NCBI GenBank assembly: GCA_021787335.1
Contig: JAJYMC010000016.1
Location: forward strand, 1-64,000
DNA from: Bacillota bacterium
GTDB taxonomy: Bacteria > Bacillota > Sulfobacillia > JAJYWN01 > JAJZPE01
Direction of reading: 5' to 3'
Length of the DNA stretch: 64,000 nucleotides
Positions 1 to 64,000 of the stretch are shown one piece after another; position 1 is the first letter of the stretch, and each line of letters starts with the position of its first letter. A program made the translations under genes and the position numbers. The notes below the pieces were generated by a model, which saw only the letters and a program-made list of their open reading frames with translations, made no database searches and was not told the DNA's origin.

Positions 1-1
1 C

Positions 2-772
2 AGGTTTGTTCTGCGCCTGACCACCAGCGACGGGTTCCTGTGGCTTCCGCTCAAGAATGAGCCGTACTACCGTGCACGCCTGGAGGCTATCGCTACCGGG
101 AAGGGTCATCAGGGAGACGCCAAACTCATTCAGGAGAATGGTTGGTGGTATCTGCTCTTGCCCACGCGGGAGGAAGTGCCCGAACCCGCCGGAACCAACG
201 TAGTCGGTGTTGATCTCGGGGTCGCGAACCTTGCTGTTGTCTCCACCCCTGACGGAAAGGTAAACCGTTTCCTCTCCGGCCGTGCTGCCCAAGCAAGACG
301 GAATCGGTTCTTCAACCGCCGCTACTCCTTGTCGTGCACCAAGAAACCACACATCATCAAGCGGGATCAAGATAAGGAACACCGTTGGATGAAAGATGTG
401 AATCATAAGGTTTCGCGGGCCATCATCCGAGAAGCGCAGAAGGTGGCAAACCCGGTTATCGCCCTGGAGGAACTACGCGGCATCCGAGAGCGGGTCAAGG
501 CTACCAAGAAGGTTAACCGGATGCTCCACTCCTGGGCGTTCGCCCAACTGATCGGCTTCATCGAGGACAAGGCTGCCCGGGCTGGCATACCCGTTGTACG
601 GGTAGACCCTCGCAAGACCAGCCAGACCTGTTCCAGGTGCGGCCACGCGGAGCGGGCGAATCGGAGTACGCAAGCCCTATTCAGGTGCAAGCGATGCGGA
701 TTTGAAATCCACGCCGATTTGCAGGCCGCTCGGAACATTGCCGCCAAGGCACAATCGCTCGAATCAGGCTAG
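2..772 (+). CDS. tnpB: TnpB, RNA-guided nuclease of an IS200/IS605-type element (5' partial)
   Basis: The reading frame is open from base 2, so the N-terminus lies outside the window; the internal TTG at 158 is not the true start. All three RuvC acidic positions are visible: Asp in VGVDLGVANLAVV, Glu in VIALEELRGIRERV, and Asp in the HADLQAARN segment after the zinc ribbon (CSRCG and CKRCG, a four-cysteine finger). TnpB proteins of this family are nucleases guided by an RNA made from the element's right end. The visible part looks intact, so the enzyme may be active. No tnpA transposase is visible; it could lie upstream or be absent. Confidence 0.93.
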   Translation, partial: RFVLRLTTSDGFLWLPLKNEPYYRARLEAIATGKGHQGDAKLIQENGWWYLLLPTREEVPEPAGTNVVGVDLGVANLAVVSTPDGKVNRFLSGRAAQARRNRFFNRRYSLSCTKKPHIIKRDQDKEHRWMKDVNHKVSRAIIREAQKVANPVIALEELRGIRERVKATKKVNRMLHSWAFAQLIGFIEDKAARAGIPVVRVDPRKTSQTCSRCGHAERANRSTQALFRCKRCGFEIHADLQAARNIAAKAQSLESG

Positions 773-905
773 ATGTCTGGTACGATGGGCCTCCTGACAA
801 GGCCCTGAAGCCCGGCACTCTACTCCTTTGGGAGTAAATCCCGACCGGGCAACCTGGCAACTTCCCTTCGGGAATCCCCCCCTTCAGGGGTGGGAGGATG
901 TCAAG
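773..905 (+). ncRNA. Candidate omega-RNA scaffold / element right end
   Basis: Directly after the tnpB stop there is a dense set of short hairpins: GCCCGG at 810 pairs with CCGGGC at 845, ACTCC/GGAGT at 822-835, TTCCC/GGGAA at 862-874 and CCCCT/AGGGG at 879-890, ending in GGGAGGATGTCAAG. IS200/IS605-family right ends have this form and supply the TnpB guide scaffold. By that model the guide would be the genomic sequence after about 905 (beginning TCTGTCCCTCC). The exact end and processing site are inferred. From 906 to 1004 I see no gene. Confidence 0.65.
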
Positions 906-1004
906 TCTGTCCCTCCTGTGAATGCGATTGCTTGGCGAAACCACTTCTTGGGTTTCGCCCTCCGGTGGTCGAATCCTCCCCGGGCGTGATAACTTAAGCT
1001 CGCC

Positions 1005-2459
1005 CTATAACCTACGCCGGCGCGACGACGAGGGCACGCCCATCTCGTTGCGGTACTTGGCCACCGTCCGCCGGGAGATGGCGATGCCCTTCTTCCCGAG
1101 GAGCTTGGTCAGGGCGTCGTCGGACAGCGGCCGGCTCGGATCCTCCCCGGCCACGAGGTCCTGGATGTGCATCTTGACGCTCTCCGACGAGATGCCGGCG
1201 GTCTCCCCGGCCGCCGCCACTCCGCTGGTGAAGAAGTACTTCAACTCGAACGTGCCCTGCGGGGTCTGGACGTACTTGTTCGAGGTCGCCCGGCTGACGG
1301 TCGACTCGTGCATCCCGATGATCTCGGCGATGTGCCTGAGGCTCATCGGCCGCAGGTGGCGCAGGCCGTGATCGAGGAAGTCGCGCTGCAGCCGGACGAT
1401 GGTCTCGGTGACCCGGTAGAGGGTCCGGCGGCGCTGCTCGATGGCCCGGATGAGCCAGAGGGCCGAGTTCAGCCGGCCTTCGATGTAGGCCCGGGCCTCG
1501 CCCAGCTGCTCCCCGTCGGCGGCCCCGGTCCCCCGGTCGAGGAGGTGCCGGTAATAGCGGTTTATACCCAGCCTGGGGACGGCCGAGTCGTTGACGATGA
1601 CGACGTAGTCCCCCTCGACCCGCTCGATGACGACGTCGGGGACGATGTACCGAATGTCGTTGGGGTCGGCGAAGCGCCGCCCCGGCCGGGGGTCGAGGGT
1701 CCGGATGAAATCGGCGGCCTGCTGGACCAGCTTGGCCGGGGCGTCGAGGGTGGCGGCCAGCTTGGCCAGGCGCCCCGAGCCCAGTTCCTCGAGGTGGCCA
1801 TCGATGATCCGCCGGGCGAGGTCGCGCACGGCCGCCCGGGCCTTGTCCGGGGGCAGCGCCTCGAGCTGCAACCGCAGGCACTCGGCCAGGTCACGGGCTC
1901 CAACGCCGGGTGGGTCGAAGATCGTGAAGACCTGGTGGACCCGGGCCACGTCGGCGACCGGGGCGCCCAGGACCTCGGCCGCTTCCCCGAGGCTGGTCCT
2001 GAGGTAGCCGTCCTCGTCGAGCATGCCGATGAAGTACTCGCCGATGCGGCGCTCGGCCGGCGTCAGCTGGCTCAGGTGCAGCTGCAGGTCCAGATGCTGC
2101 TCCAGGGTGGGGGCCTCGGACAGGCGGGACTCGACCGGACGGGCCCCGGCGTCCGGGTCACGCTCGGCGGTCGGCGTGAAACCTAGGTCGCTGCGGTCCT
2201 GGAAGTACGATTGCCAATCAAGGTCGAACTTCTCCCCCTCGCGCTCGGCCTCGCGCGGGCCGCCGTCCTCCTGGGACTGGGATGCCGGGGTGGCGGCCTC
2301 GTCGCGGACCTCGAGGACCGGATTGGTCAGGACCTGCTCGGTCAGATACTCAGACAGCTCCGTGGCCGACAACTGGAGGACAGTGATGGCCTGACGGAGC
2401 TCCGGAGTCATGATGAGCTTTTGGGTCTGCTGTTGAACCAGCTTCGGACCGAGGTCCAT
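1005..2459 (-). CDS. rpoN: RNA polymerase sigma-54 factor RpoN
   Basis: Sigma-54 directs core RNA polymerase to -24/-12 promoters and needs an AAA+ activator. The N-terminal region I is clear (KLVQQQTQKLIMTPEL, glutamine-rich activator-interacting segment). Region II is acidic. The core-binding and helix-turn-helix parts follow, and the C-terminus has the RpoN box RRTVAKYRNEMGVP. Length is about 484 residues, normal for the family. An upstream TTG at 2471 is possible, but the ATG at 2459 matches the family N-terminus and has GGTGAAG about 6 bases upstream. No sigma-54 activator gene is visible in the window. The gene is monocistronic or follows the small membrane gene at 2608-2919. Confidence 0.96.
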   Translation of the reverse strand: MDLGPKLVQQQTQKLIMTPELRQAITVLQLSATELSEYLTEQVLTNPVLEVRDEAATPASQSQEDGGPREAEREGEKFDLDWQSYFQDRSDLGFTPTAERDPDAGARPVESRLSEAPTLEQHLDLQLHLSQLTPAERRIGEYFIGMLDEDGYLRTSLGEAAEVLGAPVADVARVHQVFTIFDPPGVGARDLAECLRLQLEALPPDKARAAVRDLARRIIDGHLEELGSGRLAKLAATLDAPAKLVQQAADFIRTLDPRPGRRFADPNDIRYIVPDVVIERVEGDYVVIVNDSAVPRLGINRYYRHLLDRGTGAADGEQLGEARAYIEGRLNSALWLIRAIEQRRRTLYRVTETIVRLQRDFLDHGLRHLRPMSLRHIAEIIGMHESTVSRATSNKYVQTPQGTFELKYFFTSGVAAAGETAGISSESVKMHIQDLVAGEDPSRPLSDDALTKLLGKKGIAISRRTVAKYRNEMGVPSSSRRRRL

Positions 2460-2607
2460 GGTCTTCACCAAGGAAAGCTATTCGGCTTCCCGGTAGGTTT
2501 CCCTTTGTCGACGCGGGCGGCCATCATCCTGGCCGGCAGCGGCATTAGCTTCCCCTAGAACGGCCATTTAGCCCACCCTCCCCCACGATGCCCTGGGCGA
2601 ACGTGTT

Positions 2608-2919
2608 CTACAGAAGTGTTTCGCGTTTCCCCTCTTCTGGCCGCAGGCCACGGGGACGCCGGGTGATTCCGGCTTTGACGGTCTCACTGCTCGATGCGCC
2701 GCCCAGGATGAGGATAACGGCGACTCCAAGGATGCCAAGAAGATAGTGCCCCGTCGTGAAAGCCAGAACCACGAACCAGACGAGGCCGATGACGATCAGG
2801 ATGGGCGACAAGACCAGGGCGCCGAGGACGGCCATGATTCCCAGCAGCCAATTGGTGGCAAACGCCTGCTGGATCAGATTGAACACCGGAGCAGCCACCC
2901 GAGACATGAGTTCCGTCAT
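2608..2919 (-). CDS. Small hydrophobic membrane protein, partner of the 1087-aa protein
   Basis: A 103-residue protein starting MTELMSRVAAPVFN. It has two or three strongly hydrophobic segments (around NWLLGIMAVLGALVL, ILIVIGLVWFVVLAF and LLGILGVAVILILGG) and a basic, polar C-terminal tail (RRPRGLRPEEGKR). Its ATG overlaps the stop of the large upstream gene as ATGA, with GGAGGACAG upstream, so the two are translationally coupled and probably act together. I do not recognise the family. A role as membrane anchor or output for the large protein is only inference. Confidence 0.8.
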   Translation of the reverse strand: MTELMSRVAAPVFNLIQQAFATNWLLGIMAVLGALVLSPILIVIGLVWFVVLAFTTGHYLLGILGVAVILILGGASSSETVKAGITRRPRGLRPEEGKRETLL

Positions 2920-5900
2920 CTTGTTTCTGTCCTCCCCTCCCGTGTTGACCCGCCATTTCGAAGACGGTACATCTGGATGACCAGGTCTGCCATCGCCCCA
3001 CCCCATTGGGGGTTGGGAAACCAGAACTGATATTCCTTCGTTGAGGTGCGACAGATTATCCCTGCACGGTCGCGCTCTCCTCTGACTTCCGGTTCACCAC
3101 TGAGGTTCTCAAACAGCAGGTAGCCCTTGATACCGCCCATTATGACCCGGAGCCCATCCCGGGTCACCATGACGCCCTGTGTGCCGTCGCGTGAGGACGT
3201 GTCTTGGAAGAGCCCGACCACCTGCTCGGGATGGAGCCGGCGGCTGGTCTGCCCGTATGCGCGGATGAACCGCTCAAGGTGTGGCATCGAAATAGCGCCG
3301 GCCACACTATAGCGTTTGTCGTTCCCCCCGCCGAGGCGGTTCTTCATGCCCGCCAGGGTCCGCTGAAGGACCGCGCGCCGCTCCGGGTCGAGTCCTCGTT
3401 CGAACCCGAAGATCAGTCGCCGCAACATCGCGACAAGAGGCTCCTTAGGCACATTGGCGAGCGGGATCTCTATATGCTCGGAGTCCGTGTCGACAATGAA
3501 CCCGTCTCTACTGATGGCAATGTTGTCAATTTCGTCGAAGGCCACAGAGCTATCGGCTCCATCGGTTCCGAAACGAATCATATCGGTCGTCACGATGACC
3601 TCGGGGGCATCCTTTTCGGGATTGCCGATAGCGAAAAGCATATAGTCAGGCCCTTCGCCTCGATCTTCCGATAGGGCAAAACGCCCCTGCGCGCCGGTTA
3701 CCTGGGCGAGCTCCTCAGGCCCGACAAGGCCCACGCCCAGGTCCCCGTACTCCTTGCGAAGCTCAGCTGCTAACTCCGCTGTGCTATACCTGGTATCGTC
3801 AACCGTGATGGCCCTTCCGAAGCGCTCTCTTTCGAGCTCTATCACCCCTGCTTCGGACGCGCCAAACCGGCGGTGAAGCTCCTGCAACCTCTGAGCGAGC
3901 TCTTGTTCGCCCAAACCTAGGGAGCTGACTTGAACTAGCTGTTGCTCGTACTCCCGGGCGTAATAGCGCCCCAGGACATCTCCCTCGACGGCTTTCGAAT
4001 CTCCGGATGGCAGCCCGAAATCGGCGCGGGCCTGTTCGATGAATGCAAGGACTTCGCTCAGCGGTCTGCCGCAGCGGCTCTCGATATGCAGCCGATAACG
4101 GTCGCGAACGACCATTGCCTCCGCCTCAGCCAACTGCCCACCGGCAAGGCCGAACCGGCTCTTGATCTCTTGCAGTGTCTCAACGACAGTGTCGTCGGGC
4201 CTACCGCTGCCCCAAGCCCGGCCCAGTTCGTTCAGGTAATAGTCCTTGGGGCTGGTCCACTCGATCTTGATGGTAGAAAGCGCACGGCTCTTAAGGACCC
4301 GGCCAACATACAGCTCCAGGCGTTCGAGAGAACCACCGGCCACGGCCTGGAGTGACTCCGTCCCGGGCAGCCGGGTAAGTGTCTTCCAGGTCTCGAAAAG
4401 GTCATGGATATAATCGAAGACCCGGGGACTTACCTCGTCAGTAGGCACCCTGATCGGATAGTCGACGTCCTTGATGGTCAATGTCAGGTAACTGTTCAGG
4501 TCCGTTCCAAAACTGACTCTGTCCAGATCCCGATAGCTGCTGGCAAGCGTAACACGCCGGCCCGACCCGGAGAGCCCGGATACGTAGACGCCTGCCCGAG
4601 AAAGAACCCACGTGGAGTCAGGGTTGACCCAAATCGCGAGGATTGAAGACGAGGCCGCGGCCTCGGGGCCACAGCTTGACTTGGCTTCCGCGACGTCCTT
4701 TTGAGTCGCCTCGCTGACCATGTTCGCGGGGATGTCCACGCCCTTGCCGAGGGACTCAAGGAAGGATACCTCGTCATCCGGTGCGCCGCCGGGCCGCGTG
4801 ACCTTGAGGAGCGCCAACCTAGAACCGAATTCCGTCCGCCATTCGGGGTCTCCCTCCCGTGCCAGGGCGGCCTCCAATACGACCACCTGGGCATCGGGGT
4901 TCCTCAGCAGAGAGTCGGTCAGGGCCAGGTAGGCCTCTGAGCAGCAGGGGTTCAGAGCCAAGGCCTGGAGGAGATAGCTGGTGTATCGGCGCGGGTCGCC
5001 CTTGGCTGACTCTGAGTCTCTCAGGAGATCCCTTGCTTGGACGATGTCCTCGTTGATCTCGCCGCAACTACGCAATCCCGTCGATTGGCCCCAGGCGATG
5101 GCTATCATCTCGTACAACTTCACGAAACCTTCGTTACAGAAAGTCTCAAAGACCTCCATAGACTGCTCGAAAGTCCTCAGAAGGTCGCCATTGAGCCTCG
5201 CCTTAAGGGAGTTGCTCGCCACCATGGCGCTGACCTTGCCAACGGCCTTCCCAATCCCGTTCAAGGCGCCCACGGTGAGCATGAAGCCCAGGCTGCCTAT
5301 GGCGATGGTAGACGAGGACCCCCGCGCGAAGGCGCGCTGGGCCCGGTCGAGTTCCACGAGATCCTGCGCGGTTGCCATGCCGGTCTGGGCGGCGTCCGCC
5401 AAGTCGCCGAGCAGAGGCCAATCGAACGTAGACAGGATGTCCTCTCGGGAAGGACCTTTGACGCCCAAGAAGATCCTCATCGCCGCACGCACGGCCTCAG
5501 CGAACTTGCCAAGGCTGGCCAGGGCAAGTGCTTGTAGGTTGTCATAGTCGAACCAGGCCAGTGTCGTGGAGCTATGGAATCTCTGGGCCAAGGCGCCGAG
5601 GAATTCGGTCCGAGCCGCCACCGCGGCCCTGAAGTACAGGTGATAGAAGGGATCCGCTCGTCTCTCGGCCGTAAAGCACATGGCCAGGTCGGTGCCAGGC
5701 AGAGGAATGAGTAAGTCGGCGAGACCCTCGGTATAGTCCTCTTCTGGTTGTGACCTGGCCTTCTTCCGGTTGTGGGCCTTCTTTGAGCGCCTTCCATCCC
5801 CTCTGGGGTCAGAAGCGTTCTGGTCCCCGGCCGGTGTTGTGGCCGGCAGCGGATGCTCAGCCTGCCTAGACTTGAGGAAGGACACCCGGAGTTCCGCAGC

Positions 5901-6179
5901 GTCTTCCGCGGAAAGGCCGGCGTCGGCGCCGAACTCCCTGAGCTCTGTCTCCTCAGATTCCGCCAGTTCGTCCGTCCCCTGGTAGATGACCTCGAGGAAG
6001 TCCCTGTACTGGGCGTATTTGGAGAGCAGCTCGGCCACGGACTTGAGGCAGACGTCCGAGTCCAGCCCGAGCACCTTGGCTTTCTGTTCGAGAATCTTCC
6101 TGCCCTTCTCGGTGTCATGGGTGTTCTGCCAATACAGGCGCCTGAAGGTTTCGAGGTACTTATCCTGTGCCTCTGACAT
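2916..6179 (-). CDS. Large multidomain protein (1087 aa) with three PH-like modules; function unknown
   Basis: Start chosen at the ATG with GGAGGGAG 5 bases upstream. Residues 1-105 are helical and acidic; 120-150 is a charged low-complexity linker (RRSKKAHNRKKAR); 150-450 is mainly helical with one glycine-rich hydrophobic stretch near 290-315 and a TPR-like hairpin near 400-430. Three beta-rich segments near 511-600, 845-925 and 985-1075 share a pattern of WVL/VIV-x-GV/DMI ... Y/FDEID-x-V/I ... followed by an amphipathic helix, as in bacterial PH-like domains. Between them a helical motif ending in RFGL/DFGL/RFGA recurs about every 50 residues. No signal peptide is present. ATGA coupling to the membrane protein suggests a membrane-associated complex. 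No enzyme motif was found. Confidence 0.85.
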   Translation of the reverse strand: MSEAQDKYLETFRRLYWQNTHDTEKGRKILEQKAKVLGLDSDVCLKSVAELLSKYAQYRDFLEVIYQGTDELAESEETELREFGADAGLSAEDAAELRVSFLKSRQAEHPLPATTPAGDQNASDPRGDGRRSKKAHNRKKARSQPEEDYTEGLADLLIPLPGTDLAMCFTAERRADPFYHLYFRAAVAARTEFLGALAQRFHSSTTLAWFDYDNLQALALASLGKFAEAVRAAMRIFLGVKGPSREDILSTFDWPLLGDLADAAQTGMATAQDLVELDRAQRAFARGSSSTIAIGSLGFMLTVGALNGIGKAVGKVSAMVASNSLKARLNGDLLRTFEQSMEVFETFCNEGFVKLYEMIAIAWGQSTGLRSCGEINEDIVQARDLLRDSESAKGDPRRYTSYLLQALALNPCCSEAYLALTDSLLRNPDAQVVVLEAALAREGDPEWRTEFGSRLALLKVTRPGGAPDDEVSFLESLGKGVDIPANMVSEATQKDVAEAKSSCGPEAAASSSILAIWVNPDSTWVLSRAGVYVSGLSGSGRRVTLASSYRDLDRVSFGTDLNSYLTLTIKDVDYPIRVPTDEVSPRVFDYIHDLFETWKTLTRLPGTESLQAVAGGSLERLELYVGRVLKSRALSTIKIEWTSPKDYYLNELGRAWGSGRPDDTVVETLQEIKSRFGLAGGQLAEAEAMVVRDRYRLHIESRCGRPLSEVLAFIEQARADFGLPSGDSKAVEGDVLGRYYAREYEQQLVQVSSLGLGEQELAQRLQELHRRFGASEAGVIELERERFGRAITVDDTRYSTAELAAELRKEYGDLGVGLVGPEELAQVTGAQGRFALSEDRGEGPDYMLFAIGNPEKDAPEVIVTTDMIRFGTDGADSSVAFDEIDNIAISRDGFIVDTDSEHIEIPLANVPKEPLVAMLRRLIFGFERGLDPERRAVLQRTLAGMKNRLGGGNDKRYSVAGAISMPHLERFIRAYGQTSRRLHPEQVVGLFQDTSSRDGTQGVMVTRDGLRVIMGGIKGYLLFENLSGEPEVRGERDRAGIICRTSTKEYQFWFPNPQWGGAMADLVIQMYRLRNGGSTREGRTETR

Positions 6180-6312
6180 CCATCTCCCTCCATCCGGTAA
6201 ACTGTTCCCCATCTAGCCATGTTTTCCCTCTTTTACCATCCCGGCAAGACCGCTGGTCTACGAGGCGCTCGCGCCCCTGTTCGATGCGGAGAAGAGGCCC
6301 GAAAAAGAAGAG

Positions 6313-6336
6313 GACGGAGCCTTTACAGGCTCCGTC
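6313..6336 (-). terminator. Rho-independent terminator of glnA
   Basis: A 9-bp inverted repeat (GACGGAGCC / GGCTCCGTC, 6-base loop) is followed on the minus strand by CTCTTCTTTTTC. It lies about 65 bases beyond the glnA stop. Confidence 0.8.
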
Positions 6337-6401
6337 TATATCAATTGGGGGGAATGTGGCGTGCTTGGTGCGGCAACAGCGCGCGCGGCCCGCCGCGGGC
6401 T

Positions 6402-7892
6402 CTACATATCGTAGTACATCTGGAACTCGTAGGGGTGCGGCCGGACTTTGATCGGTTCGGCCTCGGCCCGCTTGATCTCAATCCATTCCTCGAGCAGTTC
6501 GGGCGAGAAGACGCCGCCCTTCAGGAGGAAGTCGTGGTCGGCCTCGAGGGCGTCGAGGGCCTCATCGAGGGACCCGGGCACGTTCTTGACCTTGGCCTTC
6601 TGATCGGCCGGCAGCTCGTAGATGTTGAAGTCCATCGGGCCGAAGCCGGCCTCGACGGGGTCGATCTTCCGGGCGATGCCGTCCAGGCCGGCCATGAGCA
6701 TGGCGGCGAAGGCCAGGTATGGGTTGGCCAAACTGTCCGGCGGGCGGAATTCGACCCGCTTGGCCGCCGGCGACTCGGAGTACATCGGGATGCGCACGGC
6801 CGCGCTGCGGTTTCGCTTGGAGAAGGCGATGTTGACCGGGGCCTCGTAGCCTGGGACGAGCCGCTTATAGGAGTTGGTCGTCGGGCTGGTCAGGGCCAGG
6901 AGGGCCGGGGCGTGGGCCAGAAGCCCGCCGATGTAGTACAGGGCGCTCTGGCTCAGCCCGGCATAGCCCTTGGCGTCGGCGAAAGTCGGGCGACCCTCGC
7001 GCCATAGGCTCTGGTGAACGTGCATCCCACTGCCGTTGTCGCCGAAGAGCGGCTTCGGCATGAAGGTCACGCTCTTGCCGGCCCGGTGGGCCATGTTGCG
7101 GACGATGTACTTATACATCATGACCTTGTCGGCCATGTTCAGGAGCGTGTCGTAGCGGAGGTCGATCTCGACCTGGGCGGCCGTCGCCACCTCGTGGGTG
7201 TGGGACTCGACGGTCAGCCCCAGCTCCTCCATCTGCCGGACCATCTCCGAGCGCAGCTCCGAGGTGTGGTCGTGGGGCGGGGTCCGGTTGTAGCCGCCCT
7301 TGTTCGGGACCTTCGACCCCAGGTTCTTGCCCTGGCCGTTGGCCGTCCCCGTGTTCCAGGCAGCCTCCTCGGCGTCGAAGGAGTAGAAGGCGGAGTTCGG
7401 GGTGTTCCCGAAGCGGACGTCGTCGAGGATGAAGAACTCGAGCTCCGGCCCCCAGTAGCTGGCGTCGGCGACGCCGGTCGACCGGAGGTGGTCCTCGGCG
7501 CGCGCGGCCGTCAGCCGCGGGTCCTTGGCGTAGCCGCGGCCGCCCACCGGCCCGGCGCCGGGCTCGGAGATGCTGCAGATGAGGCTGATGGTGGTCTGGG
7601 CGAAGAACGGGTCGATGACCGCCGTGGCCGGGTCGGCCACGAGGAGCATGTCGCTCTCATCGATGGACTGGAACCCTCTCACGCTCGAACCGTCGAAGCC
7701 GACGCCCTCGGTGAACATGGACGGGCTCAGCTCGGCGACGGACAACGTCTTGTGCTGCCAGATCCCGGTGAGGTCGACGAACTTCAGGTCGACCTGGCGG
7801 ACCTCGCGCTCTTCGGCCAGGGCCAGGACATCGTCAACGGTCGCGGGGCGGTCTTCCTCCGGGCGTTTCGGGACGTACTTCTCGGCTCTCAT
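6402..7892 (-). CDS. glnA: Glutamine synthetase type I
   Basis: Makes glutamine from glutamate, ammonia and ATP in the cytoplasm. Recognisable blocks in order: DLTGIWQHKTL beta-grasp, FDGSSVRGFQ, GPELEFFILD (metal-binding Glu), NKGGY, HTHEVATAAQVEID, FMPKPLFGDNGSGMHVHQSLW (ATP/metal site) and RNRSAAVRIP. The segment NIYELPADQ contains the Tyr that is adenylylated in GSI-beta enzymes, and the insertion typical of that subtype appears to be present. Start chosen at MRAEKYV (ATG 7892) with GAGAGGGGAAG upstream; a longer frame exists, but it reads through glnR. The gene overlaps the 3' end of glnR by 59 bases, forming a glnR-glnA operon. Confidence 0.96.
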   Translation of the reverse strand: MRAEKYVPKRPEEDRPATVDDVLALAEEREVRQVDLKFVDLTGIWQHKTLSVAELSPSMFTEGVGFDGSSVRGFQSIDESDMLLVADPATAVIDPFFAQTTISLICSISEPGAGPVGGRGYAKDPRLTAARAEDHLRSTGVADASYWGPELEFFILDDVRFGNTPNSAFYSFDAEEAAWNTGTANGQGKNLGSKVPNKGGYNRTPPHDHTSELRSEMVRQMEELGLTVESHTHEVATAAQVEIDLRYDTLLNMADKVMMYKYIVRNMAHRAGKSVTFMPKPLFGDNGSGMHVHQSLWREGRPTFADAKGYAGLSQSALYYIGGLLAHAPALLALTSPTTNSYKRLVPGYEAPVNIAFSKRNRSAAVRIPMYSESPAAKRVEFRPPDSLANPYLAFAAMLMAGLDGIARKIDPVEAGFGPMDFNIYELPADQKAKVKNVPGSLDEALDALEADHDFLLKGGVFSPELLEEWIEIKRAEAEPIKVRPHPYEFQMYYDM

Positions 7893-8364
7893 TGCCGCTC
7901 TTCCCCTCTCGTTTGTGAGGGGAAGGACTCGGTGGCGCGGTCGGCGCGGGGGCGGCCGGTCTGGCCGTCCCGGCTGGGCGGTCGACGACATCGTAGAGCT
8001 CGGCCTGATTCGAGACCGGGTAGACCGAGGTCAGCCGCCGCGCCATCGGGCCGCCCATGCGGCTCTCGTTCTGGCTGACGACGGTCCGGTCGCCGGGTCT
8101 GGGCGCCGCCGCGGCGGCGGCCTTGGCCTCCTGTTCGCGCAGGAAAGCCTTGATGCCGCTGACGGTCAGGCCCTTCTCGAAGAGCTCCTTGACCTGCTTC
8201 AGTCGTTCGACGTCCCGCTCGGAGTAAAGGCGTTGCCTGCCCATGGTCCGCCGTGGCTGGACCAACCCCATCTGGTCGTAGTACCGGATCTGGCGGCCGC
8301 TCAGTCCGGTCAGTTGCTCGACGACTCGCATGGGGTAGGCGGGCATTCGCCGGTCGATCTCCAC
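7834..8364 (-). CDS. glnR: MerR-family nitrogen regulator, GlnR type
   Basis: A 176-residue protein. The N-terminal winged helix-turn-helix reads MRVVEQLTGLSGRQIRYYDQMGLVQP, followed by RLYSERDVERLKQVKELFEKGLTVSGIKAFL; this is the GlnR/TnrA branch of MerR. The C-terminus is a long Ala/Pro-rich tail, much longer than in Bacillus GlnR. The GTG start at 8364 has AAGGAGGG 7 bases upstream; a TTG at 8388 is possible but lacks a site. In the family GlnR is feedback-activated by glutamine synthetase and represses glnRA. Position directly before glnA and the operator upstream support the same circuit here. Confidence 0.92.
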   Translation of the reverse strand: MEIDRRMPAYPMRVVEQLTGLSGRQIRYYDQMGLVQPRRTMGRQRLYSERDVERLKQVKELFEKGLTVSGIKAFLREQEAKAAAAAAPRPGDRTVVSQNESRMGGPMARRLTSVYPVSNQAELYDVVDRPAGTARPAAPAPTAPPSPSPHKREGKSGNESREVRPETPGGRPPRDR

Positions 8365-8386
8365 CGGGAGTCCCTCCTTGTAAACC

Positions 8387-8438
8387 AATATACGCGCGGG
8401 GACGAGTCCTTGTCAATAGAATGTCAACTTTCTTGACA
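8387..8438 (-). promoter_or_regulatory. glnRA promoter with GlnR box
   Basis: On the minus strand TTGACA (8416-8411) and TATATT (8392-8387) are separated by 18 bases. Just upstream of the -35 sits TGTCAACTTTCTTGACA (8422-8438), an exact match to the GlnR/TnrA consensus TGTNAN7TNACA with perfect arms. This predicts autoregulation of glnR-glnA by nitrogen status. Confidence 0.85.
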
Positions 8439-8489
8439 CAGTATTTACAGGAAGCGGCCGGCGCCCGCGGGACGGGCGTTTGTGAGGTG

Positions 8490-9431
8490 TCATCGCCGGC
8501 GACGGTCGCGGACCAGGCGCCGGGATAGGGCCACCAGTTGCGGGGCGAACGGCAGAACAGGATGCCGCTGACGAAGTTTGAAGAAGGTGTGGGCGTTGGC
8601 CACCTGGCGCGCCGGGTCGACCGCGCCCAGCGCGGCCAGGGGCGCGATGCGGGCGCTGATGAGCAAAAAGGCCCCGGCGCCGATGACATTGAGAAGAAGG
8701 TGGGTCACGGCCGCGCGCTTGGCCGACGTGCTCGTGCCAAGGCTGGCGATGAGGGCGGTGACGCAGGTCCCGACGTTGCTCCCGAGGACCGCCGGGAAGG
8801 CCACGTAGATGTCAATGAAGCCCTGGCGGGCCAGGACCTCGCACAGCCCGACGACAGCCGCCGAGCTCTGGAGGACCGCGGTGATGACCGCGCCAAACAC
8901 GAAGGCCACGACCGGGATCCTTCCGAAGTCGACGAGGAAGCGCTGGAAGGCCGGCAGGCGGTGGAGCGGTTCGAGGGCCCCCGTGACGGTCTCCAGCCCG
9001 ACGAAGATGAGACCGGCGCCGGCGATGACCTCGCCCAGGCGCCGCTGGGAAGCGGTCCGGCCGAATAGCCGGATGACCGCCCCGGCCAGGACGGCCAGGT
9101 ATGAAAAGCCGCCCACCTTGAACGCGAAGAGTTGGGCGGTGATGGTTGTCCCCAGATTGGCCCCCATGACCACGCCGACGGCCTGCTCCAAAGTCATCGC
9201 CCCGGCGTCGACCAGTCCCACGACCATGACGGTCACGGCGGTGCTGCTCTGGATGAGCGCCGTGACCACGGTCCCGGCCAGCACACCCCGGCTCAGGGTG
9301 CCTGCCAGGACCTCGATGACGGGCTTCAGCCTCACGGCGGCCACCCGTTCGAGCCCCTCGCGCATGGTGGCCAGGCCGAAGAGGAACAGCCCGAGCCCGC
9401 CGGTGAGGGCCAGCCAGGATTGTTGGTTCAC
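8490..9431 (-). CDS. Na+/phosphate cotransporter-family protein
   Basis: A 313-residue integral membrane protein of the Na/Pi-cotransporter (NptA/PhoU-associated) family. Two inverted repeats carry the hallmark QSS motifs: ALIQSSTAVTVMVVG and AVLQSSAAVVGLC, with GANLGTTITA and GSNVGTCVTALIA between hydrophobic helices. Presumably imports phosphate with sodium; substrate is from the family only. The C-terminal PhoU-like domain of longer homologues is absent. Near the end the expected HTFFN-x-V-SGILFLPF pattern reads HTFFKLRQRHPVLPF in this frame, which looks like a compensated pair of single-base indels (about 8555-8573). It follows the P-loop gene by 4 bases and is probably in its operon. Confidence 0.88.
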   Translation of the reverse strand: MNQQSWLALTGGLGLFLFGLATMREGLERVAAVRLKPVIEVLAGTLSRGVLAGTVVTALIQSSTAVTVMVVGLVDAGAMTLEQAVGVVMGANLGTTITAQLFAFKVGGFSYLAVLAGAVIRLFGRTASQRRLGEVIAGAGLIFVGLETVTGALEPLHRLPAFQRFLVDFGRIPVVAFVFGAVITAVLQSSAAVVGLCEVLARQGFIDIYVAFPAVLGSNVGTCVTALIASLGTSTSAKRAAVTHLLLNVIGAGAFLLISARIAPLAALGAVDPARQVANAHTFFKLRQRHPVLPFAPQLVALSRRLVRDRRRR

Positions 9432-9435
9432 GATG

Positions 9436-10254
9436 TCAGCCCACGCTCAGATGGCGGGCGACCACGTTCACCTCCAGCACGTTGAGAGCGGTCATGTACT
9501 CGACGACCTCTTTCACCTGGCGCTGGGCCTGCCGGAGGACGTCCTCCAGGCGTTGGCCGTAGAGCACCGAGGTCTCGAGGTCGATGACGACGCCGTCGTG
9601 GGTCGTCTCCACGCGGACCCGGGTCACCTTGGCGATGCCCTTCGACTGCTTGCAGGCCTTGGCGGCGATGGTCATGACGACCATGTCCTCGATGGTGAAG
9701 CGGCCGAGGGAACTGAAGGTCGGGCGGACGACCGACTTCTCGATGAGCACCGGGGCCTCGTTCCGGGAGCGTCCGCGGGCGAAGAGGCGCAGCGGGTCGA
9801 TCATATAGCCCGAGAAGGTCTTCTTGACCTCCAGGGTCGGGGCCGGGATGACGTGCTTGCCCTGTTCCAAGCGGATCCGACGGGCCCGGCGGATCTCTCC
9901 GGGCGAGGCGATCTGGTCGATCCGGATGTACTGCTTCGGTTCGGGCAGCTCGAGGATCTTAGCGATATGCCGGACCATCTCGTCCGACGTCCCGAGGATG
10001 AGGACGCCGGTCGGATCGAGTTCCCTTATCTTGGCCCGGACCTCATAGGCGTGATCGGCATCGGTGAAAAGGGCGCGCTTGACCGCGCCGATCTTGGTCT
10101 CCTCCCGCTTGGCCGACTGGCCGGCCAGGATCTTGCTCTCCTGGATGAGGAGGCCGTCATCGATGATGAGGTCGATGTTGTGTTCGTAGGCGACCAGCTG
10201 GGCGTGGTGGCTCTTGCCCGTCCCGGCCGCTCCGACGAGGGCGTAAACCTCCAA
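9436..10254 (-). CDS. P-loop ATPase with C-terminal Asp23/Gls24-like domain
   Basis: A 272-residue protein. The Walker A motif GAAGTGKSHH lies at residues 8-17; a LIIDDGLLI segment may be Walker B-like. The C-terminal 100 residues (FTIEDMVVMTIAAKACK ... VRVETTHDGVVIDLETSVLYG) resemble the Asp23/Gls24 alkaline-shock/envelope-stress domain found widely in Bacillota. TTG start at 10254 has AGGGGGT upstream. Function unknown; a nucleotide-dependent role at the envelope is inference. Four bases separate it from the transporter gene downstream. Confidence 0.8.
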   Translation of the reverse strand: MEVYALVGAAGTGKSHHAQLVAYEHNIDLIIDDGLLIQESKILAGQSAKREETKIGAVKRALFTDADHAYEVRAKIRELDPTGVLILGTSDEMVRHIAKILELPEPKQYIRIDQIASPGEIRRARRIRLEQGKHVIPAPTLEVKKTFSGYMIDPLRLFARGRSRNEAPVLIEKSVVRPTFSSLGRFTIEDMVVMTIAAKACKQSKGIAKVTRVRVETTHDGVVIDLETSVLYGQRLEDVLRQAQRQVKEVVEYMTALNVLEVNVVARHLSVG

Positions 10255-10380
10255 GCGGTAACCCCCTTTGGCCTAGGCATAAGTATATTCGGCCCCTGGC
10301 GGGGTTATCCTGCCCGCCCGCCAAAGGGCTGTTTGCCTGGGCCGGAGGTCGTTTTGTCAGATCGGCGTCAGATTCCTCAC

Positions 10381-10443
10381 GAGGGACAAACACGAACCGG
10401 CCCCACCGCCCATACAATGCCGGCGGAGGGGCCGGTGTTCGCT
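10381..10443. other. Long GC-rich imperfect hairpin in the asnB leader
   Basis: In the 222-base divergent gap, ACCGGCCCC near 10396 pairs with GGGGCCGGT near 10429, with further CCGCC/GGCGG pairing inside. No clear T-run follows on either strand, so this may be a leader structure of asnB or a weak terminator. I see no T-box motif here. Confidence 0.45.
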
Positions 10444-10476
10444 TCACGGGCCCGCCGGACGCGGGGGGGAACAAGC

Positions 10477-12360
10477 ATGTGCGGTATCACGGGCTGGGTT
10501 GACTTTGAGAGGGACCTGACGAAGGAGGGGCCGGTCGTCGAGGCGATGGCCGCGACCCTGGCCCACCGGGGTCCTGACGCGGCCGGGACATGGCTGTCGC
10601 CGAGCTGCGCCTTCGGACACCGGCGCCTGGTGGTCGTCGACCCGGCCGGCGGCGCGCAACCGATGGTCAGAGGGCGTGGGGACAGCGTCTACGTCATCGT
10701 CTACAACGGCGAGCTGTACAACACGACCGACATCCGGCGCGACCTGGAGGCCAGGGGGCACGTCTTTCAGGGCTACAGCGACACCGAGGCCCTGCTCCTG
10801 GCGTTCATCGAGTGGGGGCCGGACTGCCTGGCGCGCCTGAACGGCATCTTCGCCTTCGCCGTCTGGAGCGAGGCCGATCAGCGGCTCTTCCTGGCCCGCG
10901 ACCGGCTCGGGGTGAAGCCGCTGTTCTATGCTCAGCGGGGGAGCGCCTTCATCTTCGGCTCTGAGCTGAAGGCGGTCCTGGCCCACCCGGCCGTCGAGCC
11001 GATCGTTGGCGCGGAGGGACTCGCCGAGGTGATGCTGATGGGGCCGGCCCGGACGCCCGGCTGCGGGGTTTTCAGGAACGTCAACGAGCTGCGGCCCGGG
11101 CGGTACCTCATTCACGACCGGTCCGGCACGCGGGTCCGGACCTACTGGAGCCTGGAGAGCCGCCCGCACCCCGACGACCTGGAGACGACCACGGCCACCG
11201 TGCGTGAACTGCTACGGGACACGGTGGAACGGCAGCTGGTCTCCGACGTGCCAGTCTGCACCCTGCTCTCTGGCGGCCTGGACTCCAGCGCGGTGACGGC
11301 CCTTGTCGCCGAGGCGTACGGCGGCAACGGCCGCTCGGGCCCCGGTGTCATCCTGCCGGCGCCGAACGGCCACCTCCCCCTGGACACCTACTCCATCGAC
11401 TACGCCGGCAACGACCGCCACTTCCGGTCCAATGAGTATCAGCCGGATGCCGATGGGCCGTGGGTCCGGCGGGTCTCCGACCTTCTCGGGACGAACCACC
11501 ATCGTGTCACCATCGACACGCCCGAGCTGGTCGCCGCCCTCAAAGACTCGGTGCGGGCCAACGACCTGCCCGGGTTCGCCGACGTGGACTCATCCCTGCT
11601 GCTCTTCTGTCGCGAGGTGAAGCGACGAGCGACGGTGGCCCTCTCCGGCGAAGCGGCCGACGAGGTCTGGGGCGGCTACCCGTGGTTCCGCAACCCCGAG
11701 GCCGTGGCGGCCAACACCTTCCCCTGGGCCCGCTCGACGGCGGCCCGTGCGAGCCTGCTCGCGCCCGAGGTGGCGGAAGTGGTGGGCGCCCGCGAATACG
11801 TGCCCCGGCGCTACCACGAGGCCCTGGCCGAAGTCCCGCGGCTGCCGGGCGAGGGCCCGGAGGAGGCGCGCCTGCGCGAGATCTTCTACCTCAACATCAC
11901 CCGCTTCATGCCGACCCTCCTCGACCGCAAGGACCGGATGAGCATGGCCAGCGGCCTCGAAGTCCGCGTCCCCTACTGCGACCACCGGCTGGTCGAGTAC
12001 GCCTGGAACATCCCGGCGGCGATGAAGTTCGCCGGCGGGCGCGAGAAAGGTCTGCTGCGTCTGGCCCTGCGGGGAGTCCTCCCGGACGACGTCATCATGC
12101 GCAAGAAGAGCCCCTACCCGAAGACGCACAACCCCGCCTACCTTGCGGCCGTGCAGGGTTGGCTGGAGGACGTGCTGGCCGACCCTTCGTCGCCTCTGCT
12201 GCAGTTGATCGACGTCGCGCGGGTCCGCTCGATCATCGCCGGCGACGGCGCGGCCTTCGGCACCAGCTGGTTCGGCCAGCTAATGGGCGGCGCCCAGCTC
12301 TTCGCCTACCTGGCTCAGGTGGACCACTGGCTGAGGGAGTATCACGTCTCCATCCGATGA
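10477..12360 (+). CDS. asnB: Asparagine synthetase (glutamine-hydrolysing)
   Basis: A 627-residue class II amidotransferase that makes asparagine from aspartate, glutamine and ATP. The protein begins MCGITGWVDF, so Cys2 becomes the N-terminal nucleophile after Met removal; HRGPDAAG, YNGELYN and SDTEALL complete the glutaminase site. The synthetase domain has the PP-loop LLSGGLDSSAVTAL and the family blocks SGEAADEVWGGYPWF and DRMSMASGLEVRVPYCD. An insertion of roughly 50 residues follows the PP-loop helix (NGRSGPGVILPAPNG... EYQPDADGP), as in the asnB subfamily of some Bacillota. ATG at 10477 follows a G-rich site. Monocistronic. Confidence 0.95.
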   Translation: MCGITGWVDFERDLTKEGPVVEAMAATLAHRGPDAAGTWLSPSCAFGHRRLVVVDPAGGAQPMVRGRGDSVYVIVYNGELYNTTDIRRDLEARGHVFQGYSDTEALLLAFIEWGPDCLARLNGIFAFAVWSEADQRLFLARDRLGVKPLFYAQRGSAFIFGSELKAVLAHPAVEPIVGAEGLAEVMLMGPARTPGCGVFRNVNELRPGRYLIHDRSGTRVRTYWSLESRPHPDDLETTTATVRELLRDTVERQLVSDVPVCTLLSGGLDSSAVTALVAEAYGGNGRSGPGVILPAPNGHLPLDTYSIDYAGNDRHFRSNEYQPDADGPWVRRVSDLLGTNHHRVTIDTPELVAALKDSVRANDLPGFADVDSSLLLFCREVKRRATVALSGEAADEVWGGYPWFRNPEAVAANTFPWARSTAARASLLAPEVAEVVGAREYVPRRYHEALAEVPRLPGEGPEEARLREIFYLNITRFMPTLLDRKDRMSMASGLEVRVPYCDHRLVEYAWNIPAAMKFAGGREKGLLRLALRGVLPDDVIMRKKSPYPKTHNPAYLAAVQGWLEDVLADPSSPLLQLIDVARVRSIIAGDGAAFGTSWFGQLMGGAQLFAYLAQVDHWLREYHVSIR

Positions 12361-12388
12361 CAAGGGCAATGCCCGGGCCACCCCGAGG

Positions 12389-12423
12389 AAAAAACAACGG
12401 CCCCGGTCAATCGGCCGGCGCCG
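12389..12423 (-). terminator. Terminator of the 3-hydroxyacyl-CoA dehydrogenase gene
   Basis: On the minus strand an imperfect stem (CGGCGCCGG / CCGGGGCCG, one mismatch) is followed by TTGTTTTTT, 20 bases after the stop. Confidence 0.7.
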
Positions 12424-12440
12424 CTTCGAGCTTCTCAAGC

Positions 12441-13316
12441 TCACTTCTGCTCTTTGTACTCGTACCAGCCCTTGCCCGACTTCCGGCCGAACTCGCCCTT
12501 CGTTACCTTCTCGACGATGAGCGGGCTCGGCTTGTGCTTGGGGTCGCCCGTGTCGCGGTACAGCTCCATGGCGATGTCATAGTGCAGGTCGATGCCGGTC
12601 AGGTCCATCAGGCGGAAGGGGCCCATGGGGTGGCCGAGGGCCTTGGTCACGGCGGTGTCGATGTCCTCGGGCGAGGCGACCTTCATGTCGGCGAGCCACG
12701 TGGCCTCGTCCATGAGGGCCATGAGGATGCGGTTGACGAGGAAGCCGTAGACCTCTTTCTTCAGGAGGACCGGCGTCTTCCCCATCTTCTTGGCCAGCTC
12801 CATGACCACGTTCGCGGTCTCAGGCGAGGTATGCGGCCCCTGGACCACCTCGACCAGCTCCATGACCAGCGCGGGGTTGAAGAAGTGCATGTTGCAGACC
12901 TTCTCCGGCCGCTTGGTGACGTCGACGATCTTCGAGCTGATGATGAAGGAGCTGTTCGTGGCCAGGATGGTGTCCGGCTTGCAGATCCGGTCGAGTTCGC
13001 GGAAGACCTGCCGCTTGAGGTCAAGCCGTTCGAGGACCGCCTCGATGACGAAGTCGGCCCCCCCGGCGGCCTTCTCCAGGTCCGACGTGTAGCTGATGCG
13101 CTGAGCCGCGGCCTTGGCCTGCTCCTCGGTGAGGCGGCCCTTCTGGACGCGCCCCGGCAGGTACTGGTCCTTGAAAGCGGACGCCTTGGCCACCATCTCT
13201 TCCTTGACGTCCATGTTGATGACCTCGAACCCGTGGATGGCCGCGTTGAGGGCGATCTGCGAACCCATGTTCCCGCAGCCCAGGACGCAGACCTTCTTGA
13301 TCTCCTCGACCCGCAT
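12441..13316 (-). CDS. hbd: 3-hydroxybutyryl-CoA (3-hydroxyacyl-CoA) dehydrogenase
   Basis: A 291-residue NAD(P)-dependent dehydrogenase that interconverts 3-hydroxyacyl-CoA and 3-oxoacyl-CoA. The N-terminal Rossmann motif is VCVLGCGNMGSQIAL. The catalytic region has TNSSFIISSKIVD and the family His/Glu dyad in MHFFNPALVMELVEVV. The C-terminal helical domain ends DPKHKPSPLIVEKVTKG followed by GRKSGKGWYEY. Length is normal for Hbd. GGAGG lies 12 bases before the ATG. A short, divergent remnant of a second copy lies just upstream at 13484-13604. Substrate chain length cannot be told from the sequence. Confidence 0.93.
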   Translation of the reverse strand: MRVEEIKKVCVLGCGNMGSQIALNAAIHGFEVINMDVKEEMVAKASAFKDQYLPGRVQKGRLTEEQAKAAAQRISYTSDLEKAAGGADFVIEAVLERLDLKRQVFRELDRICKPDTILATNSSFIISSKIVDVTKRPEKVCNMHFFNPALVMELVEVVQGPHTSPETANVVMELAKKMGKTPVLLKKEVYGFLVNRILMALMDEATWLADMKVASPEDIDTAVTKALGHPMGPFRLMDLTGIDLHYDIAMELYRDTGDPKHKPSPLIVEKVTKGEFGRKSGKGWYEYKEQK

Positions 13317-13483
13317 CGGCGAAGACCTCCTCCGGTGTTTGTGGCGACGTCAGTCAGGTTGGAACGTTTCGCCATTCGGAATCGTTTTCCCTCTGCAAAT
13401 AATCGACCCGCCTTCGACCTGGCGGGCTTTCCTGCGTGGGTCGATTAAGAGCGGCCGGTGCTGGGCGGATGCCCTAAGGTGGG

Positions 13484-13604
13484 TCAGGCCTTGTAGTCGT
13501 ACCAGCCCTGCCCCGACTTCCGGCCGAGCTGTCCCTTCGTGACCTTCTCCACCACGAGCGGGCTGGGCTTCTCCTTGGGGTCACCAGTCTCGCCATAGCT
13601 GAAC
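13484..13604 (-). pseudogene. 3' remnant of a second 3-hydroxyacyl-CoA dehydrogenase
   Basis: In one minus-strand frame this reads SYGETGDPKEKPSPLVVEKV then TKGQLGRKSGQGWYDYKA and a TGA stop. It aligns without gaps to the last 39 residues of the neighbouring hbd product, with about three quarters identical. Nothing of the other 250 residues is present and there is no start. It sits between the mmsA terminator and hbd, so it is a relic of a paralogue, diverged and then deleted. Confidence 0.85.
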
Positions 13605-13616
13605 CACTCGGATGGC

Positions 13617-13651
13617 AAAAATAGGAGCCGCGGGGCGGGCCCGCGGCTCCT
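13617..13651 (-). terminator. Terminator of the mmsA-type gene
   Basis: A perfect 12-bp stem (AGGAGCCGCGGG / CCCGCGGCTCCT, 5-base loop, 13623-13651) is followed on the minus strand by ATTTTTG. Confidence 0.88.
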
Positions 13652-13683
13652 GGATCAGGCACTGGTGGTCTGATGGCCTTTCA

Positions 13684-15195
13684 CTACTTGGTCCTAATCA
13701 TCCCTTCCCACGTCGACACCTTCTCGGCCTTCTTGGCCTGGCCGTACCAGCGCGTCGTGACCGACTTGGACTCAGTGTAGAAGGCGATGCCGTCACGGCC
13801 CATCACATGCACGTCGCCGATGAACGAGTTCTTGTGGCCCGAGAACGGGAAGACCGAGATGGGCACGGGGATGCCGACGTTGACCCCGACCATCCCGGCG
13901 TGGGTCCGCCGCGCGAACTCGCGGGCGTAGTGGCCGCTCTCGGTGAAGATGCAGGAGCCGTTGGCGTACGGGCTGTCGTTCATGACGGCCAGGCCCTCCT
14001 CGAAGTCCTTGACCCGCTTGATGCTGGTCACGGGTCCGAAGATCTCCTTGTCGCCGATCTCCATCCCCGGCTTGACGTGGTCGAAGATGGTCGGGCCGAG
14101 GAAGAAGCCGCCCTCGAAGCCCGGCACCACCACGTCGCGTCCGTCGAGGACCAGCTTGGCCCCTTCGGCGACGCCCTTCTCGATCCACTTGATGACCGAC
14201 TGCTTGTGCTCGGCCGAGACCACCGGGCCGAGCTCGGTGGCCGGGTCGTAGGCGCAGCCGAGCTTGCGCTCCTTGGCGAACCTGACGAAGTACTCGAGGA
14301 ACTCATCGGCCACGACGTCCTCGACGACGATGGCCGGCAGGGCCATGCAGCGCATCCCGGCGCAGCCGAAGGTCGAGTTGATGATGACCCGGGCGGCCTG
14401 TTCCAGGTTGGCGTCGCGCAACACGAGGCCGTGGTTCTTGGCCTCGCCGAGGGCCTGGACCCGCTTGCCGCTCCCGGCCGCGGTGGCGTAGATGTGGCGG
14501 CCGACCGAGGTCGAGCCGACGTAGGAGATGCCCTTCACGTCCGGATGCTTGAGGAGCAGTTCGGCCTCGGTCCGGCGGGCGGTGACCAGGTTGACGACGC
14601 CCTTGGGCATCCCGGCGTCGATGAGCAGTTCGAGGACGCGCATCGCCGTCTGCGGGGTCAGGCTGGCCGCCTTCAGGACGAAGGTGTTCCCGGTGGTGAT
14701 GCAGAGCGGGATCATCCACCCGAAGGGGATCATGGCCGGGAAGTTGAACGGCACGATGCCGGCGAAGACGCCCACCGGCTCGCGGTACATGACCGTATCG
14801 AAGCCCTCGGAGACGTTCATCAGCGAGTCGCCCTGCATCGTCACGGGCAGGGCGCAAGCCAGCTCGACGACCTCGATGGCCTTGAGGATATCGCCGCGGG
14901 CCTCATCGAGGTTCTTGCCCAGCTCCTTCGAGACGAGCAGGGTCAGCTCATCGAGGTGGATCTCGAGGAGGCCCCTGAACTTGAACATGAGCTGGACCCG
15001 TTGCGTGACGGGCGTTCGCGACCAGCCCGGAAAGGCCGCCGCCGCGGCCGTGACGACTGCGTTGACTTCGTCGGCCGTGCAGCACGGCGCCTCGGCCATG
15101 ACCTGGCCGGTGCTGGAATCGGTCACCGGCATGTACTCGCTGGTCTTGGATTCGAGCCACTCGTTGTTGACGCAGTACTTGAGGCGGGTGGGCAA
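13684..15195 (-). CDS. mmsA: CoA-acylating methylmalonate-semialdehyde dehydrogenase family protein
   Basis: A 503-residue aldehyde dehydrogenase. Family members oxidise methylmalonate or malonate semialdehyde to propionyl- or acetyl-CoA with NAD. Visible blocks: GIVPFNFPAMIPFGWMIPL, GNTFVLKAA, ISYVGSTSVGRHIY, LGEAKNHGLV, the catalytic Cys in FGCAGMRCMALPAIV, EIFGPVTSI and PFSGHKNSFIGD. These match the MmsA/IolA subgroup, which lacks the general-base Glu of hydrolytic ALDHs. Start chosen at a TTG (15195) 6 bases after GAGGTG, giving MPTRLKYCVNNEWLE; the frame continues upstream to 15300 without a ribosome site. Physiological pathway (valine, beta-alanine or inositol breakdown) is not shown by neighbours. 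Confidence 0.9.
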   Translation of the reverse strand: MPTRLKYCVNNEWLESKTSEYMPVTDSSTGQVMAEAPCCTADEVNAVVTAAAAAFPGWSRTPVTQRVQLMFKFRGLLEIHLDELTLLVSKELGKNLDEARGDILKAIEVVELACALPVTMQGDSLMNVSEGFDTVMYREPVGVFAGIVPFNFPAMIPFGWMIPLCITTGNTFVLKAASLTPQTAMRVLELLIDAGMPKGVVNLVTARRTEAELLLKHPDVKGISYVGSTSVGRHIYATAAGSGKRVQALGEAKNHGLVLRDANLEQAARVIINSTFGCAGMRCMALPAIVVEDVVADEFLEYFVRFAKERKLGCAYDPATELGPVVSAEHKQSVIKWIEKGVAEGAKLVLDGRDVVVPGFEGGFFLGPTIFDHVKPGMEIGDKEIFGPVTSIKRVKDFEEGLAVMNDSPYANGSCIFTESGHYAREFARRTHAGMVGVNVGIPVPISVFPFSGHKNSFIGDVHVMGRDGIAFYTESKSVTTRWYGQAKKAEKVSTWEGMIRTK

Positions 15196-15524
15196 GGATG
15201 TCACCTCTTGGGTTTGGCTTTGCTTGGACCGTTTCGATGAAGGTTCGGGTTCGTTGGGCTGCTCTCCTGCATGTGGTGTTCTGGTATATGTCCTGTGCAC
15301 CGCCCAGAGTCAACCGTTGCACAGCGGTAAGCCCATCGTGCAGCCAAGATAAAGAGAGCGAAAAGGCGAAACAGAGACCTCGTAAGTTACGAAAAATTCG
15401 GGCTACGGACGCCATCCCCGAATATGACCCTTGGCTGCCTTTGCCACCTCAGTTTCCGCGCTGGTAGGATGCTAATAGAGACAGCCGGGGTGGTGGAGTC
15501 CAGATAAGAAGGGGGGTGAGACGA

Positions 15525-15668
15525 GTGGATGATTACGATCTGTTTGCCTTGTTCGGGCTGCTCGCCCTATTGGCGGCTCTAGCCTCTGCCGCCCTAGACT
15601 CCAAGCCGCTCAGATCATTGAGCTTGGCACTGATTGAAGGTTTCTCAAAGGCCTTGGCAGCAATGTAG
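15525..15668 (+). CDS. Small hydrophobic peptide (47 aa)
   Basis: GTG start with GGGGGGTGAG 5-8 bases upstream, encoding MDDYDLFALFGLLALLAALA followed by SAALDSKPLRSLSLALIEGFSKALAAM. One predicted transmembrane helix (residues 6-24) and an amphipathic C-terminal half. Short one-helix peptides of this kind occur as toxins, phage peptides or regulators of membrane enzymes; none is proved here. The stop codon lies inside a strong hairpin. It is isolated in a 650-base stretch without other intact genes. Confidence 0.5.
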   Translation: MDDYDLFALFGLLALLAALASAALDSKPLRSLSLALIEGFSKALAAM

Positions 15669-15695
15669 GTTGGGTGTTTGCCCACCCAACCTACA
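15664..15695 (+). repeat. Perfect 13-bp hairpin over the small peptide stop codon
   Basis: TGTAGGTTGGGTG pairs with CACCCAACCTACA across a 6-base loop. No T-run follows, so it is not a standard terminator; it may stabilise the mRNA end or act in translation. Confidence 0.75.
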
Positions 15696-15726
15696 TCCCA
15701 GCCCGTCACTCAGGACTGGTCTCACC

Positions 15727-15752
15727 GAGAAGGCCCCAACTGGGGCCTTCTC
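15727..15752. repeat. Perfect 11-bp hairpin
   Basis: GAGAAGGCCCC / GGGGCCTTCTC with loop AACT, 31 bases after the first hairpin. No T-run on either side. From 15753 to about 15950 I see no gene. Confidence 0.7.
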
Positions 15753-15954
15753 CCTATGCAATTATCGACCGCTAGGCCATTAACAACCATTTCAATCGGC
15801 AAAAGGAAGCGTTTACAGGTGCCGTGGCTCGGGAAACCGTATTATCCCTTCACCCATCTTTCAAATAGAGTCCTCTTCCCCGGGGCAAAGTCTCCAAGTC
15901 CAAGTACTTTACAGGCGTAGGTCGCTGCATCGCTGTCCGGGTTAGGTAAGGTTG

Positions 15955-16205
15955 GGCCAACGGCGAGATGCCCAACCAGCTCCGCTTGGAGTCGCCCAGG
16001 TTGTGATACGACACCAACGTCACATGGTGTATCTCTAGCTGCTGAAGGAGGCCACCCCAGTTGTCCAGGTTCCGCCCTGAATCGACCGCGACTTTGGGGA
16101 ACATGGTCGGTTCGCCGCCGGACAGGGTCACTCCACGCCGGGCTCGCGGAAGAGCGGAAACTCCGGGCGAAGCTCGTCCACGACCGACTCGACCGAACGC
16201 GCCTT
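15955..16205 (-). pseudogene. Decayed partial copy of the glycyl-radical activase gene
   Basis: The minus strand carries pieces of the activase at 16616-17605: the segment before and including TLSGGEPTMFP (about 16085-16205), then, after loss of about 290 bases, NLDNWGGLLQQLEIHHVTLV and SYHNLGDSKRSWLGIS. Nucleotide similarity to the intact gene is plain in both pieces. The 5' half with the CxxxCxxC cluster motif is absent and the frame is broken between pieces. It is a deletion derivative of a tandem copy. Confidence 0.85.
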
Positions 16206-16232
16206 GCCGGGCTGCTCTCCTGCTATGTTCGG

Positions 16233-16586
16233 CTACGTGGCGGCTCTCAGCATGATCGCGTTTCCTTCATATCGATAGTGCAGGCGCTTCTGGATCACCA
16301 GGACGGCGGCGAAGTGGCTCGCATATCGTGGGCTGATTCTGAGCGTTTCAAGGAGGTAATGACCCAGCCCGCCTGCCGGGGGATCGGTCATGTTTGCCCC
16401 AAGCGGAAACCAGCGGTCCCCGAAGTGGCTCAAGAGCTGTTCGATTTGCGCGGACGTGAGGCTTTGCCTTGAACCTCGGTCGTATGCCACCTCAATCCCG
16501 TCCTCGCTCGACCGCCAAGAGAACGGTTTGCCCTTGTCGCCCTTTCCCAATGTCGCGGCCGTTTGCCACTCGTCGTTGACTGCCAT
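16233..16586 (-). CDS. Hypothetical protein, 117 aa
   Basis: ATG with GGGAGG 7 bases upstream. Starts MAVNDEWQTAATLGKGDKGK. A basic/serine-rich N-terminal half with FSWRSSEDGIEVAYDRGS, then a helical segment LTSAQIEQLLSHFGDRWFPLG and a C-terminal part HFAAVLVIQKRLHYRYEG. No transmembrane segment, metal motif or known family recognised. It lies between the intact activase and its remnant, so the whole block may have arrived or duplicated together. Confidence 0.65.
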   Translation of the reverse strand: MAVNDEWQTAATLGKGDKGKPFSWRSSEDGIEVAYDRGSRQSLTSAQIEQLLSHFGDRWFPLGANMTDPPAGGLGHYLLETLRISPRYASHFAAVLVIQKRLHYRYEGNAIMLRAAT

Positions 16587-16615
16587 CCTCGTTCCTCCCA
16601 GTTTTTGATTTGAGC

Positions 16616-17605
16616 CTAGAAGACTTCCTCACCCGGGGCGCAGGAGTCAACCCCAGGCACCCGCCGAGGGTGTCCGGCAGCAGTGCGGTCAGGGTCGGAC
16701 TTTACGAGAGACACTGCTGAAATCCCCAGCCAATCTCGCTTGGCATCACCCAGGTTGTGATACGGGACCAGCGTCATCCGGGGAATGCCAAGTTCCTGAA
16801 GAAGGCCACCCCACTTGTCGAAGTTCCGGGGCGTGTCGATGGCCTCGGGAATCAACGGCATCCGCGGCCACACGCGGGGGCCCTTGCCTTGCGCCGCCGC
16901 CGCGACCATGGCCCGTAGGTTGGCCTTGATCCTATTGTTACCCACGCCGCACCAGCGGCGCTGCTCGGCGTCGTCGAAGACCTTGATATCGAAGAGGACG
17001 AGGTCGAGCGAGGCGAGCAGGTCGCCGGCGGCCGCCAGGTCGAACTCGCCGCAGGTCTCCATGGCCACGTGGATGCCCTCGGCCTTGAGGCGGCGGGCCA
17101 GGTCGGCCGCGAACCTGGGGAACATCGTCGGCTCGCCGCCGGAGAGGGTCACCCCGCCGCCCGATTGGCGGAAGAGCGGGAACTCCGGGCGAAGCTCGTC
17201 CACGATCGACTCGACCGAACGCGGCTCGCCGAAGCGCACCATTGCCCCGGACGGGCAGTGGTCCACGCAGGTGAAACAGAGACGGCAACGGCCATGGTCG
17301 CGCACGCCAGGGGCCGTCACAGCCTTGTTCGGGCAGACCTCCACGCAGGTCCGGCAGGCGATGCAGAGGTGCGGCTTGAAGCCGAGCTGGGCCCGGGGGC
17401 TCCAGGACTCGGGGTTCTGGCACCACGCGCAACGCAGCGGGCAACCCTTGAAGAAGACGAGGCTGCGGACGCCCGGCCCGTCGTGGATGCAGAAGTGTTG
17501 GACCGAAAGGATGAGCGGCTCGCGCTCGGCGGCTGGCGCCTCACGGCCGGGGGCCGACGGCTCGGGCTCAGGGCGGCTCGCGCCCACCGGTTCACTCGAG
17601 CCCAT
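16616..17605 (-). CDS. Glycyl-radical enzyme activating enzyme (radical SAM)
   Basis: A 329-residue radical SAM protein that installs the glycyl radical on its partner. FFKGCPLRCAWCQNPE carries the CxxxCxxC motif for the SAM-binding 4Fe-4S cluster. An inserted ferredoxin-like domain has two cluster motifs, CIACRTCVEVCPNKAV and CRLCFTCVDHCPSGAM, typical of activases of dehydratase/decarboxylase-type glycyl-radical enzymes but not PflA. GGEPTMFP is the GGE SAM-amine motif. Its ATG overlaps the end of the partner gene by 14 bases. An N-terminal 30-residue Pro/Glu-rich extension precedes the core. A decayed copy lies downstream. Confidence 0.93.
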   Translation of the reverse strand: MGSSEPVGASRPEPEPSAPGREAPAAEREPLILSVQHFCIHDGPGVRSLVFFKGCPLRCAWCQNPESWSPRAQLGFKPHLCIACRTCVEVCPNKAVTAPGVRDHGRCRLCFTCVDHCPSGAMVRFGEPRSVESIVDELRPEFPLFRQSGGGVTLSGGEPTMFPRFAADLARRLKAEGIHVAMETCGEFDLAAAGDLLASLDLVLFDIKVFDDAEQRRWCGVGNNRIKANLRAMVAAAAQGKGPRVWPRMPLIPEAIDTPRNFDKWGGLLQELGIPRMTLVPYHNLGDAKRDWLGISAVSLVKSDPDRTAAGHPRRVPGVDSCAPGEEVF

Positions 17606-19976
17606 GGGCCGTCCGCTCGATTATCTCGTCCTGCACCGCGGGCTGCAGGTCCCTGAAGTAGGCGCAATACCCGGCCACCCGGACGACGATGCCCGGGTCG
17701 GAGGCCGGGTCTTCCTTTGCCGCCCGTAGCATGTCGGCGTCGAGCACGTTGACCTGCACCTGCATCCCACCGCCGGCGAAGTAGGTGCGGAAGAGGCTGG
17801 CCAGGGCGTGGCGCCCGGCCGGGCCCTCGACGACCTTCTTATCGAACTTGAGGTTGAGGGCGCAGCAGTTGGCCCACGCTCGGCTGTCCAGCGAGGCTGC
17901 CGAGCGCAGGACGGCCGTGGGCCCGCGGCGCTCGACGCCGTCCACCGGCGATAGGCCGTTGGAGAGGCGGTGGCCGGCTGGGCGGCCGTCGGGCAGGGCC
18001 CCGGTCATCCGACCGAAACCGTAGTGACAGGTCATCGAGTAGAAGCCCGGGATATACTGGCCGCCGCGGGTGTTGCGGTGGGCGCGAACGGCGTCGCTGA
18101 AGGCGTCGGCGGCCACCTGGGCCATGGCGTCGGCCTCGGGCTGACCGTTGCCATAGCGCGGCAGGCGCGTCGCCAGCTCGACCCGCAGGGCCTCCTGCCC
18201 GCGGAAGTCGCTCTGGAGGATGCCGACGAACTCGTCCAGGGTGAATCGACGGTCCTCGAAGACCATCTTCTTCAGGGCGTAGAGGGAGTCGGCCGCGTCG
18301 GCGAAGCCGGCCGCCTGGATCGAGGTGTAGTCGTAGAGGCCGCCGCCCCAGGTGACGTCCCGGCCCTTGGCCAGGCAACCCTCGGTCATGATGGAAGTGA
18401 CCGGGGTCGGGCGCCAGACGCGGTAGGTCTCCTCGAGCCAGCCCATGACCATCGCCATGTCGTCCACGGCCGACCGGGTCTCGGCGCGGAAGGCGGACAC
18501 GACCTCGTCGAAGGTCCGCAGGGTGCCGCGGCCCTTGATGAGCGCCCGCTCAAGGCACATGGGCAGGTTGAAGAGGCACGCGTCGGAGGAGTTGTAGGTC
18601 CGGCCCTGGCTGGCCAACTCAACACAGCCGATGATGGCGTAGTCACGGGCATGGGCCTTGGTCATGCCGACCTCCTCGAGGGCCCGGACCACCACCGGGT
18701 CACCGAAGAAAGATGGTTTGCCGCAGCCGAGCTGGACCACGCGCACGGCTTTGTCCAGGAGCCAGGCCGGGGTGCCGGCGTGGACGCGGACGTGGAGGGC
18801 CGGCTCGCGCGTCCGGCACTGGGCGTAGGCGTCGAGGATGAGCCCCGACAGCTCGTTGGTGACGTCGTTGCCGTCGGCGTCGGTGCCGCCCATGGTGATC
18901 CCCTGGGCGACGCCGTTGCCGCTGAAGTACTGGTCGATGCGCTCGGAGTAGAGGGGCATCGTCTCGCATGTCTTCAACTCGAAGCTGGCCAGGATCTCGG
19001 TAGCGCGGGTCGCGGTCAGGCGGCCGGCGGCGATGTCGGCCTGATACAGCGGCCAGAGGATCTGATCCAGGCGGCCGAAGGACATGCCCTGCTCGAAGTC
19101 CTCGAGGTTCATCGCCACGTGCACCAGCCAGCAGGCCTGAAGGCCCTCGAGGAAGGTGCGGGCCGGTTCGTAGGGGACGTGGCGACAGGCCTCGGCGGAC
19201 TCGAGGAGCTCGGCCCGGCGCTCGGGGCTGACGTCCGGGCGGGCCGCCTCGCGCTCGGCCTCGGCGGCCAGGTTGGCCGTCATCTTCCGGATGCCGTCGA
19301 TGGTGACGCGGACGGAGCGGAAGAAGGCCGTCGTGTCGCTATCGAGCGGGGTGCCGTCGGCCAGGGTCCCGGCGGCGAGCCGGGCCGCGGCCTCCTCGTC
19401 GGCCGGCCGCAGGCCCTGGCGGACGGCCATCATGTAGTTGCCGACCTGGTGCCCGACGCCGGCCTCCTCGGTGATGAAGTAGCGCTTGGCGCGGAAGAAG
19501 TCGAGAAAACGCCCGAGGCGCCCGGGTTTAAGGAGGGCCCGCCCGGCCACGCTCCCCGGCAGGCCGCGCAGGCCGAGGCCGACGAGCCGCCACTTCTCGG
19601 CCGGAGTCAGGAAGAGCGGGATCTGACGCCGCTCCAGCCGGAAGATGTCCTCGAGGATGTTGACCGAACCGCCCTCGGGGTAGTAGTTGGCGGCGATGCG
19701 CTTCGAGGTCATGTTGCCGATGATGAGCTCGTCCGGGTAGACGTGCGGGCGGCGGTTGGCGAAGATGTGGGCCAGAGCCATGGCCCGACGGACGAGTGGG
19801 TGCTCCACCCTCGCCCGGCGGCCCTCGGGTGAGCCGGCGAAGGCCGCCAGCAGCGATGGCCGCTCGAGGCAGACGGAATAGGGCGTCGACAGCATCGTCG
19901 CCCTCAGGCGGCTGATGCGTTCGCTCGGTTCGGGGAAATCGGCCGGGGCGGCCGACCGTGCGACCTGAGCTTGCAT
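17592..19976 (-). CDS. Glycyl-radical enzyme of the dehydratase/lyase branch, substrate unknown
   Basis: About 794 residues, normal for the family. The C-terminal glycyl-radical loop is VRVAGYCAYF and the thiyl-radical cysteine lies in IIGCVELASQG. GCVE places it with eliminating enzymes (glycerol/diol dehydratase, choline and isethionate lyases, hydroxyproline dehydratase) rather than pyruvate formate-lyase. The usual Pro after GCVE is Leu here, so the substrate is not assignable by eye. Start chosen at ATG 19976 with GGGAGGA upstream; an ATG at 19997 overlaps the PLP gene stop as ATGA. The activase follows directly. The partner PLP enzyme upstream suggests that an amino acid or its sulfur/sulfonate derivative is involved, which is inference. 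Requires anaerobic conditions. Confidence 0.9.
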   Translation of the reverse strand: MQAQVARSAAPADFPEPSERISRLRATMLSTPYSVCLERPSLLAAFAGSPEGRRARVEHPLVRRAMALAHIFANRRPHVYPDELIIGNMTSKRIAANYYPEGGSVNILEDIFRLERRQIPLFLTPAEKWRLVGLGLRGLPGSVAGRALLKPGRLGRFLDFFRAKRYFITEEAGVGHQVGNYMMAVRQGLRPADEEAAARLAAGTLADGTPLDSDTTAFFRSVRVTIDGIRKMTANLAAEAEREAARPDVSPERRAELLESAEACRHVPYEPARTFLEGLQACWLVHVAMNLEDFEQGMSFGRLDQILWPLYQADIAAGRLTATRATEILASFELKTCETMPLYSERIDQYFSGNGVAQGITMGGTDADGNDVTNELSGLILDAYAQCRTREPALHVRVHAGTPAWLLDKAVRVVQLGCGKPSFFGDPVVVRALEEVGMTKAHARDYAIIGCVELASQGRTYNSSDACLFNLPMCLERALIKGRGTLRTFDEVVSAFRAETRSAVDDMAMVMGWLEETYRVWRPTPVTSIMTEGCLAKGRDVTWGGGLYDYTSIQAAGFADAADSLYALKKMVFEDRRFTLDEFVGILQSDFRGQEALRVELATRLPRYGNGQPEADAMAQVAADAFSDAVRAHRNTRGGQYIPGFYSMTCHYGFGRMTGALPDGRPAGHRLSNGLSPVDGVERRGPTAVLRSAASLDSRAWANCCALNLKFDKKVVEGPAGRHALASLFRTYFAGGGMQVQVNVLDADMLRAAKEDPASDPGIVVRVAGYCAYFRDLQPAVQDEIIERTAHGLE

Positions 19977-19993
19977 CCGCGGTCCTCCCTCAC

Positions 19994-21346
19994 TCATCTC
20001 GACTCGGGGCTGGTCTCTTCCCAGGCGCGGGCGCCGGTCACGGCGACCGTCTGACAGAAGCGGCGGTTCTGGGCCGCGAGGGCGCAGCGGCAGCCTCGGA
20101 CGGGCTCACCGTTGAAGCACCACCGGAGCGACTCGGGCAACCTGGCGACCAGCTCGGGCGGCTCGGCCCCGATGGCGATGCCCGCCGGGTCGACCGAGCT
20201 GTAGGTGTTCACGAAGATGACCGGGTGGCCTTCGAGGGCCTGGCGCACCCATGGGCGGGGCGGCGCGGCTTTGCCGGTCGCGCCGGCCGGCGGGCCGCCG
20301 ACCGGGGCGCGCGACCGCTCGCGACCCGCCGCCAGCAGCGCGGCCAGAGCTTTGCCGGTGTAGGTGGTCTCGAGGTCGAGGCCCACGGCGTGGGCGGCGA
20401 GGCCGACCGCGGCCCGGGCCTCGTCCGTGGCGAACCCGTAGGCCTCTCCTAGAAAGCCACCCTCCATCTCCAGGCGGCCTCCAGCGCCGGGCGCCCGCAG
20501 ATCGCGGATGGCGTTTTCCGTGATCCTCCAGGCAATGTCCGGGTCGAGATGCGACAGGAGGCCGAGCGTCCGCTGGGCGAGTCCGCGGATCTTGGCCTCG
20601 CCGAGGAGGCCGGGAGCGACCACGCGCACGGCGACGACCGTCGTCTCCAACCCGGCCAGCGTGACCCCGGCCAGGAGGCCGGCAGCCGTCCCGCCCGTCC
20701 CCGCGGGGACGAAGATGGCGGCCGGGTCCCGCTCGCCCATGGCCCGCAATTGCCCGACCATCTCCAGGACCGCGTTGGCGTAGCCGACGCTGGACAGGGG
20801 GCTGGACCCGCCCGGCATGATCAGGAGGGGCGGACGTGCGCGCTTACTCACTCCCTTGGCCAGGGCGGCCACGTACCCAGTGACAAGGCCGGGGTAATCG
20901 CGGACGAAACGGAGGTCGGCCCCGAGGGCCGCGCCCGCCAGGAGGTTGCGCCGCACATGGGCCGTCACCGGCTGGCAATAGAGCAGGCCGCGGGTCTCGA
21001 AGCCGGCCCTGGCGGCCAGGGCCGCCGTGGCCACGACGTGGTTCGAGCCCAGGCCACCCGCGGTGACGACCAGAGGTGGACGGCGCCCGCGCCCGGCCGC
21101 CGCGAACCTTCCCTCGCGTCCCGCGGCCGCCCGGCCCAGGATGAGCTCCAGCTTCCGGACCTTGTTCCCACCGTAGACCGGCGAGGAGAGGTCGTCCCGC
21201 TTGACGAAGACCCGGAAGGGCAACCCGGCTTCGGCCGCCAGCCGGGGCAGCGGCTGGAGCGGCGTCGGCCAGTTCCCCAGCAGCAGCTGGGGCAGGTTGG
21301 CGGCCAGCTTGGGATGGGTTTTGAAGAGGGCGTAGGCAGGCGCCAT
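19994..21346 (-). CDS. PLP-dependent enzyme, ACC deaminase / D-cysteine desulfhydrase family, with Cys-rich C-terminus
   Basis: A 450-residue fold-type II PLP protein. The PLP lysine is in DDLSSPVYGGNKVRKLE, followed by the substrate-binding SNHVVATAA region and PAGTGGTAAGLLAG, the phosphate-binding loop. Family members include D-cysteine desulfhydrase, ACC deaminase and L-cysteate sulfo-lyase; this one is longer by about 100 residues, partly a variable insert and partly a C-terminal tail with four cysteines (WCFNGEP, GCRCAL, RRFCQ). Start ATG 21346 has GGGAGGA upstream. Its stop overlaps an ATG of the glycyl-radical gene, so they form one operon with the activase. A divergent amino-acid permease could supply substrate. 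Confidence 0.85.
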   Translation of the reverse strand: MAPAYALFKTHPKLAANLPQLLLGNWPTPLQPLPRLAAEAGLPFRVFVKRDDLSSPVYGGNKVRKLELILGRAAAGREGRFAAAGRGRRPPLVVTAGGLGSNHVVATAALAARAGFETRGLLYCQPVTAHVRRNLLAGAALGADLRFVRDYPGLVTGYVAALAKGVSKRARPPLLIMPGGSSPLSSVGYANAVLEMVGQLRAMGERDPAAIFVPAGTGGTAAGLLAGVTLAGLETTVVAVRVVAPGLLGEAKIRGLAQRTLGLLSHLDPDIAWRITENAIRDLRAPGAGGRLEMEGGFLGEAYGFATDEARAAVGLAAHAVGLDLETTYTGKALAALLAAGRERSRAPVGGPPAGATGKAAPPRPWVRQALEGHPVIFVNTYSSVDPAGIAIGAEPPELVARLPESLRWCFNGEPVRGCRCALAAQNRRFCQTVAVTGARAWEETSPESR

Positions 21347-21560
21347 GGGAGTCCTCCCGAGCCGAAGGGTGGGGGCGGGGGTGGGGCGGGGGTCATGGCG
21401 GGGGCGCGGCAGGTCAGCGGGGCCTGTCTTCAGAATATTACAACCCGAGGTTCCTAACAAGGGTCCCGACCGGAACATCGCCGACGCCGCTTCGCCCGAG
21501 GAACTGCTGGCCGAGCTTCCCTGACGCCCCGAACCTTAGAGAAACGGGAGGGTGGCCCAC

Positions 21561-22916
21561 GTGTCCCAAGAAGAGTTCGGCCTCAAACGGGTCCTCGGGC
21601 TGCGCGACGTGGTCGCCGTGGAGATCGGCCAGACAATCGGGGCCGGGGTGTTCGTCCTGACCGGGTTGGCCATGGCCTCATCCGGCGGGAGCCTGCCCCT
21701 GGCCTACATCATCGCCGTCGTCCCCTTCATCTTCGCCTACGGCGCCCTGGCCATGCTGGGCTCGGCCATGCCGACGACCGGCGGGACCTATCACTACGTG
21801 AGCCGCCTCTTCTGCCCAACCTGGGGCTTCGTCGGCATCTGGGGCTACGTCGCCGGCGCCCTCCTGGGGGCCTTCCCCCTCTATGCCCTCGGCTGCGCCA
21901 AGTACATGCAGGCCATCTGGCCGGCGCTGCCCACGGTGCCCACGGCCGCCTGCCTCCTGACCGTGCTCTTCGTGGCCAACCTCTTCGGGATGGCGCTGGC
22001 CGCGGTGGTCCAAGCCCTTGCGGTCGTCGTCCTCCTGGTCGCCCTGGCCGCCTTCGTCATCCTCGGCGTCCCCCACGTCGCCGCGGCCAACCTGGCGCCG
22101 CTGCTGCCGAAGGGGGTGGGCGGCCTCTTGATGGCCTCGGCCCTCCTGACCTTCACCCAGGCCGGCGCCAACGCCGTGGTTGAGCTGGGGGGCGAGATCA
22201 AGGAGCCGGAGCGGGTCATCCCACGGTCGTTCCTCTTCTCGGTCCCTATCGTCACAGTCTTCTACGTCCTCATCGGGCTGGTCGCCGCCGGCGTGCGCCC
22301 CTGGGGCCAGTCGGCCGGGCAGCCGCTGACGGCCGTGGCCGCCGCTTTCATGGGCCGCGGCGCCTTCGCCTTCTTCGTCCTCGGCGGCGGCGTCCTGGCC
22401 ATCCTCACGACCCTCAACGCCAGCTTCATGTGGGGCACCAAGTCCCTCATGAAGATGGCAGCCGACGGCTGGTTCCCGCGGCGGCTGGCCGACGTCTCGC
22501 GGCGGTTCGGCACGCCCCACTGGTTCCTGACCATCATCTGGGCCGTGTCCATGGTCGCGCTGGTCGCCATGGGCGAGGCCTACCTCGACGTCTTCGCCAG
22601 CCTGGCGGCCATCGGGAGCATGGTCATCTTCCTCCCGGTGATGGGCGCGGCGCTGGCTCTGCGGAAGCGCGCGCCCGAGGCCTACGCGGCCGCCCCCTTC
22701 AAACTGAAAGGAGCATGGTACCATGTGGCCCCAGGCGTGGGCATCGTTTTCAGCCTGGCGACCATGGCCATGCTCCTTGGTGACTTGCTCGGCAAACCCA
22801 GGGGCGGTCTGTTCGGGGGCCTGTTCCTCGCCTGGCTCGCGGTCGGGTGGGTCTACGCCTTGTGGCGCGGCCGCTCCGGAATTCGGCATCATGGGCTGCC
22901 GACAGCTGGCTGCTAG
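21561..22916 (+). CDS. APC-superfamily amino-acid permease
   Basis: A 451-residue integral membrane protein with about 12 hydrophobic helices. The first helix carries the APC signature VVAVEIGQTIGAGVFVLTGL, and GGEIKEPERVIPRS is the conserved loop after TM6. GTG at 21561 is preferred because GGGAGG is 10 bases upstream; the GTG at 21552 is too close to it. It is divergent from the PLP/glycyl-radical operon with a 214-base shared control region, so import of the operon's substrate is plausible but unproved. Confidence 0.9.
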   Translation: MSQEEFGLKRVLGLRDVVAVEIGQTIGAGVFVLTGLAMASSGGSLPLAYIIAVVPFIFAYGALAMLGSAMPTTGGTYHYVSRLFCPTWGFVGIWGYVAGALLGAFPLYALGCAKYMQAIWPALPTVPTAACLLTVLFVANLFGMALAAVVQALAVVVLLVALAAFVILGVPHVAAANLAPLLPKGVGGLLMASALLTFTQAGANAVVELGGEIKEPERVIPRSFLFSVPIVTVFYVLIGLVAAGVRPWGQSAGQPLTAVAAAFMGRGAFAFFVLGGGVLAILTTLNASFMWGTKSLMKMAADGWFPRRLADVSRRFGTPHWFLTIIWAVSMVALVAMGEAYLDVFASLAAIGSMVIFLPVMGAALALRKRAPEAYAAAPFKLKGAWYHVAPGVGIVFSLATMAMLLGDLLGKPRGGLFGGLFLAWLAVGWVYALWRGRSGIRHHGLPTAGC

Positions 22917-23213
22917 CCTTCTTCTACTGGCTGCGAAAGCCTCATAAATACGACGCTTTGTAGGATCTTACTGATCTTAGTCCAATAAACAAAACTAAGG
23001 GTTGTGCTAATCCAAAGAAGGATGCTTTTTTGCATTAGTGAATACATCCGCTTAACGTGGATTTCGACGGTCCGCGCGGCCATTGGTCTTCGATTTCCTT
23101 AATCCCTTCGATTGGATTGCGACAAATCGTTGTTCCAAGAAGCATTGATTTTATGGATCAATGCTCCTCAAACGGTTCAGAAGGAACTCAGATCTGAGAG
23201 GAAGAGGAAGCCC
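22917..23213. other. AT-rich gap upstream of the Fic gene
   Basis: This stretch is clearly richer in A+T than the surrounding DNA (for example around 22940-23060). I see no gene and no strong hairpin, only candidate -10-like TATA stretches. The base composition matches the fic gene that follows and supports acquisition as one block. Confidence 0.5.
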
Positions 23214-24371
23214 GTGAAAAGCAACGACATTACGAGAAGCGGCGTCTATGTTAAGCAGCCCGGTGGGTTCAAAGCCTTCATACCTAAGCCCTTACCCCCG
23301 GAACCCGCAATTCACTATGATGATGAACTTATGTCCGTCCTGTCTCAAGCCGATCACGCTCTCGGCAGGCTCGATGGAACTGCCGAGACCCTACCAGACC
23401 TTGACCTATTTGTTTTGATGTACAAACGAAAAGAAGCGGTTCTGTCAAGCCAGATTGAGGGAACCCAGGCTACCTTAGCCGACTTACTCAGGTATGAGGC
23501 TGAAGGTAAAGAGCATATCAACAGTTCCGACGTTCGAGAAATTGTCAATTACGTAAATGGGATGAACTATGGCCTAGAACGGCTCAAGACGTTGCCATTA
23601 TCCCTTCGGTTAATGAGGGACATCCATAGTCGGCTCCTTGAGGGAGTTCGGGGGAGCGACCGTAACCCTGGGGAGTTCAGGAAAAGCCAGGTCTGGATAG
23701 GGACACCCGGCTGCACCTTAGCTAACGCCAAGTTTGTCCCGCCGCCGGTTCCCGAGATGATGACCGCATTAGGTGATTTTGAGGAGTTTCTCCATTCAAG
23801 CGAGCCCATGCCCATGCTTATTAAGGTTGGGCTGGCACACGGTCAGCTGGAGACGATTCACCCATTTCTTGATGGAAACGGTCGAATTGGACGGTTGCTG
23901 GTCACATTCCTGCTCTGTGAAAAAGGGATACTCCATCGACCGCTGCTATACTTGTCCTATTATTTCAAACTGCACACAGCGGAGTACTATGATAGGTTAC
24001 AGGCAGTCAGGGACACGGGGGACTGGGAGGGGTGGCTGAAGTTCTTCCTACGCGGGGTATACGATACGGCGCAGGAAGCAACTTTCACTGCCAGAAGGAT
24101 CGTCGCTCTGCGTGAGGAGCTCCGCCGGCTGCGACTGACACCAAAGGGGCATGAGTTACTGGAGAGGCTTTATGAAAGGCCGGTTGTTACTGTACAAACA
24201 CTTGAAGAATTAGGCTTCCCTCGGTCTACTGCCCACAACCTGCTCGACGAACTAGTGGAGCAGAAGGTGCTTCGCGAGATAACCGGGAGACAAAGGAACC
24301 GAGTCTATTGGTTCGACCACTATTTGAAGCTTTTTGGCGACCTGCTGACGCCTGGCCTTGATGCGCCCTAG
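23214..24371 (+). CDS. Fic-family AMP-transferase with self-inhibitory helix
   Basis: A 385-residue protein. The Fic core HPFLDGNGRIGR (His about residue 216) is complete, and an N-terminal SSQIEGT motif matches the inhibitory (S/T)xxxE(G/N) helix, making this a class II Fic protein. The last 60 residues form a winged helix (LEELGFPRSTAHNLLDELVEQKVL). Such proteins AMPylate themselves or a partner; the target is unknown. GTG start at 23214 follows GAGGAAG. Codon use and base composition are AT-richer than the neighbours, suggesting transfer. Its stop overlaps the convergent synthetase stop by 4 bases. Confidence 0.92.
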   Translation: MKSNDITRSGVYVKQPGGFKAFIPKPLPPEPAIHYDDELMSVLSQADHALGRLDGTAETLPDLDLFVLMYKRKEAVLSSQIEGTQATLADLLRYEAEGKEHINSSDVREIVNYVNGMNYGLERLKTLPLSLRLMRDIHSRLLEGVRGSDRNPGEFRKSQVWIGTPGCTLANAKFVPPPVPEMMTALGDFEEFLHSSEPMPMLIKVGLAHGQLETIHPFLDGNGRIGRLLVTFLLCEKGILHRPLLYLSYYFKLHTAEYYDRLQAVRDTGDWEGWLKFFLRGVYDTAQEATFTARRIVALREELRRLRLTPKGHELLERLYERPVVTVQTLEELGFPRSTAHNLLDELVEQKVLREITGRQRNRVYWFDHYLKLFGDLLTPGLDAP

Positions 24372-26389
24372 CTCTCTTTCCTCACCGATCGCCCCAGCTC
24401 CCTGATGACGTCGACGGCCCCTGGGTTCTCGAGGGACGACAGGTCGCCCGGGTTCTCGTCCACGTAGGCGGCGCGGATGACGCGCCGCATGATCTTCCCG
24501 TTGCGGGTCTTGGGCAGGTCGGCGACGAAGTGGATGCGCTCCGGCTTCAGCGACTTGCCCAGGGCCGAGGCCACGTAGTCGATGACCTCGCGCTCAAGAG
24601 CCGGCCCGACCTTGCCGGCCCACTCCGGCCGGGCGATGGCGAAACCGACGATGGCCTGGCCTTTTATCTCGTGCGGCACGCCGACCACGGCCGCCTCGCG
24701 AACGGCGGCATGGGCGACGATGGCCGACTCGACCTCGGCCGGGCCGACGCGTTTCCCGGCCACTTTCAGGGTATCATCCGAACGTCCGTGGATGTACCAG
24801 AAGCCGTCCGGATCGATGTAGGCCCAATCGCCGTGAACCCAGATGTCGGGCCAGCGTGACCAGTAGGCGGCGATGTAGCGCTGGCGGTCGCGCCAGAAGC
24901 CGTTGGTCATGCCCACCCACGGCCCGCGGAGGACCAGTTCGCCGACGGCGTTGCGGACCGGCAGGCCCGCCTCGTCGAGGACGTCGGCGCTCATCCCGGG
25001 CACCGGACCCGAGAACGAGCAGGGCTTGATGGGCTCGGTCGGGAAACACCCGAGGATGCCGCCGGAGACCTCGGTCCCGCCGGAGTAGTTGATGATCGGG
25101 CAGCGCCCGCCGCCGACCTTCTCGAAGAACCAGTACCACGGCTCAGGGTTCCATGGCTCGCCGCTCGAACCCAGCACGCGCAGGGACGACAGGTCGTGGC
25201 GGGTGACGTTGGCGTCGTCGTGGGCCATCAGGGCCCGGATGGCCGTCGGCGAGATGCCCAGGTGGGTTATCTTGTGGCGCTCGATCATCGCCCAGAGCCG
25301 GTCCGGGCCGGGGTGGTCGGGCGTCCCCTCGTACAGGAACATGGTCGCGCCCAGGAGGCTGGTGCCGTAAATCATCCAGGGGGCCATCATCCAGCCGATG
25401 TCGGTGAACCAGAAGAGGGTGTCCGACTCCCTGAGGTCGAAGCAATGGGCCAGGTCCTGCGCCGATTTGATGGGGAAGCCCGCGTGGATGTGCTGGGCCC
25501 CCTTGGGTTTGCCGGTCGTACCCGAGGTGTAGATGATCATCAGGTGCGTGTCGCTGTCGAGGACACGGGTCTCGAAGGTCGCCGGCTGGCGGGTGACCAG
25601 TTCGTCCCACCACAGGTCTCGGCCGGGGGTCCACGGTGTGGATGGCGCGGACGCGCCCAGGCGGCGGACGACGATGGTCTTCTCGACCGTCGGCGACATG
25701 GCCATGGCCGCGTCGGCCGTCTCCTTCATGGGGACCGGCTTGCCGCGCCGCCAGAACCCGTCGGCGCAGATGAGCAGCCGGACCTCGGCGTCACGGAGCC
25801 GCATGGCGACGGCCTCCGGGCCGTACCCGGAGAAGATGGGGATGACCATCGCCCCGAACTTGGCCAGGGCCAAGAGGGCCACGGCGGTCTCGGGGATCAT
25901 CGGCATGAACAGCCCGACCCGTTCCCCGGGTTTCAGGCCGAGTTCGGCCAGGGCGTTGCAGAGGCGGTTGGCCTCTTCCCAGGCGTCGTGGTAGGTCAGG
26001 CGGCGGACCGCGCCGTCCTCACCCTCCCAGATGATGGCCGCCTTGTCGCGGTTCGGGCCGGCGGCGTGCTTGTCCAGGCAGTTGTGGGCGATGTTGAAGC
26101 GGCCGCCGGTGAACCAGCGGGTCCAGGCGATGCCCTGAGATGTGTCCATGACCCGCTTGTACGGTTCGTACCACTCGATGCCGAGGTCCTCGACGACGTT
26201 CTTCCAGAACGAGTCGGGGTGCTCGCCGGCCCAGACGCGAAGGGCGGCCACGTCCGGGACGCTCACGCGGTCCATGAAGCGCCGCAAGAGGGACGTCTTC
26301 ACCCAGGGCTGGTCGGGTCTCCAGGCCACTTTATAGCTTACCGTGCCCGGGTCGGAGACCGACCCGTCATGCCTCAGGCTGTCAGTCAT
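24368..26389 (-). CDS. Acetyl/acyl-CoA synthetase (AMP-forming)
   Basis: A 673-residue ANL-superfamily ligase that activates a carboxylate to acyl-CoA via acyl-AMP. Motifs: IIYTSGTTGKPKGAQH (A3), NYSGGTEVSGG (A5), HGDWAYIDPDGFWYIHGRSDD (A7/A8 hinge) and the catalytic lysine in PKTRNGKIMRR (A10), which is also the acetylation site in Acs. The N-terminal AcsN-like extension (DSFWKNVVEDLGIEWYEP, FTGGRFNIAHNCLDKH) points to acetyl/propionyl-CoA synthetase-like enzymes. Start ATG 26389 with GGAGGTG upstream. Substrate not certain. Confidence 0.9.
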   Translation of the reverse strand: MTDSLRHDGSVSDPGTVSYKVAWRPDQPWVKTSLLRRFMDRVSVPDVAALRVWAGEHPDSFWKNVVEDLGIEWYEPYKRVMDTSQGIAWTRWFTGGRFNIAHNCLDKHAAGPNRDKAAIIWEGEDGAVRRLTYHDAWEEANRLCNALAELGLKPGERVGLFMPMIPETAVALLALAKFGAMVIPIFSGYGPEAVAMRLRDAEVRLLICADGFWRRGKPVPMKETADAAMAMSPTVEKTIVVRRLGASAPSTPWTPGRDLWWDELVTRQPATFETRVLDSDTHLMIIYTSGTTGKPKGAQHIHAGFPIKSAQDLAHCFDLRESDTLFWFTDIGWMMAPWMIYGTSLLGATMFLYEGTPDHPGPDRLWAMIERHKITHLGISPTAIRALMAHDDANVTRHDLSSLRVLGSSGEPWNPEPWYWFFEKVGGGRCPIINYSGGTEVSGGILGCFPTEPIKPCSFSGPVPGMSADVLDEAGLPVRNAVGELVLRGPWVGMTNGFWRDRQRYIAAYWSRWPDIWVHGDWAYIDPDGFWYIHGRSDDTLKVAGKRVGPAEVESAIVAHAAVREAAVVGVPHEIKGQAIVGFAIARPEWAGKVGPALEREVIDYVASALGKSLKPERIHFVADLPKTRNGKIMRRVIRAAYVDENPGDLSSLENPGAVDVIRELGRSVRKES

Positions 26390-26501
26390 CAAAAGGACAC
26401 CTCCGCTGTCGGTCGGGTGCTTCCTGCAGAATACAAACTATTAGCGGTCTTAACAGTAAATTCGGCCGATTGGTCGGCCATTCCTGCCTGGAGGTTTCGA
26501 A

Positions 26502-27014
26502 GTGGACGGACGCGATGATGACGTTCAAGTCAGCCTTCGGCCGGTCGCCCTGGCCGACCTTGACCTCTTCAGGACGTGGTGGGCCGACTCCGAGGCCGAC
26601 CGTCTCGACTCGGGCGTCGTCCGCGAGGGTCCGAGGGGCGAGTTCCTCGACCGCATCGGCCGGCTGCTGCTGGCCGGCGGGTTGCCGTCGTGGCGGGTCA
26701 TCGACGTGGCCGGCGTCGGGCCGGTCGGTTACATCCTCCACCGCGGCCTCGACCCGTGGACAGGTAGCGTCGAATTGGCCATCCGGCTAGGCCGCGAACA
26801 CTGGGATCGCGGCTATGGCACGGCGGCCACGCGGCTCTTCACGGATTACCTCTTCGAGGAAATCGGCGCCGAGCGAGCCTGGCTCGAGGTGGTCGAGACA
26901 AACGGGCGGGCCAGGCGGATGTATCGCAAGGCCGGCTTCATCGAGGCGGCGCGGTGCCCGGGCGATCGTGACCGGCCGGCCATCGTCGTCATGGAGGCCG
27001 AGCGCCGAGAATAA
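26502..27014 (+). CDS. GNAT-family N-acetyltransferase (RimJ/RimL-like)
   Basis: A 170-residue acetyltransferase. After an N-terminal VSLRPVALADLDLFRTWW, the acetyl-CoA loop is IRLGREHWDRGYGTAATRLF and the C-terminal motif is VVETNGRARRMYRKAGF, as in ribosomal-protein/aminoglycoside-type GNATs. GTG start has GGAGG 7 bases upstream. It is divergent from the acyl-CoA synthetase. Substrate unknown. Confidence 0.88.
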   Translation: MDGRDDDVQVSLRPVALADLDLFRTWWADSEADRLDSGVVREGPRGEFLDRIGRLLLAGGLPSWRVIDVAGVGPVGYILHRGLDPWTGSVELAIRLGREHWDRGYGTAATRLFTDYLFEEIGAERAWLEVVETNGRARRMYRKAGFIEAARCPGDRDRPAIVVMEAERRE

Positions 27015-27081
27015 CCGCCGCGGGGCACGGGCATACCAAGCTCGAAAATCAGGGAGCATAAGCCCGTGGGGGTGAGGATTT

Positions 27082-27363
27082 ATGGACAAGAAAGGCCGTG
27101 AGCCGGGCCGACCGAAGTGGGATCAGCCCGACGAGACCGGCGCGGAGAAGAACCCGTCCAACGAAGAGACGGAGATGCGGAACATCGCCGCCGAGTGCGC
27201 CGAGTACACGCCGATCTACAACGATTCGCTCGTGTCGCTGTCGGCCACCGAGGCCCTCGAGCGGAGCTGCGGGACCTGCGCCCATTTCGACGGCGGCGAG
27301 TGCGACATCTACCAGCTTGAGAGTGGGGCCAACCAGAAGGGGTACACCCGCGGCCGCCAGTGA
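27082..27363 (+). CDS. Small hypothetical protein with Cys cluster (93 aa)
   Basis: ATG preceded by GGTGAGG. The N-terminal half is charged and likely disordered (MDKKGREPGRPKWDQPDE); the C-terminal part contains CGTCAHFDGGECDIYQ, a CxxCx7C cluster that could bind a metal. A similar pattern occurs in short uncharacterised Bacillota proteins; I cannot name the family. The gene ends 28 bases before the -35 of the leuS leader. Confidence 0.75.
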   Translation: MDKKGREPGRPKWDQPDETGAEKNPSNEETEMRNIAAECAEYTPIYNDSLVSLSATEALERSCGTCAHFDGGECDIYQLESGANQKGYTRGRQ

Positions 27364-27390
27364 CGCCGATTACAGGCCCCTAAGGAGGCC

Positions 27391-27421
27391 TTGACATGGC
27401 CCCCCGCCGCCCACGTATAAT
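27391..27421 (+). promoter_or_regulatory. Promoter of the leuS T-box transcript
   Basis: TTGACA (27391-27396) and TATAAT (27416-27421), both consensus, separated by 19 bases, a little long. Confidence 0.75.
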
Positions 27422-27427
27422 GTGGGT

Positions 27428-27629
27428 AACATAGCGCGGGGCGACGAAGGGGAGCATTAGGCGAGGAAAGGGCACAAGAGAGCCGCCGGTTGGTGCGAGG
27501 CGGCGCCCGGCACCCGCGCGAACTCGCCCCAGAGCCCGTCGACAGAAGTGCCCGCCGACGGCCGGCGGGAAGAAAGGTGGTACCACGGAACGCCTTCCGT
27601 CCTTTCCGACGGAAGGCGTCTTTGTTTTT
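27428..27629 (+). ncRNA. T-box riboswitch, leucine specifier
   Basis: A full T-box leader. Stem I contains the distal AGAGAGCCGCCGG / GGTGCGAGGCGGC elements. The specifier loop reads GAA-CTC (27520-27525), giving the Leu codon CUC. The conserved T-box core AGGTGGTACCACG (27575-27587) includes UGGU at 27578-27581, complementary to the ACCA end of a tRNA with discriminator A, as in tRNA-Leu. Uncharged tRNA-Leu would favour the antiterminator and raise leuS expression. Confidence 0.95.
27590..27629 (+). terminator. T-box terminator hairpin
   Basis: A perfect 12-bp stem (ACGCCTTCCGTC / GACGGAAGGCGT, 27590-27619) followed by CTTTGTTTTT. Its 5' arm overlaps the antiterminator region. Confidence 0.92.
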
Positions 27630-27689
27630 CGGGGGCGGGCCGCTCTACGGCGACCCAACCACCCAGCCTTATTTGAGGAGGTGATAGTG

Positions 27690-27824
27690 ATGCCGAACCA
27701 GTTCGGCGCGGCCCTCGGAGGGGATGACGAGGACGGTCTCAGGCGGACTGACCTGGAGTCTTCAGCTATTCCTGCAAGCCGTCCAATCTTGGCCATCGCG
27801 GGGCGCGCGGGCCGGTCCGGCTGA
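27690..27824 (+). CDS. Small ORF (44 aa) between T-box and leuS
   Basis: ATG with a near-perfect GAGGAGGTGAT site 7 bases upstream, encoding MPNQFGAALGGDDEDGLRRT and a further 24 residues ending GRAGRSG. No leucine run, so it is not a classical attenuation leader peptide. No known family. It may be the truncated start of a gene once next to the T-box, or a translated leader peptide. It ends 59 bases before leuS. Confidence 0.45.
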   Translation: MPNQFGAALGGDDEDGLRRTDLESSAIPASRPILAIAGRAGRSG

Positions 27825-27883
27825 ATTCGGCTTGGACCTGACCGCCGTGATACCCCCCGAGGGCCGACCGAGGGGGTCTTACT

Positions 27884-29887
27884 GTGTCCGAGCGAGATGG
27901 TGAACCCCGGGGTCCGGATACTTCCGCCCATAATCTGGGCGATCACCCTGCCTACGACTTCGCGGCGATCGAGGCCAAATGGCAACGTGCCTGGGCTGAT
28001 TCGGAGGCTTTCGCACCCACGGAGCACGGCGGGAAGTTCTACGTGGTTCCGATGTTCCCGTACCCGTCCGGCAAACTCCATGTCGGCCATGTCCGGGCGT
28101 ATGGCATCGGCGATGTGGTCGCGAGGTACAAACGGCGTCGCGGCTTCGCCGTCCTGCACGTCATGGGCTGGGACGCCTTCGGGCTGCCGGCCGAGAACGA
28201 GGCCGTCAGACGCAATGTTCACCCGCGGGAGTCCACCCGGCGGAACATCAAGGTGATGAAAGAGCAACTGGTGCGGGCCGGAATCGGCTATGATTGGTCC
28301 CGCGAGCTGTCAACCAGTGACGAGGATTTCGACCGCTGGAACCAGTGGCTGTTCCTGCAGCTCTACAGGCACGGGCTGGCCTACCGGGCCGCGGCACCGG
28401 TCAACTGGTGCCCGTCCTGCGGGACATCCCTGGCCGACGAGCAGGTCATTGATGGACGTTGTGAACGCTGTGACACGTCGGTCACCGTCAGGCCGTTGGA
28501 ACAATGGTTCTTCCGGGTTACAGCTTACGCCGACCGCTTGGCTGACGACCTGGACGGGCTGTCTGGTTGGCCGTCGAACGTCGTGACTGCCCAGCGAAAC
28601 TGGATTGGGCGTCAGACCGGGCCGGACGGCAGGGTGACCCTGCACATCCGCGATTGGCTGATTTCGCGCCAGCGTTACTGGGGCTCGCCAATCCCCATCA
28701 TTCACTGCCCGGCCTGCGGCCTGGTACCGGTGCCAGAGAATCAATTGCCGGTAAGGCTGCCTGAGGTGACCGACTTCCGGCCAGACGGTTCCGGGCGGTC
28801 GCCCCTGGCGAGAATCCCGGGCTTCATCCGGACGACCTGCCCGCGCTGCGGCGGACTTGCCAAGCGGGAGGCCGACACCATGGACACGTTTGTCTCCTCG
28901 TCCTGGTACTATCTGCGCTACCTGAGCCCCAGTTACCCGGACGGGTTGGTCGAGCGACGGGGCGCTGACCGCTGGATGCCCATCGACTTATACATTGGCG
29001 GGCCCGAACACACCACCGTCCACCTTGTCTACACCCGCTTCATCACCAAAGTCCTGCAGGATTTGGGCCAAATCGGCTTAGGTGAGCCGGTGACCAGGCT
29101 ATTCACTCAGGGGATGCTGACCAGGAACGGGCGGAAGATGTCAAAATCCAAGGGCAACGCCGTGGCCTTGGACGACATGGTGGCGAAGTACGGGGCCGAT
29201 ACGGTTCGTGTTTACGTCTTCTCCCTGGCTCCATTGGAGAAAGACGTTGAATGGACCGGCCGCGGCGTCGAGGGGGCGCATCGGTTCCTAAGGCGGGTTC
29301 ACAGGCTGGCTGTTGCCGCGGCCATTGACGAACCGAAGCTCGGAAGCCCCATGAACCCGGTCATGGCAGCGAATCTGGCCCGGCTAGCGGCCACGACCAT
29401 CGCCGGGGTCACGGCGGACATCGAAGGTCTGCATTTCAATACGGCCATCAGCGCCCTGATGAGCTTCTCGGCAGCCATCAGCCGCGTGCCCGCCGGTGTC
29501 CCTGGCCGGCGCGAAGCGGTCGAGGTTCTGCTGTCCCTGCTTGCCCCGCTTGCGCCACACCTGGCCGAGGAGGCCTGGCAGATCCTCGGCAAGAGGCGAA
29601 GCATCCACGCTGAGCCATGGCCGACATCGAAGATGTGGACTGTCCCTTTGGAAAGCACGGCTGGGGCGGCTTATTCCGGGGACGTTCGTCCCGGCCGGCA
29701 GGTCACAATCGCTGTCGAGATTGACGGCCGGGTTCGCGACCGTATCACCTTGGAGTCCGACGCGGCTGAGGAAGAGGTCGTCGCGACTGCCCTTCAGCGG
29801 CCGAAGGTCAAGGACGCCCTGGGCCGCCGGCCCGTCAGCCGTATCATCTACGTTCCGGGGCGCCTGGTGAACCTGGTCCCGGGTTAA
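27884..29887 (+). CDS. leuS: Leucyl-tRNA synthetase lacking the CP1 editing domain
   Basis: Charges tRNA-Leu with leucine. Class I signatures are intact: HVGH in PYPSGKLHVGHVRAYG, KMSKS in GRKMSKSKGNAV, the zinc-type cysteines (CPSCG, CERC, CPACG, CPRCGG), the LeuRS-specific WLISRQRYWG and a C-terminal domain. Length is 667 residues against about 800-870 usually. The gap is exact: NWIGRQTGPDGRVTLH runs straight into IRDWLISRQRYWG, so the roughly 190-residue CP1 editing domain, including TTRPDT and the GTGAVM/HD-x-RD editing pocket, is missing without frame damage. Mycoplasma mobile LeuRS is a known natural case of CP1 loss. GTG start follows GAGGGGGT. Expressed under a Leu T-box. Mischarging with Ile/Met/norvaline would not be corrected by this enzyme in cis. 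Confidence 0.95.
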   Translation: MSERDGEPRGPDTSAHNLGDHPAYDFAAIEAKWQRAWADSEAFAPTEHGGKFYVVPMFPYPSGKLHVGHVRAYGIGDVVARYKRRRGFAVLHVMGWDAFGLPAENEAVRRNVHPRESTRRNIKVMKEQLVRAGIGYDWSRELSTSDEDFDRWNQWLFLQLYRHGLAYRAAAPVNWCPSCGTSLADEQVIDGRCERCDTSVTVRPLEQWFFRVTAYADRLADDLDGLSGWPSNVVTAQRNWIGRQTGPDGRVTLHIRDWLISRQRYWGSPIPIIHCPACGLVPVPENQLPVRLPEVTDFRPDGSGRSPLARIPGFIRTTCPRCGGLAKREADTMDTFVSSSWYYLRYLSPSYPDGLVERRGADRWMPIDLYIGGPEHTTVHLVYTRFITKVLQDLGQIGLGEPVTRLFTQGMLTRNGRKMSKSKGNAVALDDMVAKYGADTVRVYVFSLAPLEKDVEWTGRGVEGAHRFLRRVHRLAVAAAIDEPKLGSPMNPVMAANLARLAATTIAGVTADIEGLHFNTAISALMSFSAAISRVPAGVPGRREAVEVLLSLLAPLAPHLAEEAWQILGKRRSIHAEPWPTSKMWTVPLESTAGAAYSGDVRPGRQVTIAVEIDGRVRDRITLESDAAEEEVVATALQRPKVKDALGRRPVSRIIYVPGRLVNLVPG

Positions 29888-29979
29888 GAAAGGCCGTGGC
29901 GGGAACAAGCAGCCAAGATAGCATTCATGTTCTTCCTGAGGGCTCAGGTTGAACCGGACTGCACTCGGATTGGGGTTAA

Positions 29980-30008
29980 AGCCGTCCTTTCGGGCGGCTT
30001 CGTTTTTT
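29980..30008 (+). terminator. Terminator after leuS
   Basis: AGCCGTCC (29980-29987) pairs with GGGCGGCT (29992-29999; one G-T pair) and is followed by TCGTTTTTT. From 30009 to 30318 I see only the cdaA leader and no gene. Confidence 0.8.
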
Positions 30009-30318
30009 GAAATCCTCGCAATAAGAGGGCCTCGGCCGTGTACCCTAAACGGTGTCACGACAACCGGCCGCATGCTGAGCCGAGCCCCAGTACCAGACCA
30101 TACGACCAGCTCTTAACAACAGCCCAAAAACGACCCGCGGACGCCCCGCGCTGGAAGGATTCGCCGGTGCGTGGTCGAACAACTCAACTGGACAGAATCA
30201 TCCAGTCCCACTGACCTCTCAAACGTGCTATGATTCAGAGTCGGGGCGCCCACGCGGTGAAACTTCGGGCCGCTATCGGACGTCCAAACTGGAAGACCGC
30301 CGGACGGAGGTGATGAGC

Positions 30319-31140
30319 TTGCTGCCACAATTGAAGGCCCTGACCCCGCTGGACCTGGTGACGTCGATCATCGACATCCTCATCGTCGCCTACGTCCTCT
30401 ATCGTCTGTTCATGATTATCCGCGGGACGCGGGCGGTGCAACTCATCAAGGGCGTCGTCGCCCTGGTCATCGCCACCACCGTCAGCGGCTGGCTTCACCT
30501 CTACGCAATCAACTGGCTGATGCGCCAGGCCCAGGTCATGCTGCTGGTCGCCCTGCCCGTGGTCTTCCAGCCCGAGCTTCGGCGCGCCCTGGAGCATATC
30601 GGTCGCGGCCGCATCTTCGCCCGGTCCTTCATGCTCTTCGGTGAGGAAGAGTTGAAGAGGGTCATCGAGCAGGTCATCCACGCGGCCGAGCTGCTGGCCA
30701 AGAACAAGACCGGGGCCCTCATCGTCATCGAGCGCGAGGTCGGTCTGAAGGACATCGCCGAGACCGGCACGACCATCGACGGCGTCATCTCGGCCGAGTT
30801 CCTGGTCAACATCTTCGTCCCGAAGACGCCGCTCCACGACGGGGCGGTGATCCTCCGCGGCGACCGCATCGTGGCTGCCGGCTGTTTTCTGCCGATGACC
30901 GACCGCCAGGACCTCGACCGCGAACTGGGGGCCAGGCACCGCTCGGCCCTGGGGATCACCGAGCACTCCGATGCGCTGGCCGTCGTCGTCTCCGAGGAGA
31001 CCGGCAGCATCTCGCTGGCCAACGGCGGCAAGCTCATCCGCCACCTCGACGTCAAGACCCTGACCGAGCTCCTGCAAGCCAACCTGATGCCGCGACCCAT
31101 CGCTGGCGGCAGTGCGGCGGGAGGGGCGGCCAATGGATAG
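30319..31140 (+). CDS. cdaA: Membrane diadenylate cyclase CdaA
   Basis: Makes c-di-AMP from two ATP at the membrane. Three N-terminal helices (SIIDILIVAYVLYRLFMII, LIKGVVALVIATTVSGW, LMRQAQVMLLVALPVV) precede the DAC domain with the DGAVIL and RHRSALGI catalytic motifs. TTG at 30319 is preferred, 5 bases after GGAGGTGA; the GTG at 30310 and ATG at 30313 lie inside that site. It overlaps cdaR by 8 bases; glmM follows. This cdaA-cdaR-glmM order is the conserved Bacillota operon in which CdaR and GlmM modulate CdaA. Confidence 0.96.
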   Translation: MLPQLKALTPLDLVTSIIDILIVAYVLYRLFMIIRGTRAVQLIKGVVALVIATTVSGWLHLYAINWLMRQAQVMLLVALPVVFQPELRRALEHIGRGRIFARSFMLFGEEELKRVIEQVIHAAELLAKNKTGALIVIEREVGLKDIAETGTTIDGVISAEFLVNIFVPKTPLHDGAVILRGDRIVAAGCFLPMTDRQDLDRELGARHRSALGITEHSDALAVVVSEETGSISLANGGKLIRHLDVKTLTELLQANLMPRPIAGGSAAGGAANG

Positions 31141-32326
31141 GTTCCTCGAGCGCGACATCGTCATCAAGGTGCTGGCCGTGGTCCTGGCCCTGTTCCTGTG
31201 GGTCCAGGTGACCGGCGAGCAGAACCCCGACACGCAGCGGGTCATCAGCGGCATCCCGGTGGTGTACACTAACCTGGACCAGGGTCTCGTGCTGCTCGAG
31301 AAGAAGCCCGAGACCATCAGCGTCAAGGTCGGGGGCCTCCGCGGCACACTGGCCAAGCTGACCAAGGAAAACTTCACGGCCACCGCCGACCTGCACGGTG
31401 GGGCCACCGGCTGGGCCCAGTTCCCCCTGACGGTCAAGGTCAAGGCGGCCGACGTCCAGCTGGTCGAGTACCCGACGCAGGCCTCAGCCCGCCTCGACGT
31501 GGTCACCAGCCGGCAGATGGACGTCCAGGTCCACCTGATCGGCGTCCTCGGCGACGACTTCGCCAACAAACAGCCGGTCATCAAGCCTTCTCAGGTCGTG
31601 GTCTCCGGCCCGCGCGGCCGCCTCGACCTCATCGCCAAGATCACCGGCGACATCGACCTGACCGGGGCGTCCGACGAGATCAAACGGACCGTGCCGGTGA
31701 AGGCTGTCGACGCCCAAGGGCTCGACATGCCAGACATCACCATCCGGCCGAACTCGGTCGACGTCACCGTCTCGCTGGTCACCCTGCCCCCCGGCGTGGT
31801 CATGCCGGTCAAGGGGAAGGTCACCGGCGACCCGGCACCCGGCTATCACCTCGTCTCCATCACCACGGACCCGCTGGTGGTCAAGCTGCGCGGCGACGTG
31901 ACCAAGCTCGCCGGCGTGGATAGCGTGAGCTTCCAGCCGTTCAGCGTGGCCGGGGTCAAGGGCATCGTCTCGCAGGACGCGGAGATCATCCTGCCGCCCG
32001 GCGCGACCATGGCCGAGCCGCGGATCGTCCGCGTGACGGTGGACATCGAGGAAGACGGCGCCGACAAGACCATCAACGGCATCCCGACGACCATCGGTGG
32101 GCTCGCCGGCGGGTTGAGCGGCAGCCTGTCGCCGGCCACCCTGAGCGTCACCGTCCGCGGGCCCAAGAGCCAGCTGGCCGGGCTCACGGCCAAGGACATC
32201 GCCGCCTCGGTCAACGCGACCGGGCTGAAGGCCGGGACGTACAACCTCATCCCGGATGTGACCGTGCCCAACGGCTTCTCCATCGTGGCCAAGGACCCGG
32301 CCACGGTGACCGTGACCATCAAATGA
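31133..32326 (+). CDS. cdaR: CdaR (YbbR-domain) regulator of CdaA
   Basis: A 397-residue single-pass membrane protein: short cytoplasmic N-terminus, helix IVIKVLAVVLALFLWVQVTG, then four extracytoplasmic YbbR repeats of about 80 residues, recognisable by recurring V-x-GP-x-x-L/I and VDVTVSL/VTVTIK endings. In the family it binds CdaA and tunes c-di-AMP synthesis. ATG at 31133 follows GGGAGGGG; it overlaps the cdaA 3' end. Confidence 0.95.
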   Translation: MDRFLERDIVIKVLAVVLALFLWVQVTGEQNPDTQRVISGIPVVYTNLDQGLVLLEKKPETISVKVGGLRGTLAKLTKENFTATADLHGGATGWAQFPLTVKVKAADVQLVEYPTQASARLDVVTSRQMDVQVHLIGVLGDDFANKQPVIKPSQVVVSGPRGRLDLIAKITGDIDLTGASDEIKRTVPVKAVDAQGLDMPDITIRPNSVDVTVSLVTLPPGVVMPVKGKVTGDPAPGYHLVSITTDPLVVKLRGDVTKLAGVDSVSFQPFSVAGVKGIVSQDAEIILPPGATMAEPRIVRVTVDIEEDGADKTINGIPTTIGGLAGGLSGSLSPATLSVTVRGPKSQLAGLTAKDIAASVNATGLKAGTYNLIPDVTVPNGFSIVAKDPATVTVTIK

Positions 32327-32374
32327 CGGTGACCATCAGGTGACCGCGACCATCACGTAGAGGAGAGTGTCCTC

Positions 32375-33733
32375 TTGGCAAGGCTTTTCGGGACCGATGG
32401 CGTCCGTGGCGTGGCCAATAGCGAACTGACCCCGGAGCTGGCCTATCGATTGGGCCGGGCCGGGGCTTTTGTTCTCACCCGCAAGTCGAAGCGCCCGACC
32501 GTGCTGGTCGGGCGGGACCCGCGAATCTCCGGCGATCTTCTGGAGTCGGCCCTCGTGGCCGGGTTGTGCTCGATCGGCGCCGACGCGCGCTGCCTCGGCG
32601 TGGTGACCACGCCTGGCGTGGCCTACCTGTCCCGGGTGACCGCCGCCGACGCGGGCGTGATGATCTCCGCGTCGCACAACCCGGTGGCCGACAACGGCAT
32701 CAAGTTCTTCGACGGTAGCGGCTTCAAGCTGCCCGATGCCACCGAGGATGAAATCGAGGGCTTGGTCAAGGCGGAGGCCGCGGCCGACCAGTTGCCGCGG
32801 CCGACCGGGGCCGGCGTTGGACGGGTCTTCCGCGACGAGGCCGAGGTTGAGCGGTACGTTGACTATCTGGTCGAGGTCGGCGGGGGCGAGGGGAGTCTGG
32901 CCGGGGTCAAGGTCGCCGTGGACTGCGCCAACGGGGCGGCCTCGCGCATCGCTCCGCGGGCACTGCAGCGCCTGGGGGCCCGGGTGACGGCCATCAACGC
33001 CCAGCCGGACGGGCTGAACATCAACGTCCGCTGCGGCTCGACCCACCCCGATGCCATGGCCCGCGCCGTCCGCGAGATGGGCGTCGACATGGGCGTGGCC
33101 TATGACGGCGACGCCGACCGGGTCATCGCGGCCGACGCCGCCGGGAACATCGTCGACGGCGACGGCATCCTGGCCATCCTGGCCGGCGACATGATGGCCC
33201 GCAAGGCCCTGCCCGGCAAGGCCATCGTGGCCACGGTGATGTCCAACTTCGGGCTGGAGCACGCGCTGGCCCGGGTGGGCACCGAGGTCCACCGGACACG
33301 GGTCGGCGACCGCTACGTCCTGGAGGCCCTGCGCGAGCGCGGGCTGGCCTTGGGCGGTGAGCAGTCGGGGCACATCATCATGCTCGACCACAACACGACC
33401 GGCGACGGCGTCATCACCTCCATCGAGTTACTCGGCGTGGTCAAGCGGACCGGGCGGCCCCTGGCCGACCTGGCCTCGGTGATGACGCGGTTCCCGCAGG
33501 TACTGGTGAACGTCCGGGTCAAGGACCGCCGCGCCTTCGAGAAGTCGGAGACGGTGGCCAAGGCTGTGCGCGCGGCCGAGGCCGAGCTTGGGCGGGACGG
33601 CCGGGTGGTCGTGCGCCCGTCCGGGACCGAGCCGGTCGTCCGGGTGATGGTCGAGGCGCTGGACGAGAAAAGAGCCCACCAGGTGGTGGACTCTTTGGCG
33701 GCGGTGATAAAGCGGGAGATGGGCGGAGAGTAG
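32375..33733 (+). CDS. glmM: Phosphoglucosamine mutase
   Basis: Converts glucosamine-6-P to glucosamine-1-P for peptidoglycan and UDP-GlcNAc. 452 residues, normal. N-terminal LFGTDGVRGVAN, catalytic phosphoserine in MISASHNPVADNGIKFF, metal-binding DGDADRV, sugar-binding GGEQSGHI and phosphate-binding RPSGTEPVVRVM are all present. TTG start follows AGAGGAG. Third gene of the cda operon and the step after GlmS, encoded at 35.9 kb. Confidence 0.97.
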   Translation: MARLFGTDGVRGVANSELTPELAYRLGRAGAFVLTRKSKRPTVLVGRDPRISGDLLESALVAGLCSIGADARCLGVVTTPGVAYLSRVTAADAGVMISASHNPVADNGIKFFDGSGFKLPDATEDEIEGLVKAEAAADQLPRPTGAGVGRVFRDEAEVERYVDYLVEVGGGEGSLAGVKVAVDCANGAASRIAPRALQRLGARVTAINAQPDGLNINVRCGSTHPDAMARAVREMGVDMGVAYDGDADRVIAADAAGNIVDGDGILAILAGDMMARKALPGKAIVATVMSNFGLEHALARVGTEVHRTRVGDRYVLEALRERGLALGGEQSGHIIMLDHNTTGDGVITSIELLGVVKRTGRPLADLASVMTRFPQVLVNVRVKDRRAFEKSETVAKAVRAAEAELGRDGRVVVRPSGTEPVVRVMVEALDEKRAHQVVDSLAAVIKREMGGE

Positions 33734-33772
33734 GAGCCGGGGCGGCGGCCGCGGGTCGCCACATGGCCGCGG

Positions 33773-34447
33773 CTAGCGTGTGAGGTTGAACAGCAGATAG
33801 GCCATGGCGGCTCCCAAGTTGTAGAGGCTGTGGGCCAAGATGGGACCGGTCAGGCTCCTTGTGCGCTCGAAAGCCCAGCAGGCAACCAAGCTGAAGTAGA
33901 GCCTCAGGGAGTTCCAGAAGATGAATGAGGGCAGCGTGTCGTTGGAGAAGACGTGCATCAGGACAAAGAGGATGGACACGAACCACGACAGGCTGGATAC
34001 GCCGAGAAAACGTCTTGGGTTGGGCACCGAGTCCAAGAGGTTCGTAAGTAGGTAGCCTCGAAAGAACGCTTCTTCGGCGATGGGGGTCAAGAGTGAGTCT
34101 CCCCAGAAGGCCATCGCCACGACCCGGAGGGGAATCTTGGCTGGCCCCGGCTCGATGCTGAAGAAGGCGGACAGCCCCACGACGGCGCTTACAGGAAGGA
34201 TCATGAGCAATGCGCGTCGCACCTCGGGGCTGACTCTTAGAACAAAGCCATAATGAGACAGCCCTTTCTTTGAGAGAAGGGCAAATCCAAGAGCCAGCCC
34301 CAGATAGATGCCGAATCCGCTGACGACGGTGGGGACCGCCCTAAAGTTCGCGCCGACGACGGTCCACAAGACCACCATACCGAGCAGAAGCGCCACGGAT
34401 GAGATATAGGGAAAATAGGGGTTGGTCGTTTCAGGTTGTCGTTCCAT
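33773..34447 (-). CDS. CPBP-family intramembrane metalloprotease (Abi-like)
   Basis: A 224-residue protein with about six to seven hydrophobic helices. The CPBP motifs are present: EEAFFRGYLL (EExxxR), VSILFVLMHVF (FxxxH) and GPILAHSLYNLGAA (HxxxN). Rce1/CPBP proteins cleave membrane substrates; some mature or confer immunity to bacteriocins. ATG 34447 has GGAGGGATGAA upstream. It ends convergent with glmM, 39 bases apart. Confidence 0.87.
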   Translation of the reverse strand: MERQPETTNPYFPYISSVALLLGMVVLWTVVGANFRAVPTVVSGFGIYLGLALGFALLSKKGLSHYGFVLRVSPEVRRALLMILPVSAVVGLSAFFSIEPGPAKIPLRVVAMAFWGDSLLTPIAEEAFFRGYLLTNLLDSVPNPRRFLGVSSLSWFVSILFVLMHVFSNDTLPSFIFWNSLRLYFSLVACWAFERTRSLTGPILAHSLYNLGAAMAYLLFNLTR

Positions 34448-34511
34448 TTCATCCCTCCGAACGAGCTTTTCGACAGCAATGGTCAAGGCCCTGCCTCCCG
34501 CCAAATAGAAA

Positions 34512-34542
34512 GATGGCGGAGGCTTGTTGTTCCTCCGCCATC
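34512..34542 (-). terminator. Terminator of the 34.6-kb hypothetical gene
   Basis: 11-bp stem (GATGGCGGAGG / CCTCCGCCATC, 9-base loop) followed on the minus strand by TTTCTATTT. Confidence 0.75.
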
Positions 34543-34549
34543 TTCTCCG

Positions 34550-35098
34550 CTACTGCTTCGGTTCCGGCCGGCTCTGAGGCTTGTAGTTTGCGGGCGCCCC
34601 AGGGAACAAGGACAGCAAATTCACGGTGCTTTGCCCCGCTGTATTTATGGAAGTCACTGGCCTCGCGGCATCAACCTGCGAAGCAGGCGTTCTCGAGATG
34701 AGACTGTCGGTGATGCCCCGAGTGACCACGGTGCGGAGCAATTGTTCGGGGCCTTTGGAGGGGACCGCGGCGATCCCTGAGCCAACGCCGGTTGCAAAAG
34801 CCCCATCAGCGAGAGCGCTGGTAAGAGCCGTGGCCCTGCCGGCATTCACAATGACTCCTAGCGCGCCAGCGCCGCCCATAATCGCGGAGGTCACCGCCAG
34901 GGTCTTGACGAGGGATTTCACGCCTTCGGGGTTGTACGCCATTTTCCCCGTGGCGGGCCCAGGAGCCAACGCCGGCGACTTCTTTGCGGCGTCTTCTCGA
35001 GCCTGTGCAACCTGCTCTCGGCCCGGATACTTCTGAACCTTTGGCTGGTAGACCCAATTGCTTGAGCCCCCAGAACCGGAAACTGCACTAACACCCAC
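34550..35098 (-). CDS. Hypothetical protein, Gly/Ala-rich (about 182 aa)
   Basis: The frame is open to 35269; I prefer the GTG at 35098 because TGAGGAGG lies 9 bases upstream, while upstream ATGs (35269, 35173) lack a good site. The N-terminal part is serine/glycine-rich (VSAVSGSGGSSNWVYQP), followed by charged helix REQVAQAREDAAKK, then a hydrophobic, glycine-rich segment (LVKTLAVTSAIMGGAGALGVIV) that could cross or insert into a membrane. The tail is polar. No family recognised. It has its own terminator and stands between CPBP and glmS genes. Confidence 0.6.
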   Translation of the reverse strand: MGVSAVSGSGGSSNWVYQPKVQKYPGREQVAQAREDAAKKSPALAPGPATGKMAYNPEGVKSLVKTLAVTSAIMGGAGALGVIVNAGRATALTSALADGAFATGVGSGIAAVPSKGPEQLLRTVVTRGITDSLISRTPASQVDAARPVTSINTAGQSTVNLLSLFPGAPANYKPQSRPEPKQ

Positions 35099-35503
35099 TG
35101 AACCCAACCTCCTCAGATTAGACTTGGACTCCCCGATGGGGGGTCTCTTGTCTTTGGAATCGGAGGAAGCCATGAAACCCAGAAGAGGCGAATTATCCCA
35201 TTTAATCAGCTGTGGGCGGCCTGAGCCAGATGTGCAATGAAAGAGCCCGTGAAGGGCTTCACCGAACATTGTACCTAAAGCCTACGCCTTCGTCTCATCA
35301 TAGGACCAGTTAGAGAGCGACCTGATCAGAGCGCCCCACACTGTCCAACTTCTGGACACTAAAGGCTACGCGCCCGGTTCTCTCATCGAAGGGTGCGTCG
35401 CACGACCGCATCTTAAGCGCTGGTGGGGCAGGTGTGAACCGCCGCGGACTGCGATGGTCAACAAGGATCCGGTGAACCGGCCCGTCAATCAACATGAATG
35501 GTA

Positions 35504-35512
35504 TGGTATAAT
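35504..35512 (+). promoter_or_regulatory. Extended -10 promoter of the glmS transcript
   Basis: TGG-TATAAT gives a TGn-extended, consensus -10. No good -35 is seen at the expected place. It lies about 100 bases upstream of the ribozyme cleavage site. From 35099 to 35503 I see no gene. Confidence 0.55.
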
Positions 35513-35616
35513 ATACTGGCAATCGGAGCTCACGGGGTTCTGGAGGAGGCGGTGGCTAGGGAGGGACGTGGCTAGGCTACTCAGAGTTCAGACAGCAAGC
35601 GCGGTAGGCTTCTATA

Positions 35617-35790
35617 AGCGCCAGAACTCGTCCGGTAGGAGCAAGGCGGCCCCGGGGCCGGCGGGCGAGTTGACGAGGTGGGGGATCTCGGATTCTTCGG
35701 CGGGTGACCCCCGGCAGCCACAGTCGTCAGGAACCCAGATAAATCTCGCGGGCGACCGCGAGGCCAAAAGGGTTCTGAGTGGAGGGCGGA
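35617..35790 (+). ncRNA. glmS self-cleaving ribozyme
   Basis: The sequence matches the glmS ribozyme core: TAAGCGCCAGAACT with the predicted cut between A35617 and G35618, the GTTGACGAGGTGGGGGAT segment, TTCGGCGGGTGACCCCC, and the conserved 3' part GGTTCTGAGTGGAGGG. Binding of glucosamine-6-phosphate triggers cleavage and mRNA decay in the family, giving feedback control of glmS, which lies 137 bases downstream. Confidence 0.95.
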
Positions 35791-35841
35791 CCATCGCCTT
35801 GTCCCGGCGTGCTCTCGGCCGGGCATTGATGGTCGCCTGTC

Positions 35842-35879
35842 AGGCCGCGCCTTGCCGCAAAACGGAGGGGCGGCCTTTT
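35842..35879 (+). terminator. Terminator-like hairpin between ribozyme and glmS
   Basis: AGGCCGC (35842-35848) pairs with GCGGCCT (35870-35876), with inner CCG/CGG, followed by TTTT. It stands in the glmS 5' leader just 47 bases before the start codon, so it would limit read-through. Confidence 0.55.
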
Positions 35880-35926
35880 CGTCTATCTGTCAGACTAAAG
35901 GCGAAGAGCATGGAGGAATGGCACTG

Positions 35927-37765
35927 ATGTGTGGAATCGTCGGCTACGTCGGGCCCAAAGAGGCCCTGCCGGTTCTGATCAACGGTTTGAAACGCCTCGA
36001 ATACCGCGGCTATGACTCGTCCGGGGTGGCCATCCTGACCGACCACCACGTCGAGGTGCGGAAGTCGGTCGGTCGCCTGTCCGTCCTCGAAGGGCAGCTC
36101 AAGAAGGGCGCGCCGGAAGGGCACACGGGCATCGGCCACACCCGCTGGGCGACCCACGGCCGGCCGTCGGACATCAACGCCCACCCGCACAGCGACTGCT
36201 CCGGGCGGTTCGCGGTCGTCCACAACGGGATCGTCGAGAACTTTCGCGGGCTGAAGGAGTGGCTCGTCTCCGAGGGCCACATCTTCAAGTCCGAGACCGA
36301 TACTGAGGTCATCCCCCACCTCATCGAGCAGTACTACAGCGGTGACCTGGTCGACGCGGTCCGGCAGGCGGCCTCCCGCCTGCGCGGCTCGTACGCGCTG
36401 GTCGTGGCCAGCTCCGAGGAGCCGGAGCACATCATCGCCGTCCGCAAGGACAGCCCGCTCGTCATCGGCCTCGGCGAGGGCGAGAACTTCGTCGCCTCGG
36501 ACGTGCCGGCCATCCTCGAGCACACCCGCCGCGTCTACATCCTCGAGGACGGCGAGGTGGCTGACATCACCGCCGAGACAGCCGACGTCTTCGACCTCAA
36601 GGGTGAGGTCAAGAAGAAGAAGGCGTTCATCGTCAAGTGGGACCCGGTGCAGGCCGAGCGGGGCGGCTACGAGCACTTCATGCGGAAGGAAATCCACGAG
36701 CAGCCCAAGGCTTTCCGCGACACGCTCACCGGGCGAGTGGCGCCGGACCGCAAGTCGGTCAAGCTCGATGAGCTGACCATGACCCCGGAGAAGATAAAGG
36801 GCCTGAAGAAGGTGTTCATCACCGCGGCCGGCACGGCCTACCACGCCGGGCTCGTCGGTAAGTACCTGTTCGAGAAGCTGGCCCGGCTGCCGGCCGAGGT
36901 CGACCTGGCCTCCGAGTACCGCTACCGCGACCCCATCCTCGACGCCAAGGAGAACCTGGTCATCGTCGTGAGCCAGTCCGGCGAGACCGCCGACACGCTG
37001 GCCGCCATGCGCGAGTCGCGGGCCCGCGGGGTGCACGCCCTGGCCATCACCAACGTGGTCGGGTCGAGCGTCTCGCGCGAGGCCGACGACGTCATCTACA
37101 CCTGGGCCGGGCCGGAGATCGCCGTCGCCTCGACCAAGGCCTACACGACCCAGATCCTTGTCCTGACTCTGCTGGCGGTGCACTTCGGGCAGATCCGCGG
37201 GACGCTGGACGCGGCCAAGGCCCAGAAGGTCCTGTCTGAACTGGTCGAGCTGCCGCAGAAGGCCCAGGAGCTGCTCTCGCACGAGGAGTCCATCGCCGAG
37301 TTCGCCCGCAAGTGCGCGGCCTGGAAGGACGTCTTCTTCATCGGGCGCGGCCTGGACTATGCGGTGTCGCTGGAGGGCCAGCTCAAGCTGAAGGAAATCT
37401 CGTACATCCACGCCGAGGCCTACGCCGCCGGCGAGTTGAAGCACGGCACTCTGGCCCTGGTCGTCGAGGGCGTGCCGGTCATCGCCCTGTCGACTCAGAG
37501 GGACCTGCGCGAGAAGATGATCTCGAACATCCGTGAGGTCAAGGCCCGCGACGCCTACGTCCTCGGGATCGCCACCGAAGGCTCCGGGGCCGACGAGATG
37601 AAGCATCACTCCGACAAAGTCATCGCCATCCCCGAGACCGACGGGCTGGTGGCCCCGGCGCTGGCCGTCATTCCGCTGCAGCTGCTGGCCTACCACGCGG
37701 CCGTGGCCCGCGGGTGCGACGTGGATAAGCCGCGCAACCTGGCCAAGAGCGTGACGGTGGAGTAG
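35927..37765 (+). CDS. glmS: Glutamine-fructose-6-phosphate aminotransferase
   Basis: Makes glucosamine-6-P from fructose-6-P and glutamine. 612 residues. Begins MCGIVGYVG, so Cys2 is the nucleophile; the glutaminase domain has GHTRWATHG and HNGIVEN, followed by two SIS domains (ITAAGTAYHAG, SQSGETADTL, VASTKAYTTQ) and the C-terminal [16 protein letters not shown] 35927 is preferred over ATG 35918, which lies directly on GGAGGA. Preceded by the glmS ribozyme. A duplicate of its last 280 bases lies at 38.65-38.93 kb beyond the CPBP gene. Confidence 0.97.
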   Translation: MCGIVGYVGPKEALPVLINGLKRLEYRGYDSSGVAILTDHHVEVRKSVGRLSVLEGQLKKGAPEGHTGIGHTRWATHGRPSDINAHPHSDCSGRFAVVHNGIVENFRGLKEWLVSEGHIFKSETDTEVIPHLIEQYYSGDLVDAVRQAASRLRGSYALVVASSEEPEHIIAVRKDSPLVIGLGEGENFVASDVPAILEHTRRVYILEDGEVADITAETADVFDLKGEVKKKKAFIVKWDPVQAERGGYEHFMRKEIHEQPKAFRDTLTGRVAPDRKSVKLDELTMTPEKIKGLKKVFITAAGTAYHAGLVGKYLFEKLARLPAEVDLASEYRYRDPILDAKENLVIVVSQSGETADTLAAMRESRARGVHALAITNVVGSSVSREADDVIYTWAGPEIAVASTKAYTTQILVLTLLAVHFGQIRGTLDAAKAQKVLSELVELPQKAQELLSHEESIAEFARKCAAWKDVFFIGRGLDYAVSLEGQLKLKEISYIHAEAYAAGELKHGTLALVVEGVPVIALSTQRDLREKMISNIREVKARDAYVLGIATEGSGADEMKHHSDKVIAIPETDGLVAPALAVIPLQLLAYHAAVARGCDVDKPRNLAKSVTVE

Positions 37766-37775
37766 GTCACCTGTG

Positions 37776-38588
37776 ATGGGTAAATCACGGCAAACAACTA
37801 CACAGGGGCAATCTCTGTCAGGCAAGTCACCCTTGGCATTCCTCGCGCTGGTTTTCGCCCTCGCCATCCCATTCTGGGTGGTCGGCGGGTTGACCGGGCG
37901 TCAGCTCTTACCGGGTCTCCCCGAGGCCGCGCTGATGGTCATCTGCCCCGTGCTGGCCGCGCTCATTCTGACGTACCGGGAGAGTGGGTCGGCGGGCGCG
38001 GCGCAGCTGCTGAAGCGGGCGCTAGACTTCAAGCGGGTCACGGCGAAGGTCTGGTACGTTCCGGTCCTCCTCCTGATGCCGCTGGTCATGGTGTTGTCCT
38101 TTGGCGTGATGCGCCTGACCGGAACGCAGGTTCCGGCCCCGCTTATCTCGGTCCAACGGGCGCTCATCCTTGGCGTTGTGTTCTTCGTTGGCGCCTTGGG
38201 CGAGGAACTGGGCTGGTCAGGGTACGCCACCGACCCGATGCAGCGCCGACTCGGCGCGCTGTGGGCCGGCCTCGTTCTCGGATTGGTCTGGGCCGTCTAC
38301 CACTACATAGGGCTGGTGCAGGCTCACCGTTCGGTGGGGTGGATCGGCTGGTGGTCACTCGGCACGGTGGCGCTACGAGTGATCATGGTCTGGCTCTTCA
38401 ACAACACCGGCAAGAGCGTCTTCGCCGCATCGCTCTTTCACATGACTATCAACCTCACCTGGCAGCTGTTTCCCGTCAGCGGCTCTTACTACGATCCGCG
38501 TGTCACTGGCTTGATCCTGGCCTTGGTGGCCGCTATCGTCGTGGCCGTCTGGGGACCACGGAACTTGGTTCGAGGCGCAAAGGTCTGA
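37776..38588 (+). CDS. CPBP-family intramembrane metalloprotease
   Basis: A 270-residue membrane protein with eight or so hydrophobic helices. CPBP motifs: [17 protein letters not shown] (EExxW variant), [11 protein letters not shown] and [12 protein letters not shown]. Same family as the protein at 33.8 kb but of a different subgroup. It starts 10 bases after glmS and is flanked on both sides by copies of the glmS 3' end, so it was probably carried between them by a duplication or recombination event. Substrate unknown. Confidence 0.87.
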
Positions 38589-38611
38589 AGTGGTGGATCG
38601 AACGGTTCGGC

Positions 38612-38645
38612 AAAAAACAGCCCCCGGCGCAGACACCGGGGGCTG
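38612..38645 (-). terminator. Strong hairpin with T6 on the minus strand
   Basis: CAGCCCCCGG / CCGGGGGCTG (10 bp) preceded on the plus strand by CAAAAAA, i.e. a canonical terminator for minus-strand transcription. No minus-strand gene lies upstream of it now; it may be left from a rearrangement or block antisense transcription into the CPBP gene. Confidence 0.6.
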
Positions 38646-38649
38646 GTCG

Positions 38650-38931
38650 CGTCGCCCTGTCGACCCAGAAGGACCTGCGCGAGAAGGTGATCTCGAACAT
38701 CCGCGAGGTCAAGGCCCGTTACGCCTACGTCCTCGGGATCGCCCCCGAGGGCTCCGGGGCGGAATGAAGCACCATTCCGACCAGGTCATCGCCATCCCCG
38801 AGACCGACGGGTTGGTGGCTCCGGCCCTGGCGGTCATCCCTAAGATACTGCTGGCCTACCACGCGGCAGTGGCCCGCGGGTGCGATGTGGATAAGCCGCG
38901 GAACCTGGCGAAGTGCGTGACGGTGGAGTAG
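38650..38931 (+). pseudogene. Duplicated, frameshifted 3' end of glmS
   Basis: About 280 bases aligning to 37486-37765 with roughly 90% nucleotide identity, reaching the same stop. A 4-base deletion near 38759 (GGGGCCGACGAGATGAAG became GGGGCGGAATGAAG) shifts the frame and gives an early stop. It lacks the SIS and glutaminase parts. It and the glmS 3' end form direct repeats around the CPBP gene. Confidence 0.93.
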
Positions 38932-39005
38932 ACGGTTGTATCTGTTGGCGTTGATGCCCATAGACCTTAGTAAGGTCGTCCGTGTTGGGGTCTCCTAGTT
39001 GGCAA

Positions 39006-39034
39006 GAAGGCCAGGCCGTTGTTCGGCCTGGCCT
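39006..39034 (-). terminator. Terminator of the ubiquitin-like operon
   Basis: 10-bp stem (AGGCCAGGCC / GGCCTGGCCT, 7-base loop). On the minus strand TTCTTGCC follows, a weak T-tract. It lies 74 bases beyond the E1-like gene stop. Confidence 0.6.
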
Positions 39035-39107
39035 CTGGTTCTTAGCCAAAACTACAGTCAGTTTTTTCGAAGCCATATGACCACAGGCGGAATCCCGGGA
39101 CGCCTGG

Positions 39108-40682
39108 TTACATGAGCTCATCAGATCCCCACAAGCGTCGGTACTCCTCTAAGCCGCTGGATTGGCAGTCGCAGCCAACCCGAGCATTCATCTTTGACCA
39201 GCGAGGTGCGGGATTCAGGAAATTGAACAGCGCCGAGTTCCCCAGTTCTGGGGGAAAAGCGCTTCGGATTCCGTGCACAGCCATCCGGATAAGCCTAGAA
39301 CCCATTAGGAGCCCTGCTGCTACCGACACAAAACCGACAGACCACTCGTGCTTCTGGGTTTGGTCTTGAAACCGCCGGAGAGCCGCTTCTCCGAGAGTAC
39401 CGCAGCGAGGGCGTTCGAGATAGACTTCAATAAGGGCCCCATTAACCCCAGCCTCCTCGTACAGCTCTTGGCGTTCGTCCGCGGGAATGGACCTTATGGA
39501 CTCAGCGAACTCTTCCAGTGTGGCGGTGGTCTCTACCGGGTTGAAGCATTTGAGACACTCGCCGCCCGACTTGATGTCGTAGAGGGAGACCATGGCCCTA
39601 AGGTCTAGAGTACTCCCCCCAATGAGGATGCGCGGCCAGAAGCTCTGAATGGCATGGCGAGCGGAGTTCTTGTCTACGCAGGAGAGCACTAGTTCATATC
39701 GGAAGGCCATTTCCTTCTGCGCTAGATTAGGCCTTTGAGTAGGACGAGCGAAGTCCTGGCAATACTTCTGCCACGTGTCGGGATAGGCATACGCGGTGAA
39801 ATGCGCTGCTTCTAGATACACCTTGGCAAGCTCGGTCTTTGACTGTCCAATACTGTCCTGCACTGCTAGGACGTAGCGGTTTAGGTTGGTGTCGTCGATA
39901 ATGTCCTTGTCGACGATGGTCATGTGTCCCTGTAGCCCGGGCCAAGCAACGAGGCTCGCAAGGAGGGCCTGACCCACTGCTCCAAGCCCCACGACATAGA
40001 CATCAGGCAGGGTGAGCTCGGTCACCGTCGGATCGGACATTTCATCCCATGTGTTATAGGCCCGATGGTCCCACACTGAGTAGAACAAGGCATCCAATTG
40101 GCTTCCCGCCCCTGGGCGCAGTCCAGCAAGGTGCTTGAACGCTTCGCCGGCTACCAAGCAGGCGGCAAAATAGGGCCCGAGCGGGCAGCGATTGGAGGGT
40201 ACAACCGAGGGCTGGTTGGACGGTAGACCACAGAAGGCTCTAAAGCCATCTCCCAAAGCTGCGATTGTCGGGATTTCCACGAACAAATCCGGCGCCTGAC
40301 CGACCGTTATCAAGAGACTGGTGTCCTTAGGAGGGCCAGGCGAGGTTCCGAGGGACATAGCCGCACCGGCAATCATCTTGGCGGTATTCAACAGTGCTAG
40401 CTGCAGGTTTTCCCCGCTGCCGAATGGGAAGCAACACGGAACGACAGGGACTTCAGGGATTGACAGGACGAGCTCCTGAATGACCCCGAACTGTCGGGCC
40501 AACAGGTTGGTGACCATCCACAGCAAATGCTGGCCGCCTTCGGTCACCGATACTTCAGGCGAAGCCACAAGGCAGACCCGGTTCCAATCTTCACTTTGGG
40601 TACTCTTCCGCCCGGGATCCCCCCGCAGGTGCCGATCTCCTAACCGGTGTGCCAGGTGGCGGTCAAGGTTGACTCCTGACAT
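39108..40682 (-). CDS. E1-like activating enzyme (ThiF/UBA family)
   Basis: A 524-residue protein. The adenylation domain starts near residue 220: YVVGLGAVGQALLASL is the nucleotide-binding glycine loop, VDKDIIDDTNLNRY the E1 D/N-x-x-N-R motif. CLKC (376-379) and CDC (504-506) supply four cysteines for a ThiF-type zinc site. Cys427 in ERPRCGTLGE is the best candidate catalytic cysteine. Residues 1-215 form an extra N-terminal domain with VPSNRCPLGPYFAACLVAGEAFK. ATG start follows AAGGAG; the gene overlaps the JAMM gene by 20 bases. In E1 enzymes the C-terminal carboxylate of a ubiquitin-like protein is adenylated and passed to cysteine and then to E2. Last gene of the operon. Confidence 0.92.
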   Translation of the reverse strand: MSGVNLDRHLAHRLGDRHLRGDPGRKSTQSEDWNRVCLVASPEVSVTEGGQHLLWMVTNLLARQFGVIQELVLSIPEVPVVPCCFPFGSGENLQLALLNTAKMIAGAAMSLGTSPGPPKDTSLLITVGQAPDLFVEIPTIAALGDGFRAFCGLPSNQPSVVPSNRCPLGPYFAACLVAGEAFKHLAGLRPGAGSQLDALFYSVWDHRAYNTWDEMSDPTVTELTLPDVYVVGLGAVGQALLASLVAWPGLQGHMTIVDKDIIDDTNLNRYVLAVQDSIGQSKTELAKVYLEAAHFTAYAYPDTWQKYCQDFARPTQRPNLAQKEMAFRYELVLSCVDKNSARHAIQSFWPRILIGGSTLDLRAMVSLYDIKSGGECLKCFNPVETTATLEEFAESIRSIPADERQELYEEAGVNGALIEVYLERPRCGTLGEAALRRFQDQTQKHEWSVGFVSVAAGLLMGSRLIRMAVHGIRSAFPPELGNSALFNFLNPAPRWSKMNARVGCDCQSSGLEEYRRLWGSDELM

Positions 40683-41226
40683 CAATTAGCAGCTCCTTTT
40701 CCGAAGGGCGGATGACGATAACCCGGCGGGCTGCGTCTGTTTCCGAAAGGAGATACCAGTAGCCCTGGTATTCGTGGACCCCTATGCGATTTGGCCATCG
40801 TTCCGACCACCGTCCATAGTTAGGGAAGACTAGCGATAGGGCTTTCCTGGAGTTGACACAGAGATCATCGTAGGCGGAATGCTCGACCAGCCTACCAGGG
40901 TGCGTATGAAGCTGGGCCAAGTTTTTCCACCCGTTCCTTCTGGTGGCAAGGGAGACCTTCTCCATGGCCGTAGCCTCAACTGTAAAACTCCCCCAATGGT
41001 TGCGCTGGTCGGGAACAACAACGGCTCTAACGGTGCCCCCGCCACTATCTCGTTCGCCATACCAGAAGCAGCAAGATTCGACCCCGCGGGGTGCATACTC
41101 AGAGAACACCTGAAGCGTCAGGCGTAGAATGCTCTCTGGGACGCCCAAGACCAAACCGGGCAATCTATAGGTCCCGTTGGGGAGAGGGCGCCGAACGGCC
41201 CCTTGGTCAAAGGCGTCTCTGCTCAT
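40663..41226 (-). CDS. JAB/JAMM-family deubiquitinase-like metallopeptidase
   Basis: A 187-residue protein with a complete zinc site: Glu50 in GVESCCFWYG, then HTHPGRLVEHSAYDD, where His107, His109 and Asp120 bind zinc and Ser117 completes the HxHx7SxxD motif. Such peptidases trim ubiquitin-like precursors or remove conjugates. Its ATG overlaps the E2-like stop (ATGA), and it overlaps the E1-like start by 20 bases, so dosage is coupled. Expected role here: expose the glycine end of the ubiquitin-like protein and/or reverse conjugation. Confidence 0.92.
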   Translation of the reverse strand: MSRDAFDQGAVRRPLPNGTYRLPGLVLGVPESILRLTLQVFSEYAPRGVESCCFWYGERDSGGGTVRAVVVPDQRNHWGSFTVEATAMEKVSLATRRNGWKNLAQLHTHPGRLVEHSAYDDLCVNSRKALSLVFPNYGRWSERWPNRIGVHEYQGYWYLLSETDAARRVIVIRPSEKELLIDVRSQP

Positions 41227-41708
41227 TCCCGCCGACCCCGGTAGTATGGTGGACGTAGGCAGTCGCGCAGGACATTCAGGGTCAGTGCAAACGTATGTCT
41301 TCCCGCGTCCCAGAGGTGCCAGGGTTCACAGCTGTGCCGGACTTGATAGAATTCCAGAGTCGAGGAGTTGCAGATAAGTTGTCCTACGCTGGCGTTGTAT
41401 TGCGGGTGGAAGCCAATTTCGCTGCACCGCTCGACACTCGGGAGCCAGCGCACATCAGCCGGGTAATCGTAACGGAGAGTCTTGGGATTGACTGCCCGGA
41501 CGCTGGGAGGCCATTCGGGGTAGTAGGCGAACCCGAATCTGAAGTAATAGTCATCGGTTCCACCGTCTTCTCGAACAGCCTGCAGTGGGATGAGAAGGGT
41601 GAGCGGGTCCAACTGCTTCCAGCCCACACTTTCGAGTGTCTGGCCCTGGAGAACCACGCGTAGGTGCTTCTCCAGAGCTTCTATGGCCCGTGCCGGGGTC
41701 ACCGGCAC
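41223..41708 (-). CDS. E2-like ubiquitin-conjugating enzyme
   Basis: A 161-residue protein with the E2 fold signature: YYPEWPPSVRAVNP (cf. YPxxPPxVxFxxP), then FHPQYNASVGQLIC (cf. HPN...GxIC), placing the active-site cysteine at Cys113, and W130/W133 in the following helical part (CEPWHLWDAGRH). The N-terminal helix ARAIEALEKHLRVVL is also E2-like. Cysteine is retained, so conjugation is plausible. It lies 23 bases after the ubiquitin-like gene and overlaps the JAMM gene by 4 bases. Confidence 0.88.
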   Translation of the reverse strand: MPVTPARAIEALEKHLRVVLQGQTLESVGWKQLDPLTLLIPLQAVREDGGTDDYYFRFGFAYYPEWPPSVRAVNPKTLRYDYPADVRWLPSVERCSEIGFHPQYNASVGQLICNSSTLEFYQVRHSCEPWHLWDAGRHTFALTLNVLRDCLRPPYYRGRRE

Positions 41709-41731
41709 GGGCTCTTCTCCTAGCCTTGCGA

Positions 41732-42010
41732 TTAGCGCGCACCTCCAGTAGCACTCCGGATTTCGAACCTCAGGGGGTGCACTATTTTGGCGTCGAAGAC
41801 CTCGCGCACCGTCTTGTTCAGGTAAGGGGTGAGATCCGTCCCACTGGCTGACTTGAACAGGTCGCCTTGCTTCTTGGTCTCTTCGAGCTCAGTATAGGCC
41901 GCGTCCCACACCTGCTGTAGGTTCCAGCCCCACTCGGCGTGGAACTTCACTTCCTCGTTTGTGTTGAGGTACGTCACTTGGATTTCCGGACGGCCATGCT
42001 CTTCGTTCAT
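41732..42010 (-). CDS. Ubiquitin-like (beta-grasp) modifier protein
   Basis: A 92-residue protein with one beta-grasp-like domain: IQVTYLNTNEEVKFHAEWGW (two strands), helix NLQQVWDAAYTELEETKK, and the late strands HPLRFEIR. It ends SATGGAR, i.e. a Gly-Gly followed by two extra residues, as in ubiquitin-like precursors that need trimming. First gene of the operon; ATG 42010 has GGGTGA 6 bases upstream (TTG 42013 is the alternative). Identity rests on both its fold pattern and its place next to E2, JAMM and E1 genes. Confidence 0.82.
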   Translation of the reverse strand: MNEEHGRPEIQVTYLNTNEEVKFHAEWGWNLQQVWDAAYTELEETKKQGDLFKSASGTDLTPYLNKTVREVFDAKIVHPLRFEIRSATGGAR

Positions 42011-42275
42011 CAACGATCACCCTTTCACGATGACATTTCAGAAGTTAGACGATGGTTGCCAAGAGGGAATCCCCGGGTCCGACGCGAAAGGACACACAGG
42101 CTGTGCCCTAGGGGCCGCTGGCGCTCATTCCCGCTGGTTCCCCCAATGGGCGCCTCAGCAGACATAGAAGGGGGGTAGCTCGCAACCTGAGGAGGGGGCG
42201 GTGCTGCCCTTCTTCTATTACGTGAGACGTGGCCTCCTTCCCGTGCCCCGCGCGGGGTCAGACTTCTCGAAACCT

Positions 42276-42305
42276 ATACTACTCGAAAGCGGAGCAAGAA
42301 GTCAA
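42276..42305 (-). promoter_or_regulatory. Promoter of the ubiquitin-like operon
   Basis: On the minus strand TTGACT (42305-42300) and TAGTAT (42281-42276), spacer 18. TTTCGAG occurs twice, flanking the -10. The -10 region contains TATACTACT when read on the plus strand (42275-42283), the same 9-mer found over the opposite promoter. About 265 bases of 5' leader separate it from the first gene. Confidence 0.6.
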
Positions 42306-42347
42306 GCCCAAAAACGGCGTCAAATGGCACGTCATTGGTGAAAACGG

Positions 42348-42383
42348 TTTACATTGATGACTGTCGGCTATATACTACTAGTA
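42348..42383 (+). promoter_or_regulatory. Promoter and candidate operator of the XRE-ImmA pair
   Basis: TTTACA (42348-42353), 17-base spacer, TATACT (42371-42376). Overlapping the -10 are TATACTACT (42371-42379) and the 8-bp palindrome TACTAGTA (42376-42383), suited to binding by the XRE regulator. Confidence 0.65.
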
Positions 42384-42400
42384 AGGGGGGAATCTAACGG

Positions 42401-42724
42401 TTGGCGAATGACGAAGCTGATCAGGAGTTTTACAGACGGGTTGGTGTTAAGATAAGGTCCGCCCGGGAAAACCTTCACATTAGTCAAGAGGAACTGGGGC
42501 GCCGAGTAGGTTTGCTGAGAACCTCGGTTACAAATATAGAGAAAGGCCGTCAGAGACTCTTTGCTCACACGCTATGGGCTTTGGCCAGGGCTCTAGCGAT
42601 TCCCGTTGAAGGTCTATTTCCTGCTTCAGGAGAACCCTACGAGGAAGCATTACTGGAACTCCCTGTTAAACACCGGTTTGCGGTTAAAGCAGCCCTTCGT
42701 GAAACAGAGGAGGATAAGACATGA
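42401..42724 (+). CDS. XRE-family transcriptional regulator
   Basis: A 107-residue protein with an N-terminal helix-turn-helix: RVGVKIRSARENLHISQEEL followed by GRRVGLLRTSVTNIEKGRQR, then a short C-terminal helical part. TTG start with AGGGGGGA 9 bases upstream. It overlaps the ImmA gene by 4 bases (ATGA). In such pairs the peptidase cleaves the repressor when a signal arrives. It is divergent from the ubiquitin-like operon and may control it. AT-richer than the core genes. Confidence 0.92.
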   Translation: MANDEADQEFYRRVGVKIRSARENLHISQEELGRRVGLLRTSVTNIEKGRQRLFAHTLWALARALAIPVEGLFPASGEPYEEALLELPVKHRFAVKAALRETEEDKT

Positions 42725-43236
42725 TTAACAGACGAAGAATCAAGGACAAAGTGGCTGAGTTGTTAAGGCAATTCAGCGTTGTCCAACCTCCTGTGGACGT
42801 TGAACGGATTGCCAGGCGCTTGGGGATACGAGTGCGGGAAACGGGATTCGATGGAGATGTGTCGGGTCTGTTTGTTCGCAAGGGTCAAGACGCAGTCATA
42901 GGCGTCAACAGCATGCATTCGGAACAACGTAAGCGTTTCACTATAGCCCATGAGATTGGGCATTTTGTACTCCATATCTCAAAGCCCATCTATGTGGACG
43001 AGCTAGTGCTGCATTTTAGGAATAGGACTTCTGCTGAAGGGCGCGACCCTGATGAGATTGAGGCTAATGCCTTTGCCGCGGAACTGCTGATGCCGGAAGA
43101 TTTCGTTCAACAGAGCATGAGTGACCTAGACAATTGGGACGATGAAGCAGTCTCCAAACTGGCCAAAGAATACAAGGTCAGTGTTGAGGCGTTTGTGTAT
43201 AGGCTAACGAACCTAGGCTACATGCTAGACCTGTAA
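42721..43236 (+). CDS. ImmA/IrrE-family metallopeptidase
   Basis: A 171-residue protein with the zinc-binding HEIGH motif in FTIAHEIGHFVLH and the downstream Glu-containing segment DEIEANAFAAELLMPE, diagnostic of ImmA/IrrE. Expected to cleave the XRE repressor encoded just upstream and so derepress target genes. ATG overlaps the regulator's stop. Followed by a strong terminator. Confidence 0.94.
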   Translation: MINRRRIKDKVAELLRQFSVVQPPVDVERIARRLGIRVRETGFDGDVSGLFVRKGQDAVIGVNSMHSEQRKRFTIAHEIGHFVLHISKPIYVDELVLHFRNRTSAEGRDPDEIEANAFAAELLMPEDFVQQSMSDLDNWDDEAVSKLAKEYKVSVEAFVYRLTNLGYMLDL

Positions 43237-43258
43237 GCGCCTTTTGCCATTTCGCCAT

Positions 43259-43308
43259 GAACAAGCCCTTAAGAACGGCCTTCGCCGTATGCAAGGGCTT
43301 GTTCTTTT
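43259..43308 (+). terminator. Terminator of the XRE-ImmA operon
   Basis: Outer stem GAACAAGCCCTT / AAGGGCTTGTTC (12 bp) with an inner ACGGC...GCCGT helix, followed by TTTT. Confidence 0.8.
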
Positions 43309-43524
43309 GGAGCTGGGAGGAGGTCGGCACAGGGAATGCAGCCTGCCGCACCTCCGTGCGGGTCTCCCCTGACAGGCGCCTCCCCAGGACCCAACCGAAG
43401 CAGGACGTGGCCCTCAACGGCCACCGCTTCAGCCGTAACACTTTCGCAGACCAAGGGAATGGCGGGCCCAGTCTTGATATCAGAGGGCTCGCCTAGCCCA
43501 ATAGGAGAGAACGGCACTGTTCGG

Positions 43525-43577
43525 GAGCCCCCTATAATTGGCTACCAAAGACGAGAGACTGGGGGCTCTCGTCTTTT
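43525..43577 (+). promoter_or_regulatory. Mutually exclusive hairpins upstream of the Fpg/Nei gene
   Basis: AGACGAGAG (43549-43557) and CTCTCGTCT (43566-43574) form a terminator with TTTT. GAGCCCCC (43525-43532) can instead pair with GGGGGCTC (43561-43568), which destroys the terminator. TATAATT at 43533 lies inside the loop. The arrangement looks like an attenuator, but no ligand or leader peptide is recognised. From 43309 to 43524 I see no gene. Confidence 0.5.
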
Positions 43578-43662
43578 CCATGCGGTGCCCCGAAGGGTTT
43601 TCGGCTACGCGGTTGGAAGACTGAAGGCAAGCTGCTTAAGGTCTCGAAGGAGGCTCCGGCCC

Positions 43663-44610
43663 ATGCCTGAACTCCCGGATGTGACCATCTACGTCGAGCG
43701 TATCAAGGCCCTGGCCGGTGGACAGACGCTGAAGAGGATGCTCATCGCCAGCCCCTTCATCCTGCGAACGGCCGAGCCGCGGCCCGAAGCCTTCTCCGGG
43801 CGGATCCTCCGGGATGTCAGACGGATGGGCAAGCGCATCGTCCTAGAATTTGAGGGCGACCTCTTCGTGGCCATCCATCTGATGATTGCGGGCCGCCTAC
43901 GATGGCTGTCGAGCGGGGCGAAGGTCCCGAAGAAGCTGCTCCTTGCGAGCTTCGAATTCCCCAATGGGACGCTCGCCCTGACGGAAGCCGGCACGAAGCA
44001 CCGCGCCTCGTTGCACTTGGTATCCGGGTCAAGCGGCCTGGCCGCCTTCGAGCGCGGCGGTATCGACGTCTTCGAGGCCTCGCCGGATGAGTTTGGCGCC
44101 GCCCTGCGCCGGCAGAACAGAACGCTCAAGCGCGCTTTGACCGACCCCAATATCGTCGATGGGGTCGGCAACGCCTATTCGGACGAGATCCTTCATCGGG
44201 CCCGGCTCTCGCCGTTCAAGCTGACGGGCGGCCTCACGCAGGCCGAGGTCGGCACCCTTCATCAAGCCGCCGTCCAGGTGCTGACCGAATGGATCGAGCG
44301 GTTCGGTGCCGAAGTGGGTTCGGGATTCCCCGAGAAGGTGACCGCCTTCCGGCCCGAGATGGCCGTCCATGGCAAGTACGGCCAACCCTGCCCCGTCTGC
44401 GGGGCCCCGGTCCAACGTATCGTCTATGCGGACAACGAAGCCAACTACTGCCCGGGTTGCCAGACCGGCGGCCGGGTCCTGGCCGACAGAGCGCTCTCGC
44501 AACTGCTTCATGAGGACTGGCCTCGGACGCTGGAGGAACTGGAATCGATGAAAAATGAGCTCCCGTCGAAGGGCCGCGAATCGCCACGGCCGGCGCGTAA
44601 GTGCAGGTAA
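43663..44610 (+). CDS. Fpg/Nei-family DNA glycosylase
   Basis: A 315-residue base-excision repair enzyme that removes oxidised bases and nicks the strand. PELPDVTIYVERI supplies the catalytic Pro2 and Glu; LIMIAGR-type substrate loop, NRTLKRALTDPNIVDGVGNAYSDEI (helix-two-turn-helix region) and a C-terminal zinc finger CPVCG ... CPGC are present. It departs from canonical MutM (E at position 3 kept, but Asp rather than Glu at 6, long tail), so a Nei-like role is possible. ATG with AAGGAGG upstream. A second paralogue lies at 48.5 kb. Confidence 0.9.
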   Translation: MPELPDVTIYVERIKALAGGQTLKRMLIASPFILRTAEPRPEAFSGRILRDVRRMGKRIVLEFEGDLFVAIHLMIAGRLRWLSSGAKVPKKLLLASFEFPNGTLALTEAGTKHRASLHLVSGSSGLAAFERGGIDVFEASPDEFGAALRRQNRTLKRALTDPNIVDGVGNAYSDEILHRARLSPFKLTGGLTQAEVGTLHQAAVQVLTEWIERFGAEVGSGFPEKVTAFRPEMAVHGKYGQPCPVCGAPVQRIVYADNEANYCPGCQTGGRVLADRALSQLLHEDWPRTLEELESMKNELPSKGRESPRPARKCR

Positions 44611-44706
44611 ACCACCCCTGGAGGAATCCGCCCCCCAGGATGGAATTGGAAACCCGAGCGACCTCAGAGTCCCCTCCCTACACTGGACCGTCGAGGAGGG
44701 CTCCCT

Positions 44707-47337
44707 GTGAGAAGGCCTCGCTACCTGCTGGTTTTCATCCTGTCCCTGCTCCTGTTGGTCAACCCGGCGTCCGGCGCTTGGGCGGCCGAAGGCCAGACCA
44801 ACAACGGGGTCATCACTCCCCGGCTCTGGGCGTCGTCGCAGACCTACGACTGGTACAAGGCTCTGGATATCCTGACCGAACGCTCCAAGAGAGAGCCGCA
44901 GACCTTCAGCTACACCTTCACGGTCGAGGCCAGCGTGGTCCGGCTCAGCATCGACAACGACGGGGTCAGGGAGCTGGACGTGGCTGTCAACGGCCAGCGC
45001 CTGAACCTGAACACCTTCTTCGACCAGGGTAGGGGCCAAGCCAGCTTCGATATCAGCGGGCTGGTGCGGTGGGGGACGAACACCCTCGAGGTGCAGGCCC
45101 TGGGCACGCCGAACGCCACCGCTAAGATAGCGGTCGAGGCGCCGGCCCTCACGGTCCGCCTCCTGCACATCAACGACACGCACGGGAAGCTCGACCCGTT
45201 CCCGAAGATCGCCGCCTACGTCAAGGACGCCAAGGCCCAGGCGGTCGCCTCGCAGAACAGCGTCTTCTTCATCGACGCGGGCGACGACTTCAGCGGCGAC
45301 CCGGTCACCGACCTGAACAAGGGCATCCCGATGATCGAGGTCCTCAACGCCTCCGGCCTCGACCTTTTGGCCGTGGGCAACCACAACTTCGATTATGGCC
45401 CGGCCAATACGCAGGCCCGCCGGGTCGAATCGGAGTTCCCGTGGCTCTCCGCCAACACCGTCGTCGTCGACCAGTCGCTGACGCCCATTGAGCCCTTCAA
45501 CGACACGTTCATCTACACCACGGGCGCCGGCCAGAAGATAGCCTTCATCGCTCTGACCGAGACGCCTCCGTCGACCAGCGTCAAGAACACGGTCGGCCTG
45601 CGCTTCGACGACCCGCTGGCGACCGCCCAGGCCGAGGTCAACGAGGTGCGCGACCAGGCCAGCCTGGTGGTCGTCGTCTCCCATGACGGCGAGGACTTCG
45701 ACGAGCGGCTGGCCGCCTTCGTCCCGGGCATCGACCTCATCATCGGCGGCCACTCGCACACCTATAACAGCACCCCGGTGGTCGTCAACGGCGTGCCCAT
45801 CGTCCAGGTCGGCTCGAACGCCCAGTACCTGGGCGACGTGCTCGTCCGGCAGGCGGGGACGGTGGCCGTCACCGGCGGCGCGGCGGGCGGCGCCTACACG
45901 GTCAGGGTGGCCGGCCTAACGGCGGTCGACCCGGACGTGAAGACCATCGTCGATGGCTGGAACGCCCTCATGGCGCCGATGCTCGACGCCAAGATCGGCT
46001 ACACCCCCACCGAGATGAACCGGGATGACCGCTACATTAAGGACGTCTCCATCGGCAACCTCATCACCGACGCCATGCGGTCCTACATGGGCACGGAGAT
46101 CGCCCTGACCAACTGCGGCGGCATCCGGGCCTCGATCCCCGCCGGCGACATTACCATGCGTGAGGTCTACACGGTCCTGCCGTTCGGCAACTTCGTCCAG
46201 AGGTTCAACCTGACCGGCGACCAGATAAGGCAGGTCATCGAGTACTCGTACGTCCGTGACAACCGGTTCCAGCTCGACCTGCAGACCTCCGGCCTGACCT
46301 ACACCATCTTTACCAAGCCGGGCGGCGGCCTGGACCACGTCGTCCTGAAGGTCAACGGGCAGCCCATCGACCCGAACCGGCTCTACAGCGTGGCCATCGT
46401 CGACTACATCGGGAACGGCGGCAGCGGTTACCCCATCCCGAGCATGGCCAGCCCGCTGGACCTCTCGTCAGACGTCGATGCCATCATCGTCGGCGACTTC
46501 ATCAAGGCTATCGGCAACCTGAGCTATCCGGCCTCCGAAGGCCGCATCGTGATCAAGGCCGTGCCGACCCCGATGCCGGTGACCAAGCTCAACTTCTACA
46601 ACAGCTCGAGCCTCTTGGCCGCGGACAGCGGGACGCTGGTCAAGCTGACCAACCAGGCCGACGTGCTGGTCTGGGGCGAGTCCACGGCCTACCAGTATGA
46701 GCGCAGCTCCACCGCGCCCAAGAACTTCGTCAAGATCGACGCCGGCCAGCCCATCCCGCTGGCGGCCCTGCAGTCGGTCGGCGGCGGCAAGGTGGTCGGC
46801 ATCGGGGCCATCCTGATCGCCAACGGCTATCGCACCGCCTACCAGAACCCGCAGTGGTTCACGAACCTGCTGGACTTCCTGACCGGGAGCCAGAGCGGCA
46901 CGGTCCTTATCGACGAGGGCCACGGCCAGTACTACGACAACACGCGGTTAACCCAGTACCGGGACTTCGCGAGCGACCGCGGCTACACCCTGACCTACAC
47001 CGGCAAGAACGTCCCCCTGACCGCCGCCAGGCTGGCGGGCGCGGACGTCCTGGTCATCACCACGCCGGGCAGCGTCGGCGTCTACACGACGGATGAGCTG
47101 GCCGCCCTGAACGCCTGGGTGGCCGGGGGCGGGGACGTCGTCCTGATGTCCCAGACTGACTACAACAACAACTCCAACCCGACCGAGATGAACAACATCG
47201 CCGCGGGCATCGGCTCGGTCATCCGGTTCGACAGCGACGAGGTCCGTGACAACACCAACAAGGACGGCACCGCTAACTACAGCCCAACCACGACCCAGTT
47301 CAACCCGGCCTACCCGACGTTGCTGAAGCTGCGGTAG
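44707..47337 (+). CDS. Secreted 5'-nucleotidase/2',3'-cyclic phosphodiesterase-like protein with extra C-terminal domain
   Basis: An 876-residue exported protein. The signal peptide is RRPRYLLVFILSLLLLVNPA with an AWA-AEG cleavage site. Residues about 25-145 form a beta-rich domain. The metallophosphatase domain has LLHINDTHGK, DAGDDFSGD, GNHNFDYG, SHDGEDF and GGHSHTYN, all metal ligands present. The 5'-nucleotidase C-terminal domain has TNCGGIRASIPAGDIT and VLPFGNFVQRF. A further 230-residue C-terminus includes a GATase-like segment (VLIDEGHGQYYDNTRL, WVAGGGDVVLMSQ). No LPXTG anchor. GTG with GAGGAGG upstream. It presumably salvages extracellular nucleotides. Confidence 0.92.
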   Translation: MRRPRYLLVFILSLLLLVNPASGAWAAEGQTNNGVITPRLWASSQTYDWYKALDILTERSKREPQTFSYTFTVEASVVRLSIDNDGVRELDVAVNGQRLNLNTFFDQGRGQASFDISGLVRWGTNTLEVQALGTPNATAKIAVEAPALTVRLLHINDTHGKLDPFPKIAAYVKDAKAQAVASQNSVFFIDAGDDFSGDPVTDLNKGIPMIEVLNASGLDLLAVGNHNFDYGPANTQARRVESEFPWLSANTVVVDQSLTPIEPFNDTFIYTTGAGQKIAFIALTETPPSTSVKNTVGLRFDDPLATAQAEVNEVRDQASLVVVVSHDGEDFDERLAAFVPGIDLIIGGHSHTYNSTPVVVNGVPIVQVGSNAQYLGDVLVRQAGTVAVTGGAAGGAYTVRVAGLTAVDPDVKTIVDGWNALMAPMLDAKIGYTPTEMNRDDRYIKDVSIGNLITDAMRSYMGTEIALTNCGGIRASIPAGDITMREVYTVLPFGNFVQRFNLTGDQIRQVIEYSYVRDNRFQLDLQTSGLTYTIFTKPGGGLDHVVLKVNGQPIDPNRLYSVAIVDYIGNGGSGYPIPSMASPLDLSSDVDAIIVGDFIKAIGNLSYPASEGRIVIKAVPTPMPVTKLNFYNSSSLLAADSGTLVKLTNQADVLVWGESTAYQYERSSTAPKNFVKIDAGQPIPLAALQSVGGGKVVGIGAILIANGYRTAYQNPQWFTNLLDFLTGSQSGTVLIDEGHGQYYDNTRLTQYRDFASDRGYTLTYTGKNVPLTAARLAGADVLVITTPGSVGVYTTDELAALNAWVAGGGDVVLMSQTDYNNNSNPTEMNNIAAGIGSVIRFDSDEVRDNTNKDGTANYSPTTTQFNPAYPTLLKLR

Positions 47338-47359
47338 CCTGGGCGAGGAGGCCGAGTCG

Positions 47360-47458
47360 ATGGGGATCATCCGCACACCGGATGAGCGATTCCAAGACCT
47401 GCCCGGGTTTCCGTACGCCCCGCACTATATCGAGGTCGATGGCCGCCGGGTTCATTAA
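47360..47458 (+). pseudogene. N-terminal fragment of a haloalkane dehalogenase-like gene
   Basis: ATG with GAGGAGG upstream encodes MGIIRTPDERFQDLPGFPYA followed by PHYIEVDGRRVH and a stop. This matches the conserved first 32 residues of DhaA-type haloalkane dehalogenases (RTPDERF-x-x-LPG-x-P-x-APHY). The alpha/beta-hydrolase core is missing, so the gene is a remnant. Confidence 0.75.
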
Positions 47459-47463
47459 CATGA

Positions 47464-47492
47464 AAGAAGGGACCCGCCGAGGGTCCCTTCTT
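47464..47492. terminator. Bidirectional hairpin terminator
   Basis: Perfect 12-bp stem (AAGAAGGGACCC / GGGTCCCTTCTT, 5-base loop). On the minus strand TTCTTTC follows, suited to the YoaP-like gene whose stop is 10 bases away. Confidence 0.75.
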
Positions 47493-47501
47493 GGTACGCT
47501 T

Positions 47502-48308
47502 TCACCGCTTGCACGTCTCAAGGAGCTTTCGCAGCTCCGGCTCGCTCAGGGGGTGCCAGGCGATGAGACGCTTGCCCCAGTACAGATCGCAGGTGCCGAA
47601 CGGACTGCGGGGGAAGGCCGAGCCGGCGAGTCGAACCTCATTGTAGGGCAGCCCGATATCCGAGCAGACCTCCCCTATCCGTGCGGCCATGAGGGCGTTG
47701 TAGGGGCACTGGGGGTGCCAGGCGAAGGTGACGGTGCCCTCCTCGAGACGTTCAGTGGAAGGCGGGGGAACCGCGATTGCGGCGGCGGCCGCCATTGAGG
47801 CGTCGCCGGTGATGGCGGTGTCCGCAAAGCCGACAGTGACGAGGCCGAAGTCCCGATCCGACTCTGAGAGCTCCACCTTGCGGAAGCCGACTTTGCCAAA
47901 GACCCGTGGTCCGGGCACCCAGGTGCGCTGCCCGGTCAGGGACACGACCCCGCGCGGACGGCCGGTGCGGCGGTGCGCTTCCCGCGCTTCGTCGACCACG
48001 GCTGCCAGGAGGGCCGAAGCGATGCCCATCTTGCGATGGGGAGAGCGGACCCAGAGGCAATTGATGACCCAATACCCGGGGGCCGAGAGGCCCCGGGGGG
48101 AGACTTCCGCCGGGCCATACTCGATCAGGCCGGCCTCTTCGCCGTCGACGGTGGCCAGCGTTGTGCGCAGGCCCCCGGTGTAGGCTTCTCGGAGCCAGGC
48201 TGTCTTGGCCCGGATCCCTTCGGCCAGGTCGGCGGTCGAACGTCCGACGCAGTACCGGGCGGCGGCCTCCAGGTCGTTCGGGCCCAGGGACACAATCTTC
48301 ACGGCCAA
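47502..48308 (-). CDS. GNAT acetyltransferase with YoaP-like C-terminal domain
   Basis: A 268-residue protein. N-terminal GNAT domain (VINCLWVRSPHRKMGIASALLAAVV is the acetyl-CoA loop). The C-terminal 75 residues resemble the YoaP domain: CPYNALMAARIGEVCSDIGLP, a thioredoxin-like start, then GTCDLYWGKRLIAWHPLSEPEL. Substrate unknown. TTG at 48308 is preferred (AAAGGTG 8 bases upstream) and gives MAVKIVSLGPNDLE; the frame is open further up without family similarity. Confidence 0.85.
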   Translation of the reverse strand: MAVKIVSLGPNDLEAAARYCVGRSTADLAEGIRAKTAWLREAYTGGLRTTLATVDGEEAGLIEYGPAEVSPRGLSAPGYWVINCLWVRSPHRKMGIASALLAAVVDEAREAHRRTGRPRGVVSLTGQRTWVPGPRVFGKVGFRKVELSESDRDFGLVTVGFADTAITGDASMAAAAAIAVPPPSTERLEEGTVTFAWHPQCPYNALMAARIGEVCSDIGLPYNEVRLAGSAFPRSPFGTCDLYWGKRLIAWHPLSEPELRKLLETCKR

Positions 48309-48496
48309 TCGGTTCACACCTTTCCGTTCTCTGTTCACGTGTCCGGGCTGGGGTCCGAACATAGTAATGGTTTCGTGCCGGTAATCGACAAACCCTCTAC
48401 CGGCCGAAAGCAGGAAGGTCGGGACTTCAAGGCGCGCTTGATGCCCGCCCCTTGATCGGACCGCTTGGCCCGCTCCATTCATGCTCCCCAATGAAG

Positions 48497-48533
48497 AAGC
48501 CCCGCCCTTGCCACGGCAAGGTGCGGGGCTTTT
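48497..48533. terminator. Bidirectional terminator between YoaP-like and mutM genes
   Basis: AAGCCCCGC-CCTTGCC pairs with GGCAAGG-T-GCGGGGCTT, 16 bp with a single bulge, followed by TTT on the plus strand and CTTCTT on the minus strand. It follows the mutM stop by about 10 bases. Confidence 0.8.
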
Positions 48534-48542
48534 ACCTGGCTC

Positions 48543-49343
48543 TCACTTCTGGCACTTCGGGCAGATGACCGACGATGTGCTCCCGGTCTTCATCTTCTCG
48601 ATGGGCGTCCCGCACACGGGGCAGATGCCGCCGGCCCGGAGGTTGAGGTCCCAGCGGCCGGGCTGGTTGTACAGGTCGACCTCGTACTTGAGCCCGCCGA
48701 GCTCGGTCGCGTCGCGCAGGGCCCCGATGATGGATTCATAGAGCCGCCGGCGCTCGGCCTCGCTGAGAGAAGCCAACGGCCGGTCCGGGCGTAACTTGGC
48801 GCGGAAGAGGATCTCCTGGATGTAGACGTTGCCGATGCCGGCGATGTTCTTCTGGTCCATCAGGAAGGACTTGAGGCCGCCGCGTTTACCGGCCAGGAGG
48901 CGACCGAACCGGTCGTGGGTGAAGACCGCGTCCAGCGGGGAAGGGCCGAGGACCGCGGTCATCTTGTGGGCGGCCAGCTCGCCGGCCGGGACGGCGTGGG
49001 CGTAGCCGAACCACCAGAAGTTGATGAAAAGGGCGGTGCCGTCGGCGAAGTCGAACCGCAGCCGGTACTTGGGCGGCGGGGCCCCGCCGGGCTTGTGATA
49101 GAGAACCTCACCGCCCATGCCCAGGCTCAAGAGGAAGTGGGCATCCGGCTCCAGGTTGACGAAGACCCACTTGCCGCGGGCGTGGATGGGGCCGATGGTC
49201 CGGCCGACGACGAGCCGTTCGAACTCGGCGGCCGGCACATTGAGGACCTTCTCCTGGCGAACCTCGATCCCCGTGACGCGCTTGCCGCGAAGGCGCTCGT
49301 CCATCTGGCGGGCGAGGTTGGTGATTTCGGGAAGCTCAGGCAT
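48543..49343 (-). CDS. mutM: Formamidopyrimidine-DNA glycosylase
   Basis: A 266-residue glycosylase. MPELPEITNLARQMDERL has catalytic Pro2 and Glu3; GMGGEVLYH, RFGRLLAGKRGGLKSFLMDQKNIAGIGNVYIQEI (catalytic lysine and helix-two-turn-helix) and the zinc finger CPVCG ... CPKCQK are complete. It resembles Fpg/MutM more than the paralogue at 43.7 kb does. ATG follows GGGAGGCG. The frame continues upstream to 49481 with a hydrophobic stretch that is not part of the family. Confidence 0.92.
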   Translation of the reverse strand: MPELPEITNLARQMDERLRGKRVTGIEVRQEKVLNVPAAEFERLVVGRTIGPIHARGKWVFVNLEPDAHFLLSLGMGGEVLYHKPGGAPPPKYRLRFDFADGTALFINFWWFGYAHAVPAGELAAHKMTAVLGPSPLDAVFTHDRFGRLLAGKRGGLKSFLMDQKNIAGIGNVYIQEILFRAKLRPDRPLASLSEAERRRLYESIIGALRDATELGGLKYEVDLYNQPGRWDLNLRAGGICPVCGTPIEKMKTGSTSSVICPKCQK

Positions 49344-49530
49344 GTCTTGCGCCTCCCTTGCCGGGTTCCACCCAAGGCTCTTTCGCTGGGTAATGATGAC
49401 CCCAATCAGCACGATGACGGGCCGGCCAGGGATGTCAAACGTCTGGGCGATGCCATACACAGCCGCCAACGGCAGGACCAAGTGGTAGGCGGCCCGGCCG
49501 GAAAAGTGAAGGTGGTGGCTAAGAGCCTTC

Positions 49531-50958
49531 TCACACAGCGCCCCCGGCCGGCTCGACGGCAGAGCCCTCCAGCCGGACGCGGGTCTTCAACCACCGGCCG
49601 GTCCGGAAGACGTGGATGGAGATGAGGGCCCGGACGGACCACTCGATGAGCATCGCCACCCAGGCGTAGTAGACCGGCAGGCGCAATAGGACGATGAAGG
49701 TGAAGGTCAAGGGCACGCGCAGGGCCCAGGCCCCGCCCAGGGTGATGAGGAGCGGGGTCTTCGTGTCGCCGGCCCCGCGGAGCGAGCCGCAGAGGATGTC
49801 GGTGGTGGCCATGAACGGCTGGGCGAAGCCGGTGATGCGCAGGCACTGCGAGGCCATCAAGACGACTCCCGCCTCGGCCGTGAAGATGCGGACGAAGACT
49901 GACGGGAAGGCGATGAAAAGTAGACCGAAGCCGCCCATGATGGCCATCCCGATGAGCAGGGACTGGCGGACGGCTTCCCGGGCGCCTTCCTCATCGCCAG
50001 CCCCGAGTTTCTGACCGGCCAGGATGCCGGCGGCGACGGCGAAGCCATAGCCGGGCATGTACGAGACCGCCTCGGCGTTGGCCGCCACATAGCTCGCGGC
50101 GGCGGCCGCGCTGCCAAGGGTGGCCAGGAAGAACGTGCCCATCGTCCGCGCGCCGTCCATCATTAGCGACTCGAAGCCGCTGGGGACGCTGAGCCGGACC
50201 AGCTCAGAGGCCGACCCGCCACGGGCGAAGAGGTGGGCCGGGCGCAGGCCGATACCCCGCCGACCGGCGAACAGCCAGGCGAGGGCGACGACCGCGCCGA
50301 GGACCTGGGACGTGACGGCGGCGATGGCCGAACCGGCCAGGCCCATCGGGCGCAACCCGCCGTGGCCGAAAACCAGGAACCAGGCCAGGACGATGTTCAA
50401 CAGGTTGATCAGGCCGGTGATGACCATCGGCGTGCGGGTGTCGCCGGTCGAACGGATGACTGAGAAGGCGATGATCGCAGGCAGGTAGATGGGCGCGCCG
50501 AGGGCCAAGGTGCGTATGTATAGCACGGCGAGCTGCCGGGTGCTCTCGGGCAGGCTGGTCAGGGCGACGATGCTCGGGCCTCCGACCAGGGCAGCCGCGC
50601 TGACGGCGAGGCCGCAAGCGAAGGCCAGGCGCAGGGCCTGCGAAGCGGCGGCCCTGGCGGCATCGGGACGCCCGGCTCCGACGGCCCGCGCGACCATGGC
50701 CGTCACCCCGGAGCCCAGGCCGCCGAAGGCCCAAAGCACGGTCCAGTAGACGAGGCCGCCCACGCCGACGGCGGCCACGGCCTCGGCGCCGACGCGGCCC
50801 ATGAAGGCCGTGTCGACGTTCCAGACCATCGTCTGGAGGAGCATCTCCATGATCGCCGGCCAGGCGAGGAGGAAGATCTCCCGGCGGAGCCGTGCGATCT
50901 TGGCCCGCCTGAGGCCGACGTCGGAGGTTAGCTGAGGTTTGGCGGAGAAGGGATTCAT
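49531..50958 (-). CDS. MATE-family multidrug/Na+ efflux protein
   Basis: A 475-residue membrane protein with 12 hydrophobic helices in two MatE halves. Typical blocks: IFLLAWPAIMEMLLQTMVWNVDTAFMGRVG (TM1 region), VARAVGAGRPDAAR, and in the second half LAGQKLGAGDEEGAREAV. Family members export cationic drugs using Na+ or H+. ATG 50958 follows GAAGAGGA. Confidence 0.92.
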   Translation of the reverse strand: MNPFSAKPQLTSDVGLRRAKIARLRREIFLLAWPAIMEMLLQTMVWNVDTAFMGRVGAEAVAAVGVGGLVYWTVLWAFGGLGSGVTAMVARAVGAGRPDAARAAASQALRLAFACGLAVSAAALVGGPSIVALTSLPESTRQLAVLYIRTLALGAPIYLPAIIAFSVIRSTGDTRTPMVITGLINLLNIVLAWFLVFGHGGLRPMGLAGSAIAAVTSQVLGAVVALAWLFAGRRGIGLRPAHLFARGGSASELVRLSVPSGFESLMMDGARTMGTFFLATLGSAAAAASYVAANAEAVSYMPGYGFAVAAGILAGQKLGAGDEEGAREAVRQSLLIGMAIMGGFGLLFIAFPSVFVRIFTAEAGVVLMASQCLRITGFAQPFMATTDILCGSLRGAGDTKTPLLITLGGAWALRVPLTFTFIVLLRLPVYYAWVAMLIEWSVRALISIHVFRTGRWLKTRVRLEGSAVEPAGGAV

Positions 50959-51150
50959 GGTTGGGTCCTCTTCGGTGAGAGTATAGGGCCGTAGAAAAAG
51001 CCATTGGCGGCGAACGCCGGTTCGCCGGCGCCCCATTCTACCATGTCGGGGCCTAGGGGCGCAAACAGCATTTTAATACTGGCGACGCCGGGCGGATGTT
51101 TCGGGCAAAGGCGATGGGAGCCGGCAAAGGTGATCCGGGAGGATGATACT

Positions 51151-51498
51151 TTGAGCAGCGCTGAGTTTCAGACGAATCGTCGGTTTTGGGAGTTCGCGGA
51201 TGAGCTGATGACCTCATCGCGGCTGGTCATCGACCGGCCGGGGGTGGCGCCGGCTCCTGACTACGGATATCTTGAAGGGACGACGGCCATGGACCGCGAG
51301 GGCGTCGACGTCTGGCGCGGGTCGCTGCCGGAGCTGAAGGTCACCGGGGCCATCATCACGGTCGACCTGCTGAAGCGGGAGGCGGAAGTCAAGCTGTTGG
51401 TGGGTTGCGGCGCAGAGGAGGCCGCGGCCGCCTTGGCCGCTCACAACGTCGGCCGGCAGGCCGCGGTTCTCCTTCTGAGGCATCTGAAGACGGGATGA
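51151..51498 (+). CDS. Short inorganic-pyrophosphatase-like protein
   Basis: A 115-residue protein starting at TTG with GGGAGGATG upstream: SSAEFQTNRRFWEFADELM, DYGYLEGTTAMDREGVDVWRG, VDLLKREAEVKLLVGC. It resembles the core of family I pyrophosphatases (YGYI ... DGDPLDV), but it is shorter than the usual 160-180 residues and the triple-Asp signature reads D-R-E-G-V-D, with Glu for the middle Asp. Similar short proteins occur in Clostridia. Activity is uncertain. Confidence 0.7.
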   Translation: MSSAEFQTNRRFWEFADELMTSSRLVIDRPGVAPAPDYGYLEGTTAMDREGVDVWRGSLPELKVTGAIITVDLLKREAEVKLLVGCGAEEAAAALAAHNVGRQAAVLLLRHLKTG

Positions 51499-51583
51499 TG
51501 ACCGGATGAGGCCTCCCGCTACCCTAAGGCCAGGCGTCTGCCTGACCTTCTGTGGTTTCGCGCGATTTTGGACGGGCGGGGGG

Positions 51584-51646
51584 TTGTTTTTTTCATATGG
51601 TTCGAGTATTATCGAACTAGACAAGGCGGTTCGATATCCATCGAAC
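51584..51646 (+). promoter_or_regulatory. ArsR-MFS operon promoter with two palindromic operators
   Basis: TTGTTT (51584-51589) and TATTAT (51607-51612), spacer 17. GTTCGA-N6-TCGAAC occurs twice, at 51600-51617 and 51629-51646; the first covers the -10 and the second ends 6 bases before the ribosome site. Perfect arms and identical half-sites point to a dimeric repressor, most simply the ArsR protein encoded next. Confidence 0.85.
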
Positions 51647-51664
51647 AAGATGGAGGAAGAGACC

Positions 51665-52609
51665 ATGTCCGCCGACCGGCTCGACACCAATCGACAGGGC
51701 GCCTACCAGCTCGATATCATCTGGTCCCCGGTCCTCGAACTGATGACCAGCCTGCAGGTCTACCTCGACCGTAACCTCCACAAGAGCATCGAACTGGGAC
51801 CGAACTGGGCCCGTTGGGTGGCCAAACGCCTGGGCCACGAGTTCAAGGCGCTGGCCGAAGAGACCAAGGACATCTATCCGCTCAGCCTCCTGTTTTGGCA
51901 CGAAGCCCACGGGCAGGACGTCGAGGCCTTCCTGGATTGGCTGGGCGCCTTGACCCCCGGGGAGATCTATGATCTGGTCGCGCCGGACCTGCCGCCCGAT
52001 GCCCCGCCGATGCCCAAAGACCTCGGCGCCAGGCGAGACCGCTTCGTAGCCCTGTTGCGCGCCTGGAACGACGGCTACTTCCGTCGCTTTAACAAGCTGG
52101 TCCTGGCCGGCTTGGAGAGCGACGCCGAGGCCAAGCGGGCCATGCTCCAGCGGATGAAGCCGGAGGAGGTCTTCGAGGAAGCCACCGGGGGCGTCGTCCT
52201 GCTTCCGTCTCCTGACATCAAGCGGGTCGTGCTGGCACCCCACTATCACGCGCGGCCATGGAACCTTCATGACCGGCTGGCCTGGGGTCCCGTCTATCAA
52301 TACCCGGCCGATGTCGTGCAGGCCCAGGCCGATGAGCCTTCCTCGACGTTGCTGCGGCTGACCCGGGCCCTGGCCGACGAGAGCCGCCTGCGCATCCTCC
52401 GCTACCTGTCCCGCGGACCCCGGACCTTTACCGAGATCGCCAAGTTCAGCGAGTTGGCCAAGAGCACCGTCCACTATCACATGATGCTTCTCCGGGCCGC
52501 CGGCCTCGTCCGGGTCCATGTGTCCTACGATGGTCCCGACCGCTACAGCCTGCGCCCCGGCGCCCTCGACAAGCTGGGCGGTCGGCTGGCGGACTTTCTC
52601 AAGGAGTGA
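51665..52609 (+). CDS. ArsR-family regulator with large N-terminal domain
   Basis: A 314-residue protein. The C-terminal winged helix (TRALADESRLRILRYLSRGP, then TFTEIAKFSELAKSTVHYHM) is ArsR/DUF5937-like; the N-terminal 200 residues form a helical domain (WSPVLELMTSLQVYLDRNLHK) seen in long ArsR-type regulators of Bacillota. No metal-binding CxC motif. ATG has GGAGGAAG upstream. It probably binds the paired palindromes upstream. An MFS exporter follows 7 bases downstream. Confidence 0.9.
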   Translation: MSADRLDTNRQGAYQLDIIWSPVLELMTSLQVYLDRNLHKSIELGPNWARWVAKRLGHEFKALAEETKDIYPLSLLFWHEAHGQDVEAFLDWLGALTPGEIYDLVAPDLPPDAPPMPKDLGARRDRFVALLRAWNDGYFRRFNKLVLAGLESDAEAKRAMLQRMKPEEVFEEATGGVVLLPSPDIKRVVLAPHYHARPWNLHDRLAWGPVYQYPADVVQAQADEPSSTLLRLTRALADESRLRILRYLSRGPRTFTEIAKFSELAKSTVHYHMMLLRAAGLVRVHVSYDGPDRYSLRPGALDKLGGRLADFLKE

Positions 52610-52616
52610 ATCGAAA

Positions 52617-54068
52617 GTGAGCGAAAACCCCAGCGGCACCACGAACACCCAGGCCCAGATCCCGTACCAGGCCCCGGCCAACGGCTGGCGGACCTTCCTG
52701 ACCGTTTGGATAACCCAGTCCGTCTCGGTCTTCGGAAGTGCCCTGACCTTCTTCTCCGTGACCGTCTGGCTGACCACGGTCCTCTATCCGCTGCCCGAGC
52801 AGAAGCCGGCCTTGGGTATCGCGCTCTCGGCGGTCAGCCTGGCCTTCGCCATTCCGGTGGTCTTCGGCGCGCCAATCGCCGGGGCCTGGGCCGACCGCCA
52901 CGACCGCAAACGGACCATGATGGCCATGGACACCTTCAACGGTTTGCTCAGCCTGACTCTGGCCGCCCTGGTCTTCACCAACGCCCTCAACCTGCCGGTG
53001 CTTGTCTTGCTAATCACGCTGTTCTCGGTGGCCGGGGCCTTTCACGGTTCGGCCTTTGACACGTCCTACGCGATGATTGTCCCGGAACGGCTGTTGCCCA
53101 GGGCCAACGGGATGATGCAGACCATCGGGGCCCTTTCCGGGGTCCTCGCCCCGGTGGTCGCCGCGGTTGTCCTTTCTTTGCCGGCCCTCGCCCGCCAGGG
53201 GCACCTCCCGGGCGCATTCGGGGCGTCCCTCGCCAGGCTGGCCAACGGCATGCCCGTCATCGTCGTCTTCGACGCCCTGACCTTCTTCGGCGCCGCCGCG
53301 ACCCTACTCTTCCTGAGCATCCCGTCGCCCGTGCGGACCGACCTCAGGGACGCCGCCGGCCGGGTCAAGAAGAGCGTGTGGGCCGACGTCAAGGAAGGCG
53401 CCCTTTACATCTGGCGGCGCCGGCCCCTGCTCTGGCTGCTCGGGACGTTTACCGTGGCCAACTTCATCGCCGGCCCGATGAACGTGCTCCTCCCCCTCAT
53501 GATCAAGTTCAACCTGGCCGCCGACTGGGCCCGCCGCGGCTTCACCCTGGAGACCGCCCTGGCCTTGATCACCATGGCGGCCAGCATCGGCGGGGTGGCC
53601 GGCGGGCTCTTCATCAGCGCATGGGGTGGGCTGAAAGGGCGTCGCGTCTACGGCGTCTTGGTGCCCCTCGTGGCCCAGGGCGTCCTCCAGGCCCTCTTCG
53701 GCTTCTCGCCCATCCTCTTCTTCAGCGCGGGCGCCATAGCTCTGGCCGACTTCATGATCCCGGTCATGAACGCTCATTCGCAGACCATCTGGCAGATTCA
53801 GACCCCCCGGGAACTTCAGGGACGCGTCTTCTCCGTCCGCCGCCTCATCGCCCAGATCTCCTGGCCGCTCAGCACGGCCATCGCCGGTGTGGTGGCTGGA
53901 CTCTTCAACCCCGGCAAGGTCATCGCTATCCTCGGCATCTTCCTGGCCGCGTTCTGCGCCCTGCAACTCTTCAACCCGTATCTGATGCGGGTGGAGGATA
54001 AGGAGTCGCTCGACCGGATGGCGGCCGAGGCGGCCGTGGCCTCAGCCGCACCGGACGCAGGAAAATGA
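52617..54068 (+). CDS. MFS exporter
   Basis: A 483-residue 12-helix transporter of the enterobactin-exporter/MFS_3 type. The conserved loop between TM2 and TM3 reads GAWADRHDRKRTMM, and FDTSYAMIVPERLLPRANGMMQT and IQTPRELQGRVFSVRR are typical of this branch. GTG start with AGGAGTGA upstream, 7 bases after the arsR-type gene, so expression is presumably induced by its substrate through that regulator. Substrate unknown. Confidence 0.92.
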   Translation: MSENPSGTTNTQAQIPYQAPANGWRTFLTVWITQSVSVFGSALTFFSVTVWLTTVLYPLPEQKPALGIALSAVSLAFAIPVVFGAPIAGAWADRHDRKRTMMAMDTFNGLLSLTLAALVFTNALNLPVLVLLITLFSVAGAFHGSAFDTSYAMIVPERLLPRANGMMQTIGALSGVLAPVVAAVVLSLPALARQGHLPGAFGASLARLANGMPVIVVFDALTFFGAAATLLFLSIPSPVRTDLRDAAGRVKKSVWADVKEGALYIWRRRPLLWLLGTFTVANFIAGPMNVLLPLMIKFNLAADWARRGFTLETALALITMAASIGGVAGGLFISAWGGLKGRRVYGVLVPLVAQGVLQALFGFSPILFFSAGAIALADFMIPVMNAHSQTIWQIQTPRELQGRVFSVRRLIAQISWPLSTAIAGVVAGLFNPGKVIAILGIFLAAFCALQLFNPYLMRVEDKESLDRMAAEAAVASAAPDAGK

Positions 54069-54077
54069 AGGGATAAT

Positions 54078-55535
54078 ATGGAATTGCCCAGCGAACCGCC
54101 GGTGGGGGAGGGACCATCCATTCCTAGCCTGACTCGCTGGATCATCGCGGTCGATGTCGGCAGCACGACGACCAAAGGGGCATGCTTCGAGCGGCGGGAC
54201 GAGGGATTGGTCCTGCGGGCCGTGGAGCATGCCCCGACCACTGTGGAGAAACCATTCGAGGACGTGACCATTGGTCTCGACGAGGCCATCCGGAGGCTCG
54301 GCGAGGTCGTCGGGGAGAAGTTCGGGACCGGCGAGGCGGGCGGGTCCGGCGGAAAGGGCCGCCCGGACGTCACCCTGGTCGCCACCAGCAGCGCCGGCGG
54401 AGGCCTGCAGATGCTGGCCTGCGGGACGACCCAACGCTTCAGCGCCTCGAGCGCGCACCGGGCGGCGATGGGGGCGGGGGCCATCGTGCTGGCCACGCTG
54501 AGCCCGGACGACGGCCTCTCGCTCGCGCAGAAAGCGGACCTCGTCCGCGACCTCCGCCCGGACATGGTCCTCATGGGCGGCGGCTTTGACGGTGGCGAGG
54601 TCCCCTCGTTCATCGCCGAACTGGCCGACCTCTTGCGGACGGCCCGGCCGCGGCCGCGGCTCGGCGACAGCTTCCGGATACCCCTCGTCTACGCGGGCAA
54701 CGACGCGGGGCACGAGTTGGTTGAGGACGTGCTGGGTGAGCAGTTCATCATTCACCGGGTGGCCAATCTCGCCCCCGGGCCCAGAAAGGAAAACCCCGGT
54801 CCCGCCCGCGAGGCCATCCACCGGCTCTTTCAGCAGCACGTGATGAGCCAGGCGCCGGGGTATGGCAAGCTCCTGGCGCGGGTGGCGGCGCCGGTCCTCC
54901 CGACCCCGGGGGCCGTGGCCAAGGCGGTCGACCTGGCCGCCAAGACGTGGGGGCGCGACGTGTTGGCCTTCGACATCGGCGGCGCGACCACGGATGTCTT
55001 CTCCGTGCGCCGTGGGCGCCTCGCCCGCAGCGTCTCGGCCAACCTCGGGATGAGCTACAGCGCCCTGAACGTGTTGCAGCGGGCCGGCCTGGACCGCCTC
55101 CTGCGGTGGCTGCCGGGCGACGACGCGACGGCCGTGACCGCCGCCGTGGCCAACAAGACGTTGCACCCGACGACGCTGCCGGAGACCGCCTTCGAGCTTC
55201 GGGTCGAGCAGGCCGTCGCCCGTGAAGCCCTGTGGCTGGCCCTCGAGGACCACGTCGAGATGGCCGGCGGGGGACTGTCAGATGGGCCGGGGGTTCCTCT
55301 GGTCATCGGCAGCGGCGGCGTGCTGTCCTTCGCCCCTCGCCAGGAGCAGGTCGTGGACATCCTGGCCGATGCCGTCGGGGCGGGCCGGGCGGTGGAGGTG
55401 GCCGTGGACGACCGTTTCCTGCTGCCCCAGGTCGGGGCCCTCTCGACGGTCGCCCCGGGCCTGGCCGTCGAGGTCCTTGAAAGGCATTCAGTAAAGCGGT
55501 TGGCGACGGTGCACGGCAGGGGGGACAAGCGATGA
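54078..55535 (+). CDS. GlmL/MutL-family ATPase (B12-mutase reactivase-like)
   Basis: A 485-residue ASKHA-fold protein. The two ATP motifs are IIAVDVGSTTTKGACFE near the N-terminus and VLAFDIGGATTDVFSVRRG in the second half; ATSSAGGGLQMLA and VIGSGGVLSF are also family blocks. GlmL/MutL proteins accompany adenosylcobalamin mutases (glutamate, ornithine and lysine aminomutases) and are thought to reactivate them. No mutase gene lies nearby. Its stop overlaps the next start as ATGA, and the following two genes also overlap, so all three form one unit. Confidence 0.9.
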   Translation: MELPSEPPVGEGPSIPSLTRWIIAVDVGSTTTKGACFERRDEGLVLRAVEHAPTTVEKPFEDVTIGLDEAIRRLGEVVGEKFGTGEAGGSGGKGRPDVTLVATSSAGGGLQMLACGTTQRFSASSAHRAAMGAGAIVLATLSPDDGLSLAQKADLVRDLRPDMVLMGGGFDGGEVPSFIAELADLLRTARPRPRLGDSFRIPLVYAGNDAGHELVEDVLGEQFIIHRVANLAPGPRKENPGPAREAIHRLFQQHVMSQAPGYGKLLARVAAPVLPTPGAVAKAVDLAAKTWGRDVLAFDIGGATTDVFSVRRGRLARSVSANLGMSYSALNVLQRAGLDRLLRWLPGDDATAVTAAVANKTLHPTTLPETAFELRVEQAVAREALWLALEDHVEMAGGGLSDGPGVPLVIGSGGVLSFAPRQEQVVDILADAVGAGRAVEVAVDDRFLLPQVGALSTVAPGLAVEVLERHSVKRLATVHGRGDKR

Positions 55536-56932
55536 GGTCGGGTTACCACCAGCGCCGGCGGGAGGTCCCGGCACACGCGCGGGTTGTCGTCGAGCCGGGC
55601 CGGTGGATGGGCGAGGATGACCCAGTGGCGGTCATTGACTACGAGCCGGGCCGCCTGACCCGCATCCCCGCGGCCACGCAGTTGGCCGTGGCCCCGGACC
55701 GCGTCAGCGATCACGTCCTCCGGCCGACCTGGACGCGCATGCGGGCCGGGGAAGTCCTGGCCGCGGCTGTCTGCCTCGGCCACCCGGTGGTCTCGAGGGC
55801 TCCCGCCGACGGCCACGTGACCATGGTCTCCAGGCGACTCGGCTACGTCTATGTCCGCGAGGCCCTGGGTTTGGTCGGGGCCGGCGCGCCGCCGGTGACG
55901 GTCGACGTCTTCCCGGACATGAGCCTGCCTAAGCCAGTGTTGCACGAGTGCCTGCTGGTCCGGGAGGGCGACGAGGTGCGGTTCGGCCAGGCGCTGGCTT
56001 CGGCAAACGCCATTCGCCTGTGGAAGCAGACATTCGCGGCGGGCAAGGCGGCCAAGTCTGGGGAGAGCTGCGTGGCCCCGGTCGGCGGGCTGGTCGAGCG
56101 GATCGACCTCGACCGCCGGACGATCACCATCCGGCCGAAGGAGACGGCGTCCTTCATCGCCGCGGGTGTTCCTGGCCGAGTGACCGCCGTCAACCAGGAT
56201 GGCATCGATATCGCCGTCCACGGCCTGCGCTTCGTGGGCGCCTATGGCACGGGCGGCGAAGCGGTAGGCCCGCTCAGTCTTAACGACCGACCGGAAAGCG
56301 GGACGGTCTGGGTCAGGTCCGGACGAGTGACCATGGACGAACTGGTCGCGGCGAGGGACTGCGGTGTCGTCGCCGTCTGGGCCGCCAGTGTCACTTACGA
56401 AGACCTGCGCTCGTTCCTTGGCGACCGGCCCCTGGGGACGGTGAGCCGGGCCGGTGCCGGGCCAGTCGCTGTCGTCAGTGAGGGTTTTGGTGAATTCCGC
56501 CTATCCCCCACCGTGACCGAAGCCTTGCGCGGGCTGCGTGGCCGTCGGACCCTGGTCGACGGCGCCACCCAACTGCGCGCCGGTGCCATCCGGCCGGAGA
56601 TGATTGTCATCGACGAAGAGGCCGATAAGGGTGCCATGGCCGGCCGGGATAGCTCTGTCGTCAAAAGCAGTTCCGCCGATGATTGGCCGACCCCCGGGAC
56701 CGAGCCGATCGTCGCCGGCGATAAAGTGCGTTGTTTCTCGGGCAAGAACCTGGGCCTCACCGGGCGAGCGATCGCGCCGCCCAGGCAGGGGCAGCTCGAG
56801 AGCGGCCTTAAGACCTTGCTTGTCGAGGTGGTCTGGGCCGATGGTGGCCATGACGTGGTCGCCGCCCGCAACCTGGCCAGGTTGGCGCCGGCGGCCGAGA
56901 GGGGAGGGCAAGGGCATGGCCGTGACTCCTGA
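55532..56932 (+). CDS. Unknown protein with barrel-sandwich-like segments, linked to GlmL-like ATPase
   Basis: A 466-residue protein not recognised. Residues about 65-110 (MRAGEVLAAAVCLGHPVVSRAPADGHV) and 180-205 (ESCVAPVGGLVERIDLDRRTITI) have the G-x-V/I spacing of lipoyl/barrel-sandwich hybrid folds but no modified-lysine motif. Near 205-255 are IAAGVPGRVTAVNQDGIDIAVHG. The C-terminus (VAGDKVRCFSGKNLGLTGRA) looks like a KOW/SH3 barrel. It overlaps both neighbours, so its job should be tied to the ATPase. Confidence 0.85.
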   Translation: MRSGYHQRRREVPAHARVVVEPGRWMGEDDPVAVIDYEPGRLTRIPAATQLAVAPDRVSDHVLRPTWTRMRAGEVLAAAVCLGHPVVSRAPADGHVTMVSRRLGYVYVREALGLVGAGAPPVTVDVFPDMSLPKPVLHECLLVREGDEVRFGQALASANAIRLWKQTFAAGKAAKSGESCVAPVGGLVERIDLDRRTITIRPKETASFIAAGVPGRVTAVNQDGIDIAVHGLRFVGAYGTGGEAVGPLSLNDRPESGTVWVRSGRVTMDELVAARDCGVVAVWAASVTYEDLRSFLGDRPLGTVSRAGAGPVAVVSEGFGEFRLSPTVTEALRGLRGRRTLVDGATQLRAGAIRPEMIVIDEEADKGAMAGRDSSVVKSSSADDWPTPGTEPIVAGDKVRCFSGKNLGLTGRAIAPPRQGQLESGLKTLLVEVVWADGGHDVVAARNLARLAPAAERGGQGHGRDS

Positions 56933-57860
56933 GCGACCGGGTGTCGGGTTCCATGGCCCGGAACAGGGTTACCTGCTCTTCGCCCGCGGGCCTCTGGACG
57001 CGGTCGCCGAGCGGATGCCGGGCGACTCAGCCGACGTGGGCTTGCGCGTTCCTCTACTGCGACGGGCCGAGGCCGAAGTGATGGCCACGGCTCTCCGGGA
57101 AACCGCCGAGCGGGTGGTCGCGAGGACCGCCGGGGCCCTGAAAGGCTTCGTCGCGGCCCTCGGCGACCTCGGCCTCGCTGAAGGGACCTCGGTCTATCCC
57201 CTGTTGTCCCTATTGGTGCTCGATGGTCTGGTCGGGCCGGCGGTGACCCGTTCACGAGCCGGGGGCGGGGCCGCTGGGGCCTCCGTCTTCGCCGTCTCGA
57301 CGCGGGAGACGGTGCCGTTCTTTCGAGCCTGTGTCCGGCTGGGCGGTCCGTCAGTCGCGGCGGTCTTCCCTTGTGGGACACTCTTCCCGTGGGCGTCCGA
57401 ACTGGAAGACATCTTCCGCGTCCGCGCCGTCCAGCGTTGCCTGGCGAGTCGGGACGCCAGGGAAGAGGTCATCGCCGAGATGCCCACGCGTGAACAGCTG
57501 GACCGGATCAACGCCCTTCGGTATCACTCGTCGGCCTTCGAGTTCCACGCCTATAACCGGCTCCCGGTGATTGCCGCGGGTCGGCTGGCAGAGGCCAAAG
57601 AGCCGGCGCTCGGGTTGGCCCGGGCCGTCCTGAGCGGCGGAGGAGGGCATGACGCCTTGGCCCATCTGCTTTTTGAGGTTGCGGCTCGGACGCTGGCCTC
57701 GCCTTTCGACCCGGCTGACCAGGTGGAGGCGGCTCTTGGTGTGCTGTTCAACGAGTTGGCTGTGGTTTGGACCGGGGCCGGCCGGCTATCTGAGCCGGCG
57801 CCATATCGGTTGAAGGAAGTCGGCGTTCGGGCGTTCGGTGGGGGGAGGGTCATCTCATGA
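56916..57860 (+). CDS. Unknown protein (314 aa) in the GlmL-like operon
   Basis: ATG 56916 has GGGGAGGGCAAGG upstream and overlaps the previous stop by 17 bases. An alpha/beta protein with no recognised family: GYLLFARGPLDAVAERMPG, a helical region with RRAEAEVMATALRETAERVVART, a glycine-rich loop SRAGGGAAGASVFAVS, and MPTREQLDRINALRYHSSAF. No cofactor motif. It probably works with the two genes upstream. Confidence 0.8.
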   Translation: MAVTPERPGVGFHGPEQGYLLFARGPLDAVAERMPGDSADVGLRVPLLRRAEAEVMATALRETAERVVARTAGALKGFVAALGDLGLAEGTSVYPLLSLLVLDGLVGPAVTRSRAGGGAAGASVFAVSTRETVPFFRACVRLGGPSVAAVFPCGTLFPWASELEDIFRVRAVQRCLASRDAREEVIAEMPTREQLDRINALRYHSSAFEFHAYNRLPVIAAGRLAEAKEPALGLARAVLSGGGGHDALAHLLFEVAARTLASPFDPADQVEAALGVLFNELAVVWTGAGRLSEPAPYRLKEVGVRAFGGGRVIS

Positions 57861-58102
57861 AGCGACCGGCCACGGCCGTCAGGGCTCACATCAAGGCGGG
57901 CAAGACTCAGGAACCCCGCCCGGCGGACGGGTTCCTCGCTGGCATTAAGCGGGGCGCAACCTCGGGCCGTAAGTTGCCGCCCGGGCTCATCCTTCTCGAG
58001 GACCCATGGGCACTTCAAGACACTCTGGCGGAATGGCGGGACACCTTGGAGGGCGATGTCGGAACCAGCGGAGGCTCTCATCGTCATGCGCACCAATCGT
58101 GA
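57857..58102 (+). CDS. Possible small protein (81 aa) ending the GlmL-like operon
   Basis: ATG overlaps the upstream stop as ATGA. A basic, Lys/Arg/Pro-rich N-terminal half (MKRPATAVRAHIKAGKTQEP) and a short acidic helix DPWALQDTLAEWRDTLEG. It could be a real coupled gene or the truncated start of one; its 3' end overlaps an MFS fragment. Confidence 0.4.
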   Translation: MKRPATAVRAHIKAGKTQEPRPADGFLAGIKRGATSGRKLPPGLILLEDPWALQDTLAEWRDTLEGDVGTSGGSHRHAHQS

Positions 58103-58214
58103 CTTCACACTCTTCTGGTCGGGCCAGTCGATGTCTGTCTTTGGACCGGCCGTATCGTGGGTCCTCGGTTCCGGTCTGTCCAAGGCAGGCCGGGAGAGCG
58201 CGCTATCCGCCTGA
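58086..58214 (+). pseudogene. N-terminal fragment of an MFS transporter
   Basis: ATG with GCGGAGG upstream encodes MRTNRDFTLFWSGQSMSVFG and another 22 residues, then a stop. RDFTLFW-x-GQ-x-x-S-x-x-G is the usual first helix of MFS_3 transporters, but the rest is absent and the sequence after it no longer fits. A gene relic. Confidence 0.65.
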
Positions 58215-58262
58215 AATCAATGAGTGTCCCACTCCTCCATCGCGACGCCTTGAGCCGGTCCC

Positions 58263-58312
58263 TTGACAGGGGCCGGCTTCTTGCATACAATTGTACTAGG
58301 ATATTAGGACAA
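58263..58312 (+). promoter_or_regulatory. Promoter and operator of the GntR operon
   Basis: TTGACA (58263-58268), 17-base spacer, TACAAT (58286-58291). Over the start site lies TTGTACTA-N6-TAGGACAA (58291-58312), an inverted repeat with one mismatch, fitting autoregulation by the GntR/YtrA-type protein. Confidence 0.82.
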
Positions 58313-58350
58313 TGCGGAAACAAACCCGACCTTGGAAAGGAGGCGAGGCG

Positions 58351-58746
58351 TTGTTCCAACTCGACCCACGCTCCGGAGTGCCAATCTACCTGCAGTTGAA
58401 GGAGCGGATACGGCATCAGGTGACCAGCGGGCGGCTGGCCCCGGGAACGCGCCTGCCGACCGTCCGGGAGCTGGCCGTCGACCTGCGGATCAACGCCAAT
58501 ACGGTCAGCCGGGTGTACTCGGAGCTTCAGCGCGAAGGATATCTGGAGACCCGGCAGGGGTCCGGGACTTACGTCCGCGAGGTCGGCCGCGACCTCCGGG
58601 AGGCCAGGCGGGACCGCGTGCGCGAACTCCTCCGCGAGATCGTCGCCGAGGGGCTCAACCTCGGGTACACTCAGGAGGAACTGATCGCCGCGCTGAAGGC
58701 CGAGATCGACCGGATTCATGACAAGGACAGGAGGGACAGCCCTTGA
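58351..58746 (+). CDS. GntR-family regulator, YtrA subfamily
   Basis: A 131-residue protein: QLDPRSGVPIYLQLKERIRH, then the winged helix GTRLPTVRELAVDLRINANTVSRVYSELQREGYLETRQGSG, and a short C-terminal helical dimerisation part typical of YtrA rather than FadR/HutC types. TTG start with AGGAGG 7 bases upstream. First gene of an operon with a small protein and an SPFH protein. Confidence 0.93.
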   Translation: MFQLDPRSGVPIYLQLKERIRHQVTSGRLAPGTRLPTVRELAVDLRINANTVSRVYSELQREGYLETRQGSGTYVREVGRDLREARRDRVRELLREIVAEGLNLGYTQEELIAALKAEIDRIHDKDRRDSP

Positions 58747-58949
58747 TGCAGACCATTCCGATGGACACCAGAGGCCTGAAGGTCAAGGTCTTCTGGCAGA
58801 GCCGGCACACCAAGCTCGAGGAACTCATCCAGACCTGGCTCGACGGCGAGAAAGGGTCGGCCATCGCGGCCATCACCCAGGCCTCGTCTCAGGCCGGGCA
58901 CACGGTGATGGTCTGGTACTACCCGGCTGGACGCCGGCCCGCAAGCTGA
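58746..58949 (+). CDS. Small hypothetical protein (67 aa)
   Basis: ATG overlaps the gntR stop by one base, with AGGAGGG 10 bases upstream. MQTIPMDTRGLKVKVFWQSR leads into KLEELIQTWLDGEKGSAIAAITQASSQAG and VMVWYYP. A compact alpha/beta domain whose pattern suggests a sporulation-type or nucleotide-associated small protein, but no family can be named. Position between a regulator and an SPFH gene suggests a shared job. Confidence 0.7.
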   Translation: MQTIPMDTRGLKVKVFWQSRHTKLEELIQTWLDGEKGSAIAAITQASSQAGHTVMVWYYPAGRRPAS

Positions 58950-58999
58950 ACGCTTATCAATCCGCCCCGATGGCCCACGCCACAAGGAGGTAGCCAACC

Positions 59000-59911
59000 A
59001 TGGTCAACAACAGGACCCGCACTCGCCTTCTCCGTCGTCCCCTGAACGTCGTCTCTCTCACCATCCTGATCCTCTTCCTGGCCGGGGCGGCGTACACCGC
59101 CGTCACCACCCTTAGTTGGGTCTGGCCGACGGTCATCGTCCTCGCCGGCCTTCTCACAGCCGCGGCCATCAAGGTCGCCCAGCAATGGGAGAAAGCCGTC
59201 GTCCTACGCCTCGGCAAGTTCCAGCGATTGGCCGGCCCCGGGCTCTTCGTCATCCTTCCGATCATCGACTCCGTGTCGTCCTGGGTCGATCAGCGGATCG
59301 TGGCCACCGGCTTTAACGCCGAGCAGACCCTGACCAAGGACACCGTCCCGGTGGACGTCGACGCGGTCATGTTCTGGGTCGTCTGGGACGCCAAGAAGGC
59401 GGCCCTCGAGGTCCAGGATTACCGAGCGGCCGTCGAGTGGGCGGCGCAGACCGCTCTCCGGGACGTCATCGGCAAGACACAGCTTGCCGAGATGTTGGCG
59501 GGGCGTGAGAACATCGACGCCGAACTACGCCGGATCATCGACGAAAGGACCGAGCCGTGGGGCATCGCCGTACAATCGGTCGAGATCCGCGACGTCATCA
59601 TCCCCACCAGCCTGCAGGACGCCATGTCCCGCGAGGCCCAGGCGGAGCGCGAGCGCCGGGCGCGGATCATCCTGGGCACGGCCGAGACGGAGATCGCCTC
59701 CAAGTTCGTCGAGGCGGCCAAGATCTACAAGGGCCATGAGATCGCGCTGCACCTGCGGGCGATGAACATCCTCTACGAAGGCCTCAAGGAGAAGGGCGCG
59801 CTGGTCGTCGTCCCGTCGACGGCCGTGGAGACCATGGGCCTCGGGACCATCAGCGGCCTGACGTCGCTGGCCGGTCAGGCCCCCGGGGCGGGCGGCGACT
59901 TCAAGGGCTGA
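59000..59911 (+). CDS. SPFH/stomatin-like (slipin) membrane protein
   Basis: A 303-residue protein with two N-terminal hydrophobic helices (LTILILFLAGAAYTAV, WPTVIVLAGLLTAAAI), then the SPFH core VVLRLGKFQRLAGPGLFVILPIID and VSSWVDQRI, the Arg-rich coiled segment SREAQAERERRARIILGTAETE and a C-terminal GTISGLTSL. Slipins organise membrane microdomains and often pair with an NfeD protease, which is not seen here. ATG with AGGAGG upstream. Confidence 0.92.
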   Translation: MVNNRTRTRLLRRPLNVVSLTILILFLAGAAYTAVTTLSWVWPTVIVLAGLLTAAAIKVAQQWEKAVVLRLGKFQRLAGPGLFVILPIIDSVSSWVDQRIVATGFNAEQTLTKDTVPVDVDAVMFWVVWDAKKAALEVQDYRAAVEWAAQTALRDVIGKTQLAEMLAGRENIDAELRRIIDERTEPWGIAVQSVEIRDVIIPTSLQDAMSREAQAERERRARIILGTAETEIASKFVEAAKIYKGHEIALHLRAMNILYEGLKEKGALVVVPSTAVETMGLGTISGLTSLAGQAPGAGGDFKG

Positions 59912-60074
59912 GAAGCCCGGCCGGCCGCCGACCGGACGGTCCGGCCGACCCCGAAAATAGCCCGAAATCCGGCCGGGGATACTGCCCTAGGGGGCACCCC
60001 CGGCCTCGCTCTTTTCAAAAGGATTTGCCCCGAGCGCGGCGAAGAGATAGGCCGGGCAAGGCGAGGTGTTCCAA

Positions 60075-60479
60075 ATGCTGGTCGGGGTTGGTCTGGACAT
60101 CGTCGAGATCGAGCGGGTCCGGGCGGCCGTCGCCAGGCGAGGCGAGCGGCTGTTGAAGCGTCTCTTCACCCCGGACGAGCTCGATTATTGTTTTGCCGCC
60201 GCTGAGCCCGAACGCGGCCGCCGGTTGGCCGCTCGCTACGCGGCCAAGGAAGCGGTGCGCAAGGCCGTCGGCGCCGGGCAGCGCCGCACGGCCTGGTTGG
60301 ACATCGAGATAACGCGGGCCCGTTCGGGTCAGCCCGGCGTGCGGCTCAGCGGTCGGCTGGCCGCCACCGCCAGGAGGCGCGGCATCGGCCGGGTCCTGGT
60401 CACGCTGACCCATGCCCATGAGTACGCCGCGGCTCAGGCCGTCGCCGTGTCGGCCGAGGAAGGGGAGACCCTCCCATGA
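60075..60479 (+). CDS. acpS: Holo-[acyl-carrier-protein] synthase
   Basis: Transfers phosphopantetheine from CoA to ACP. 134 residues. VGVGLDIVEIERVR has the metal-binding Asp, and RYAAKEAVRKAVGAG the WAAKEA-type motif with the second ligand Glu. ATG 60075 follows AGGTG; a GTG at 60066 overlaps that site. Overlaps nnr by 4 bases, a common Bacillota order (acpS-nnr-lipoprotein-alr). Confidence 0.95.
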   Translation: MLVGVGLDIVEIERVRAAVARRGERLLKRLFTPDELDYCFAAAEPERGRRLAARYAAKEAVRKAVGAGQRRTAWLDIEITRARSGQPGVRLSGRLAATARRRGIGRVLVTLTHAHEYAAAQAVAVSAEEGETLP

Positions 60480-62143
60480 AGCTCGCCACCGCGGCCGAGA
60501 TGAGAGAACTCGATCGGTTGGCCCGGGACCGTTATGGCATCCCGGGTCTCCTACTCATGGAGAACGCCGGACGGGCCGTCGCTCGCGAGGTGATGGCCCT
60601 TCTGGTCGAGGGTGGCGGGCTCGGCCCGGCCTCGCTTGGCTTGGGCGGGCCCGGCGCTGGCGGTGCTCCCGACCGTCCGCAGGTTTCCATCTGGGCCGGC
60701 AAGGGCAACAACGGCGGCGACGGCTTCTGCGCCGCCCGCCATCTCCTCGAACTCGGCGCCGACGTTCGCGTGACCCTCTTCGCCGAGGCTCGCGCGGTAA
60801 GGGGCGACGCCGCCGTGAACCTCGACATCGCCCGTCGCCTGGGCATCGACGTGGCCGAGCGGCCGGACGGGCCGACCGACGCCGACCGCCTGGCCCTGGC
60901 ACGGTCGGATGTCATCGTCGACGCGCTCCTGGGGACGGGTTTCTCCGGCCCCCTGCGCGGCCCCGTGGCCGCGGCCGTGGCGGTCATCAACGAGAGCCGC
61001 CGCCCGGTCGTCTCCATCGACGTCCCGTCGGGGCTCGACGCCGACACGGGGCGCGGCGACCCGGCCGTCAGGGCCACGGTCACCGTGACCCTGGGGTTGC
61101 CCAAGCGCGGGCTGGTGGTCGCCCCGGGCGTGGGCCGCGTCGGGCGCCTCATCGTCGCGCCCATCTCGATGCCCCCGGCCTTGCTCGAGGGCACAGCGGT
61201 CCGCGGGACGTGGGTCGAGGCCGGCGAGGCCGCGGCGGCCTTCCCGGAACGACCGCGCGCGGCCCACAAGGGCGACTTCGGCCACCTGCTCGTGGTCGCC
61301 GGGGCGCGCGGCTACACCGGCGCGCCGGTGCTGGCGGCGTCGGGGGCCGTGAGAACGGGGGCGGGCCTGGTCACGTTGGCCGTGCCGCGCGGCATCTGGC
61401 CCGTCGTCGGGCGGCGCCTGCGCGAGGTCATGGTCCAGCCGGTGACCGCCGAAGCCGAACGCTTCGGGCCCGAATCTCTTGGTGAAGTCCTGACGTTCGC
61501 GGAGCGGGCGACCGCGGTGGCCATCGGACCCGGCCTCGGCCGAGACCCGGCGACGACCGCCTTCGTCCGCGCCTTTCTCGACCGGCTTCCGCTGACCCTG
61601 CCCATGGTCATCGATGCCGACGGCCTCAACGCCCTCGCCGGCGCGCCCGGGGAGACCATCACGGCGCTCAGCCGGCGGGGCTCGGTCACGGTCCTCACGC
61701 CGCACCCCGGGGAGATGGCCCATCTGATGGGCGTCACCATTGAAGAAGTCCAACGAGACCGCTTCGCCACGAGCACCGCGGCCGCGGCGCGGCTTGGGAC
61801 GGTCGTCCTTCTGAAGGGCGCCGGGACCATCGTCGCCGCGCCCGTCGGCTCCTACGGCGTCAACTCGACCGGCAACCCCGGTCTGGCTTCGGGCGGGACC
61901 GGCGACGTCCTGACCGGGGCCATCGGCGCGCTGCTGGCGCAAGGGCAGGCCACAGTCCTCGCGGCCGCGGCCGGCGCCTATGTCCATGGGCGGGCGGCCG
62001 ACCGGCTGGCCGCCAAACGTGGCGAGGCCGGGCTGGCCGCCGGCGACCTGCCGGCGGAACTCCCGGCCGTCATCAGGGAACTCCGCTCGCTTACGGCCCC
62101 GCCGGGCGGCGAGCCTCTGAAACCCGAAGGGAGATGGTCTTGA
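60476..62143 (+). CDS. nnr: Bifunctional NAD(P)H-hydrate epimerase / ADP-dependent dehydratase
   Basis: Repairs damaged NAD(P)H hydrates. 555 residues. The N-terminal epimerase half (YjeF_N) has GLLLMENAGRAVA, GKGNNGGDGFCAARHL and DALLGTGFSG. The C-terminal dehydratase half starts near HKGDFGHLLVVAGARGYTGA and carries LTPHPGEMAHLMG, LLKGAGTIVAAP and NPGLASGGTGDVLTGAIGA. Both active halves look intact. ATGA overlap with acpS and TGATG overlap with the lipoprotein gene downstream. Confidence 0.96.
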   Translation: MKLATAAEMRELDRLARDRYGIPGLLLMENAGRAVAREVMALLVEGGGLGPASLGLGGPGAGGAPDRPQVSIWAGKGNNGGDGFCAARHLLELGADVRVTLFAEARAVRGDAAVNLDIARRLGIDVAERPDGPTDADRLALARSDVIVDALLGTGFSGPLRGPVAAAVAVINESRRPVVSIDVPSGLDADTGRGDPAVRATVTVTLGLPKRGLVVAPGVGRVGRLIVAPISMPPALLEGTAVRGTWVEAGEAAAAFPERPRAAHKGDFGHLLVVAGARGYTGAPVLAASGAVRTGAGLVTLAVPRGIWPVVGRRLREVMVQPVTAEAERFGPESLGEVLTFAERATAVAIGPGLGRDPATTAFVRAFLDRLPLTLPMVIDADGLNALAGAPGETITALSRRGSVTVLTPHPGEMAHLMGVTIEEVQRDRFATSTAAAARLGTVVLLKGAGTIVAAPVGSYGVNSTGNPGLASGGTGDVLTGAIGALLAQGQATVLAAAAGAYVHGRAADRLAAKRGEAGLAAGDLPAELPAVIRELRSLTAPPGGEPLKPEGRWS

Positions 62144-63207
62144 TGAGGCGTTCGACCGCGACTCGCAACGTCCTTGCGGCCGTCTCGCTCGGCGTCTTCC
62201 TGTCCGTGGCCGTGAGCGGGTGCGGCGCGCCGGCGGCGCCCCAGATCGTCGGGCAGATGACCGCGGCCTTCGAGAAGCTCACCGACTACCAGGCCACCCT
62301 GGACCTGAAGTACACCCTGGCCGGCCAGGACCAAACGGTCGAGATCAAGCAGTCCTTCAAGAAGCCGAATCGCCACCGCTTGGAATTCCTGGCCCCGGCC
62401 GAACTCAAGGGACAGCTGACCGTGTTCGATGGGGAGACGATGTGGACATACAGCCCGCTGGACAAGGAGGTCCTCGTCTTCGACCAGGCCGGTGAGGAGG
62501 TCGTCGGTCAGGACCAGCGTTCGCTCATCTCCGGGGTCCTCGATTCGGTGAGGTCGGCCGAGTCCGTCAAGGCGACCGGGCGCGGCCGCATCGAAGGCCG
62601 TTCCGCCTACATCCTCGAGGTCACCCCATCGACGCCGAAGGGCGACGATCTCGTCAGCCTCCTGAAGGTCTGGGTCGACGGCGCGACCTGGCTGCCCCTG
62701 AAGGTCGAAGCCTACAACGGCGCCGGCAAGGTGGTCTCGTCGGCCCTCTACAAGGACGTCAAGGTGAACTCGGGCCTGGCCGACGACCTCTTCAAGTTCA
62801 CGCCGCCACAGGGGACCATGGTCACCCAGGGCGGGGCGCTGCCTGAGGTCGTCACCCTCGAAGAGGCCAGGAGCGCCGCCGGCTTCGGGCTGAAGCAGCC
62901 GACCTATCTGCCGGCCGGCCTCTCACTGATGCAGGTGAGCCGCGTCGGTTCCGGGGCCGACCTGACCATCGTCTTCGATTACGGAAACGGCGAGGACTCG
63001 AGCCTGACCATCAGCGAGAACAAGGCCATCGCTGGGGCCACGACCATGCCCGGGACGAAACCGACCGACCTTGGGGGCCTCTCGGCCGACGTCATCCAGA
63101 GTGACGAGTTCTCCATCGTCCATTGGGTGGTCGGCGGCATCGAGGTCTCGATGACCAGTAACCTGCCTCTCGACGAACTGGGCAAGGTCGCCCGGTCGAT
63201 CCGTTGA
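62143..63207 (+). CDS. LolA-like lipoprotein with C-terminal DUF4367-like domain
   Basis: A 354-residue exported lipoprotein: signal helix VLAAVSLGVFLSVAVSGC with lipobox VSGC. The middle (MTAAFEKLTDYQATLDLKYT, KKPNRHRLEFLAP, VFDGETMWTYSP) is the LolA/outer-membrane lipoprotein carrier-like beta fold often seen in Bacillota between nnr and alr. The C-terminal third (AGFGLKQPTYLPAGLSLMQV, VHWVVGGIEVSMTSNL) is a DUF4367-type domain. In monoderms its role is unclear; homologues of this type have been linked to sporulation and envelope functions. ATG 62143 with GGGAG upstream. Confidence 0.9.
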   Translation: MRRSTATRNVLAAVSLGVFLSVAVSGCGAPAAPQIVGQMTAAFEKLTDYQATLDLKYTLAGQDQTVEIKQSFKKPNRHRLEFLAPAELKGQLTVFDGETMWTYSPLDKEVLVFDQAGEEVVGQDQRSLISGVLDSVRSAESVKATGRGRIEGRSAYILEVTPSTPKGDDLVSLLKVWVDGATWLPLKVEAYNGAGKVVSSALYKDVKVNSGLADDLFKFTPPQGTMVTQGGALPEVVTLEEARSAAGFGLKQPTYLPAGLSLMQVSRVGSGADLTIVFDYGNGEDSSLTISENKAIAGATTMPGTKPTDLGGLSADVIQSDEFSIVHWVVGGIEVSMTSNLPLDELGKVARSIR

Positions 63208-63262
63208 ACGGGTGGGCCTCACCGCGAAGAGAATCCACGCACGCGGGGGGACGTCAGTCGTG

Positions 63263-64000
63263 ATGGAGCGCACGGACGGGCGGCCGAATCGACCGGCCTG
63301 GGCTGAGGTCGACCTCGGAGCCATCGCCCATAACGTCAAAGAACTCATCCGGGTCAAGGACCCGCGGGCCAGGTTCATGGCTGTCGTCAAGGCTAACGGC
63401 TACGGCCACGGCGCCGTCCCGGTGGCCAGGACGGCCCTCGCCGCCGGGGCCGAGTGGCTCGGCGTCGCCATTCTGGCCGAGGCCCTGGAACTGCGGCGGG
63501 CCGGGCTCGCCGGGCCGGTCCTCGTCCTGGGCTTCACGCCGCGGGAGCAATCGGACACGGTCGTGGCCAACGACGTCAGCCAGTCGGTCTACACCGTCGA
63601 AGCCGCCCACGCACTGTCCGACGCCGCGGCCCGCGCCGGCCGGCCGGCCAGGGTCCACCTGAAGGTGGACACCGGCATGGGCCGTCTGGGCGTGACGCCC
63701 GACGAGGCCGGGATGGCCGTCGCCCGGGCCATCGCCGGGCTGCCCGGCCTGGTCCTCGAGGGCGTCTTCACCCACTTCGCCACGGCCGACGCCGCGGACA
63801 AGGGCTACGCGCGGGCGCAGTTCGGGCGTTTCACGGCCTTCCTCGCCCGTCTCGAGGCGGCCGGATTGCGCTTCGGTCTTCGTCACGCGGCCAATAGCGC
63901 CGCCCTCATCGAACTCCCCGAGACCCACCTGGACCTTGTCCGGGCGGGCATCGCCATGTATGGGCTCTATCCGTCTGATGAGGTCGAGCGGCGGGTCGAC
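63263..64000 (+). CDS. alr: Alanine racemase (3' partial)
   Basis: Makes D-alanine for peptidoglycan. 246 residues are visible before the window ends. The PLP lysine is in AVVKANGYGHGAV, preceded by WAEVDLGAIAHNVKEL, and HLKVDTGMGRLGV follows. ATG 63263 (or the GTG three bases earlier) has GGGGGGA upstream. It continues the acpS-nnr-lipoprotein order common in Bacillota. Confidence 0.96.
   Translation, partial: MERTDGRPNRPAWAEVDLGAIAHNVKELIRVKDPRARFMAVVKANGYGHGAVPVARTALAAGAEWLGVAILAEALELRRAGLAGPVLVLGFTPREQSDTVVANDVSQSVYTVEAAHALSDAAARAGRPARVHLKVDTGMGRLGVTPDEAGMAVARAIAGLPGLVLEGVFTHFATADAADKGYARAQFGRFTAFLARLEAAGLRFGLRHAANSAALIELPETHLDLVRAGIAMYGLYPSDEVERRVD

Follow-up and report, generated by a model that had tools for sequence, protein, structure and literature searches.

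A divergent Bil-like ubiquitin-conjugation operon with an adjoining HTH-M78 regulator pair in a Bacillota genome

Gene content and layout of the locus

The window, i.e. the whole stretch of 64,000 nucleotides that was analysed, carries at 39108-42013 on the minus strand four ORFs, which encode a ubiquitin-like modifier (Ubl, 93 aa), an E2-like conjugating enzyme (161 aa), a JAMM peptidase (187 aa) and an E1 activating enzyme (525 aa). The original prediction of a complete Ubl/E2/JAMM/E1 operon with intact key residues holds, each ORF lying where it had been placed; the edge then given to the operon, 42010, is an in-frame ATG of the Ubl gene, but the ORF reaches a TTG at 42013. Starting at either of these codons, the Ubl gene (41732-42013, minus strand) encodes a BilA-like modifier with one beta-grasp domain and the C-terminus TGG-AR. 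A gap of 23 bases separates it from the E2-like gene (41223-41708, minus strand), whose BilB-like product has a YPxxPPxVxxxNP motif together with Cys113, Glu119 and His125. This gene overlaps by 4 bases that of a BilC-like JAMM/Prok-JAB peptidase (40663-41226, minus strand), in which Glu50, His107-x-His109 and, after seven further residues, Ser117-x2-Asp120 are all present. The last gene (39108-40685, minus strand) encodes a BilD-like E1 with a pseudo-adenylation N-terminal half, an active adenylation half, Cys428 and a zinc CxxC. It may start at TTG 40685 or at ATG 40682; the ATG has AAGGAG nine bases upstream and is the preferred start in our prediction. Counted from this ATG the JAMM-E1 overlap is 20 bases, which bears out the overlaps of 4 and 20 bases described before, and counted from the TTG it is 23; similarly, Cys428 is numbered from the TTG and becomes residue 427 from the ATG.

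An HTH-M78 gene pair at 42401-43236, absent from the original prediction, was assigned to the same locus. The pair is divergent from the operon and consists of a CapH/ImmR-like HTH repressor (42401-42724, plus strand; Pfam HTH_3, 2.6e-10; PADLOC capH, 2.5e-8) and a CapP/ImmA-like M78 zinc peptidase of 171 aa with a HEIGH motif (42721-43236, plus strand; Pfam Peptidase_M78, 9.9e-28; PADLOC capP, 4.1e-38), the first gene ending at 42724 and overlapping the second, which begins at 42721. In this it resembles CapH+CapP, ImmR-ImmA and DdrO-IrrE, with an HTH repressor gene overlapping an HExxH M78 gene next to an immune-type operon. CapP-CapH has been described as controlling CBASS and related operons and as associated with Bub operons (PMC13373217, PMC10233336). 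The window peptidase covers positions 3-154 of the 242 positions of the CapP model, and the C-terminal sensor domain is missing. When PprI is truncated to residues 1-176 (no GAF), it neither binds ssDNA nor is activated by it (PMC10904395); the window peptidase differs from PprI in having no GAF-like domain, which is required there for ssDNA activation. Since the window peptidase has no C-terminal domain, direct ssDNA sensing is doubtful, and an ImmA-like mode would be likelier, the comparison being drawn from PprI and not from CapP.

A consensus scan gave two weak, putative promoters, TTGACT-18-TAGTAT for the operon (42276-42305, minus strand) and TTTACA-17-TATACT for the regulator genes (42348-42376, plus strand). 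The predicted -10 box of the former is covered by TATACTACTCGAAAGCGG (42275-42292, plus strand) and that of the latter by TATACTACTAGTAAGGGG (42371-42388, plus strand), two copies of an 18-nt repeat that match at 15 of 18 positions. This match was equalled in 10 of 1000 shuffles, marginally above chance; the motif was also sought at a second Ubl locus of the same genome (see below) and not found there, and the repeat therefore stays a candidate operator.

Homology of the four proteins to solved Bil components

Among the four operon proteins Pfam recognizes only ThiF in the E1 (2.4e-20) and, under the cut-off, Prok-JAB in the JAMM protein (1.7e-4), and none of the four is named by NCBIfam. PADLOC models of Bil components match the E1 (BilD, 2.5e-22), the JAMM protein (BilC, 1.2e-9) and the E2 (BilB, E 0.0038), and the BilD model gives the window E1 a higher score (77 bits) than its counterpart in L007 (57 bits), which is closely related to the solved rhizobial BilD. 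The closest solved homologues of E2, JAMM and E1 are BilB, BilC and BilD. With the single E1 sequence, the first PDB match was BilD 8tyz_A (1.7e-14). A profile built from six relatives, none of them canonical Bil, matched the same chain at 2.2e-35 over positions 24-479, aligned to residues 30-471 of the 535 aa of solved BilD, and hhalign of E1 against BilD gave 99.7% probability over 397 columns. The E1 had been set apart from Bil by a '215-residue extra N-terminal domain'; the same domain is present in the solved BilD chain, and this distinction disappears. The E1 residues GxGxxG (233-238), Asn267, Arg270, Lys283, Asp338, CxxC 377/380 and Cys428 are invariant or nearly so across 6 homologues, and two halves, predicted to be an inactive and an active adenylation domain, are recognizable together with a catalytic Cys as in BilD. 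For the JAMM protein the top PDB match was BilC 8tyx_B (7.3e-6); across 6 homologues Glu50, His109, Ser117 and Asp120 do not vary, and His107 is Tyr in one.

The E2-like protein was matched by no Pfam or NCBIfam model. A profile free of canonical Bil had BilB 8tyz_C as its sole significant PDB match (E 3e-4), with the PP motif and Cys aligned, hhalign against a BilB relative gave 93% probability, and Cys113 does not vary among the 12 homologues aligned, which are both bacterial and archaeal. A sequence search of the PDB with the Ubl gave no match, and the similarity to canonical BilA was not significant by hhalign (2% probability). Its AlphaFold model (pLDDT 84) has the order beta-beta-alpha-beta-beta, and Foldseek against all PDB placed BilA 8tyx_A on top (E 2.1e-4), followed by UFM1 and NEDD8. 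Of the two folds anticipated, beta-grasp was obtained for the Ubl with BilA as best PDB fold match, but the E2 model, made from three sequences, was too poor to show a fold (pLDDT 46). The Ubl tail is TGGAR, of which homologues retain GGA; this tail and the predicted beta-grasp fold are consistent with exposure of the C-terminal Gly by a BilC-type peptidase.

The first E2 and Ubl profiles included L007, a near-copy of the solved Bil proteins. Their matches to BilA and BilB were biased by it and are therefore not counted as homology evidence; the early Ubl profile search was used solely for the length of solved BilA. The solved BilA (8tyx_A) is single-domain with 98 residues, and the L007 operon has a full-length Ubl homologue of 98 aa, so that 'one domain rather than two' is no contrast to Bil. 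By these comparisons a chance origin of the operon is ruled out, because the ThiF, BilC and BilD matches have the E-values given above (2.4e-20, 1.2e-9 and 2.5e-22) and the same gene order is found in rhizobia, archaea and Eremiobacterota.

Relatives of the operon and its place among Bil systems

The same four-gene order is found in L005 (Rhizobium sp. WYJ-E13), L006 (plasmid of Sinorhizobium fredii GR64), L009 (a Thaumarchaeota/Nitrosotalea record), L011 (an Eremiobacterota MAG) and L007, the last of which confirms that the order Ubl-E2-JAMM-E1 is Bil-like, as had been noted. Nearest by E1 are rhizobial plasmid, Nitrosotalea and Eremiobacterota operons (∼28-33% identity); a second Nitrosotalea record with the operon, L010, has match statistics identical to those of L009. 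By tblastn, L005 and L006 are the closest full relatives (E1 33%, E2 36-39% and JAMM 38-40% identity). Unlike the single-domain window Ubl, their modifiers have 237-251 aa and carry additional beta-grasp domains at the N-terminus, and the best PDB matches of the multiubiquitin-type modifier of L006 include multi-ubiquitin proteins and, weakly, BubA. An HTH-M78 pair lies directly upstream and divergent in L006, and with two genes between in L005; the CapP-like peptidases of both have 296-308 aa with a C-terminal extension, as against 171 aa in the window. The operons of L009/L010 and L011 are alike in having a single Ubl of 102-126 aa ending in GGA(L), an E2 with C-x5-E-x5-H, a JAMM and an E1, but their regulators are unlike those of the window, being a TrmB-type HTH in L009 and an AbiEi/AbiEii pair in L011. 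Related operons differ in how many Ubl domains they have (one in the window and L009, more in L005 and L006), and this number is therefore no basis for defining a subtype. More distantly, the operon also occurs in L003/L034, from a genome of the same phylum, and there are haloarchaeal cousins (L008, L015). Canonical Bil operons are L007, L014, L016 and L018, with L007 and L016 rhizobial, and a canonical-looking Bil fragment (L020) comes from the same class.

The distribution of the operon is rare and patchy. E2 was found in 2 of the 154 sampled genomes of the class, the window's own included and one of the 2 canonical, and in 2 of the 398 sampled genomes of the phylum, again including the window's own. 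E2 searches of one same-genus and one same-family genome gave no match, and no operon relative was found in phage records and viral contigs, for the scanning of which the E2 alignment is too diverse. A single-protein scan of genome contigs returned no relative; relatives surfaced with a two-sequence alignment.

GC3 of the block is 0.43-0.73, whereas it is 0.94 in the flanking glmS and nucleotidase genes. On the left the 3' end of glmS recurs as a degenerate copy (∼90%), and on the right there is a degenerate nucleotidase gene fragment (73%). With its low GC3, the flanking degenerate copies and no E2 match in either of the two related genomes searched, the block fits the picture of an acquired accessory locus. 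In the same-genus comparison made for an empty site, glmS lies at contig ends.

The likeness to Bil (BilABCD, PDB 8tyx-8tz0; L007/L016) comprises the gene set and its order, a single-domain Ubl of ∼95 aa, an E1 of 519-535 aa with N-terminal and adenylation halves and a catalytic Cys, the E2 PP motif with Cys and a Glu at +6, and the JAMM residues. The CEHH residues of BilB are C138, E144, H146 and H151 (PMC11354881), and canonical E2s have C-x5-E-x-H with the second His further on (in L007, C followed by E at +6, H at +8 and H at +13). In contrast, the window E2 has C-x5-E-x5-H, with no His at +8 and a His at +12 instead of +13, i.e. the CEHH motif (PF14455, Metal_CEHH) is absent, and it has 161 aa as compared with about 204 in Bil. 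C-x5-E-x5-H is shared with L009, L005 and L011, and L006 carries Q for E. The E1 and the adjoining HTH-M78 switch are further differences from Bil. E1 trees were rooted with Bub as outgroup, and a second tree omitted the long-branched L002. Canonical BilD, L003 and the haloarchaea were grouped with support of 98/99 (85/86 without L002), and the window E1 fell outside this group, alongside L005, L006, L009 and L011; a five-member clade of the window and these four was neither supported nor rejected (p-AU 0.48). A group of the window E1 and L003 alone was rejected (p-AU 0.005).

Judged by its sequence, the operon is a divergent relative of known Bil and not a new kind of system. The suggestion of an uncharacterised subtype stands in so far as the operon has diverged from characterised Bil, but both features first named for it fail: subtype status would come from the E2 motif and the E1 tree, not from the Ubl domain count or the E1 N-terminus.

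Proposed function and alternatives

We consider it quite probable that the locus is a Bil-like conjugation operon on a branch outside canonical BilD, with its own repressor-protease switch and with anti-phage defence as its likeliest role. Defence is put first because Bil, to which the nearest characterised systems belong, is listed (as ISG15-like) among phage-defence systems (PMC10952713). An anti-phage action had been stated for both Bil and Bub; this agrees with the listing of Bil, but for Bub phage protection is said not to have been demonstrated (PMC13373217). The definitions of Bil and Bub used here are those given in later papers and in PDB titles. By analogy, we infer the catalytic steps, target, signal and defence role of the operon as follows. 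The HTH protein would repress the operon and its own gene, and the M78 peptidase would cleave it under stress, the signal probably being DNA damage or infection. The JAMM protein would trim the Ubl after Gly-Gly, taking off Ala-Arg, whereupon E1 would adenylate the Ubl and load it on Cys428; from there it would pass to E2 Cys113 and to lysines of target proteins, as in Bil, and JAMM may also undo conjugates. Bil tags phage structural proteins.

The same switch might instead trigger the tagging of host proteins in a DNA-damage or general stress response, with no part in anti-phage defence. The ImmR-ImmA, DdrO-IrrE and CapH-CapP pairs, all of the HTH-M78 kind, are DNA damage-responsive (PMC10233336, PMC10904395), the same possibility has been raised for Bub (PMC13373217), and the flanking genes examined (an Rce1-like protease, an Fpg/Nei-type DNA glycosylase and a nucleotidase) include no other defence systems. 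We nevertheless regard this as rather unlikely: the closest homologues belong to Bil, listed for phage defence (PMC10952713), HTH-M78 switches govern CBASS and other immune operons (PMC13373217), and the locus looks acquired.

CapW or CapH+CapP is carried by 219 of 544 Bub operons (PMC13373217), which, with the multiubiquitin-type modifier of L006 and its weak BubA match, would speak for membership of the Bub pathways. L013 and L017, Bub-type by inference, are also similar to the window operon in having a Ubl, a ThiF E1 and DNA-damage-type regulators. However, they combine multiubiquitin, ThiF and DUF6527, a set that the window operon does not have, and are without annotated JAMM or comparable E2; their E1s lie outside the group with support of about 100/99, a Bub E1 aligns over 86 columns only as against 397 for BilD, and the PDB matches of the E1 profile include no Bub E1. 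Bub membership is very improbable and was rejected for its different gene set, distant E1 and short alignment. JAMM, E1 and Ubl proteins also occur in sulfur transfer, and ThiF, MoeB and ThiS-type E1s share one superfamily. A sulfur-carrier module of a biosynthetic pathway (ThiS/MoaD-like protein, E1 and JAMM), its E2-like gene being unrelated to conjugation, is hardly credible here, as an E2-like gene with the conserved Cys and PP motif is present in all relatives seen, the E1 has a BilD-like N-terminal half and Cys428, a regulator pair adjoins, and the operon is without biosynthetic genes.

For the Bil-like conjugation operon with its own switch, a more tentative extension is conceivable. 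It may represent, on the bacterial side, a branch of Bil that archaea also have and that uses a non-CEHH E2, in a genome that would coordinate its two different Ubl pathways by paralogous ImmA-like switches without direct ssDNA sensing, and its targets possibly extend beyond phage tails. The operon extends the range of ubiquitin-like cascades known from bacteria and archaea and suggests that a Bil-like operon needs neither the CEHH motif nor a modifier of several domains. Moreover, one genome has two Ubl pathways adjoining closely related repressor-protease switches, and the upstream signal of such pathways is therefore testable. The second locus (contig C64; L035, 5235-7452) has a Ubl and a JAMM-E1 fusion, with no E2 gene beside them; its HTH protein is 49% and its M78 protein 50% identical to those of the window. 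The 3.55 Mb genome contains only three M78 matches to the window peptidase, of which the third is weak (2.8e-5), while the other two are close and lie next to the two Ubl-E1 loci, one at each.

Duplicated gene fragments beside the window locus

On the left side of the locus, the 3′ end of glmS (37482-37765) is repeated about 1.17 kb downstream, past the Rce1-like protease gene, at 38652-38931 with 88-92% identity, and it is possible that this repeat is a scar left by integration at glmS. To the right of the regulator genes, there is a degenerate 91-bp copy of part of the nucleotidase gene (43399-43489 and 44972-45062; 73%), and the nucleotidase gene itself lies downstream.

A further Ubl locus on contig C64

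The window's own genome (G000) also carries a second Ubl locus on contig C64 (L035, 4015-7452), which consists of a Ubl gene and a JAMM-E1 fusion of 569 aa; no E2 gene was seen adjoining this locus. A divergent HTH and M78 pair is present here as well, paralogous to that of the window.

Bil-like operons in other genomes

In the Eremiobacterota operon (L011), the position of the HTH-M78 pair is instead occupied by a divergent AbiEi/AbiEii-type toxin-antitoxin pair (1920-3547). Because the first metal-binding His of its JAMM protein (4563-5030) is replaced by Tyr (YSH), this JAMM may be inactive. Ubl-E2-JAMM-E1 operons were also found on haloarchaeal plasmids (L008 and L015), where the E2 keeps the Cys while Glu is changed to Lys. 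In L018 (4521-8143), genes for a TIR-domain and a caspase-family protein lie downstream of a canonical rhizobial Bil operon.
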